Shown here: positions 1-35,395 of the stretch, one piece after another | Numbering within the stretch: position 1 is the stretch's first letter | How the letters are laid out: every line of letters starts with the position of its first letter | NCBI GenBank assembly: GCA_904384205.1 | Contig: CAJFJY010000004.1 | Location: 1 to 35,395 of the forward strand | Source of the DNA: an uncultured Clostridia bacterium | GTDB lineage: Bacteria > Bacillota > Clostridia > TANB77 > CAG-508 | Reading direction: 5' to 3' | Length of the DNA stretch: 35,395 nt | The notes under the pieces: model-generated | The model's database searches: none | Seen by the model: the letters and a program-made list of their open reading frames with translations, nothing else | Told to the model about the DNA's origin: nothing | Program-made: the position numbers and the translations under genes

Positions 1-73
1 TAAATTGCATAAATATGCAAAAATATTTAATATTGAAGATGAACTAAGAAAATATCTGGAGGTTTTGCTATGA
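1..73 (+). CDS. 3' end of AbiEi-like antitoxin (partial)
   Basis: An open frame enters from the left edge (first full codon at 2) and ends at TGA 71-73. Its last residues read KLHKYAKIFNIEDELRKYLE followed by VLL. Its stop overlaps the start of the next gene (ATGA), as in abiEi-abiEii pairs. The tail resembles the C-terminus of AbiEi-family transcriptional regulators, which repress their own operon and neutralise the AbiEii nucleotidyltransferase. Only about 23 residues are visible, so the family call rests mainly on the neighbour and on the overlapping stop-start. Confidence 0.55.
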   Translation, partial: KLHKYAKIFNIEDELRKYLEVLL

Positions 74-714
74 TAGCTAAAAATAGAGCACAACTAAAAG
101 CGTGGATAAAAAATATGTCAAAAAAAGTTGAGGTAAATGAAAATATTATCTTACAAAATTATATGCTAGAGAGGCTATTAGAAAGAATTGCTGTATCAGA
201 ATATAAATATAAATTTATATTAAAAGGTGGAATGCTAATAATAGCTATAGTTGGAATAGATATGAGAAATACACTAGATATGGATGCAACAATAAAAGGT
301 TTTGACTTAAAAAAAGACAACTTAGAAAATATATTAAATGAAATTTTTAATATTGATTTAGATGATGGTGTAACTTTTGAATTTAGAGGAATAAAAGAAA
401 TAAGACAAGAAGATGAATATGGTGGATACAGAGTATCATTAGATGCCAAGTTTGATAAGTTAGTTGTACCTATGAAACTAGATATAACAACAGGAGATGT
501 TATTACTCCAAAAGAAATAAAATACAAATTTGATTTGTTGTTTGAAGAGCGTTCTATAGAGATACTTGCTTATAATATGGAAACTGTAATTGCAGATAAA
601 TTTGAAACAATTATATCTAGAAATGTTGATACTACAAGAGCAAGAGATTTTTATGATATTTATATTTTATGGACAACACAACAGAAAAATTTTGATAAGA
701 AATTGCTAAACTAA
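70..714 (+). CDS. AbiEii/AbiGii-type nucleotidyltransferase toxin, C-terminally truncated
   Basis: The 214-residue product has the AbiEii nucleotidyltransferase fold signature: FILKGGMLI near residues 48-56 (the hhhGG motif), RNTLDMDA near 66-73 (the metal-binding DxD), a beta-strand with MKLDIT, and the family-typical ADKFETIISR...TRARDFYDIY block near 175-200. AbiEii proteins transfer nucleotides to RNA targets, arrest growth and act in phage abortive infection with the AbiEi antitoxin. Full-length members are usually near 280-300 residues. This one stops just after the DFYDIY block, and the following sequence belongs to an unrelated kinase-like gene. The start is set by the ATGA overlap with the antitoxin and a TGGAGG site at 57-62. 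The toxin has probably lost its helical C-terminus through a deletion, so activity is doubtful. Confidence 0.8.
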   Translation: MIAKNRAQLKAWIKNMSKKVEVNENIILQNYMLERLLERIAVSEYKYKFILKGGMLIIAIVGIDMRNTLDMDATIKGFDLKKDNLENILNEIFNIDLDDGVTFEFRGIKEIRQEDEYGGYRVSLDAKFDKLVVPMKLDITTGDVITPKEIKYKFDLLFEERSIEILAYNMETVIADKFETIISRNVDTTRARDFYDIYILWTTQQKNFDKKLLN

Positions 715-1169
715 AAAGATTTCTGAGCACACAGGAATTAAGCATTATGAGATAGATTCAATAGTTCACAATGATAAGAATAATATAAAAAGATCAGAAA
801 ATGAACAAATTAATATAATAAATCAAATAAATAAAAATGTCGATTGGATAATAGAAGGGACTTTAAGGAAAAAATTTATATATATTATTAGATTTGGCTG
901 ATAAAGTAATATATATAGATATTCCATTAAGAATAAGGAGAAGAAGAATTATTTTAAGATATTTAAAGCAAAAACTAGGAATAGAAAAATGTAATTATAT
1001 ACCAAATAAAGAAATGTTAAAAAATATGTTTAGATGGACAAATGATTATGAAAAAGAAAAAAATAAATTTGAAAGGAATTTACGCAAATATAAAGACAAA
1101 GTAGAGGTTTTTAATGAAAGTTCTGAAAATATATTTAAAAAATTTATAAAAACTCTTGACAATATATAA
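713..1169 (+). pseudogene. Decayed P-loop nucleoside kinase / DNA topology modulation (FlaR-like) protein
   Basis: Two frames together give a continuous match to the small AAA kinase family annotated as DNA topology modulation protein. Frame one (713-about 870) reads KKISEHTGIKHYEIDSIVHN then DWIIEGTLRK. Frame two (to 1169) reads NLYILLDLADKVIYIDIPLR, then RYLKQKLGIEKCNYIP and a WTNDYEKEK block. The P-loop N-terminus is missing, replaced by the truncated AbiEii. The frame changes at the A-run near 868-874, where one extra A would explain it. A TTG at 894 could start the distal 91-residue piece, but no ribosome binding site supports it. The gene is therefore decapitated and frameshifted. The strong tRNA promoter overlaps its 3' end. 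Confidence 0.75.
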
Positions 1170-1184
1170 AAAAGTTAGTATAAT
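1156..1184 (+). promoter_or_regulatory. Consensus sigma-A promoter of the tRNA operon
   Basis: TTGACA at 1156-1161, a 17-base spacer and TATAAT at 1179-1184 match the consensus exactly. The first tRNA begins 22 bases downstream. The promoter sits inside the end of the decayed kinase gene. Confidence 0.9.
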
Positions 1185-1206
1185 AAATTTCGTCGGAAGG
1201 ACAAAA

Positions 1207-1282
1207 GGTCGCTTAGCTCAGCTGGGAGAGCATCTGCCTTACAAGCAGGGGGTCATAGGTTCGAGCCCTATAGCGACCACCA
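1207..1282 (+). tRNA. tRNA-Val (anticodon TAC)
   Basis: The 76-base gene has acceptor stem GGTCGCT/AGCGACC, D-arm GCTCAGCTGGGAGAGC, anticodon loop CTTACAA with TAC, a T-arm with GGTTCGAGCC and an encoded CCA end. It is the first gene of the Val-Asp-Phe operon. Confidence 0.97.
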
Positions 1283-1291
1283 TGTTTTTAC

Positions 1292-1370
1292 GGCCTGGTA
1301 GTTCACAGTTGGTTAGAACGCTAGCCTGTCACGCTAGAGGTCGACGGTTCGAGCCCGTTCCAGGTCGCCA
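1292..1370 (+). tRNA. tRNA-Asp (anticodon GTC)
   Basis: Acceptor stem GGCCTGG pairs with CCAGGTC. The anticodon stem-loop CTAGC-CTGTCAC-GCTAG shows GTC. The T-arm contains GGTTCGAGCCC, and the gene ends in an encoded CCA. It lies nine bases after tRNA-Val. Confidence 0.97.
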
Positions 1371-1484
1371 TTTTTTTATTGCATAGGAAATTTCGCAAGA
1401 AATTTCCGGAGCAACAAGGTTAAGTTTCCTTGGCTGTGCATATTCGCGAAGCGAAATGCACAGCTGGCGAAGCCACTTTTCTTA
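1371..1484 (-). repeat. Family I structured intergenic element, copy 1
   Basis: Read on the minus strand this matches elements at 11079 and 31353: it begins TAAGAAAAGTGGCTTCGCC, has a variable hairpin (GCTGTGCAT...ATGCACAGC), then CTTAACCTTG, then a second hairpin GGAAATTTC...GAAATTTCC with flanks ending in CCTATGCAA. It is inserted between tRNA-Asp and tRNA-Phe, inside a tRNA operon. It encodes no protein. Whether it is mobile is inference from the dispersed copies. Confidence 0.75.
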
Positions 1485-1491
1485 TATAAAT

Positions 1492-1567
1492 GGCTTCATA
1501 GCTCAGTTGGTAGAGCAGGGGACTGAAAATCCCCGTGTCAGTGGTTCGATTCCACTTGAAGCCACCA
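1492..1567 (+). tRNA. tRNA-Phe (anticodon GAA)
   Basis: Acceptor stem GGCTTCA/TGAAGCC, anticodon stem-loop GGGGA-CTGAAAA-TCCCC with GAA, T-arm with GGTTCGATTCC, and an encoded CCA. It is separated from tRNA-Asp by the family I element and followed immediately by a terminator. Confidence 0.97.
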
Positions 1568-1570
1568 AAC

Positions 1571-1603
1571 AAGACTTGCAGAAATTTCTGTTAAGTCTTT
1601 TTT
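1571..1603 (+). terminator. Rho-independent terminator of the tRNA operon
   Basis: AAGACTT and AAGTCTT form the outer stem, CAGAAA/TTTCTG the inner stem, followed by a T-run. It lies just after tRNA-Phe. Confidence 0.85.
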
Positions 1604-1668
1604 CTTTTTAAAACAAATAAAAAATATGAATTAATTTCAAATTAAATCCAATTAATGTAGTAACCAAA

Positions 1669-1696
1669 TTGAACTTACCACCATATCATATATTAT
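1669..1696 (+). promoter_or_regulatory. Probable sigma-A promoter of the Cys-rich microprotein
   Basis: TTGAAC at 1669-1674, a 16-base spacer and TATTAT at 1691-1696. The next gene starts at 1749. The match is moderate. Confidence 0.5.
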
Positions 1697-1748
1697 ACAA
1701 AGGAACAACAAAAGAAAGAAAAAAGCTTTTTGAAAGGAGGTCTAGACT

Positions 1749-1865
1749 ATGCCAGAAAACAGAGGATGTGGTGGTTTTGGATTTGGTGATGACTGCTGCT
1801 GGATATTAATCCTTATAATATTAATCTGCTGCTGTTGTGGAGGAAATAGAGGAGGATGCTGCTAA
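1749..1865 (+). CDS. Cysteine-rich membrane microprotein (38 aa)
   Basis: A short frame follows an AAAGGAGGT ribosome binding site with its ATG at 1749. The N-terminal part is Gly/Phe rich (CGGFGFGDD), a hydrophobic stretch WILILIILI spans about residues 18-26, and cysteines cluster on both sides. There are nine Cys in 38 residues, including CCCC and a terminal CC. It is monocistronic, with its own probable promoter and a strong terminator right after the stop, which argues for a real gene. The Gly-rich head plus single hydrophobic helix recalls the YjcZ class of tiny Bacillota membrane proteins, but the cysteine content is different and I do not assign a family. Metal binding or disulfide cross-linking is possible, not shown. 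Confidence 0.7.
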   Translation: MPENRGCGGFGFGDDCCWILILIILICCCCGGNRGGCC

Positions 1866-1889
1866 TTTCCCAACATACACAAAGATAAC

Positions 1890-1919
1890 AAAAAACACCT
1901 TTGAAAAAAGGTGTTTTTG
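1890..1919. terminator. Bidirectional terminator between convergent genes
   Basis: AAAAACACCTTT and AAAGGTGTTTTT form a near-perfect stem with a short A-rich loop and A/T tracts on both sides. It can terminate the microprotein gene on plus and the acyl-CoA synthetase gene on minus. Confidence 0.85.
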
Positions 1920-1938
1920 TATTATAATATATAAAAAA

Positions 1939-3678
1939 TTATTTTTCCATCTTCATATTATCTCCATATCTTTTAATCTTTTGAGTAGTAGTTTTTTCAA
2001 ACTCTTTATCCCTAACAATAAAATTCTTAATGTGCTTGTAATTAGGCAATTTGCTATTTACGCTAGCAACGACATCAGACATCAACTTTTTAATCTCTGA
2101 TTTAGTAGGAACAGACCCCTTTAAATACTCAGTAATAGCCTCAATATTAGGAAGGATTTGAGCATTAACATAGGTTTCATCATCATTATCTTTTTTCATT
2201 CCTAAAACTAAAGATTCAGAAACTAGAGGATTATCATTTAAATAATATTCAACTTCTTCAGGGTAAATATTTTTTCCATTTTTAGTAACAATAACACTTT
2301 TACATCTACCTGTTATATATAAATATCCATTTTCATCAATTTTACCAAGGTCACCTGTGTGAAACCAACCATCTTTTAAAACTTTATTAGTTTCTTCAGG
2401 CATATTGTAATAACCAAGCATAACATTAGGACCTTTAACTAATATTTCTCCAACACCAGTATCATTTGGATTATCAATTTTATATTCAACATTAGGAATA
2501 GGAAGACCAGCACTATCCTCTTTTTTATAAAAATCAGTATTACCTGCGACTAATGGAGAACATTCTGTTAAACCGTAACCTTGTAAAGTATTTAAATTCC
2601 AATTATCAAAATCTTTAATAATATTAGGGTTAATACTTGCAGCACCTACAATAAATACACGAAGTCTGCCACCTAAAGTATTTTTGATTTTTCTTTTAAC
2701 AACTTTCTTAATAATAAAAGGTAAATCATCAAAAGGATTTTCATTTTCTTTTTGATATTTTTTAGGAAGTGTTTTGTTCATACTTTTAACTATATTTTTA
2801 TGCACATTTTCCAAAAGTAAAGGAACACATAGTATAACAGATGGATGAAATTCGTTAATATTTTCTAAAATATGTCTTAATCCTTCACAATAACAAATGC
2901 TTGCACCACTATAAATAGGTAATAAAAATCCAAGTGTACATTCATATGTGTGATGCAAAGGTAGAATAGAGAAGAATAAATCTTTACGAAGCACTTTTAC
3001 AATTCCATATGTTGATAAAATGTTAGAGCAAATATTTCTTTGTGATAGGCAAACACCTTTTGCATTACCAGTAGTACCAGAGGTAAATAATAAAATTCTC
3101 ATTTCATCAGGATCAACATTGATTTTTTCAAATTCTTTGTTTCCGTTTTCTAAAAGAGAATATCCATCTTTTAGTTTTGTAGAATAACAAAAAGTATTTT
3201 TTAAATCATCCTTATCATCAAAATCTATGAAAATAATATTTTGATTTTTTAAATCTCCAAATTTTTCAAATACGCCTCTGATATTTTTATCATCACCAAG
3301 CATGCAAGAAGCTTCTGATACATTTAAGAAATTTATAATATCATCAGTGTGTAATTCTTTATCTAATGGGACAACTATACCGACAATAGAAGCTGCCAAA
3401 TATGAAACAGCCCACATATATGAATTTTTACCAATAACTGCAATTCTTTTTCCAAGAAAGCCATCTTCAATTAATTTTGTTCCTAAAGCAAAAACATCAT
3501 TTTTAAAACTTTCATATGTTTGGCTATATATTTTACCATTCTTGTCCTTCAATTTGAAAGCAGTTCTTGTTTTATAAATTTCTGCAGATCTTTCAAGCAT
3601 ATCTTTAAAATTTGTTACTTCTTCGCATTTGTGGTATTTAGTTTTTAATTTTTCTGCAACTGATAAATTTTTACTCAT
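1939..3678 (-). CDS. Long-chain acyl-CoA synthetase (AMP-forming)
   Basis: The 579-residue protein is an AMP-binding adenylate-forming enzyme. It shows the P-loop-like motif LLFTSGTTGNAKGV (about residues 196-209), the adenine-binding YGLTECSP, the DxxHTGDLG-type motif in WFHTGDLGKIDENG and the hinge ITGR. The family activates fatty acids with ATP and CoA at the cytoplasmic face of the membrane. The length fits bacterial FadD-type proteins. The longer frame starting at TTG 3696 is rejected because that TTG lies in the ribosome binding site AAAGG. ATG at 3678 has proper spacing. A possible -10 (TATAAT on minus, 3762-3767) and a leader hairpin lie upstream. The gene is intact and monocistronic. 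Substrate chain length cannot be read from sequence. Confidence 0.92.
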   Translation of the reverse strand: MSKNLSVAEKLKTKYHKCEEVTNFKDMLERSAEIYKTRTAFKLKDKNGKIYSQTYESFKNDVFALGTKLIEDGFLGKRIAVIGKNSYMWAVSYLAASIVGIVVPLDKELHTDDIINFLNVSEASCMLGDDKNIRGVFEKFGDLKNQNIIFIDFDDKDDLKNTFCYSTKLKDGYSLLENGNKEFEKINVDPDEMRILLFTSGTTGNAKGVCLSQRNICSNILSTYGIVKVLRKDLFFSILPLHHTYECTLGFLLPIYSGASICYCEGLRHILENINEFHPSVILCVPLLLENVHKNIVKSMNKTLPKKYQKENENPFDDLPFIIKKVVKRKIKNTLGGRLRVFIVGAASINPNIIKDFDNWNLNTLQGYGLTECSPLVAGNTDFYKKEDSAGLPIPNVEYKIDNPNDTGVGEILVKGPNVMLGYYNMPEETNKVLKDGWFHTGDLGKIDENGYLYITGRCKSVIVTKNGKNIYPEEVEYYLNDNPLVSESLVLGMKKDNDDETYVNAQILPNIEAITEYLKGSVPTKSEIKKLMSDVVASVNSKLPNYKHIKNFIVRDKEFEKTTTQKIKRYGDNMKMEK

Positions 3679-3712
3679 AATATTACGACCTTTCAATTTT
3701 AATATATATCAC

Positions 3713-3745
3713 CCCTCCAATTTTTAACAAAATAGCATTGGCGGG
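3713..3745 (-). promoter_or_regulatory. Leader hairpin before acyl-CoA synthetase
   Basis: On the minus strand CCCGCCAAT and ATTGGAGGG can pair across a 15-base AT loop, with one mismatch. The 3' arm contains a GGAGG that looks like a second Shine-Dalgarno upstream of the one used. This could be an operator or an RNA hairpin. I see no match to a known lipid-regulator site. Confidence 0.35.
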
Positions 3746-3793
3746 AACGAAAAAATAATATATTATAACATATAGTTAAATTTTTAAAAATAA

Positions 3794-4640
3794 TTATTCA
3801 TATCTATAAAAATTATAATTTACATCTTTTCTCAAAGTTATACTCCCATCATAAATAGAAGAAGAATCATCTTGATAAGGAATATCAAAATAAACAGTAG
3901 TTTTAAATTTTTGATTTTTATTATTAGTTATATCAATATCAAAAGAAACAGAACAAGCGATAGAGTCTAAAGACACATTACATCTTTGAAGAAGAGAACC
4001 ATCATAAACAATCGGAATACTTGTATCTGTGATTGTATAATCAGACTTAATATTATCATTAACATATGATAAAACAATCGGATTTGCACAATTGTTATAT
4101 AAAACAGGTTTAGACAAATCAGCAGTATTCTCAGAAGTTATCTCAAAATTCAATTCTCCATTAATCAAATTATTTTCATCAAAAGCATGACTTGCGAAAG
4201 AAGTTAAATTTTTATAATATAATTTAGGATTTCCGACTAGTTGGTAATTTTGTAAAATTTATATTATTAATCCTTACATCCTTTAATGTGTTTTCCAAAG
4301 TATTTTCATCAGAATGATTATTTATAAATAAAGCAATATCAGTAAATGCATACAAATTTTCTATTGTGAAATTAGTTCTACTGCTAGATTTATTTTTAGA
4401 ATCACTACTACTAAAAAACACTATTCTATCAATAGAAAAAATAGTATTCTCATTCTTTTCAGCAAATGACAACAATGAATTTTCATAATTATTTTTTCTC
4501 ATACTAGTTGAAATGAAATAGTATAAAAGAAAACATAAAATAATAATTAAAAAAATTGCAATACATAATAAAATAAATTTTTTAGTATCAATTTTTTCTA
4601 ATCTTTCAGTCTTTTTAGTATTTGATTTTTTATTTTTCAT
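3794..4640 (-). pseudogene. Membrane-anchored extracytoplasmic protein split by a frameshift
   Basis: Two minus-strand frames make one coherent protein. The first (4640 down to 4224) has a Lys-rich head, one transmembrane helix (FILLCIAIFLIIILCFLLYY, about residues 22-41) and an outer domain. It ends ...INFTKLPTSRKS. The overlapping next frame continues QLVGNPKLYYKNLTSF then DENNLINGELNFEI and runs to 3794, with no ribosome binding site at its apparent TTG start (4168). Joined, it would be about 280 residues with a beta-rich outer domain (NNCANPIVLSYVN, YFDIPYQ, IYDGSI). The frame change lies near 4215-4240. ATG 4640 is chosen over 4652 because the AAGGA site directly abuts the latter. I do not recognise the family. 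The single-base change could be real decay or an assembly error. Confidence 0.65.
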
Positions 4641-4673
4641 TTTTACAATCATTCCTTTTTAATGTACAAATCA

Positions 4674-4803
4674 GGTTGGAAAAGAATTAAATTTTGGCTA
4701 GGAAAACAAGTCTGAAATTTATGAGGCGTATGTGTGTACGTTGATTAAATTTCAAACGAAGTTCGCCACTGCGCGACGCCAAAATTATAATTATTTTTCA
4801 ACC
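4674..4803 (-). repeat. Family II structured element, copy 1
   Basis: Imperfect terminal inverted repeats GGTTGGAAAAGAATTAAATT and its partner ending TTTTTCAACC enclose about 80 bases. Inside, GAAATTTA...TAAATTTC with CGTA...TACG forms a second hairpin. The minus strand shares TTTGAAATTTAATCAACGTA, GCCTCATAAATTT and CTAGCCAAAATTTAATTCTT with the element at 18379. It lies between divergent genes. Confidence 0.75.
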
Positions 4804-4917
4804 TAAGATTCCTTTAATGCCAATAAAAGCAATATTATAATATTACATTTTAGCCACAAAATCAAGAGTTAACTCAAAGTATGTGGAAAATTACCAAAAA
4901 AAACTAATCTTTTTAAA

Positions 4918-4946
4918 TTGACAAAAAACTGCATAAATATTAAAAT
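4918..4946 (+). promoter_or_regulatory. Sigma-A promoter of the glucosaminidase gene
   Basis: TTGACA at 4918-4923, a 17-base spacer and TAAAAT at 4941-4946. The gene starts at 4965. Confidence 0.8.
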
Positions 4947-4964
4947 ATAGACAGGTGATGTTTA

Positions 4965-6203
4965 ATGAAATCAAAAGAAAAAAAGACATATAAAATAAAG
5001 TTATCAATAAAGAATATTTTATATTTTATGGCAGGCATTATTATTTTATTATATATGTTTATGTTTTATAACCTATATTTTACAAATAATGAAACATATG
5101 CAAAAGAAACTGATTCAGAACCAGAAAATATAAAAATAAGTGAAGCAAATGAAATAGACATTGATAGTATAATAAATGAAAATTCAAAGCCAGGATATAG
5201 AGAAGAAATAACTAGAGAAGAACAAGAATTAGAATATTTAACAACATATAATGTAAATCCAGATATTCCAAAAGGTATATCATATGTTGTTAAAGAAGGA
5301 AGAAAAGGAACACAAGAAATAACAATAAAAAGAACATATCAAAATGATCAATTAATATCAGAAGAACAAATTGATGCTGTAATGACAAAAGCAACATTAA
5401 ATAAAGTTGTAGAAATAGGTGGAGGAAAGACCACAAGTAACAAAAAAGTAAAAGTTGGTGACAATGTATATGTTACATCAGATATGCTATCAGTCATGTC
5501 AGAGCCAAATATGGAATCTAAAAAAGTTGCAACATTAAAAACAGATGAAAAACTTGAAGTTTTGGAAATTACTCAAAATTGGTATAGAGTTCTATCTAGT
5601 AGCATAGAAGGCTGGGTTGAACAAGAATGTACTACATATTTAGAACCAGATTATGAAGATAAAATAAATAATAATGAAAGTGCAGGACAAGCATCAAACC
5701 AAAATATTCAGAAATTAAGTTTTGGAATGAATCTAAATAAACCAAGTGGATTAAGTTTAGAACAATTTAAAAAAGTATTAACTGATGATAAAGATGTGAA
5801 TAATGTATTCCAAGACAATGCAGAATATTTCTATTACATAGAAAAGCAATATAATATAAATGGATTATTTGTTGCAGCAGTAGGAATACATGAAAGTGGA
5901 TGGGGAACATCTAAAATCTCTAAAAATAAATATAACTTATTTGGATATGGAGCATATGACTCTAACCCATATAATGGAGCATATACATTTTCTGATTATT
6001 CAGAAAGCATAGATTTGATTGCAAGGGTATTTGTTAAATACTACTTAAACCCTAAAGGCACAAGTATATACGGAGGAGAAACAGCATCAGGAAAATATTA
6101 TACATCTCCAACTCTTTCAGGAGTAAATGCAAAATATGCATCAGATAAAAACTGGGCAAATGCAGTATATAAGCAAATGCAGTATTTATATAATAAATTG
6201 TAG
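4965..6203 (+). CDS. Cell-wall hydrolase: G5 and SH3 domains with C-terminal N-acetylglucosaminidase
   Basis: The 412-residue protein starts with a basic head and one hydrophobic helix (about 13-35), so it is an exported, probably membrane-anchored protein. Residues about 78-155 form a G5 domain (ending VVEIGGG). About 165-227 is an SH3-like wall-binding domain (NVYVTSDMLSVMSEP, EGWVEQECT). The C-terminal 150 residues are a GH73-type glucosaminidase with the catalytic Glu in GIHESGWGTSK (E310) and a KYNLFGYGAYD block. The family cleaves peptidoglycan glycan strands during growth or separation. The gene has its own consensus promoter and an AGGTGAT ribosome binding site. Domain order is ordinary for Clostridia autolysins. 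Confidence 0.9.
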   Translation: MKSKEKKTYKIKLSIKNILYFMAGIIILLYMFMFYNLYFTNNETYAKETDSEPENIKISEANEIDIDSIINENSKPGYREEITREEQELEYLTTYNVNPDIPKGISYVVKEGRKGTQEITIKRTYQNDQLISEEQIDAVMTKATLNKVVEIGGGKTTSNKKVKVGDNVYVTSDMLSVMSEPNMESKKVATLKTDEKLEVLEITQNWYRVLSSSIEGWVEQECTTYLEPDYEDKINNNESAGQASNQNIQKLSFGMNLNKPSGLSLEQFKKVLTDDKDVNNVFQDNAEYFYYIEKQYNINGLFVAAVGIHESGWGTSKISKNKYNLFGYGAYDSNPYNGAYTFSDYSESIDLIARVFVKYYLNPKGTSIYGGETASGKYYTSPTLSGVNAKYASDKNWANAVYKQMQYLYNKL

Positions 6204-6221
6204 TTTTTTTTGTAAATTTCC

Positions 6222-6250
6222 TTGCTATTTTTCCAAAGTTATTGTATGAT
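6222..6250 (+). promoter_or_regulatory. Promoter of the CpaE-like/ireB/ruvX operon
   Basis: TTGCTA at 6222-6227, a 17-base spacer and TATGAT at 6245-6250, 63 bases before the first gene. No convincing terminator is seen before the end of ruvX, so it probably drives five genes. Confidence 0.7.
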
Positions 6251-6313
6251 ATAGAGGTAAATATTATTATAGGATTATTTTGGATAATAGATAAAGAAAG
6301 GGGCTTTTTAATA

Positions 6314-6730
6314 ATGAAGAAAAGGATAGTACTATTTTCAATAGTAGCATTAGTAGCATTGATTTTCACATTTTTCTTATTTAGCAATAAAGCTTTAGCA
6401 GCAAACGAAGTAATAGACGATACAACAGAAAGCCGATTAATAGAAATAAAAGATAATCAAGCAAAATCATTAGAAGATTACCAAGAAAAATATGGAGATG
6501 ACACATATGGAATGGTAGCCTATATATTGAATTTAGTAAGAATTTATAGTATCCCATTTTGCTTTTTAGGAATTGCTATTGGGGCAATACATAAATATGT
6601 AATAGGTATTAGAAAGTTAGATACCCTAGAAAGAGGTATGGGACTTATAGTATCTTTTGTAACAATATTAATAATATGCCAAATTTTACCACTAGCATTT
6701 GCAGTGTTTGTTAAATTTGGAAGGGGGTAA
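6314..6730 (+). CDS. Small exported two-helix membrane protein (VirB2/TrbC-like layout)
   Basis: ATG 6314 follows GAAAGGGG. The longer frame from 6242 starts within the promoter and is rejected. The 138-residue product has a signal peptide with cleavage likely after SNKALA (about residue 27), a 35-residue polar segment, then two hydrophobic helices: AYILNLVRIYSIPFCFLGIA (about 68-87) and LIVSFVTILIICQILPLAFA (about 111-130). They are joined by a basic loop (HKYVIGIRKLD). Signal peptide plus a helix hairpin is the layout of VirB2/TrbC pilin-like subunits, but no secretion ATPase or channel gene is nearby, so this is only a structural analogy. Its stop overlaps the next gene's ribosome binding site, implying coupled expression with the CpaE-like ATPase. 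Confidence 0.8.
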   Translation: MKKRIVLFSIVALVALIFTFFLFSNKALAANEVIDDTTESRLIEIKDNQAKSLEDYQEKYGDDTYGMVAYILNLVRIYSIPFCFLGIAIGAIHKYVIGIRKLDTLERGMGLIVSFVTILIICQILPLAFAVFVKFGRG

Positions 6731-6733
6731 CAA

Positions 6734-9145
6734 ATGAAAGTTCTATTTGCTGTAAGTAATGAAGAGATATCAGAGTCTATAGTAAAAAGATATCAAAAAG
6801 AATATAAAGAAATTATTTCATATAAAAATGTATATTACTTTAATGCAATATTAAAAGAATTACAAAGAGATAAAACTTATGACAGAATAGTCATAAGCGA
6901 AGATTTGGAAACTTTTTCACATACACAATATGATCAAATAGATAAATTTATATTTGAAAAGTTAGATGGAATTAGTGATGAAGCATTTAATCAAGATGGA
7001 GATAGTATACCAATAGTACTTATATGCACTGACAGAAGAACAAAATCAGATCAAATGTTATCTAAGTTTTTTGGCATAGGAATTTACAATGCAGTAATTG
7101 GAAATGATAGAAGCATAGAAGAAGTATGTAATCTAATACGTAAACCACGTTCAAAAAGAGATGCAAAAACATATTATAAAATAGAATCAGAAGATGTTAA
7201 TTATAAGCCAGAAAATGAAAATGATGTCAGTGAAGTAGAAATACAGAATATATTAGCACATTTTAAAAGATTAGGAAAAAATGAAGCTAAATATGTTGAG
7301 AGTTTTGACAATATTGCAGCACAGTATAATGATATGCAATTAAAAGTTATATGTAAATTTTTGCCACTTAATGTAAGAGCAGTATTGGAAGAAAGTTCTC
7401 CAAAATATCAGAAACTTATATCATATAATAAAAAAGTATCTAAAGACTTAAAAAAGCCAGAAAATGTTGAAAAAGTAAATAAAGGTACAACTGAAAAATT
7501 ATTGAAATTGAAAGATCATGATAATATTTTATCTAACCCAGTTGTAATACCATCAGCTATAAAAACAGAAGGAAAAAGAAAATTAACAAGAGCACCAAAA
7601 GTAGTACAAACACAGAATAACATAGATGAAATAGAAAAGATAGTAGAGCCAGAAGCTACGCAGATGACACAAACTAGAGAAGTAAAACAAGAACCAATAA
7701 CTAATGTAGAAGAAATAAAAACTGAACCAGTAAATGAAAATGTAGTAGTTGAAGCTCCAAAGAAAAGAAGAGGAAGACCACCTAAAAAACAAGTGGCAGA
7801 ACAAGAAGTTCAAAAACCAAAAAGAGGAAGAGGAAGACCACCTAAAAAAGAAAAATTGGAAGAAGAAAACACAGTTCTTCCCGGATTCGAAGATGTTAAT
7901 GATAACATAAATGATACAGTCTTACCTGGATTTGATGATTACAACAACCAAAAAGATGAAAATGATACAATATTACCAGGATTTGAAGATTTCGATAGCA
8001 AAGAGCCTGAAAATGACACAGTATTACCAGGATTTGATGATTACAATACTTCACAAGAGAGTAACAATATTGAGTTACCAGGAATAGATGACGATGATTG
8101 GGCTGATGAAAAAGAAACAATTAGAGTAATAAATAGTAGTAGCTCTGCAAAAAGTAATACTCCTACTAATTATTCTAATAATAATGTATCAAATAACGAC
8201 TACAATAATAACCAATATAAACCAACAAGTGAAAATTACTTAGCTAAAAATGAAGCAGAAGAAATAGATAATGTAGACATTTCAAATCTATTAACATCTG
8301 ATAAAAAGATAGCTTGTTTTGTAGGAACAAGTAAAAATGGAACATCATTCATAATAAATAATATAGCTCAAATCTTATCAGCAAATGGTATAAATACAGC
8401 AATTTTAGATACAACAAAAAATAGAAATGCATATTACATTTATACAAAAAATGAAGAAGAACTAAGAAAAATATCTTCTCAATGTATAGATGGATTAATT
8501 CAAGGACAAGCAAACGGAATAAAAGCAAATAAGAATTTAACAGTTTATACAGACTTACCAAATGAAAGTGACTCAATTAAATATTCTGGAAAAATATTAG
8601 AAACGCTAGTAAAAAATCATTCATTAATATTAGTGGACTGTGATTTTGATACACCATTTAACTATTTTAAACAAGCACAAGAGATATATTTAGTACAATC
8701 ATTAGATGTTTTAACAATACAACCTCTAACAGCATTCTTAAGAGAACTAAAAGCTAAAAACATATTAGAAGAATCAAAATTAAAAATAGTCTTGAACAAA
8801 GTTGTAAAAGTAAGAGGAATTAATGAACAAGCAATAATAGGAGGAATGGCATATTATAATGACCCAGCAATGTCATATATGACAGAATTATTTGATAGAA
8901 CATTAATAAAATACATATCAATACCATTTGACCAAGATGTATATGCAAATTATTTAGGATCTTTGATTGATTGTGATATATCATTAAAAAGATATCCAAA
9001 AAATATAATGCAATCATTAAATGAATTATCAAATGTAGTTTATCCATTAATATCTGGAAAATCTACATATAAGCCACCAACAGTTAATAATAACGGTTTT
9101 TCACCTAGTATAAATTCAACATTGAATCAAATGAGAAAATATTAA
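6734..9145 (+). CDS. CpaE/TadZ-like protein: receiver-like domain, AT-hooks, LPGF repeats, deviant MinD/ParA ATPase
   Basis: The 803-residue protein has four parts. Residues 1-140 look like a degenerate receiver domain (KVLFAVSN, YDRIVISED, IPIVLICTD, GIYNAVIGND). Residues 155-250 are helical. Residues 340-460 are disordered and carry two AT-hooks (RRGRPPKK near 345 and RGRGRPPKK near 365) followed by five acidic repeats centred on LPGFDD/LPGFED. After an Asn-rich linker, residues about 520-790 resemble the SIMIBI MinD/ParA ATPase fold: IACFVGTSKNGTSFIINNIA replaces the KGGxGKT Walker A, and LILVDCDFDTPF is a Walker B-like strand. A pseudo-receiver plus deviant MinD domain is the architecture of CpaE/TadZ pilus-polarity proteins, but no other Tad gene is present. 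AT-hooks suggest binding to AT-rich DNA. Start ATG follows AAGGGGG inside the previous stop region. Confidence 0.75.
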   Translation: MKVLFAVSNEEISESIVKRYQKEYKEIISYKNVYYFNAILKELQRDKTYDRIVISEDLETFSHTQYDQIDKFIFEKLDGISDEAFNQDGDSIPIVLICTDRRTKSDQMLSKFFGIGIYNAVIGNDRSIEEVCNLIRKPRSKRDAKTYYKIESEDVNYKPENENDVSEVEIQNILAHFKRLGKNEAKYVESFDNIAAQYNDMQLKVICKFLPLNVRAVLEESSPKYQKLISYNKKVSKDLKKPENVEKVNKGTTEKLLKLKDHDNILSNPVVIPSAIKTEGKRKLTRAPKVVQTQNNIDEIEKIVEPEATQMTQTREVKQEPITNVEEIKTEPVNENVVVEAPKKRRGRPPKKQVAEQEVQKPKRGRGRPPKKEKLEEENTVLPGFEDVNDNINDTVLPGFDDYNNQKDENDTILPGFEDFDSKEPENDTVLPGFDDYNTSQESNNIELPGIDDDDWADEKETIRVINSSSSAKSNTPTNYSNNNVSNNDYNNNQYKPTSENYLAKNEAEEIDNVDISNLLTSDKKIACFVGTSKNGTSFIINNIAQILSANGINTAILDTTKNRNAYYIYTKNEEELRKISSQCIDGLIQGQANGIKANKNLTVYTDLPNESDSIKYSGKILETLVKNHSLILVDCDFDTPFNYFKQAQEIYLVQSLDVLTIQPLTAFLRELKAKNILEESKLKIVLNKVVKVRGINEQAIIGGMAYYNDPAMSYMTELFDRTLIKYISIPFDQDVYANYLGSLIDCDISLKRYPKNIMQSLNELSNVVYPLISGKSTYKPPTVNNNGFSPSINSTLNQMRKY
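7874..8096 (+). repeat. In-gene repeats encoding five LPGF(D/E)D acidic units
   Basis: Five units of about 16-17 residues (TVLPGFED, TVLPGFDD, TILPGFED, TVLPGFDD, IELPGIDD) follow one another at residues about 381-452 of the CpaE-like protein. The DNA repeats are imperfect, so they are diverged tandem duplications. Confidence 0.85.
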
Positions 9146-9172
9146 AAGTAAACATTAAGGGGGAAAAGAAAA

Positions 9173-10267
9173 GTGCTGATAGCAATTGTAGTAATACTAA
9201 TAATTGTAGTAATTGGTTTAATAATATATAACCTAAGCATCCATAAAAAAATACAAACTTTTAAAAATATAAATCAAAAAATAACAAATTTATCTGTTGT
9301 TCAAGATTTTATAAATACTATTGGAGAAACTTCATCAGTTGATGAAAAAATAAAGAAAATAAACGAAATATTAATAGAAAAATATGAAATAAAATATTCA
9401 ACAATAGTAGTATTTGATGGTGCAGAATATATAATAAAAGCTTCAAATGTTGACCAAAGACATTGGGAATCATTAAAAAGCTTACAAGATGTAGAAATGT
9501 TTAAAGATAGCATATCATCAGGAATACCAAAATATGTTACAGTAAATAATGAAAATGAAAGATTACCATATCAAAAAATGGAATTTGGAAGAGCAAAATC
9601 AGCTATATTTTTCCCTTTATATATAGATAATGTATATATAGGATACTGGATTATAGAAAGTGGAACACCACATGACTTTGACAATGTAGATACAACTGTA
9701 CTAGAAGTAATAAAAGAAAATATAGTATCAGTATTAAAAACAGTAACACATCAAAGAACATTAGAAGCAATTGTAAGACAAGACTTATTTACAGGGTTAA
9801 ACTCAGAAGAATATCTATATGGCGAAGGAAAAAGAGTAATTGATCAATATACTACTTCTACAATATGTATGTTTAGAATTAATAATCTAGAAGAAATAAA
9901 TAAAAAATGCTCAAGAGAACTTGGAAATGAAGTTGTAACTCAAGTAAGTAATATTATTAAAGAAAATATAGCCGATACATATGTTTTTGTAAGATATATG
10001 GGACCTAAATTTGTAATTGCATTTTCAGGAGTAAATATAGATAGTGTTGCAGATTTCTTAAATGATATAAAAGCAACAATAGAAAACACAGTAGTCAGTT
10101 TAAAAAATGAAGAAGGAGAAATCATAAAAGGGCAACAAGCAAAACCAGTATTAAATTTTGCATTAGCAACATATTATAAAGGAACAGGATTAGAAGAATT
10201 ATTGAAAAAGCTAGAAGACTACTTAGACCATGCAGATAAAAAAGAAAGCGAAATTACAAATATTTAA
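9173..10267 (+). CDS. Membrane-anchored GAF plus degenerate GGDEF protein
   Basis: The GTG start at 9173 follows TAAGGGGG. The 364-residue protein has an N-terminal helix (LIAIVVILIIVVIGLIIY, about 2-19), a coiled linker, a GAF-like sensor domain at about 45-170 (TIVVFDG, SAIFFPLYID, YIGYWIIES) and a diguanylate-cyclase-like domain at about 190-350 (RQDLFTGLNSEEYL, ICMFRINNLEEINKKC). The active-site loop reads RYMGPKFVIAF where GGDEF would be, so catalytic acids are lost and no RxxD inhibitory site is seen. It should not make c-di-GMP. A nucleotide-binding or protein-interaction role is the usual inference for such domains. It is 27 bases behind the CpaE-like gene and 18 before ireB, so co-transcribed. 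Confidence 0.85.
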   Translation: MLIAIVVILIIVVIGLIIYNLSIHKKIQTFKNINQKITNLSVVQDFINTIGETSSVDEKIKKINEILIEKYEIKYSTIVVFDGAEYIIKASNVDQRHWESLKSLQDVEMFKDSISSGIPKYVTVNNENERLPYQKMEFGRAKSAIFFPLYIDNVYIGYWIIESGTPHDFDNVDTTVLEVIKENIVSVLKTVTHQRTLEAIVRQDLFTGLNSEEYLYGEGKRVIDQYTTSTICMFRINNLEEINKKCSRELGNEVVTQVSNIIKENIADTYVFVRYMGPKFVIAFSGVNIDSVADFLNDIKATIENTVVSLKNEEGEIIKGQQAKPVLNFALATYYKGTGLEELLKKLEDYLDHADKKESEITNI

Positions 10268-10285
10268 CTAAAAAGGAGGAAAAAT

Positions 10286-10540
10286 ATGAATTTTGATAAA
10301 ACAATGAGTTTTGAAGTTGAAAAAGCAGAAAATGCTAAAACAAAAGAAGTGTTAAAAGAAGTTTATGAAGCATTACAAGAAAAAGGATACAATCCTATAA
10401 ACCAAATAGTAGGTTACATTTTATCAGGAGATCCTACATATATAACTAGCCATAAAGATGCAAGAAATAAAATAAGAACAATTGAAAGAGATGAACTATT
10501 AGAAAAAATGGTTAAAAATTATATAGGAATAGAAGAATAA
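10286..10540 (+). CDS. ireB: IreB family regulatory phosphoprotein
   Basis: The 84-residue protein matches the UPF0297/IreB family along its whole length: it starts [12 protein letters not shown], with [20 protein letters not shown] and [13 protein letters not shown]. In enterococci, IreB is phosphorylated on N-terminal threonines by the PASTA kinase IreK and tunes cephalosporin and cell-wall stress tolerance. A Thr at position 6 is present here. Its usual neighbour is ruvX, as seen here with a one-base TAATG overlap. The ribosome binding site is AAGGAGG. The common upstream alaS is absent and the CpaE-like operon takes its place. Confidence 0.95.
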
Positions 10541-10965
10541 TGAGAATATTAGGAATTGATTATGGAGAAGCACGAGTAGGAGTATCAATCACAGACGAAT
10601 TAAATATAACTGTACAAGGATTAGAAACTATTCAAAGAAATAATTCTGATAAAAATGTGCTTAAAAGACTAGATGAAATATTAGAAAAATATGATATAGA
10701 TACAATTGTTGTAGGATTACCATTAAATTTAAATGGTACAAAATCTCAAAGAACAGAAATAACAGAAAAATTTATTCATAAGTTAAAATGTAAATATAAC
10801 AAATTAAAAATAGATACAATGGATGAAAGATTAACAACAGTAGAAGCACAAAAAACTATGAATTTATTAAATGTTAATAAATCAAAGAAAAAGGAAATAG
10901 TAGACACAATTGCAGCTGTATACATATTAGAAGCATATTTAAAAAGAAACAACATACAAAAATAA
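10540..10965 (+). CDS. ruvX: RuvX/YqgF family pre-16S rRNA nuclease / resolvase-like protein
   Basis: The 141-residue product has the RNase H-like fold of the YqgF family: [19 protein letters not shown] with the first catalytic Asp at residue 6, TIVVGLPLNLNGT in the middle, DERLTTVEA, and a C-terminal VDTIAAVYILEAYL with the last acidic position. Family members process the 5' end of 16S rRNA and were also proposed as Holliday-junction resolvases. It overlaps ireB by one base, so translation is coupled. No clear terminator follows before the next promoter. Confidence 0.95.
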   Translation: MRILGIDYGEARVGVSITDELNITVQGLETIQRNNSDKNVLKRLDEILEKYDIDTIVVGLPLNLNGTKSQRTEITEKFIHKLKCKYNKLKIDTMDERLTTVEAQKTMNLLNVNKSKKKEIVDTIAAVYILEAYLKRNNIQK

Positions 10966-10993
10966 AAAAATAAAATATTATATAAAAATAGTA

Positions 10994-11022
10994 TTGCAGT
11001 TTTTTATTAAATAATGTATATT
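10994..11022 (+). promoter_or_regulatory. Probable promoter of the DUF1292 gene
   Basis: TTGCAG at 10994-10999, a 17-base spacer and TATATT at 11017-11022. The transcript would carry the family I element in its 5' leader. Confidence 0.5.
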
Positions 11023-11078
11023 ATATTTAATATTTGCATATTAAGCAAAAAAATGTAGATATTAATATTATATTATTA

Positions 11079-11217
11079 TAAGAAAAGCGTTTTGCTATGT
11101 TAGTCTTTGAAGCCAAAGCAAAACATATGCCACTCACTTCGTTCGGGCGGACTAATGTAGCTTAACCTTGCTTTATACGGAAAGATGCATTAAAAAATGC
11201 ACTTTCCTATAAAGTAA
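11079..11217 (+). repeat. Family I structured element, copy 2
   Basis: It begins TAAGAAAAGCGTTTTGCT and contains a long variable hairpin (TTAGTC...GACTAA), the conserved core GTAGCTTAACCTTG, then a closing hairpin TTATACGGAAAG...CTTTCCTATAA. The same order is seen at 31353 and, inverted, at 1371. It ends 26 bases before the DUF1292 start codon. Confidence 0.75.
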
Positions 11218-11242
11218 AAAAATAATTGAAAGGAGAAATAAT

Positions 11243-11554
11243 ATGGACGAAAACGAAAATTTTGAAGGAGAAGAACTAGATAATATAATCATACTAAATG
11301 ATGAAGATGGTAATGAGGTTAAATTTGAATTTTTAGATTTAATTGATTATGAAGACGAAGAATATATAGTTTTATTACCAGTCACAGAAGAAGGAGAAGA
11401 GGAAGAAGGAGAAGTTGTAATCTTAAAAGTTGAAGATACAGACGATGATTCAGAAGAAGAATCATATGTAAGTGTTGAAAATGAAGATACACTAAACAAA
11501 GTTTTTGAAATATTTAAAGAAAGATTCAAAGATGATTTCGATTTTGTTGACTAA
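11243..11554 (+). CDS. DUF1292 family protein (YrzB-like)
   Basis: The 103-residue strongly acidic protein has the DUF1292 pattern: IILNDEDGNEVKFEFLDLID, a strand YIVLLPVTE, a glutamate run, EVVILKVED and a C-terminal LNKVFEIFKERFKDDFDFVD. The family commonly follows ireB-ruvX in Bacillota and its function is unknown. The ribosome binding site AAAGGAG precedes ATG 11243. Here the family I element separates it from ruvX and it has a probable promoter and terminator of its own. Confidence 0.93.
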   Translation: MDENENFEGEELDNIIILNDEDGNEVKFEFLDLIDYEDEEYIVLLPVTEEGEEEEGEVVILKVEDTDDDSEEESYVSVENEDTLNKVFEIFKERFKDDFDFVD

Positions 11555-11561
11555 AATCATA

Positions 11562-11590
11562 ATGGCAGATAATTTAGTCTGCCAATTTTT
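11562..11590 (+). terminator. Rho-independent terminator after the DUF1292 gene
   Basis: TGGCAGA and TCTGCCA form a 7-bp stem with an 8-base loop, followed by a T-run. Confidence 0.85.
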
Positions 11591-11735
11591 TAAATTATAG
11601 GAAATGTAATTTCCTATAATTTAAAAAATACAGTTGCACACAAATTTTACTAATGTAAAATTTGGCGCATGAACAATTACGCGGGCTTTAAAATGTTATA
11701 AACAGATAAAATGTTCAAAAAAGCCCGCTATTGTT
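11590..11735. repeat. Family IV structured element, copy 1
   Basis: Three hairpins in order: AAATTATAGGAAAT/ATTTCCTATAATTT, then AAATTTTAC/GTAAAATTT after TTGCACAC, then GAACAAT..GCGGGCTTT/AAAGCCCGC..ATTGTTC. The element at 26892 has the same order, with similar first and second hairpins and a different but again self-complementary third. It lies between a terminator and the next gene. Confidence 0.65.
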
Positions 11736-11787
11736 CTATTATATAACTCAAACTTATAGTTATAAGATAATATAGGGGGAATAACAA

Positions 11788-12267
11788 ATGAGTAAATTTT
11801 CAACATATTTATTATTAATGTTTATGATAATATTTTGGTTGCTAAGAATTGTAATAACAATAATGGCACAACTAGGAAAAGATTTTATGGGAATTGTCCC
11901 AATAAATCAAACTTTTGAAGTAGTATTATTATTCTTGTTTTTGCTTTGTGCAATATTAGTAGTAAAAAGAAAACTACTAGGACCTTTATTATATTTAGGA
12001 TTACATGCAGTATACTTTGGAGGAGACATAACAGATAAAATAGGAATTTTAGCATCTGGAGAAACATTAACTATGGGGCAATCTGCAGATTTAATGTTAT
12101 CAATTATAGGAATAATAATACCTCTAGCAGTTTTGATAGACCTATTATTAGATAGAGGAAGAAAAGAACATCCAGTAGATAAAAAGACAGACTGGTTCTA
12201 CAAAAATGAAAAATTCGATCGTGAATTAGATGAAAGAGCAGATAAAAATAATTATAGAACTTTATAA
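11788..12267 (+). CDS. Hypothetical four-helix membrane protein
   Basis: The 159-residue protein starts at ATG after AGGGGG. It has about four hydrophobic segments: LLLMFMIIFWLLRIVITIMA (about 8-27), VVLLFLFLLCAILVV (about 46-60), LGPLLYLGLHAVYFGG (about 63-78) and LMLSIIGIIIPLAVLIDLLL (about 102-121). A charged cytoplasmic tail follows, containing DWFYKNEKFDRELDERADKN. The tail pattern with a tryptophan and alternating charges suggests a soluble interaction segment. I do not recognise the family. It is monocistronic between the family IV element and a terminator. No catalytic motif is visible. Confidence 0.8.
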   Translation: MSKFSTYLLLMFMIIFWLLRIVITIMAQLGKDFMGIVPINQTFEVVLLFLFLLCAILVVKRKLLGPLLYLGLHAVYFGGDITDKIGILASGETLTMGQSADLMLSIIGIIIPLAVLIDLLLDRGRKEHPVDKKTDWFYKNEKFDRELDERADKNNYRTL

Positions 12268-12346
12268 AAGCTCTTCTAATACACAATGTTTATAGTGACT
12301 GAAAGTATGTTATATTATAAATCAAAAAATTTAATAGTATTATTTA

Positions 12347-12374
12347 GCCCCTCCATTAATTGAAGGGGCATTTT
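12347..12374 (+). terminator. Rho-independent terminator
   Basis: GCCCCTCCA and TGAAGGGGC pair with one mismatch across a 5-base loop, followed by ATTTT. Confidence 0.75.
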
Positions 12375-12409
12375 AAAAAAATAAGTAGAGAAGCAGGAGA
12401 GTGAGAATA

Positions 12410-13303
12410 GTGAGCGATAATATGAATATTAACTGGTATCCAGGCCATATGGCAAAAACAAAAAGACAAATAATAGAAGATTTAAAAATAATAGATATAG
12501 TAGTAGAGCTATTAGATGCTAGAATACCAATATCAAGTAGAAATCCAGATATCGAAGAAATAACAAAAAATAAGAAAAAAATTATAGTACTTAATAAGTG
12601 TGACTTAGCAGATGAAAAAGAAAATGATAGATGGCTACAATATTTTAAATCAAAAGGAATATCAGCAGTACTCACAGATTCTAATACAGGAAAAGGAATA
12701 AATAACTTTATAAAAGAAGTAGAAAAAATGATGGAAGAAGAACAAAAAATATTAGCACAAAAAGGAAGAACAGGAAGAAAAACAAGAGTAATGATATTGG
12801 GAATACCAAATGTAGGAAAATCATCATTTATAAATAGGATATCAAAAAGAAGTAGCGCAGGAGTAGGAAATAAACCGGGAGTAACAAAACAGAAACAATG
12901 GATACGAATAAACGAAAAAATTGAATTATTAGACACACCAGGAGTATTATGGCCTAAATTTCAAAGTGAAGAAGTAGCATTAAATTTAGCTTTTACAGGA
13001 ACAATAAAAGAAGAAATATTAGATAAAGTAGAAATTGCATATCAACTAGTAAAATATTTGTTAGAAAACTATAGAGAGAATTTGTGCAAAAGATACAACT
13101 TAACAAACGAATATATAGAAACAATTTTAAAACAAGATAGAGCAGAAAATGAAAATATATATGAAATAATGTTAGAAATAGGAAGAAAAAGAAAATGCTT
13201 AATATCAGGTGGTAATGTAGACGAAGAAAAAACATCTAGAATGATAATTGATGAATTTAAAAATGGAATACTAGGAAAGATAACATTAGAAAAGGTGAAA
13301 TAA
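12410..13303 (+). CDS. rbgA: Ribosome biogenesis GTPase RbgA (YlqF)
   Basis: The 297-residue protein is a circularly permuted GTPase. The N-terminus has NINWYPGHMAKTKR; the G4 motif VLNKCDL comes first, followed by G1 GIPNVGKSSFIN and G3 LLDTPGVLWP. The C-terminal helical domain follows. RbgA drives late 50S subunit maturation, and its GTPase is stimulated by the ribosome. GTG at 12410 is chosen because AGGAG at 12395-12399 gives a 10-base spacing; the GTG at 12401 abuts the site and the ATG at 12422 is too far. It is followed after one base by mrnC, another 50S maturation factor, so the pair forms a ribosome-assembly operon. Confidence 0.95.
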   Translation: MSDNMNINWYPGHMAKTKRQIIEDLKIIDIVVELLDARIPISSRNPDIEEITKNKKKIIVLNKCDLADEKENDRWLQYFKSKGISAVLTDSNTGKGINNFIKEVEKMMEEEQKILAQKGRTGRKTRVMILGIPNVGKSSFINRISKRSSAGVGNKPGVTKQKQWIRINEKIELLDTPGVLWPKFQSEEVALNLAFTGTIKEEILDKVEIAYQLVKYLLENYRENLCKRYNLTNEYIETILKQDRAENENIYEIMLEIGRKRKCLISGGNVDEEKTSRMIIDEFKNGILGKITLEKVK

Positions 13304-13304
13304 A

Positions 13305-13697
13305 ATGGAAGAATTTCTAGAAATAAAAAGAACAGTAGAAGAAGTAAAATTAATGCCACCACTAACATGGGCATATATAGGAGATTGCGTATATGAATTA
13401 TATGTTAGAACCAAACTAGTAAATGAAACAAACCTAAAACCACATTATTTACATATAGAAGCAATAAAAAAAGTAAAAGCAAAAGCACAAGCAGAAACAC
13501 TAAATAAAATATATGAAGAATTAACAGAAGAAGAAAAAGATGTAGTAAGAAGAGGAAGAAATGCAGAAAATCATCATTTGCCAAAAAATGCAAATGTACA
13601 AGAATATATGTATTCAACGGCATTTGAAGCATTAATAGGTTACTTATATTTAACAAAACAAGAAAAAAGATTAAAACAAATACTTGATTTTTGTTAA
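13305..13697 (+). CDS. mrnC: Mini-ribonuclease III
   Basis: The 130-residue protein is an RNase III catalytic domain without the double-stranded RNA-binding domain, as in MrnC. It has PPLTWAYIGDCVYELYVR with the catalytic Asp, KPHYLHIEAIKKVKA, RRGRNAENHHLPKN and the second catalytic site in AFEALIGYLYL. The family trims 23S rRNA precursor ends on 50S particles. ATG 13305 starts one base after the rbgA stop. The C-terminus ends FC-stop, and the ileS promoter lies over the last codons. Confidence 0.95.
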   Translation: MEEFLEIKRTVEEVKLMPPLTWAYIGDCVYELYVRTKLVNETNLKPHYLHIEAIKKVKAKAQAETLNKIYEELTEEEKDVVRRGRNAENHHLPKNANVQEYMYSTAFEALIGYLYLTKQEKRLKQILDFC

Positions 13698-13711
13698 AAT
13701 CGTGATATAAT
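13684..13711 (+). promoter_or_regulatory. Promoter of the ileS T-box leader
   Basis: TTGATT at 13684-13689, a 16-base spacer and TATAAT at 13706-13711. It overlaps the end of mrnC. Confidence 0.7.
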
Positions 13712-13736
13712 ATTAAAAATTAAAAAGAAAAGGCAA

Positions 13737-13979
13737 AAATAAGGACAACATAAATAGAAATATCTTAAAGAGAGCCAAAGGAAGCTGTGAATTTGGTAAG
13801 TAAAAACTATTTATTATCACCTTATTAGTCACTAAATCGAAAAAATTAATTTAAGTAAATTTAGTCGTAACTCTGCGTTAAAGAGAAATGAGAGAGTAAT
13901 AATATAATTTGTCATATATTATGCTAAATTAGGTGGTACCGCGGAAACTACTTCGTCCTATAGATGAAGTAGTTTTTTT
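13737..13979 (+). promoter_or_regulatory. T-box riboswitch (isoleucine)
   Basis: The leader contains the hallmark T-box AAATTAGGTGGTACCGCGG (13925-13943) and, overlapping it, a terminator AACTACTTC/GAAGTAGTT plus T-run (13946-13979). A candidate specifier ATC (13816-13818) sits in the stem I region and agrees with the downstream ileS. Uncharged tRNA-Ile would stabilise the antiterminator and switch the gene on. Confidence 0.93.
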
Positions 13980-13983
13980 GTTC

Positions 13984-14130
13984 ACCCAGGATTTAGGGAC
14001 GGTCCTTAAAATCCCTTCTAAAAGGGATTTTGGGGACGGACCTCAAAAAATTTAAAAATTTCAAAATTGAAACCTGTCCCCAATTGACCAAAAATGGTTA
14101 AATGGTACCTGTCCCCAATTGACCAAAAAT
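13984..14130 (+). repeat. Family V GTCCCC-type repeat cluster in the ileS leader
   Basis: It contains GGGACGGTCC and GGGGACGGACC flanking a hairpin AAAATCCCTT/AAGGGATTTT, and then two direct copies of ACCTGTCCCCAATTGACC with the same AAAAAT continuation (14072-14095 and 14107-14130). The unit ends just before the ileS ribosome binding site. Short GTCCCC inverted units like this resemble REP-type repeats mobilised by Y1 transposases; no transposase is in the window. Confidence 0.7.
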
Positions 14131-14147
14131 TAGAAGGAGGTATTTTT

Positions 14148-17100
14148 ATGTACAAAAAAGTTGAGTTAAAAGATGGTTTTGCCGGAATGGAAAAAGAAGT
14201 TGCAAAAAGGTGGAAAGAGAATAATATTATTCAAAAAAACTTTGATATGAATAAAGGAAAAAGATATTTTACTTTTTATGATGGCCCTCCAACAGCAAAT
14301 GGAAAGCCACATGTTGGACATATCGAAACAAGAGTAATTAAAGATATTATACCAAGATACAAAGTTATGAAAGGCTATCAAGTAATTCGTAAAGCTGGTT
14401 GGGATACACATGGGCTTCCAGTTGAATTAGAGATAGAGAAAAAGTTAGGAATATCAGGAAAACAACAAATTGAAGAATATGGTGTAGAAAAATTTGTTAA
14501 AGAGTGTAAAGAGAGTGTGTTCACATATGTTCATATGTGGGAAGAAATGACAAACAAAGTTGGATTCTGGGTTGATATGGAGCATCCATATGTTACATAT
14601 CATAATGATTATATAGAATCTGTATGGTGGGCATTAAAGCAAATGTGGGAAAAAGGTCTATTATATGAAGGCCACAAAGTAATGCCATATTGTCCAAGAT
14701 GTGGAACAGCGCTTTCATCACATGAGGTTGCACAAGGATATAAAGATGTAAAAGATTTAACATGTGTTGCAAAATTCAAAGTTGTTGGAAAAGACAATAC
14801 ATATATTTTAGCATGGACAACAACTCCATGGACATTACCTTCAAACTTAGCTCTTTGTTTAAATAAATCTTATGAATATGTAGAAGTAAAAGCAAATATA
14901 GGAACAGATGATGAACCAAAATATGAAAATTATATTTTAGCTAAAGATTTATTAGAAGCAGTATTAAAAGAAACACCATATGAGATTGTAAAAACTTTCA
15001 AAGGTGAAGAATTACTTGGAACAAAATATAAGCAATTAATGCCATTTGCTAAAGTAGAAGGAAAAGCATTTGAAGTTATACATGGAGACTATGTAACTCT
15101 AACAGATGGTACAGGAATAGTACATATTGCACCAGCATATGGTGAAGATGATAGCTTAGTTGCAAAACAAAATGGAATTGCATTTGTTAACTTAGTTGAT
15201 AAAGAAGGAAAATTTGTTAAAGAAGTAGAACCATGGGCTGGAAAATTTGTAAGAGATTGTAATGAAGATATATGCAAATGGCTTGCTGAAAATAACAAAT
15301 TATTCAGCAAAGAAAAACATATGCACTCATATCCACATTGTTGGAGATGTGATACACCACTTTTATATTATCCAAAAGAAAGTTGGTTTGTTGCAATGAG
15401 TAAACTAAGAGATGAATTAGTTGAAAACAACAACAAAGTAAACTGGTATCCAGACACTATCAGAACAGGAAGATTTGGAAAATTCCTAGAAAATGTAATT
15501 GACTGGGGAATCTCAAGAGATAGATATTGGGGAACACCACTTCCAATCTGGACTTGTGAGAATGAGGAATGTGGACATAGAGAATGTATAGGATCTATTC
15601 AAGAATTAAAAGAAAAAGGAATAGATGTCCCAGACGATATAGAATTGCACAAACCATATATAGATAATGTATATTTAAAATGTCCAAAATGTGGAAGCAA
15701 AATGAAAAGAGCAAAAGAAGTAATTGACTGTTGGTTTGATTCAGGATCAATGCCTTTTGCACAATGGCATTATCCATTTGAAAATAAAGAAATGTTTGAC
15801 AATAACTTCCCAGCACAATTTATATCAGAAGCAGTAGATCAAACAAGAGGATGGTTCTATACATTAACAGCAATAGGAACAGCATTATTTGGAAGAACAC
15901 CATTTGAAAACTGTATAGTATTAGGACATGTATTAGATGAAAAAGGACAAAAGATGTCAAAATCAAAAGGAAATGGTGTAGACCCAATGGTGTTGTTGGA
16001 CACAGTAGGTGCAGATGCAACAAGATGGCATTTCTATACATGTAGTGCCCCTTGGCTTCCAACAAGATTAGGCCTAAAAAATGTTCAAGAAACACAAAGA
16101 GGATTTTTAAGTACATTATGGAATGTATATTCATTCTATGTGTTATATGCGGAAATAGACCAATTCAATCCATTAAAATATAGTGATTTTAAATCTAAAA
16201 ATGTAATGGATAAATGGATTATTTCAAAATTAAACACATTAGTAAAAGAAGTTGCAGAAAAACTAGATAAATATGACATAACAGGAGCAGCATTACAAAT
16301 AGAAGACTTTACAGATGAGCTATCAAACTGGTATGTACGTAGAAATAGAGAAAGATTTTGGAGTCAAGAACTAAATGATGAAAAAATTGGAGCATATGTA
16401 ACACTATATAATGTATTAGTAACACTATGTAAAATATCAGCACCATTTGTACCATTTATAACAGACGAAATCTATCAAAACCTAGTAGTAAACCTAGATA
16501 AAAATGCACCAGAAAGTGTACACTTATGCTTATGGCCAGAAGTAGACGAAACATTAATTGATAAAAAACTAGAAGAAGAGATGGACTTAGCATATAAAAT
16601 AGTCAAACTAGGAAGAAGTGCAAGAAACTCTGTAAACATCAAAAATAGACAGCCATTATCAAAAATGCTAATATCAGTAAATACATTACCAGAATATTAT
16701 GCAGACATAGTAAAAGATGAATTAAATGTAAAGCAAATAGAATTAGGTGCAGAAATGTCAGACTATGTAAACTTTGAAATAAAACCAAACTTGCCAGTAT
16801 TAGGAAAGCAATATGGAAAACTAATACCAAAAATTAAAGAAGAAATAGCTAAGAAAAACCAAATGGACTTAGCAAATAAAGTAAAACAAGGAAAAATAGA
16901 ATACATAGATATAGACGGAACAGAAATAGGATTAGACCAAGAAAATCTACTTATAACGATGCAAGGAAAAGACGGATTTGCATTTAGTGGAGAAGGAGAA
17001 ATAGGAGTAGTATTAGATACAAAGATAACACCAGAATTAGCAGAAGAAGGAATCCTAAGAGAAGTACTATCAAAAGTACAAAACATGAGAAAAGAAAGTG

Positions 17101-17297
17101 GATTTGAGGTATTAGACAGAATAAACATATATGTTGCAGAAAACGAAAAAATAGAAAAAGTAATCAAAAAATTTGAAGAAACAATCAAACATGACACATT
17201 AGCAAATAATATTTTCTATAATAAAGAAGAAGTAACATATATAGATACAAATATAAATGGGGAAAACTTAAAAGTTAAAGTTGAAAAGACAAATTAG
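14148..17297 (+). CDS. ileS: Isoleucyl-tRNA synthetase, type 2
   Basis: The 1049-residue protein has the class I signature [13 protein letters not shown] near residue 45 and KMSKSKGN near 605. The [18 protein letters not shown] block and CP1 editing domain follow the first motif. Cysteine pairs CPRCG (about 183) and CPKCG (about 512) may bind zinc. The length and the [10 protein letters not shown] context fit the eukaryote-like bacterial type 2 group rather than the roughly 920-residue type 1. Type 2 enzymes are known to be less sensitive to mupirocin; that is family knowledge, not shown here. ATG 14148 follows AGAAGGAGG with good spacing; the frame extends upstream into the repeat and is rejected there. 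A T-box controls it and a terminator follows at 17310. Confidence 0.96.
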
Positions 17298-17309
17298 GTA
17301 GAAATACTT

Positions 17310-17341
17310 AAGAAAGGTTGCTTTTCAACTTTTCTTTTTTT
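17310..17341 (+). terminator. Rho-independent terminator after ileS
   Basis: AAGAAAGGTTG pairs with CAACTTTTCTT across CTTTT and is followed by a T-run. Confidence 0.8.
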
Positions 17342-17379
17342 GAGGAATGACGAAAATTCTTAAGATGTTATAAAAACTA

Positions 17380-17408
17380 TTGCAAATAAGTTAATTAAAT
17401 ATTATAAT
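17380..17408 (+). promoter_or_regulatory. Promoter of the ABC transporter operon
   Basis: TTGCAA at 17380-17385, a 17-base spacer and TATAAT at 17403-17408. Confidence 0.7.
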
Positions 17409-17427
17409 AAGCACGGAATTAAAAAAA

Positions 17428-17479
17428 GGGATAGGTCTGTCCCAATTGGACAAAAATTGTTCAATTTGATACGTCCCTA
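17428..17479 (+). repeat. Family V GTCCCC-type repeat in the natA leader
   Basis: An inverted unit AGGGATA...TACGTCCCT encloses CTGTCCCAATTGGACAAAA, a variant of the ileS-leader repeat, with its own CAATTGGACAA/TTGTTCAATTTG palindrome. It ends directly at the AAAGGAGG of the next gene. Confidence 0.6.
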
Positions 17480-17492
17480 AAGGAGGATGAAA

Positions 17493-18392
17493 ATGGGATT
17501 AAAATTGCAAAATGTTTCTAAGACATTTATAGGAAAAAAAGCTGTACAAGATATTTCTTTTGAAGTTGATAAACCTGGTGTTTTTGGTCTTCTTGGAACA
17601 AATGGTGCAGGTAAGACAACAACAATTAGAATGTTGCTTGGAATTATAAAAAAGGACACTGGAGAAATTACTTGGAATGGAAAAGAAGTAAGTAGAGAAA
17701 ATGTTAATTTTGGTTATTTACCAGAAGAAAGAGGTGTGTATCCAAAAACTAAAATTCATGACCAACTAATGTATTTTGCAGAATTAAAAGGTATGAAAAA
17801 ACAAGATGCAGAAGATGCTATAAAGAAATGGGCTAAAGTATTAAAAGTAGAAGAATATATACCAATGCCAGCTGAAAAATTATCAAAAGGTAATCAACAA
17901 AAGATTCAATTTATGACATCAGTATTGCATAACCCAGAATTGATAGTTTTAGATGAACCATTTAGCGGATTAGATCCAGTAAATACAGAAATATTGAAAA
18001 ATGTTATTATTGATTTAGTAAAAGAAGGTAAATATATCATAATGTCTAGCCATCAAATGGCATCAATAGAAGAATTTTGTAGTGATATTTTGATATTAAA
18101 TAAGGGAAAGACAGTATTACAAGGAAATTTGAAAGAAATAAAAGAAAGCTACAAAGCAAATAGAATAGAGATTGTGGCAGAAGAGCCTGTAGACAAATAC
18201 ATAAATAATAAAAGTATGCAAATAGAGTTTTCTAAGAATAATGAGTATTCTATAAAAATAACAGATGAAAAAGATGCTCACCAATTATTAAATAAATTGG
18301 TTTCTAATAATATTGTTGTAAATAAATTTGAAATTAAGAAGCCGACATTAAATGATATTTTTATAGAAAAGGTAGGTGAATTTGAAAAATAA
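17493..18392 (+). CDS. ABC transporter ATPase, NatA/DUF4162 type
   Basis: The 300-residue protein has Walker A GTNGAGKTT (about 36-44), a Q-loop-like stretch GYLPEERGVYP, the signature LSKGNQQKIQ, Walker B LIVLDEPFSGLD and switch His in MSSHQM. The C-terminal 80 residues fit the DUF4162 extension of NatA-type exporters. Together with the following ABC-2 permease it would form a sodium- or drug/lipid-exporting half transporter at the membrane; substrate is unknown. ATG 17493 is chosen over 17487, which abuts the GGAGG site. The stop lies inside the left arm of the family II element, so the last codons (EFEK) coincide with repeat sequence. Confidence 0.92.
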   Translation: MGLKLQNVSKTFIGKKAVQDISFEVDKPGVFGLLGTNGAGKTTTIRMLLGIIKKDTGEITWNGKEVSRENVNFGYLPEERGVYPKTKIHDQLMYFAELKGMKKQDAEDAIKKWAKVLKVEEYIPMPAEKLSKGNQQKIQFMTSVLHNPELIVLDEPFSGLDPVNTEILKNVIIDLVKEGKYIIMSSHQMASIEEFCSDILILNKGKTVLQGNLKEIKESYKANRIEIVAEEPVDKYINNKSMQIEFSKNNEYSIKITDEKDAHQLLNKLVSNNIVVNKFEIKKPTLNDIFIEKVGEFEK

Positions 18393-18504
18393 TTACAATT
18401 TTGACGTTGTTAAATTTCATTTGAAATTTAATCAACGTACATAAGTATGCCTCATAAATTTAAAATTTGTTTGTCTAGCCAAAATTTAATTCTTTTTCAA
18501 ATTG
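18379..18504 (+). repeat. Family II structured element, copy 2
   Basis: The left arm AATTTGAAAAATAATTACAA overlaps the natA stop and pairs with the right arm ...TTTAATTCTTTTTCAAATT. Inside are a perfect hairpin ACGTTG..AAATTTC/GAAATTT..CAACGT and a second GAAATTTA/TAAATTT pair. Most of the sequence from TTTGAAATTTAATCAACGTA to the right end matches the minus strand of 4674-4803. Confidence 0.75.
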
Positions 18505-18532
18505 ATTGTTTTTAGAAGGGAATGTGAAAAAT

Positions 18533-19777
18533 ATGAAAAATTTAGGAACAGTAATTTCATTTACAATAAAAGAAATGTTAAGAAGAAAATCATTTATAAT
18601 ATCTACAATAATAATACTAGTATTAATAGTAATAGGTTTTAATATACCAAATATTATGAAACTTTTTGCTAATGAGGAAACTGCATCAGGAGGAGAAAAA
18701 CTATTAATAGTTGATTCTGAAAATGTATTTGAAAGAACACTAGAGAGTTTAAATTCTATGGATTTAGGATATGATGTGGAAGTTACAAATGAAAATTTAA
18801 CTATTGATACAATAAAAGAGAGGATAAATAATGATGAAATAGCAGAAGCTTTATTAATAGAAAAGGTAGCAGAAAATCAATATACAGTAAAATATATAGT
18901 AAAGAATATGGCTATGATGTCAGGTGTACCAGATAATTTGATAAATACACTAAATTCTATTTATACAAATTTGCAAATATCTAAATTGGGATTAACAGAA
19001 GAGCAAATCCAAAGTTTGACACCTAATTTTGAATATTCAATTGAACAGGCTGAAGAACAAGAAGTTAATGGAAATCTTGGTGTAATGATGATATTATCTT
19101 TAGTTTTATTTTATGCTATATATTTCTGTGCATATCAAGTTTCAAGCTCAATTACAACAGAAAAAACATCAAAAATAATGGAAACTTTAGTTACATCAAC
19201 AACACCAAAAACAATAGTAATGGGAAAAACAATAGGAATAGGAATTGTAGGTTTGGTACAAATTTGTTTAATAGTGCTAACAGCATTGGTTTCTGCAAAA
19301 GTATTTTTAGAGCCAGGATTACTAGAATCTGTTTTAGATATGACTCAGATGACTCCATATTTAGCAATTATTACAATAATATATTTTATATTAGGATATT
19401 TTGCATATGCTCTTTTGTATGCATTAACAGGCTCAACAGTTGCAAAACCTGAAGATATACAATCAGCAAATACACCAGTTGCATTACTTGCAGTTATAGG
19501 ATTTTATTTAGCATATTTTACAATGATGAATCCAACAAGTAGTTTAAATGTATTTGCATCAATGTTCCCAATATCTTCACCATTCTGTATGCCTTTTAGA
19601 ATTATGATGGGAATTGCAAGTACAACAGATGTAATAATTTCTATTGCAATATTAGTTGTAACGATATTAATTATTGCAAAAGTTGCAATAAAGATTTATA
19701 CAAATGCAATATTAAATTATGGAACAAAAATGACATTTAGCGATATGGTAAAAATTTTTAAAGATAAAAATAATTAA
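18533..19777 (+). CDS. ABC-2 type permease (NatB-like)
   Basis: The 414-residue protein has an N-terminal helix (SFIISTIIILVLIVIGFNIP), a roughly 140-residue extracellular domain, then about five helices in the C-terminal half, including VMMILSLVLFYAIYFCAYQV and a TTEKTSKIMETLVTSTTPK loop typical of ABC-2/NatB permeases. It pairs with the ATPase upstream. ATG 18533 is set by AGAAGGG at 18513-18519; the frame from 18506 has no site. The family II element separates the two genes by 140 bases, which may make permease expression depend on readthrough. No other odd features were seen. Confidence 0.9.
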   Translation: MKNLGTVISFTIKEMLRRKSFIISTIIILVLIVIGFNIPNIMKLFANEETASGGEKLLIVDSENVFERTLESLNSMDLGYDVEVTNENLTIDTIKERINNDEIAEALLIEKVAENQYTVKYIVKNMAMMSGVPDNLINTLNSIYTNLQISKLGLTEEQIQSLTPNFEYSIEQAEEQEVNGNLGVMMILSLVLFYAIYFCAYQVSSSITTEKTSKIMETLVTSTTPKTIVMGKTIGIGIVGLVQICLIVLTALVSAKVFLEPGLLESVLDMTQMTPYLAIITIIYFILGYFAYALLYALTGSTVAKPEDIQSANTPVALLAVIGFYLAYFTMMNPTSSLNVFASMFPISSPFCMPFRIMMGIASTTDVIISIAILVVTILIIAKVAIKIYTNAILNYGTKMTFSDMVKIFKDKNN

Positions 19778-19784
19778 ATATATT

Positions 19785-19988
19785 AAAAATAGCAGTTTAA
19801 TACAATTAAATATGAATTTGCTCGAGAAGATAATAATTTATTAATTTTTCCGTCTCCCCATTCTAAAAATTCTAACAAAAGTTTTTCAAACTTTTGAGAA
19901 TTTTTGAACGGTCCCCACAAGTCCCTCCAAAATTAATAAATTATTATCTTCCCGAGCTAAAAAACAGTGTATTAACTGTTATTTTTTT
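19785..19988. repeat. Family III nested inverted-repeat element, copy 1 (3' of natB)
   Basis: Outer arms AAAATAGCAGTTTAATAC (19785-19803) and GTATTAACTGTTATTTTTTT (19969-19988) look like a terminator with a T-run whose loop is expanded. Inner arms of 29 bases (19820-19847 and 19929-19957) pair almost perfectly, starting GCTCGAGAAGATAATAATTT. The centre holds TCTAACAAAAGTTTTTC and GAACGGTCCCCACAA. The central 55 bases are the reverse complement of those at 29552-29610. Confidence 0.8.
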
Positions 19989-19989
19989 C

Positions 19990-20018
19990 TTGAAAAAATT
20001 CGTAAAAAATAGTAATAT
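19990..20018 (+). promoter_or_regulatory. Possible promoter of the DUF3006 gene
   Basis: TTGAAA at 19990-19995, a 17-base spacer and TAATAT at 20013-20018. An overlapping TATAAT at 20016 would need a 20-base spacer. Confidence 0.4.
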
Positions 20019-20092
20019 AATTATATATTTTAAAATTCTATTATTTAATAATAATTCTCTTTAAGCTAGGAAAGTAGGAAGGAGGAGAATTA

Positions 20093-20452
20093 ATGGACAT
20101 ATTGCAAAACTTAGGTGAAGCGATAAAAGAAACATTAGAAGATATAAAAAATGACAAACTAGAGAAAAAAGATTTACCAAAAAATTCTAATATAAGTAGT
20201 GAAGAATTAGAATTAGCGCAAAAACTTGATGCAGTTCAAGAATACACATTAGACAGATATGAAGGAAATATAGCTGTTCTGGAAAATAGAAAAACAGGAA
20301 AGATGGAAAATGTTGATAAAAGTAAATTACCGAATAATCTAGAAGAAGGTAGTATTTTAAAATGCATCAATGGAAAATATATTTTTGATAGAGCAAAAAC
20401 AGAAGAAATTTCTAAAAAAATTCAGCAAAAAACAAATGATTTGTGGAAATAG
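20093..20452 (+). CDS. DUF3006 domain protein
   Basis: The 119-residue protein has a charged helical head (residues 1-48) and then the DUF3006 pattern: YTLDRYEGNIAVLENRKTGK, KLPNNLEEGSILKCINGKYI and a C-terminal helix ISKKIQQKTNDLWK. DUF3006 domains are small beta-barrels often encoded beside or fused to ComEC-like metallo-hydrolases, and the next gene is exactly that. Function is unknown. The ribosome binding site AAGGAGGAG precedes ATG 20093. The N-terminal extension is longer than in minimal members. Confidence 0.85.
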   Translation: MDILQNLGEAIKETLEDIKNDKLEKKDLPKNSNISSEELELAQKLDAVQEYTLDRYEGNIAVLENRKTGKMENVDKSKLPNNLEEGSILKCINGKYIFDRAKTEEISKKIQQKTNDLWK

Positions 20453-20543
20453 AAAAAAGTGTAGTAATTTACATCTATATTGATAATAAGTGAAATTATA
20501 TATTTTGGTAATTTTAATAAAGTAATGTAAGGGGCAAAAGAAA

Positions 20544-21503
20544 ATGGGAAGAAGAGGAAAGAGAAGTACAAAAAGACAAAATAGAAAAATTATAGGATTA
20601 ATTTTAGCATTAGTTGTTATAGTTTTAATAGCTATTGGAGCAAATCCAAATGTTATAAATACAATAAGTGAAATAGCAGGACTTAATATAACAGTTAATG
20701 AAAAACAGACACAAAATAGTACAGAAAACCAAATAGGAAATCAAAATACTCAAGTTCCAGCAGGTGAAAATCTAGTTGTAGATTATATAGATGTAGGACA
20801 AGCTGATAGTATTTTAATTACAACTCAAGATGAAGCAATGCTAATTGATGCGGGAAATAATGAAGATGGAGAAGATGTAGTAGAATTTATAAAATCAAAA
20901 GGAATTACTAAATTAAATTATGTAATAGGAACACATCCTCATGAAGATCACATAGGAGGAATGGATGATGTTATAAAAAATTTTGATATAGGTACAATAT
21001 ATATGCCTACAATTACTACTAATACAAAAACATATGAAGATGTGATAACAGAAATAGAAAATAAAAATCTTCAAATTTCAGAATCCAAAAAAGGAGATAC
21101 ATTTTTACTTGGTAATGCAAATTGCGAATTTATGACAGATAGTATATTAGATAAAAATAATTTAAATTTATCATCAATTATAACTAGAATAACATTCGGA
21201 AATACAAGCTTTTTATTTATGGGAGATGCAGAGACAGAAAATGAAGAAACTAGAGCATGGCCAAAAACAGATGTATTAAAAGTTGGACATCATGGCTCAG
21301 ATACAAGTTCTTCAGAAGAATTTTTAAAGCAAATCTCTCCTAAAATTGCAGTAATTTCGGTAGGAAAAGATAATGACTATGGACATCCAAGTGATGAAAC
21401 TATAAAAAAGCTACAGAATTTAGGAGCTACAATTTATAGAACAGATGAACTAGGTACAATAGAACTTGTTTCAAATGGAAATAATATTACAAAAAAGAAT
21501 TAA
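20544..21503 (+). CDS. ComEC/Rec2-like metallo-beta-lactamase-fold hydrolase, exported
   Basis: The 319-residue protein has a very basic head (GRRGKRSTKRQNRK) and a transmembrane helix (IIGLILALVVIVLIAIGA, about 16-33), so the hydrolase domain is extracytoplasmic. The domain from about residue 77 has VDYIDVGQADSILI, the metal-binding THPHEDHIGG (130-139), FLFMGDAE, VGHHGSDTSSS and SVGKDNDYGHPS. This is the set found in the C-terminal domain of ComEC and in stand-alone extracellular MBL proteins. A nuclease or phosphoesterase role is inferred from the family. It follows the DUF3006 gene after 91 bases, and the two are probably one unit. ATG follows AAGGGGC. Confidence 0.92.
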   Translation: MGRRGKRSTKRQNRKIIGLILALVVIVLIAIGANPNVINTISEIAGLNITVNEKQTQNSTENQIGNQNTQVPAGENLVVDYIDVGQADSILITTQDEAMLIDAGNNEDGEDVVEFIKSKGITKLNYVIGTHPHEDHIGGMDDVIKNFDIGTIYMPTITTNTKTYEDVITEIENKNLQISESKKGDTFLLGNANCEFMTDSILDKNNLNLSSIITRITFGNTSFLFMGDAETENEETRAWPKTDVLKVGHHGSDTSSSEEFLKQISPKIAVISVGKDNDYGHPSDETIKKLQNLGATIYRTDELGTIELVSNGNNITKKN

Positions 21504-21943
21504 TTATAAATTTTTTTAAGGAAATTTGAACAAGAAAAAAGAGGTTCTGTCTTTAAAAAAAACTTAAAAAGTAGGAAAAATCGAATAAATAAAGCAAAAA
21601 GAAGAAAAAGCGAGAAAAAATGTTAAAATGTCTATAAATTGAATTTGAATTATGTTAGTAATTATGATATTTTGCTAACATAATTTTTATTTTAAATTCA
21701 AGACTAATTAAAATCTAAAATTTAAATTCGAACTAAAATTCAATATAAAGGTAATATAAAAAATGAGATATGAATATTTAATGTTAAATATTTAAATTGT
21801 TATTTAAATCCAATATATTTCATAATTTTAGAAGAAACACATAAAAGATTTATGTCAAGTATTTTAAATTCAAATAAATTTTAATTCTAATTATTCAGGA
21901 TTTTATAGTAAAAATTAAATAAAATAAACAGGAGGCAGTGCAT
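21504..21943 (+). other. 440-base AT-rich intergenic region with one long hairpin
   Basis: No gene is visible. A long imperfect inverted repeat at 21639-21702 (TTGAATTTgaATTATGTTAG with CTAACATAAT...AAATTCAA) could be a terminator-like hairpin though no T-run follows. The remainder is low-complexity AT sequence with repeated TTTAAATT words. The end carries the AGGAGG site of the next gene. Confidence 0.6.
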
Positions 21944-22879
21944 ATGCAAAATAAAGTAGAAACAAAAAATAATACTAAAGAAGGAAAGGAAGAAAAGAAA
22001 CTATTATCACCAAAACTTGATGTTGTATTTCAAGCATTATTTGGAGAAGTAGGAAATGAAAGAATCACAAAAGAATTTTTAGAAGCAATATTGGAAAGAA
22101 AAATAGAGGAGGTGGATTTAAGCGGAAATATAGTTTTAAGAAGAGAGAATATAAACGATAAAATGGGAGTTTTAGATGTACTTGCAAAAATAAATAATAA
22201 TGAATATGTAAATATAGAAATGCAAGTAGCAGACAAAGATAATCTACTAGAAAGAATATTGTATTATTGGGCACGAGTATATACAAGGAATATAAAGAAA
22301 AGTGAAGATTACATAGAGTTGAAAAAGACAATAGAAATATTAATAGTAGATTTTGAAATAAAGCAGTTAAAAGAATTAGAATATCATAGTAAATGGAAGA
22401 TAATAGAAGAAAAAGATAGAAAACTAATATTGACAGATGATTTAGAAATACATATAATAGAAATAAATAAAATAAAGAATCTAACAGAAAAAGAGAAGAA
22501 CAAAGAACTAGTCAAGTGGATATATTTCTTAGAAGAACCAGAAGGGGAAAGGGTGAAAGAATATATGAAAAGAGATAGTGGAATAAGAGAGGCGAAAGGA
22601 AAGCTAGAGACAATGAGTGAAGATGAAAGAATGCAAATATTAGCAGATTTAAGATTAAAAGCGATAATGGACGAAAAAGCAATAAAAAGATTAGGCTATA
22701 AAGAAGGATTAGAATCTGGAATTAAAGATGGAATAAAACAAGGAATAAAACAAGGAATAAAACAAGGTGAAAATAAAAAAGTAACAGAAATCGCAAAGAA
22801 AATGAAAGAAAAAGGAGCAGATATCAACTATATAGAAGAAATAACAGGATTAACAACAAAAGAAATAGAAAAATTATAA
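21944..22879 (+). CDS. Rpn family recombination-promoting nuclease / PD-(D/E)XK putative transposase
   Basis: The 311-residue product matches the Rpn/PDDEXK_2 group: SPKLDVVFQALFGE at the start, then GVLDVLAKINNNEYVNIEMQ, which supplies the catalytic Asp and ExQ of the PD-(D/E)XK core, and LLERILYYWARVYTRNI. In E. coli, Rpn proteins are DNA endonucleases that raise RecA-independent recombination; they were once annotated as transposases. The C-terminus has an in-frame run of GIKDGIKQGIKQGIKQG (22720-22770), a feature common in this family's tail. ATG 21944 is chosen over GTG 21938 by spacing from AGGAGG. A terminator follows. Confidence 0.9.
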   Translation: MQNKVETKNNTKEGKEEKKLLSPKLDVVFQALFGEVGNERITKEFLEAILERKIEEVDLSGNIVLRRENINDKMGVLDVLAKINNNEYVNIEMQVADKDNLLERILYYWARVYTRNIKKSEDYIELKKTIEILIVDFEIKQLKELEYHSKWKIIEEKDRKLILTDDLEIHIIEINKIKNLTEKEKNKELVKWIYFLEEPEGERVKEYMKRDSGIREAKGKLETMSEDERMQILADLRLKAIMDEKAIKRLGYKEGLESGIKDGIKQGIKQGIKQGENKKVTEIAKKMKEKGADINYIEEITGLTTKEIEKL

Positions 22880-22940
22880 TTAATAAAATCTGAATTTTAA
22901 TGAAAAAAAGATATGTTATTCAATATTTGAATAAAAAACT

Positions 22941-22966
22941 AATAGCAAGTAACCCTTGCTATTTTT
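22941..22966 (+). terminator. Rho-independent terminator after the Rpn gene
   Basis: AATAGCAAG and CTTGCTATT form the stem with a short loop, followed by T residues. The der promoter -35 lies in its 3' arm. Confidence 0.75.
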
Positions 22967-22984
22967 AAGTATATGTAGTAGAAT
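22956..22984 (+). promoter_or_regulatory. Probable promoter of der
   Basis: TTGCTA at 22956-22961, a 17-base spacer and TAGAAT at 22979-22984. The same -35 hexamer is used at 6222. Confidence 0.6.
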
Positions 22985-23045
22985 AGCAATATAGAAAAAG
23001 AGAAATTAGGGCTAATAGATAAAAACATAGTGGAAAGGAGAAGCA

Positions 23046-24374
23046 ATGTCAAAACCAATAGTAGCGATAATAGGAAAACCAAATGTAGGAAAATCAACAT
23101 TTTTTAATTATCTAGTTGGAAGCAGAGTATCAATAGTTGAAGATACACCAGGAGTAACAAGAGACAGAATATATGCAGACTCAAACTGGAGAGGAAGAAA
23201 CTTTACTTTAATTGATACAGGTGGAATAGAACCAGAATCTGATGATATCATATTAAAACAAATGAGAGAGCAAGCAAATTTAGCTATAAATATGGCTGAT
23301 GTAATAATATTTTTAACAGATTTAAAACAAGGAGTTACAGCAGCAGACAGGGAAATAGCATTAATGCTTAAAAAATCTGGAAAGCCAATTGTTTTAGTAT
23401 GTAACAAAGCTGACAATTATGAAAGAGATAAAAATGATGTATATGAATTTTATAATTTAGGATTAGGAGAGCCAATGCCAATATCTGCAGCGAATGCAAT
23501 AGGTATAGGCGACGTATTAGATGCAATTTATGAAAAATTTCCACCAAAAGAAAATGACGAAGATGAAGATGATATAATAAAAGTAGCAGTAATAGGAAAG
23601 CCAAATGTAGGAAAATCATCATTAATAAATAAAATATTAGGAGAAAAAAGAACAATAGTAAGTGATATTGCAGGAACAACTAGAGACGCAATTGATACAT
23701 ATTTTGAAAATGATGAAGGAAAATATGTATTAATAGATACAGCAGGAATAAGAAAGAAAAACAAAGTAAATGAAAGAATAGAAAAATTTAGTGTAATGAG
23801 AAGTTTGCTCGCAATAGAAAGAGCAGATGTATGTTTAATGTTAATAGATGCAAATGATGGAGTTACAGACCAAGATGCAAAAATAGCAGGAGAAGCACAT
23901 GAAGCAGGAAAAGGAATTATAATAGTTGTAAATAAATGGGATGAATATGAAAAAACAACAGGAACATTAGAAAATTATAAAAAGGAAATATATCAAAAAT
24001 TATCATATTTATCATATGCGCCAATAATATTTATATCAGCAAAAACAGGGCAAAGAGTAGATAAATTATTTGGAATGATAAATGAAGTTGCAAAACAAAA
24101 TGCAATGAGAATTAATACATCTGTCCTAAATCAAGTTATAAATGAAGCAATAGCAATAGTTCAACCACCAACAGATAAGGGTAAAAGATTAAAAATATTA
24201 TATGGTACACAAGTAAGTACAAAACCACCAACATTTGTAATATTTGTAAATTCCAAAGATTTATTTCATTTCTCATATGAAAGATATTTGGTAAATCAAA
24301 TTAGAAAAGAATTTGGATTAGAAGGAACGCCAATAAGAATAATAGCAAGGGAAAAACTAGACAAAGATAGTTAA
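23046..24374 (+). CDS. der: Ribosome biogenesis GTPase Der (EngA)
   Basis: The 442-residue protein has two tandem GTPase domains: GKPNVGKSTFFN with DTPGVTRDR, DTGG and NKAD, then GKPNVGKSSLIN with DIAGTTRDA, DTAG and NKWD, and a C-terminal KH-like domain (residues about 350-442). Der is an essential 50S assembly GTPase. Length is typical. The ribosome binding site AAAGGAG precedes ATG 23046. plsY starts 75 bases after the stop and gpsA follows, a gene order common in Clostridia. Confidence 0.97.
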   Translation: MSKPIVAIIGKPNVGKSTFFNYLVGSRVSIVEDTPGVTRDRIYADSNWRGRNFTLIDTGGIEPESDDIILKQMREQANLAINMADVIIFLTDLKQGVTAADREIALMLKKSGKPIVLVCNKADNYERDKNDVYEFYNLGLGEPMPISAANAIGIGDVLDAIYEKFPPKENDEDEDDIIKVAVIGKPNVGKSSLINKILGEKRTIVSDIAGTTRDAIDTYFENDEGKYVLIDTAGIRKKNKVNERIEKFSVMRSLLAIERADVCLMLIDANDGVTDQDAKIAGEAHEAGKGIIIVVNKWDEYEKTTGTLENYKKEIYQKLSYLSYAPIIFISAKTGQRVDKLFGMINEVAKQNAMRINTSVLNQVINEAIAIVQPPTDKGKRLKILYGTQVSTKPPTFVIFVNSKDLFHFSYERYLVNQIRKEFGLEGTPIRIIAREKLDKDS

Positions 24375-24449
24375 AGGGTTTAAACTAATTTGAGTATTAA
24401 GAAATATTTAAATTTAAGAGTAATTAAAAATTTAAAAGGAGGAATTATT

Positions 24450-25079
24450 ATGGTTATATATGTAGTAATGGCAATAATAGCATACTTAATAGGAAGTGTA
24501 AATTTTTCTGTGATATTTAGCAAAAAATTTGCTGGATTTGATGTAAGAGAAAAAGGAAGCGGAAATGCAGGAACAACAAATATGCTTCGTTCAGTTGGAA
24601 AAGGACCTGCAGCGTTAACTTTAATATGTGATATTTTAAAAGGAGTAGTATCTATATTACTAGCAATAGCAATTGGTAGCATATTTAAAAACACAGATAG
24701 AGCATTATTAGTACAAGTTGCAGCAATAGCAGTAGTTATAGGACATACTTTCCCAATATTCTTTAAATTCAAAGGTGGAAAAGGTGTTGCAACATCTTTG
24801 GGAGTTTTACTACTAACAAATTGGCAAATAGGATTAATATGTTTAGTGTTTGGATTATTATTAATAATTTTAACAAGAATGGTATCTTTGGGTTCATGTG
24901 CAGCAGCTGTATTATATCCAGTTCTAACTTTATTTATAAACCAACATTATATAGTAACAGGAAATAGTAGTTATTTTATATATAGTATAATATTAGCTGT
25001 TATAGTATTATTTAACCACAGAGAAAATATAAAAAGGATAATGCAAGGAAAAGAAAACAGAATATCTTTTAACAAATAG
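24450..25079 (+). CDS. plsY: Acyl-phosphate:glycerol-3-phosphate acyltransferase PlsY
   Basis: The 209-residue integral membrane enzyme has the three PlsY motifs: GSGNAGTTNMLR (about 36-47), FKGGKGVATSLG (about 108-119) and HRENIKRI near the C-terminus. Five hydrophobic helices are visible. It makes lysophosphatidic acid from acyl-phosphate and glycerol-3-phosphate, and the next gene makes that glycerol-3-phosphate. ATG 24450 follows AAAAGGAGG; the frame begins earlier at 24390 but without a site. Confidence 0.96.
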   Translation: MVIYVVMAIIAYLIGSVNFSVIFSKKFAGFDVREKGSGNAGTTNMLRSVGKGPAALTLICDILKGVVSILLAIAIGSIFKNTDRALLVQVAAIAVVIGHTFPIFFKFKGGKGVATSLGVLLLTNWQIGLICLVFGLLLIILTRMVSLGSCAAAVLYPVLTLFINQHYIVTGNSSYFIYSIILAVIVLFNHRENIKRIMQGKENRISFNK

Positions 25080-25145
25080 CTAATAAATATGAGATAAAAA
25101 ATCAATATAAACTGTAAAAAACAAAGGAAGGAATGATTAAAAAGC

Positions 25146-26132
25146 ATGAAAAATATAGCAATAATAGGCAGTGGAAGTTGGGGAGTTGCACTTGCAACAC
25201 ATTTAGCAAAATTAGGAAATAATATAAAGATATGGTCTTTTGCTGAAGAAGAAAAAAATATAATTAATAACGAAAAAGGATGCAAATTTTTACCAAACCT
25301 AAAATTACCAGAAAACATATATTGTTTTTTAGACTTTAAAGAAGTAATAGAAGGAGCAGATTTTATATTACATGTAACACCATCCAAATTCACAAGAAGT
25401 ATATTTAAACAATATAAAGAATATGTTGGAAATAAACCAATAATAATATGCTCAAAAGGATTTGAAAAAGAAAGTTTAAAAACATTAGATGAAGTAATAT
25501 TAGATGAAATGCCAAATGCAAGAATAGGAGTATTATCGGGACCAAGTCATGCAGAAGAAGTATCAATAGCAATACCAACAGTTTTAGTAATCGCTTCAAG
25601 AGACGAAGAAATAAAAAAAGAAGTGCAAAATGTATTAATGTGTAAAAATATGAGAATATATACATCAAATGATATAAAAGGAGTAGAACTTGGCGGAGCA
25701 TTAAAAAATATAATAGCATTTTGTGCAGGAGTAGCAGCAGGAATAGGCTTAGGTGATAACACATTTGCAGCTCTAATTACAAGAGGATTAAGCGAATTGT
25801 CAAGATTAGGAGTAGCATTAGGAGGAGAAAAAGAAACATTTTATGGCTTAAGCGGATTAGGAGATTTAATTGTAACATGCTTAAGTGAACATAGTAGAAA
25901 CAGAAGAGCAGGAAAATTAATAGGACAAGGATATACATTAGATGAAGCAAGAGAAAAAGTTGGAATGGTAATAGAAAGTATAGATAACATAGATGTAGCA
26001 TATGAATTGGGGAAAAAGAACAATATAGAAATTCCAATAATAGAAACAGCATATAATGTAATATATAATAAATTAGACCCAAAAACAGCAGTTCAAAATT
26101 TAATGACAAGAGAAAAGAAAGATGAAATTTAA
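25146..26132 (+). CDS. gpsA: Glycerol-3-phosphate dehydrogenase [NAD(P)+]
   Basis: The 328-residue protein has the Rossmann start IIGSGSWGVALATHLA, the substrate-loop VLSGPSHAEEV, the catalytic Lys in ELGGALKNIIAFCAG, and LSGLGDLIVTC with a following RNRRAG. It reduces dihydroxyacetone phosphate to supply PlsY. Start ATG 25146 follows GGAAGGA. No terminator is obvious between it and the next gene; a TATAAT at 26221 may start a separate transcript. Confidence 0.97.
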   Translation: MKNIAIIGSGSWGVALATHLAKLGNNIKIWSFAEEEKNIINNEKGCKFLPNLKLPENIYCFLDFKEVIEGADFILHVTPSKFTRSIFKQYKEYVGNKPIIICSKGFEKESLKTLDEVILDEMPNARIGVLSGPSHAEEVSIAIPTVLVIASRDEEIKKEVQNVLMCKNMRIYTSNDIKGVELGGALKNIIAFCAGVAAGIGLGDNTFAALITRGLSELSRLGVALGGEKETFYGLSGLGDLIVTCLSEHSRNRRAGKLIGQGYTLDEAREKVGMVIESIDNIDVAYELGKKNNIEIPIIETAYNVIYNKLDPKTAVQNLMTREKKDEI

Positions 26133-26263
26133 AACGAATTTAATTTCAAAAAATATAAATATAAATAAAAAATGCGAAAAACATAAAAAAATGAATAATA
26201 CAAAAAATAAAAAACAATAATATAATATATAGTAGAAAAAAGAAAAAGAAAGGAAGAAAAAAT

Positions 26264-26854
26264 ATGGAATTTTTTGATAAATTAGGAAAAAAAGCATCTG
26301 AAGCATATAAAGTTACTGCTGATAAAACTGGAAAATTAGCTAAAGAAGCTAAAATAAGAATGAAAATAAATGAAATGAAAGGACAAATAAAAGATATATA
26401 TGAGGAAATAGGAAAAAAAGTATATGAAAAACATGTAAGAGAAGAAAATATAGATATAAGCAAAGATTTAGAAGATGAATGTACAAGAATAGATGTATTA
26501 ACAGGAGAAATAGAAGATAGATTAAATGAATGTTTAGAATTGAGAGATAAAAAGAAATGTCAAAAATGTTTTAAAGAAATAGACAAAAATATGAAATTTT
26601 GCCCAGAATGTGGAGCAAAACAAGACGATGAGCCAGCAAAGGAAGTAGAAGTATTAGAAAAATTAGAAAATGCAGACATATGTGAAAATAAAAAAGAAGA
26701 AGCCGAAGAAGTAAAAGAAGATTTAAAAGAAAAAATTGAAGAAAAAGAAGAATCTACTCAAAGTAGTAATAATGATGAAAATGGAGATGAAAAATCAACA
26801 TTAGAAAAGACAGTAGAAGTAGAATCACATGTAGAAGCAGACGAAGAAGATTAA
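26264..26854 (+). CDS. Zinc-ribbon protein with coiled-coil head and acidic tail
   Basis: The 196-residue protein starts MEFFDKLGKKASEAYK, continues with a helical, likely coiled-coil region (about 20-90), a zinc ribbon CQKCFKEIDKNMKFCPECG (about 99-117), and a very Glu-rich disordered tail containing KEEAEEVKEDLKEKIEEKEE. It has no signal peptide. Similar short zinc-ribbon proteins are widespread in gut Clostridia, without known function. The Glu/Asp-rich tail makes it strongly acidic. The start follows AAAGGAAG. A terminator follows directly. Confidence 0.85.
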   Translation: MEFFDKLGKKASEAYKVTADKTGKLAKEAKIRMKINEMKGQIKDIYEEIGKKVYEKHVREENIDISKDLEDECTRIDVLTGEIEDRLNECLELRDKKKCQKCFKEIDKNMKFCPECGAKQDDEPAKEVEVLEKLENADICENKKEEAEEVKEDLKEKIEEKEESTQSSNNDENGDEKSTLEKTVEVESHVEADEED

Positions 26855-26859
26855 ATAAA

Positions 26860-26895
26860 AATTGCCAAAAGGGACGGGGCTTTTTGGCAATTTTA
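26860..26895 (+). terminator. Rho-independent terminator
   Basis: AATTGCCAAAA pairs with TTTTTGGCAATT across a GC-rich loop, followed by TT. Its 3' end runs into the family IV element. Confidence 0.8.
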
Positions 26896-27059
26896 ACATT
26901 ATAGAAAATTACATTTCCTATAATGTTAAAAAATATATGCACAGAAAAATTGCTTAGCAATTTTTCGCGTCGACAAATCTTATACGCTTTTTGCTAGACC
27001 TTGAATTAATTTAGTAAATATTAAATCGTAGCGAAAGGTCTAGCAAAGCTAGATTTGCC
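26892..27059. repeat. Family IV structured element, copy 2
   Basis: Order of hairpins: AACATTATAGAAAAT/ATTTCCTATAATGTT, then AAAAATTGC/GCAATTTTT after ATGCACAG, then a nested pair AAATCT..GCTAGACCTT/AAGGTCTAGC..AGATTT. This parallels 11590-11735, including the GCACA and GCG words beside hairpin two. It ends 15 bases before the dtd start. Confidence 0.65.
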
Positions 27060-27073
27060 AGAAAGGAATAAAA

Positions 27074-27511
27074 ATGAAATTAGTTGTACAAAGAGTTAAA
27101 GAAGCATCTGTAAAAGTAAATGAAGAAACCGTGGGCGAAATAGGAAAAGGATACATGGTTTTATTAGGAGTAACACACAATGATACTAAAGAGACTGCAG
27201 ACTACCTAGTAAAAAAATTATGTAATTTAAGAGTATTTGAAGATGAAAATGGAAAAATGAATTTTAATATAAAACAAGTAAATGGAAAGCTACTAATAGT
27301 ATCTCAATTCACATTATATGGTAATTGCAAAGATGGAAATAGGCCATCTTTTATAGAAGCAGCAAAACCAGAATATGCAAATGAACTATATGAATATTTT
27401 TGTGAGAAATGTAAAGAAAATGACATAGAAGTCCAAAAAGGAATATTTGGAGCACATATGGAAGTAAGTTTAATAAATGATGGACCAGTAACAATAATGT
27501 TAGAAAAGTAA
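27074..27511 (+). CDS. dtd: D-aminoacyl-tRNA deacylase
   Basis: The 145-residue protein matches DTD along its length: MKLVVQRVKEASVKV at the start, LLGVTHNDT, the SQFTLYG motif and the C-terminal INDGPVTIMLE with the cross-subunit Gly-Pro motif. It removes D-amino acids (and glycine from tRNA-Ala) mischarged to tRNA. The start follows AGAAAGGAA. Its stop codon is immediately followed by the outer arm of a family III element. Confidence 0.97.
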   Translation: MKLVVQRVKEASVKVNEETVGEIGKGYMVLLGVTHNDTKETADYLVKKLCNLRVFEDENGKMNFNIKQVNGKLLIVSQFTLYGNCKDGNRPSFIEAAKPEYANELYEYFCEKCKENDIEVQKGIFGAHMEVSLINDGPVTIMLEK

Positions 27512-27728
27512 AATTTTGGAAATTATCCTAAAATCCATTATTTTTAGTTGCCCGCTCCCAGAGGTATATATATAAAATATTTATTCGTTTTTCCCCAATG
27601 GTACTGTAAGGATTAAAAATCCTAACAGTGCTCATCGGTCCCCACAAAAAACTCATTTATATTTTATATATATACCTCTTCGCGCTGACATAATTTATAT
27701 ATGGATTTTAGGATAATTTCCAAAATTT
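27511..27728. repeat. Family III nested inverted-repeat element, copy 2 (between convergent genes)
   Basis: Outer arms 27511-27538 and 27701-27728 are perfect 28-base complements (AAATTTTGGAAATTATCC...). Inner arms 27560-27583 and 27655-27680 pair through GAGGTATATATATAAAAT. The centre holds a third hairpin GGATT/AATCC and CGGTCCCCACAA as in copy 1. The element fills the whole gap between two stop codons. The outer hairpin probably serves as a bidirectional terminator. Confidence 0.85.
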
Positions 27729-27731
27729 TAC

Positions 27732-28010
27732 TTAGTAAGGATATCTTTCATAAATGTATTTTATAATCATATCTGCATTATTTTCTGTTACATTAATATA
27801 TATGTTTTTGTCTAAGCACACCCACATAGTAAAAAAATAATCATCAGAATTATCAATAAAAGTACCTATAATTTCAGCTATTTCAATAGGATTTTGATAT
27901 ATATGACTCCACTTAAACTTATCATCCAAATCAATTCTAGTATTATAAAATTTACTTAAAAATCTTTCTATTTCTCCAGATTTTGTGCTCGTAATATTAA
28001 CAGTTGCCAT
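27732..28010 (-). CDS. Conserved hypothetical small protein (92 aa)
   Basis: The product starts MATVNITSTKSGEIERFLSK and has KWSHIYQNPIEIAEIIGTFI, NSDDYFFTMWVCLDKNIYIN and a helical end DMIIKYIYERYPY. It has no signal peptide or membrane helix and looks like a compact alpha/beta protein. I do not recognise a named family. ATG 28010 follows AGGAG at good spacing on the minus strand. It converges on dtd and is divergent from the next gene, with an AT-rich 105-base promoter region between them. Confidence 0.75.
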   Translation of the reverse strand: MATVNITSTKSGEIERFLSKFYNTRIDLDDKFKWSHIYQNPIEIAEIIGTFIDNSDDYFFTMWVCLDKNIYINVTENNADMIIKYIYERYPY

Positions 28011-28115
28011 TTGTATAAACTCCTATAATATTATTATAAAAAAAATAATAAATTTTATACATATAAAAACTGAAAAATGAACATACTACAAAAAATAGTA
28101 TTGGAGGTTTTTATA

Positions 28116-29096
28116 TTGAAAAAAACTAGTAAAATTTGGTATATAATTTTAATCATTATAGGAGTTTTTATAATAGGATTTGGGATTTATTATACTGTTG
28201 CTAAAAGTAAAGATAAAAATACAGAAGAGCAAGATCTAAATGCAAAAGTTTCATCAGAGTTAGAATATATTGAAGAAAAATTTGTTAACTTATTTAATAA
28301 AATGAATAATATAGAATACGAAAACTACAAAATTACAGTAAAAGATGTTGAAAAATCAGAAAGTAATGATAAAGAAAGTGGAGCCACAACAACAGGAGAA
28401 GAAAAGAGCGGAAACACATCAAGTAGTGATTTACAAAGTAGTGGAGGATCACAAGGAGGAGATTCACAAGGAGGAAACTCTGAAGGAAGCAATAGTTCTC
28501 AAGGCGAAAGTTCATCAGAACAAGCAGCTGATAATCAAATGTATGAGTTACAAGCAATTGGAGTATTAACACAAGATAGTCAAATTGATTGGGAAAAAAC
28601 AAAAACAGAAGTAGAAAATATATATGTATCAATACCTACAATTACATTAGATTTATATCAAACAAATGTAAATCAACAAGATATATTAGATTTTAATTCA
28701 AAATTTGATAATTTAACGGTAGCCATAAAAAATGAAAACAAGCAAGAAACTCTTCAAAACCTAATTGAAGTATACAAATATATGCCAACTTTTGCAGAAG
28801 CGGTTTCACAAAATAGCAATATTAAGAAAACAGCACTAGATACAAAATTAAATATTTTTCAAGGATATAGTAAATTAGATTCAGGAGATTGGACAACAAT
28901 ATCAAATGATATACAAACAGGAATACAAACATTTGCTAAACTACTAACAGATGCTCAAATAGAAGAACAAAAACAATACACTATTAATAAAATATATGTT
29001 ATGATTAATGAATTAAAAAGTGCATCTGAAAAAAAGGATGTAGAAATTTTTTTGATAAAATACAAAAATCTTATAGAAGAATTGAATAATGTGTGA
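28116..29096 (+). CDS. Membrane-anchored hypothetical protein with Ser/Gly-rich linker
   Basis: The TTG at 28116 follows TTGGAGG with 8-base spacing; the longer frame from 28077 lacks a site. The 326-residue product has an N-terminal helix (IWYIILIIIGVFIIGFGIYY, about 6-25), a short helical stretch, a low-complexity Ser/Gly/Gln linker (about 95-148, with SGGSQGGDSQGGNSEGS) and a C-terminal helical domain of about 175 residues rich in Gln/Asn/Lys. The layout suggests an extracytoplasmic helical domain tethered to the membrane. No family is recognised. The rnpB promoter overlaps the stop codon. Confidence 0.8.
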   Translation: MKKTSKIWYIILIIIGVFIIGFGIYYTVAKSKDKNTEEQDLNAKVSSELEYIEEKFVNLFNKMNNIEYENYKITVKDVEKSESNDKESGATTTGEEKSGNTSSSDLQSSGGSQGGDSQGGNSEGSNSSQGESSSEQAADNQMYELQAIGVLTQDSQIDWEKTKTEVENIYVSIPTITLDLYQTNVNQQDILDFNSKFDNLTVAIKNENKQETLQNLIEVYKYMPTFAEAVSQNSNIKKTALDTKLNIFQGYSKLDSGDWTTISNDIQTGIQTFAKLLTDAQIEEQKQYTINKIYVMINELKSASEKKDVEIFLIKYKNLIEELNNV

Positions 29097-29102
29097 TATA
29101 AT
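29097..29102 (+). promoter_or_regulatory. -10 element of the rnpB promoter
   Basis: TATAAT immediately follows the stop of the upstream gene and lies 6-7 bases before the RNase P RNA. The -35 region at about 29074 is weak. Confidence 0.55.
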
Positions 29103-29108
29103 GGAAAA

Positions 29109-29456
29109 AGAGTAAATTGAATAGTCGCTGGTAAATTTCGAAAGGAATTACGAGAGGAAAGTCCGGGCTCCATAGAGCAAAGATGCTAGATAACGTCTAG
29201 TGGGGGCGACCCTAAGGAAAGTGCAACAGAAAATAACCGCCTTTGTAAAAAGGTAAGGGTGAAAAGGTGAGGTAAGAGCTCACCGCTGTTATGGTGACAT
29301 AACAGGTCAATGTAAACCCCATCTGGAGCAACACCTAAATAGAAGATTAAGCCTGCTCGGCGCCTTCTTACTTGTGTGGCTTGAGGTAATTAGTAATAAT
29401 TATCCTAGATAAATGGCTATTTTAAAAGACAGAACCCGGCTTACAGATTTACTCTT
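29109..29456 (+). ncRNA. rnpB: RNase P RNA
   Basis: The 5' and 3' ends pair (AAGAGTAAAT with ATTTACTCTT, helix P1). The conserved core words are present: GAGGAAAGTCCGGGCTC near 29153, AACGTCTAGTGGGGGCGACC-type P3/P4 sequence, GGTGAGGTAAGAGCTCACCG in the middle, and AGACAGAACCCGGCTTACAG near the 3' end. The roughly 350-base length fits a bacterial RNase P RNA. It is the catalytic subunit that removes tRNA 5' leaders. The left arm of a family III element begins in the last bases of P1. Confidence 0.95.
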
Positions 29457-29680
29457 TTAATTTATTGATGTAATTCAATATTATTGAAATTTTAATTGCG
29501 CGAGAATGTAATAATTTATTAATTCTGGAAAGCGGTAGGGACCGTTCAAAAATTCTCAAAAGTTTGAAAAACTTTTGTTAGAATTTTTAGAATAGGGGAA
29601 CTGGAAGAATTAATAAATTATTACATTCGTGAGCATAAACACTTTATGATGGACTGAATTGCATCAATAAATTAAAAGAG
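29452..29680. repeat. Family III nested inverted-repeat element, copy 3 (3' of rnpB)
   Basis: Outer arms 29452-29477 and 29655-29680 are 26-base complements with one G-T wobble (CTCTTTTAATTTATTGATG...). Inner arms 29498-29526 and 29606-29634 pair, with AGAATGTAATAATTTATT. The centre carries GGGACCGTTC and a long hairpin that is the inverse of copy 1's. Confidence 0.85.
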
Positions 29681-29684
29681 GGCA

Positions 29685-29713
29685 TTGAAAAAGCGAATAA
29701 TTTGTAGTAAAAT
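29685..29713 (+). promoter_or_regulatory. Promoter of metG
   Basis: TTGAAA at 29685-29690, a 17-base spacer and TAAAAT at 29708-29713. It begins four bases after the family III element ends. Confidence 0.75.
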
Positions 29714-29773
29714 AGGGACATCAAGAAACAAAAAGAAACATAATTCTTTAGAAAATGAAAGGAGACTGATATT

Positions 29774-31351
29774 ATGAAAGAAACATTTTATGTAACAACA
29801 CCTATATATTACCCAAGTGGTAGATTTCATATAGGAACATCATATACAACAGTATTAGCAGATTCTTTAAAGAGATTAAATGAGTTAAAAGGAAAAGACT
29901 GTTACATGCTTACAGGAACAGATGAACATGGACAAAAAATAGAAACAGTAGCAGAAAAAAATGGTTTAAAACCAAAAGAATATGTTGATAAAATGGCAGA
30001 CATGGCTAAAGAATTATGGAAAAAGATGGACATACAATATGATGACTTTATTAGAACAACTGATGAAAGGCATGAAAAAATTGTACAAAAAATATTCCAA
30101 ATATTCTTAGACAAAGGAGATATATATAAAGGAGAATATGAAGGATTATATTGTATTCCTTGCGAAACATATTTTACAAAAACACAATTAATAGATGGCA
30201 AATGCCCAGACTGTGGTAGAGAAGTAGTGCCAATGAAAGAAGAAGCATATTTCTTTAATATGAAAAAATATGCAGATAAATTATTAAAATATTATGATGA
30301 ACATCCAGATTTTATAAAACCAGAATTCAGAAAAAATGAAATGATAAACAATTTCATAAAACCGGGATTAGAAGACTTATGTGTAACAAGGACATCATTT
30401 GATTGGGGAATAAAAGTACCAAGTGATCCAAAACATGTCATATATGTTTGGCTAGATGCATTAACAAACTATCTTACAGCATTAGGATATTTATCAGATG
30501 ATGATAGTCTATTTGAAAAATACTGGCCAGCAGATGTTCAAGTTATCGGAAAAGACATAGCCAGATTTCATTTAATATATTGGCCAATATTTTTAATGGC
30601 ATTAGATTTACCATTGCCTAAACATATAGTAGTTCACAACTGGATAATGATGAAAGATGGAAAAATGTCAAAATCAAAAGGAAATGTAATCTATCCAGAA
30701 ACTTTAATAGATAGATACGGCTTAGATGCAACAAAATATTTCTTGTTAAGAGAAGTACCAGTTGCTCAAGATGGAATATTTTCACCAGAAGCTTTTGTAG
30801 AAAGATATAACTTCGATTTATGTAATGATTTAAGCAATTTATTAAATAGAACAGTATCTATGGTTAATAAATATTTTCAAGGAAAAGTTGAAGGATATAC
30901 AGGATGCATAAATGATGTAGATAAAGAATTAGAAGAATTCTGTATAACACAAATAAATAAATTTAATGAATTAATAGATAATTTTGAAATAGCAAATAGT
31001 TTGCAGGAAATTTGGAATTTGATTGCTAGAACTAATAAATATATTGATGAAACATCACCTTGGATATTAGCTAAGAATGATGAAACAGAAAAATTAAAGT
31101 CATGTATTTATCATTTAATAGAAAATTTAAGAAAAATAGCAATATTGATTAAGCCATTTATGAATGAAACAGCAGAAAATATATTAAATCAAATAGGAAT
31201 AAAAGATGAAAATTTAAAAACATGGGAAAGCTTAAATTATTATGACAAAATAAAAGACATAAAAGTAATTGAAAAAGGTGAACCTATATTTATGAGACTA
31301 AATCAGGAAGAAGAGATAGAATATTTGAAAAAGAATATGAACCAAAACTAA
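29774..31351 (+). CDS. metG: Methionyl-tRNA synthetase
   Basis: The 525-residue class I enzyme starts ETFYVTTPIYYPSGRFHIGT and has GTDEHGQKIE, a zinc knuckle pair CIPCE/CPDCG (about 127-150), VIYVWLDALTNYL, and KMSKSKGN near residue 300. It is shorter than B. subtilis MetG because the C-terminal tRNA-binding (Trbp111-like) domain is absent. The class I signature reads HIGT, not HIGH; HIGS/HIGT forms occur in other Gram-positive MetRS, so this is a known type of variant. AAAGGAG precedes ATG 29774. The family I element starts two bases after the stop. Confidence 0.97.
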   Translation: MKETFYVTTPIYYPSGRFHIGTSYTTVLADSLKRLNELKGKDCYMLTGTDEHGQKIETVAEKNGLKPKEYVDKMADMAKELWKKMDIQYDDFIRTTDERHEKIVQKIFQIFLDKGDIYKGEYEGLYCIPCETYFTKTQLIDGKCPDCGREVVPMKEEAYFFNMKKYADKLLKYYDEHPDFIKPEFRKNEMINNFIKPGLEDLCVTRTSFDWGIKVPSDPKHVIYVWLDALTNYLTALGYLSDDDSLFEKYWPADVQVIGKDIARFHLIYWPIFLMALDLPLPKHIVVHNWIMMKDGKMSKSKGNVIYPETLIDRYGLDATKYFLLREVPVAQDGIFSPEAFVERYNFDLCNDLSNLLNRTVSMVNKYFQGKVEGYTGCINDVDKELEEFCITQINKFNELIDNFEIANSLQEIWNLIARTNKYIDETSPWILAKNDETEKLKSCIYHLIENLRKIAILIKPFMNETAENILNQIGIKDENLKTWESLNYYDKIKDIKVIEKGEPIFMRLNQEEEIEYLKKNMNQN

Positions 31352-31352
31352 A

Positions 31353-31484
31353 TAAGAAAAGCGGCTTCGCCACATGTGTAAAATTGCTTCGCAATTATTA
31401 CACGAATATAAGGTAGCTTAACCTTGTTGTATACGGAAAAATCCACATGTGGTCAAGATAAAAGTCGATTTTTCCTATACAATA
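31353..31484 (+). repeat. Family I structured element, copy 3
   Basis: It begins TAAGAAAAGCGGCTTCGCC, has a hairpin GTGTAAAATTG/CAATTATTACAC, the core AAGGTAGCTTAACCTTG, then a hairpin GTATACGGAAAAAT/ATTTTTCCTATAC. It shares start, core and closing hairpin with 11079 and (inverted) 1371. It lies between metG and the deacetylase gene. Confidence 0.8.
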
Positions 31485-31509
31485 AAAAATAGAAGGAATT
31501 GAAATATAA

Positions 31510-32433
31510 ATGTGTCAATTTTTGATAAAATATGGAATGTATAATTTAAAAGAATATAAAAGACATAAAAGAATAATCATTTCTCTTTTAGTCCTAACAG
31601 CAATAGTATTAATTGCAATAATATTTTATTCAATTGATACTATTGTTAGATTAAAAAATATAGAAGAATTTAATAGACAAACCATAGCAATCAGCGAAAA
31701 ATTGATTCAACAAGATGCTGAAAATGCAGAAAAAATAAAACAAGAAAAAGATAATAAATTTTCACAGATGAAAGACAATATCAAACATATATATAAATCA
31801 GATACTAAAAGAGCATTTTTAACATTTGATGATGGACCTTCAGCAAATACAGAATCAATATTGAATATTTTAAATAATTATGGAATAAAAGCTAGTTTTT
31901 TTGTATTAGGAACAAGAGTAGAAGCAATGCCAAACATGGTAAAAACAATGTATGAGCAAGGACATTTTATAGGAAACCATGGATATTCACATACATATTC
32001 TCAAATATATTCTTCTCCACAAGCAGTACTAGATGAATATAATAGAACAAATCAATTAGTTGCAAATGCAATAGGAGATTCTACATATAATTCACATTTA
32101 TTCAGATTCCCTGGAGGTTTAGCAGGAGGAGTATATGCAAGCATCAAAAACGAAGCTGAACAACTTCTAGAACAAAATTACATATTAAATGTCGATTGGA
32201 ATGCATTAACAGGAGATTCAGAAAAAAGCAATCCTAGTCCAGAATATCTAATGCAAAACTTACAGAAGACAACTTGTAATAAAAATAGTGTAGTAATACT
32301 AATGCATGATGCAGCAGCAAAAAAAATAACAGCAGATATGTTACCACAAGTTATAGAATATTTAAAACAACAAGGATATGAATTTAAAACCTTTAGTGAT
32401 CTTTTAGGAGACACCAAAAGTTTAGATAAATAA
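31510..32433 (+). CDS. Membrane-anchored polysaccharide deacetylase (NodB/CE4)
   Basis: The 307-residue protein has a short cytoplasmic head, one transmembrane helix (IIISLLVLTAIVLIAIIFYS, about 20-39), a coiled stalk and a NodB domain: FLTFDDGPSANT (about 103-114) with the catalytic Asp and metal Asp, GNHGYSHTYSQ giving the metal-binding H-xxx-H, LFRFPGG, and VVILMHDAA near the end. CE4 enzymes deacetylate peptidoglycan or other surface glycans. All motif residues are present, so it should be active outside the cell. ATG 31510 follows AGAAGGAA at a rather long spacing. It is followed after 23 bases by the large unknown gene. Confidence 0.92.
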   Translation: MCQFLIKYGMYNLKEYKRHKRIIISLLVLTAIVLIAIIFYSIDTIVRLKNIEEFNRQTIAISEKLIQQDAENAEKIKQEKDNKFSQMKDNIKHIYKSDTKRAFLTFDDGPSANTESILNILNNYGIKASFFVLGTRVEAMPNMVKTMYEQGHFIGNHGYSHTYSQIYSSPQAVLDEYNRTNQLVANAIGDSTYNSHLFRFPGGLAGGVYASIKNEAEQLLEQNYILNVDWNALTGDSEKSNPSPEYLMQNLQKTTCNKNSVVILMHDAAAKKITADMLPQVIEYLKQQGYEFKTFSDLLGDTKSLDK

Positions 32434-32456
32434 ATTTTCTAGAAAGGAGAATAAAA

Positions 32457-34733
32457 TTGCCTAGAAAAAAGACTGAGCAGGATGTAGAAATATTAGAAAA
32501 ATTAGAATACATAGGTTTAAATCTTAATAAGATACCAGAATCTCTAAAAAAATTTGAGCCATTACAATTTGTATTCCCCAAAATAAATAATGAAAAACAA
32601 CAATATAAGCAATATAGATTTATACCAATAAAAGATATACAAATATTGTTATCACCAACAAATAGATTAGATGATTTAAAAGAAAAATATAGAAAAGCAA
32701 TGCCATTATCAGAATATCTAGATAATAAATCAGAAGAAAATTTTTTAAGACATGCAACATTTTTAGATATGCTACGAAAAGTAAAAATAAAAGACATAGA
32801 AAAAATTGAAGAAGAACAAGAAAAACTATCAAAACAATTACCTTTCAAAGTAAAATTTGAAGGAAACTATTTATGGCAAATTTACTATTCAGAAGTAGCA
32901 GATAAATATTTTATGTTGGTTCCTACCAAAGACTCTAATTATTCTACATTTTTCTATTTATTAAAAAAGAAATTAGAAAAATCAAGAACAGCAAAAATAT
33001 TTGTACCAGTAATGGGAGTAAACTATTCAAAAAAATTTTTAAGTGGCGCAGAAATAGAAGATTTAGAAAACTTTTTGTGGGTATTAACACACGATTGGCC
33101 TTTAATATATGAAGTATATGATAAACAAGATAATGCAAGTATGCAGATATTAGGAGAGACTGCAGTATTTGATAATATTAAAAGCCAATATAAAGTAGTA
33201 TTAAACACTCAAACAGAAGCAAAAAGATTTTATAGATTACTTAAAGCAATGTTTATATTACAAACAGAATTGCCAAACTATTTTGAATTTAGAACTAATA
33301 TTACTGAAGAAGGTGGACTTGAATTCTTTTTAGAAGATGAAAAAATAGAATATACAAAGTTAGCCAAATTTGTAAAAAGTCAATATGCAAAAGGAGAAAA
33401 AAGAAAAGTCAAAATATCAGAAAGAATAGTAAATGATAGAAATAGACTAGAAAATTTAAAAAGAGAAGGAAGTCTATTAGACATAGAATTTGTAGAAAAA
33501 GAAAAGCAAATATCAACATTTTTAGAATGTAAAAAAACATTTTTTGGAAAGTTTAAATATTATTTTAAATATAGTAAGAAGAACAAAAAAAGCAAAATAA
33601 AAAATGATCAAGCAGAAGTAAAGAAAAAGAAAGTTGTAAAAACAAACTCAGAAGAGATATATAAAGAAAAAGAATTAAAGGACAAATATACAATTGAAGA
33701 ATTAGTAGATAGTTACAAAGAATTGGAAAATTTAGATACAGAATTAAAAAATATCATAATGGACATAAATGCAATAAAATTAAAAAACAAAAACATGAAG
33801 AAAAAGATTGAAAATGCAACAGCATATATTCAAGAAATAGATAGCCACAAAAAAAGTATATTTGAATTTTGGAAATACAGTAATAAAGATGAAATATCTT
33901 CACTACCAGAAGGAGAAGAGGAAGAAGTTAATATAGAAAAGAAAACAAAAAAGGAATCTGATTATAAAGAAGATATTGAATTATTAGGAAAAAACTTAGA
34001 TAAAATGCAATTAAAAAATTTATCAAAAACAGAAAGAGAAAGTATATTTATAGCTTCAACTAATCTAATTGACATTTTAAATAAAGTAAAATTAAATGAA
34101 GTAATGCCTAAAGAAATAGAATCAAGCCTAAGAGAATTAAAAAGAGAACAAAAAAATAATGAAATCGAAGAAGATAATGATGATGAAAATGAAATCTTTA
34201 TAAAAAATATAAAAGAAGAATTAAAGAAAGATAGTAATGGAAAAAATCTAAGAAATAAATTTGAAATTCTTGAAATAGGCAGAGGAACAAAACAAATAGG
34301 ATATAAATTGTCATTAGAAGAGACTGTAAAAAACATAAAAAACGCAATGGGTAAAGTAAAACTTCAAGATGATATAACAGTATATAAAGCTGTACCAGAC
34401 AACAAAATAGACAAAAATATGATAAATGTCTTTAACATAGACCCAGAAGATGAAATAAAAGAAGTTTTAAAACAAGACAATGATGAAATCAACTTTTATA
34501 AAATGGAATTAAAACCTGATTCAAATGTATTAGGATTTACGAATTGCATTTTTTATAAAAATAAGGATAAGGCACTGCTATTTGGAATGGATCTATCAAC
34601 AAAAATGATAGTAGATTTAGCTAATATGGAAAATAAACTAAAGAAAAATCAAACATTTAGAGTAATAGTTTTTGAAGACGAATATGATGATTTTTCAAAA
34701 ATGAAAATAAAAGAAGTAAATCTTTGGGAATAA
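32457..34733 (+). CDS. Large unknown protein with coiled coils (758 aa)
   Basis: A TTG start follows GAAAGGAGA. The cytoplasmic-looking protein has no signal peptide. Residues about 40-290 look like a globular alpha/beta domain (YLWQIYYSEVADKYFMLVPT, WVLTHDWPLIYEVYD). A basic stretch (KYSKKNKKSKIKNDQ, about 370-385) follows, then coiled coils (about 400-480 and 500-600) rich in Lys/Glu, and a C-terminal globular domain of about 150 residues (ITVYKAVP, NVLGFTNCIFY, ALLFGMDLSTKMIVDL). The composition is ordinary for this genome. I do not recognise the family and give no function. It shares a transcript with the deacetylase and ends in a strong hairpin. Confidence 0.75.
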   Translation: MPRKKTEQDVEILEKLEYIGLNLNKIPESLKKFEPLQFVFPKINNEKQQYKQYRFIPIKDIQILLSPTNRLDDLKEKYRKAMPLSEYLDNKSEENFLRHATFLDMLRKVKIKDIEKIEEEQEKLSKQLPFKVKFEGNYLWQIYYSEVADKYFMLVPTKDSNYSTFFYLLKKKLEKSRTAKIFVPVMGVNYSKKFLSGAEIEDLENFLWVLTHDWPLIYEVYDKQDNASMQILGETAVFDNIKSQYKVVLNTQTEAKRFYRLLKAMFILQTELPNYFEFRTNITEEGGLEFFLEDEKIEYTKLAKFVKSQYAKGEKRKVKISERIVNDRNRLENLKREGSLLDIEFVEKEKQISTFLECKKTFFGKFKYYFKYSKKNKKSKIKNDQAEVKKKKVVKTNSEEIYKEKELKDKYTIEELVDSYKELENLDTELKNIIMDINAIKLKNKNMKKKIENATAYIQEIDSHKKSIFEFWKYSNKDEISSLPEGEEEEVNIEKKTKKESDYKEDIELLGKNLDKMQLKNLSKTERESIFIASTNLIDILNKVKLNEVMPKEIESSLRELKREQKNNEIEEDNDDENEIFIKNIKEELKKDSNGKNLRNKFEILEIGRGTKQIGYKLSLEETVKNIKNAMGKVKLQDDITVYKAVPDNKIDKNMINVFNIDPEDEIKEVLKQDNDEINFYKMELKPDSNVLGFTNCIFYKNKDKALLFGMDLSTKMIVDLANMENKLKKNQTFRVIVFEDEYDDFSKMKIKEVNLWE

Positions 34734-34737
34734 TATA

Positions 34738-34781
34738 TTAAGAAATTCTATGTATCAAAAATTGAACATAGAATTTCTTAA
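34738..34781. terminator. Strong hairpin, probable terminator
   Basis: TTAAGAAATTCTATGT and ACATAGAATTTCTTAA form a 16-bp stem with a 12-base loop. There is no T-run, so it may act in transcript stability. Confidence 0.6.
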
Positions 34782-34808
34782 ATATATAAAAAGAAAGCAG
34801 GTAAAAAT

Positions 34809-35068
34809 ATGAAAGAATTAAATAAGTGGATAGATGTAAGAAAAAGACAAGTAAGAGAAGCAACTAATTTAGATATAACTATCAAAAATACATACATTTG
34901 TCAGACGAAAGGGAAATAAAAGAAGCTTTAGATGAAGGAATTATAGATAAAGAAGAATATGATTTAGCATATAAAACTACAGATGAACTTTTGTTAGAAT
35001 TAAAGAATAAAACTAATAAATTTGTTAATAGAGGATTAAATGATTACCTTAAATTTAGAAAAAATTAG
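34809..35068 (+). pseudogene. DUF402-like fragment broken by a frameshift
   Basis: ATG 34809 opens a 36-codon frame (MKELNKWIDVRKRQVREATN...) that stops at 34919. A second frame, entering near 34880, continues YIHLSDEREIKEALDEGIID, then KEEYDLAYKTTDELLLELK, to 35068. The second part resembles the C-terminal helix-rich end of DUF402 nucleoside phosphatase-type proteins, where an LDEDEL-like turn is followed by two helices. The N-terminal barrel is missing, so this is a remnant. It could instead be an unknown short protein with a sequencing indel. Confidence 0.5.
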
Positions 35069-35088
35069 AACAAATTATTAAACTAGTG

Positions 35089-35117
35089 TAGACATTTTTT
35101 AGAATTTGTGTTAATAT
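35089..35117 (+). promoter_or_regulatory. Promoter of the tRNA-Leu locus
   Basis: TAGACA at 35089-35094, a 17-base spacer and TAATAT at 35112-35117, 19 bases before the first tRNA-Leu half. Confidence 0.55.
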
Positions 35118-35135
35118 AGCATATGTAAACTTTAA

Positions 35136-35177
35136 GCTGGTGTGCTGGAATTGGTAGACGGGGCAGACTCAAAATCT
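35136..35177 (+). pseudogene. 5' half of a tRNA-Leu (CAA), interrupted in the anticodon stem
   Basis: GCTGGTGTGCTGGAATTGGTAGACG and the following bases match the acceptor and D-arm of tRNA-Leu, and the anticodon arm GCAGACTCAAAATCT shows CAA. After TCT the tRNA stops: the next bases do not supply the variable loop, T-arm or acceptor 3' strand. Confidence 0.75.
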
Positions 35178-35278
35178 AAATGGATTTTTTTGATAGTAAT
35201 TCTTAAAAGTATTGATAAATATACAGGTTTAGGTTTTGGTAGAATTTAATTTTTATTAAATATCTAACCAAAATCTAA
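35170..35278 (+). other. att-like scar: CAAAATCTAA direct repeats after the tRNA half
   Basis: CAAAATCTAA occurs at 35170-35179 in the anticodon arm and again at 35269-35278, 99 bases apart. Between them GGTTTTGGTAGAATTTAA forms an imperfect inverted repeat with TTAAATATCTAACCAAAA. tRNA anticodon arms are common attachment sites for tyrosine integrases. No integrase is in the window. Confidence 0.4.
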
Positions 35279-35313
35279 CCAAATGTATTTTTATATAAAT
35301 TTTAATTAAATAT

Positions 35314-35395
35314 GCAGGTATGCTGGAACTGGTAGACAGGATGGTCTCAAAAACCATTGTCAGAAATGGCGTGTGGGTTCGAGTCCCACTACCTG
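35314..35395 (+). tRNA. tRNA-Leu (anticodon CAA), cut by window end
   Basis: Acceptor strand GCAGGTA, D-arm with GGAACTGGTAGAC, anticodon stem-loop ATGGT-CTCAAAA-ACCAT, a long variable arm (TTGTCAGAAATGGCG), and T-arm GTGGGTTCGAGTCCCAC. The 3' acceptor TACCTG runs to the last base, so one stem base, discriminator and any CCA lie outside. Confidence 0.9.

Follow-up and report, generated by a model that had tools for sequence, protein, structure and literature searches.

Three nested hairpins in the 35,395-nucleotide stretch of clostridial DNA analysed here (the window) belong to what is probably one dispersed palindromic repeat family, likely of the MITE type, whose matching arms appear to have been rewritten by template switching during replication, a reading to which we assign a probability of roughly two in three. 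Template switching would explain the matching of the arms, the extension of the stems and the flipped cores that are described below.

Nested elements and their distribution

The preliminary description proposed a shared nested plan at 19785, 27511 and 29452. All three elements are real: compared with 100 dinucleotide-shuffled versions of each sequence, they fold with z-scores of −11 to −14. The folding energy is −60.2 kcal/mol for copy 1 (19785-19990; z −11.3, most stable shuffle −30.2), −92.7 kcal/mol for copy 2 (27506-27733; z −14.4, most stable shuffle −43.3) and −85.0 kcal/mol for copy 3 (29452-29680; z −12.6, most stable shuffle −46.5). Copy 1, which neighbours an ABC-2 permease gene (natB in the earlier naming), is a family A element with a reversed core. 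Its outer stem (19 pairs, one bulge) joins 19785-19804 to 19968-19986, the right arm running, as had been noted, into a T-run at 19981-19987. The inner stem, with left arm at 19820-19848 (junction GCTCGAGA) and right arm at 19929-19958 (junction TCCCGAGC), encloses a minus-strand core at 19849-19928 that displays CGGTCCCC on the plus strand. Copy 2 belongs to family B and follows the D-Tyr-tRNA deacylase gene dtd, the last codon and stop of which form the first 6 nt of the left outer arm (27506-27538). The right outer arm (27701-27733), complementary at 33/33 positions, overlaps a convergent ORF (27732-28010) by 2 nt. Junction GCTCCC and the inner left arm occupy 27554-27592, the inner right arm and junction TCGCGCT 27647-27686, and the minus-strand core hairpin with CGGTCCCCACAA lies between them at 27593-27646. 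Copy 3, again family A, has outer arms at 29452-29477, starting inside the 3' end of rnpB (29109-29459), and 29655-29680. Its inner stem is formed by 29498-29526, with junction GCGCGAGA, and 29606-29635, with junction CGTGAGC, around a plus-strand core, GGGACCGTTC...GAATAGGGGA, at 29527-29605.

The near or full complementarity claimed for the outer stems holds, as do the lengths of 19 and 26 bp given for copies 1 and 3, but the stem of copy 2 is 33 rather than 28 bp. The view that these stems are of unrelated sequence is consistent with copy 2, neither arm of which resembles the family end (p 0.54 and 0.63 by shuffling); it is not plainly so for copies 1 and 3, whose left outer arms resemble GTTACAGTTCAGTAC plus spacer (p 0.006 and 0.01), their right arms giving non-significant values (p 0.84 and 0.09). 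The central words reported for the inner blocks are present in the copies, and copies 1 and 3 share a 72-nt block, 92% identical, in opposite orientations.

That these are inserted, dispersed, nested elements is supported, and many copies occur in the same genome and its relatives. Copy 3 has 45 BLAST matches in its own genome at no fewer than 25 places, a lower bound for family A (40 of 78 candidates were scored, and two contig-end places may be halves of one), while five places match copy 2. Families A and B share the short motifs AGCGCGA / GGGAGCG and GTGGG.ACCG / TGGGGA around stems that differ in sequence; selection has likely preserved the motifs at the junctions, which may serve as a binding site. 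The motif pair AGCGCGA..GGGAGC occurs in 7 of 156 genomes of the genus, with 43 matches in the relative G043; a backward motif control gave none in those seven genomes and one each in two others. The elements are intergenic, with units of ~140 nt and a nested size of about 190-230 bp, and no ORF of at least 70 aa spans any of 26 copies in G000. One G043 element had no match in phage and plasmid collections, and the core pattern was absent from viral contigs. A looser motif pair did match in viral contigs, where the best complementary run among 80 loci of the matches listed was 8 nt; these matches are attributed to chance as the run has a median of 22 nt (minimum 5) in a set of 57 copies.

Outer stems and insertion sites

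In the same 57 copies the outer-stem score exceeded the 95% control in only 29, and the top control, 71.1, lay above most copies because the controls include related copies. This set lacks copy 3, whose right junction falls outside the pattern, and the 80-nt alignment missed the outer stem of copy 1. In family B the five interiors are 92.5-97.8% identical, and outer arms compared between copies are at the level of shuffled sequence. Within copies the outer stems align over 33, 34, 18, 22 and 27 positions with 0, 3, 1, 1 and 1 mismatches, respectively; the fourth value is for the best-matching block within a weak alignment that extends further. The 14 ordinary hairpins found in 127 kb of the same genome reach 21 bp at most. 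For one family B copy (C30) arm likeness in a fixed window was not above the best between-copy pair.

The preliminary description explained such stems by insertion into the loops of existing terminator hairpins, the outer stem being the old terminator. The T-run of copy 1 favours this, as does a bias towards 3' ends, 30 of 40 copies between codirectional genes sitting nearer the 3' end; copies also occur away from 3' ends, 11 of the 57 lying between divergent genes. Stem-loop targeting has a precedent in IS1272, although this element replaces its targets (PMC5678879). By eye, relatives carry a hairpin at the insertion points of L219 and L225 of G043, so a weak preference for hairpin loops may exist. 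Comparison of orthologous loci, however, speaks against the proposal. No 12-mer is shared with the outer stem at 24 rnpB, 29 dtd or 29 natB loci; rnpB was parsed in 24 of 29 relatives, one of the other five loci ends at a contig edge, and inspection by eye found no outer stem in the remaining four. As none of the genomes compared is closely related to the one carrying the window (the best is about 82% over aligned parts), empty sites were taken from G131, G022, G077 and G043. Fifteen G043 sites were queried and seven dropped: L104, where G022 has a different palindrome, L138, with flanks more than 1 kb apart, and L195, L213, L216, L217 and L226, where one or both flanks had no match. At the eight sites used the outer stem is absent from 19 orthologous stretches. 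For the six whose stems score above control (L220 and L189 fall below it), it is absent from all 15 stretches, although three of these, at L221, are not empty and retain the remains of an element. At L189, moreover, a native terminator persists next to the element; inspection by eye suggests the same for L223 and L227, which the scan did not flag. Since the relatives examined do not have them at the corresponding sites, the outer stems are likely not older transcription terminators; loop insertion is largely refuted and now very improbable.

Locus L200 offers a view of how an outer stem might arise. Genome G077 has a single terminator here, TTGCCAAGGAGG-TTTT-CCTTTTTGGCAA, and the site in G019 carries a lone simple hairpin. 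In G131 the element is flanked by two full inverted copies of the G077 terminator, rather than by the one arm apiece that loop insertion predicts. Flank copying is clear at L200 only; the occupied site L025 in G010 looks alike. Because similar hairpins occur at L025, L056 and L219, the L200 arrangement could conceivably also stem from a repeat that inserted twice. The inverted pair at L200, together with the five family B copies with near-identical interiors and mutually unrelated outer arms, would fit a mechanism in which insertion itself duplicates target DNA in inverted form, creating the outer stem at once. We consider this quite unlikely, as family A elements with intact ends carry direct 8-bp duplications and orthologous outer stems change after insertion. 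A broader proposal is that the flank of the target, 3' gene ends and whole terminators included, is copied in inverted form to the other side of the mobile palindrome, either at integration or when the site is first replicated afterwards; it is put forward tentatively and is in our judgement doubtful. If true, each insertion would make its own long outer stem, providing a new route to long palindromes and doubled bidirectional terminators.

Coevolution of the arms

The claim that the inner stems stay complementary while diverging is borne out. An alignment of 27 units (26 distinct) from four genomes, comprising 23 pairs and 598 cells, is 97.8% paired. Eleven pairs have changed on both sides; by cell there are 65 two-sided changes, 3 one-sided changes and 13 unpaired cells, and complete pairs have often been replaced, GC by UA for instance. 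Shuffling gave 15.2 two-sided cells, with none of 500 shuffles reaching 65, although these shuffles do not keep relatedness. The number of further pair types, 18 against 15.6 when shuffled, was not beyond shuffles (51 of 500 reached it). The count covers 27 of 34 units of G043, G131, G077 and G022; it omits the seven units whose stem or core differs in length, as well as family B and the family A copies of G000. RNAalifold on a mixed A and B alignment returned no pairs because stems are misaligned between the families.

Orthologous elements of G131 and G022, from two species, have 8 differences common to both arms and 6 on one arm by hand count. The outer stem of L209 accounts for four substitutions and one 3-nt indel present in both arms, that of L206 for one difference and the inner stem of L093 for two. 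Core orientation relative to the flanks differs at three of five sites (L093, L209 and L095/L031) and is the same at L191 and L206; orientations were read by eye, and all genomes compared are draft MAGs, in which long palindromes, and above all flips, can be misassembled. Identical changes in both arms, including an indel, and inversion of the core are the marks of a template-switch hotspot.

Could the stems instead be kept paired by selection as structured RNA, through ordinary compensatory mutations? The conserved motifs outside the stems and the 11 covarying pairs are consistent with this view. We nevertheless regard it as unlikely, because the elements favour neither strand where the neighbouring genes are codirectional (17 on the same strand, 23 on the opposite one) and their cores flip, because one-sided changes are so scarce and whole-pair swaps so plentiful, and because, in a comparison of two species, an identical 3-nt indel affects both arms. 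Nor do the elements match Rfam: no family was found at gathering score or E≤5, weak microRNA-type matches at L024 being below their gathering scores.

Under the preferred template-switching reading, a DDE transposase acting in trans would move the family. The long palindrome would stall replication, allowing the nascent strand to fold back onto its own arm, and such fold-back copying could homogenize the arms, copy flank outwards and invert the core. The outer stem would then be part old transposon end and part copied flank, although in family B extension from a terminal repeat is an assumption, as no such repeat was recognized there (copy 2 was tested, the others were viewed by eye). If this is right, covariation in the stems of a dispersed bacterial repeat is no proof of functional RNA, because copying between arms yields perfectly covarying stems, exchanged pairs and matched indels even in the absence of selection. 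The family would provide dozens of natural replicates per genome, at known insertion sites, for following template switching, the growth of stems and the inversion of cores, and it suggests an origin for long perfect palindromes and doubled terminators in AT-rich Clostridia.

Terminal repeats and relation to known systems

Ends of the GTTACAGTTCAGTAC type, carried by part of family A and by some further elements, form 22 terminal inverted repeat pairs. These represent 18 distinct elements, in some of which the interior is different or deleted. Flanking 8-mers are at least 7/8 identical in 9 of the 22 pairs, compared with 1 of 462 controls; five duplications are exact at 8 bp and none was seen at 9-11 bp, and the other 13 pairs lack a target duplication. 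IS1595 and IS256 are transposase families with 8-bp TSDs. Their domains (PF12762 and PF00872) were found in none of eight genomes, and within this search, limited to these two domains, no transposase bearing GTTACAGTTCAGTAC-type ends was detected. With the partner search covering these two domains, the name MITE is provisional.

Like bacterial MITEs, the elements are short, non-coding, multicopy and intergenic, with terminal inverted repeats and, on a subset, direct duplications of a constant 8 bp. Unlike MITEs, they have nested stems around conserved motifs, a flipping core and site-specific outer stems, and the search above gave no autonomous partner. REP elements, dispersed extragenic palindromes of 20-40 bp with RAYT transposases, share the dispersed, extragenic, palindromic character but are much shorter and lack the nesting. 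IS1272, of the IS1182 family, also involves stem-loop DNA at targets mutually unrelated in sequence; according to PMC5678879, it has its own transposase gene and its inverted-repeat-replacing transposition removes the target stem-loop and leaves no TSD. Here, in contrast, the terminator is doubled (L200) or left beside the element (L189), and a subset of elements has TSDs. Our search of the open-licence literature found no report of template switching on a dispersed mobile palindrome. The closest parallel to the changes in the arms is quasipalindrome template-switch mutation, which is reported to homogenize the arms of inverted repeats and to invert the spacer between them (PMC8604942), and through which stems can be created or mended (PMC8794818). 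The substrate differs in the present case, where it is likely a mobile palindrome that is dispersed and thus present in many natural replicates.

Two dispersed families of nested hairpins

The window is a single contig of a 1.49-Mb draft genome (G000). The three nested hairpins placed by the preliminary description at 19785, 27511 and 29452 (copies 1 to 3), next to an ABC-2 permease gene labelled natB, dtd and rnpB, are indeed present, with folding z-scores of -11 to -14. Copies 1 and 3 and their matches constitute family A; copy 2 and its matches, family B. The stem sequences differ between the families and short motifs are common to both, the order in one orientation being AGCGCGA, inner stem (~23 bp), GTGGG.ACCG, core hairpin, TGGGGA, inner stem and GGGAGCG, beyond which lie a spacer and the outer stem. 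Exceptions to this order exist (copy 1, for example), and the core is also variable among elements of a relative, G043. The DNA adjoining rnpB of G043 contains a copy (L138, unit ~95 nt) which has the same junction motifs and a shorter, different core.

Both families are dispersed in G000: copy 3 as query gave 45 matches at 25 places, a lower bound as 40 of 78 candidates were scored, and copy 2 gave five full places. Five related loci are assigned by name to two organisms, both uncultured Clostridia/Clostridiales MAGs. When 156 genus genomes were scanned, seven contained the pattern AGCGCGAN{106,134}GGGAGC, with 43 occurrences in G043 and nine in G000; its backward control was absent from those seven and occurred once in each of two others. 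A literature search restricted to open-licence papers found no report of a comparable element.

The claim that the elements lie at the 3' ends of genes holds in part. By simple ORF calls, 40 of 57 copies lie between codirectional genes and 30 of these 40 are nearer the 3' end; however, 11 of the 57 lie between divergent genes (the other six, convergent). The element is on the same strand as the codirectional genes in 17 cases and on the opposite strand in 23. A set of 26 G000 copies comprises 20 codirectional, three convergent, two divergent and one at a contig end, and no ORF of ≥70 aa contains any of them.

Across all DNA compared there are 22 inverted end pairs resembling GTTACAGTTCAGTAC, alternatives counted; they represent 18 distinct elements, some of which have interiors of another kind. 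Of the family A places in G000 (25 in all), nine are among them, three in degenerate or shortened form. Flanking 8-mers are identical at seven or eight positions in nine of the 22 pairs (five exact at eight), while mispaired controls reached seven matching positions once in 462; exact flanking duplications of 9-11 nt were absent from the 22. The 8-bp duplications fit a transposase with 8-bp staggering. As no transposase was found in the two families tested, the label MITE is provisional. The terminal repeats belong to a subset of family A and to some elements with other interiors; none was recognised in family B. Similar GTTACAG/GTTCCAG terminal repeats, with 7/8 target duplications and different interiors, occur at L122:1250-1481 and L245:816-877, possible leads to an autonomous partner.

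Other palindromes were noted. L109, L099, L117 and L070 (genomes G060, G058, G069 and C38 of G000) represent another nested long-palindrome kind of the same plan with different motifs and a core around GATGTTCR...TGAAAGRGGC; in relatives it lies 3' of dtd, in G000 close to a contig end. A hairpin like TTGCCAA...TTTTTGGCAA, perhaps a separate repeat family, recurs next to nested elements in four genomes (L025, L056, L200, L219). The window also contains two related AT-rich palindromic hairpins at 11585-11629 and 26891-26931 (stems of 21 and ~19 bp, 3-nt loops).

Site-specificity of the outer stems

In 29 of the 57 copies that have both junction motifs (copy 3 left out), the outer-stem alignment scored above the 95% point of 119 mispaired controls. 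Site-specific outer stems are seen most clearly in family B. Its interiors are 92.5-97.8% identical between copies, whereas its outer arms, at identities of 0.50-0.68 between copies, are at about the shuffled level (0.49-0.63); in a fixed window, the two arms of one and the same copy scored 0.97, 0.91, 0.82, 0.76 and 0.68. Outer stems are therefore largely site-specific.

It had been proposed that the element inserts into pre-existing terminator hairpins, which become the outer stem. Judged by orthologous sequences, the outer stems do not look like old terminators: an outer-stem 12-mer occurred in none of 24 rnpB, 29 dtd and 29 natB orthologues, at 9, 7 and 7 of which, respectively, simple terminator-like hairpins are found; one dtd orthologue (G043) has a family A copy of its own. 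At eight G043 sites compared with 19 orthologous stretches from G131, G022 and G077, the longest exact run that a stretch has in common with the arms (23-66 nt) was 12, although four of the stretches concern sites with weak outer stems (L220, L189) and three retain an element remnant (L221). At L189 a native hairpin survives undamaged next to the element; the same was seen by eye at L223 and L227, neither of which was flagged by the scan. Two sites, also judged by eye, favour insertion at hairpins: at L219 the right half of the relative's terminator is missing in G043, and at L225 the insertion point is spanned by a 7-bp hairpin in the relative.

Coupled change of stem arms

That stem arms diverge yet stay complementary is borne out by the inner stems of 26 distinct units, which contain 65 two-sided vs three one-sided changes. 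G131, G022 and G077 are 89-96% identical at compared flanks and have several insertions in common; all genomes are drafts, and G000 is without a close relative among those compared. At L209 both outer arms carry CAATCGCTTGAAATTATGATAATTT in G131 and CAATCA(C/T)TTAAATTTATTGT(G/A)ATGATTT in G022, amounting to four substitutions and a 3-nt indel common to both arms, with two additional mismatches within the stem of each species. One further change common to both arms is found at L206 and two in the inner stem of L093, while the inner stems of L191 and L209 are identical. Counted by hand, eight changes between G131 and G022 are shared by both arms and six are single-arm. With so little divergence, a pair should seldom be hit twice independently. 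The paired indels, and the whole-pair swaps with few G-U intermediates, speak for one arm being copied from the other and against slow compensation. Ordinary hairpins at site L223 (L279, L280 and L281 in G077, G022 and G131) have stems that differ among these close relatives, each largely paired; simple hairpins may also change arms together.

Flank copying is clear at one site, L200. Here G077 has a single terminator between genes, G019 one unrelated hairpin and G022 another hairpin, the family A core being absent there, while in G131 the element is flanked on each side by a complete terminator copy, in inverted orientation. This doubling is the outcome expected from fold-back synthesis, which would extend the stem outward by copying one flank to the other side. 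By eye, core orientation relative to the flanks is opposite in G131 and G022 at three of five shared sites (L093/L258, L209/L259 and L095/L031, as against L191/L261 and L206/L255). We infer that template switching acts on families A and B, where it would be the mechanism of arm homogenisation and core inversion: arm homogenisation and spacer inversion are among the outcomes reported for template switching between inverted repeats (PMC8604942), as are stem creation and repair for template switching (PMC8794818).
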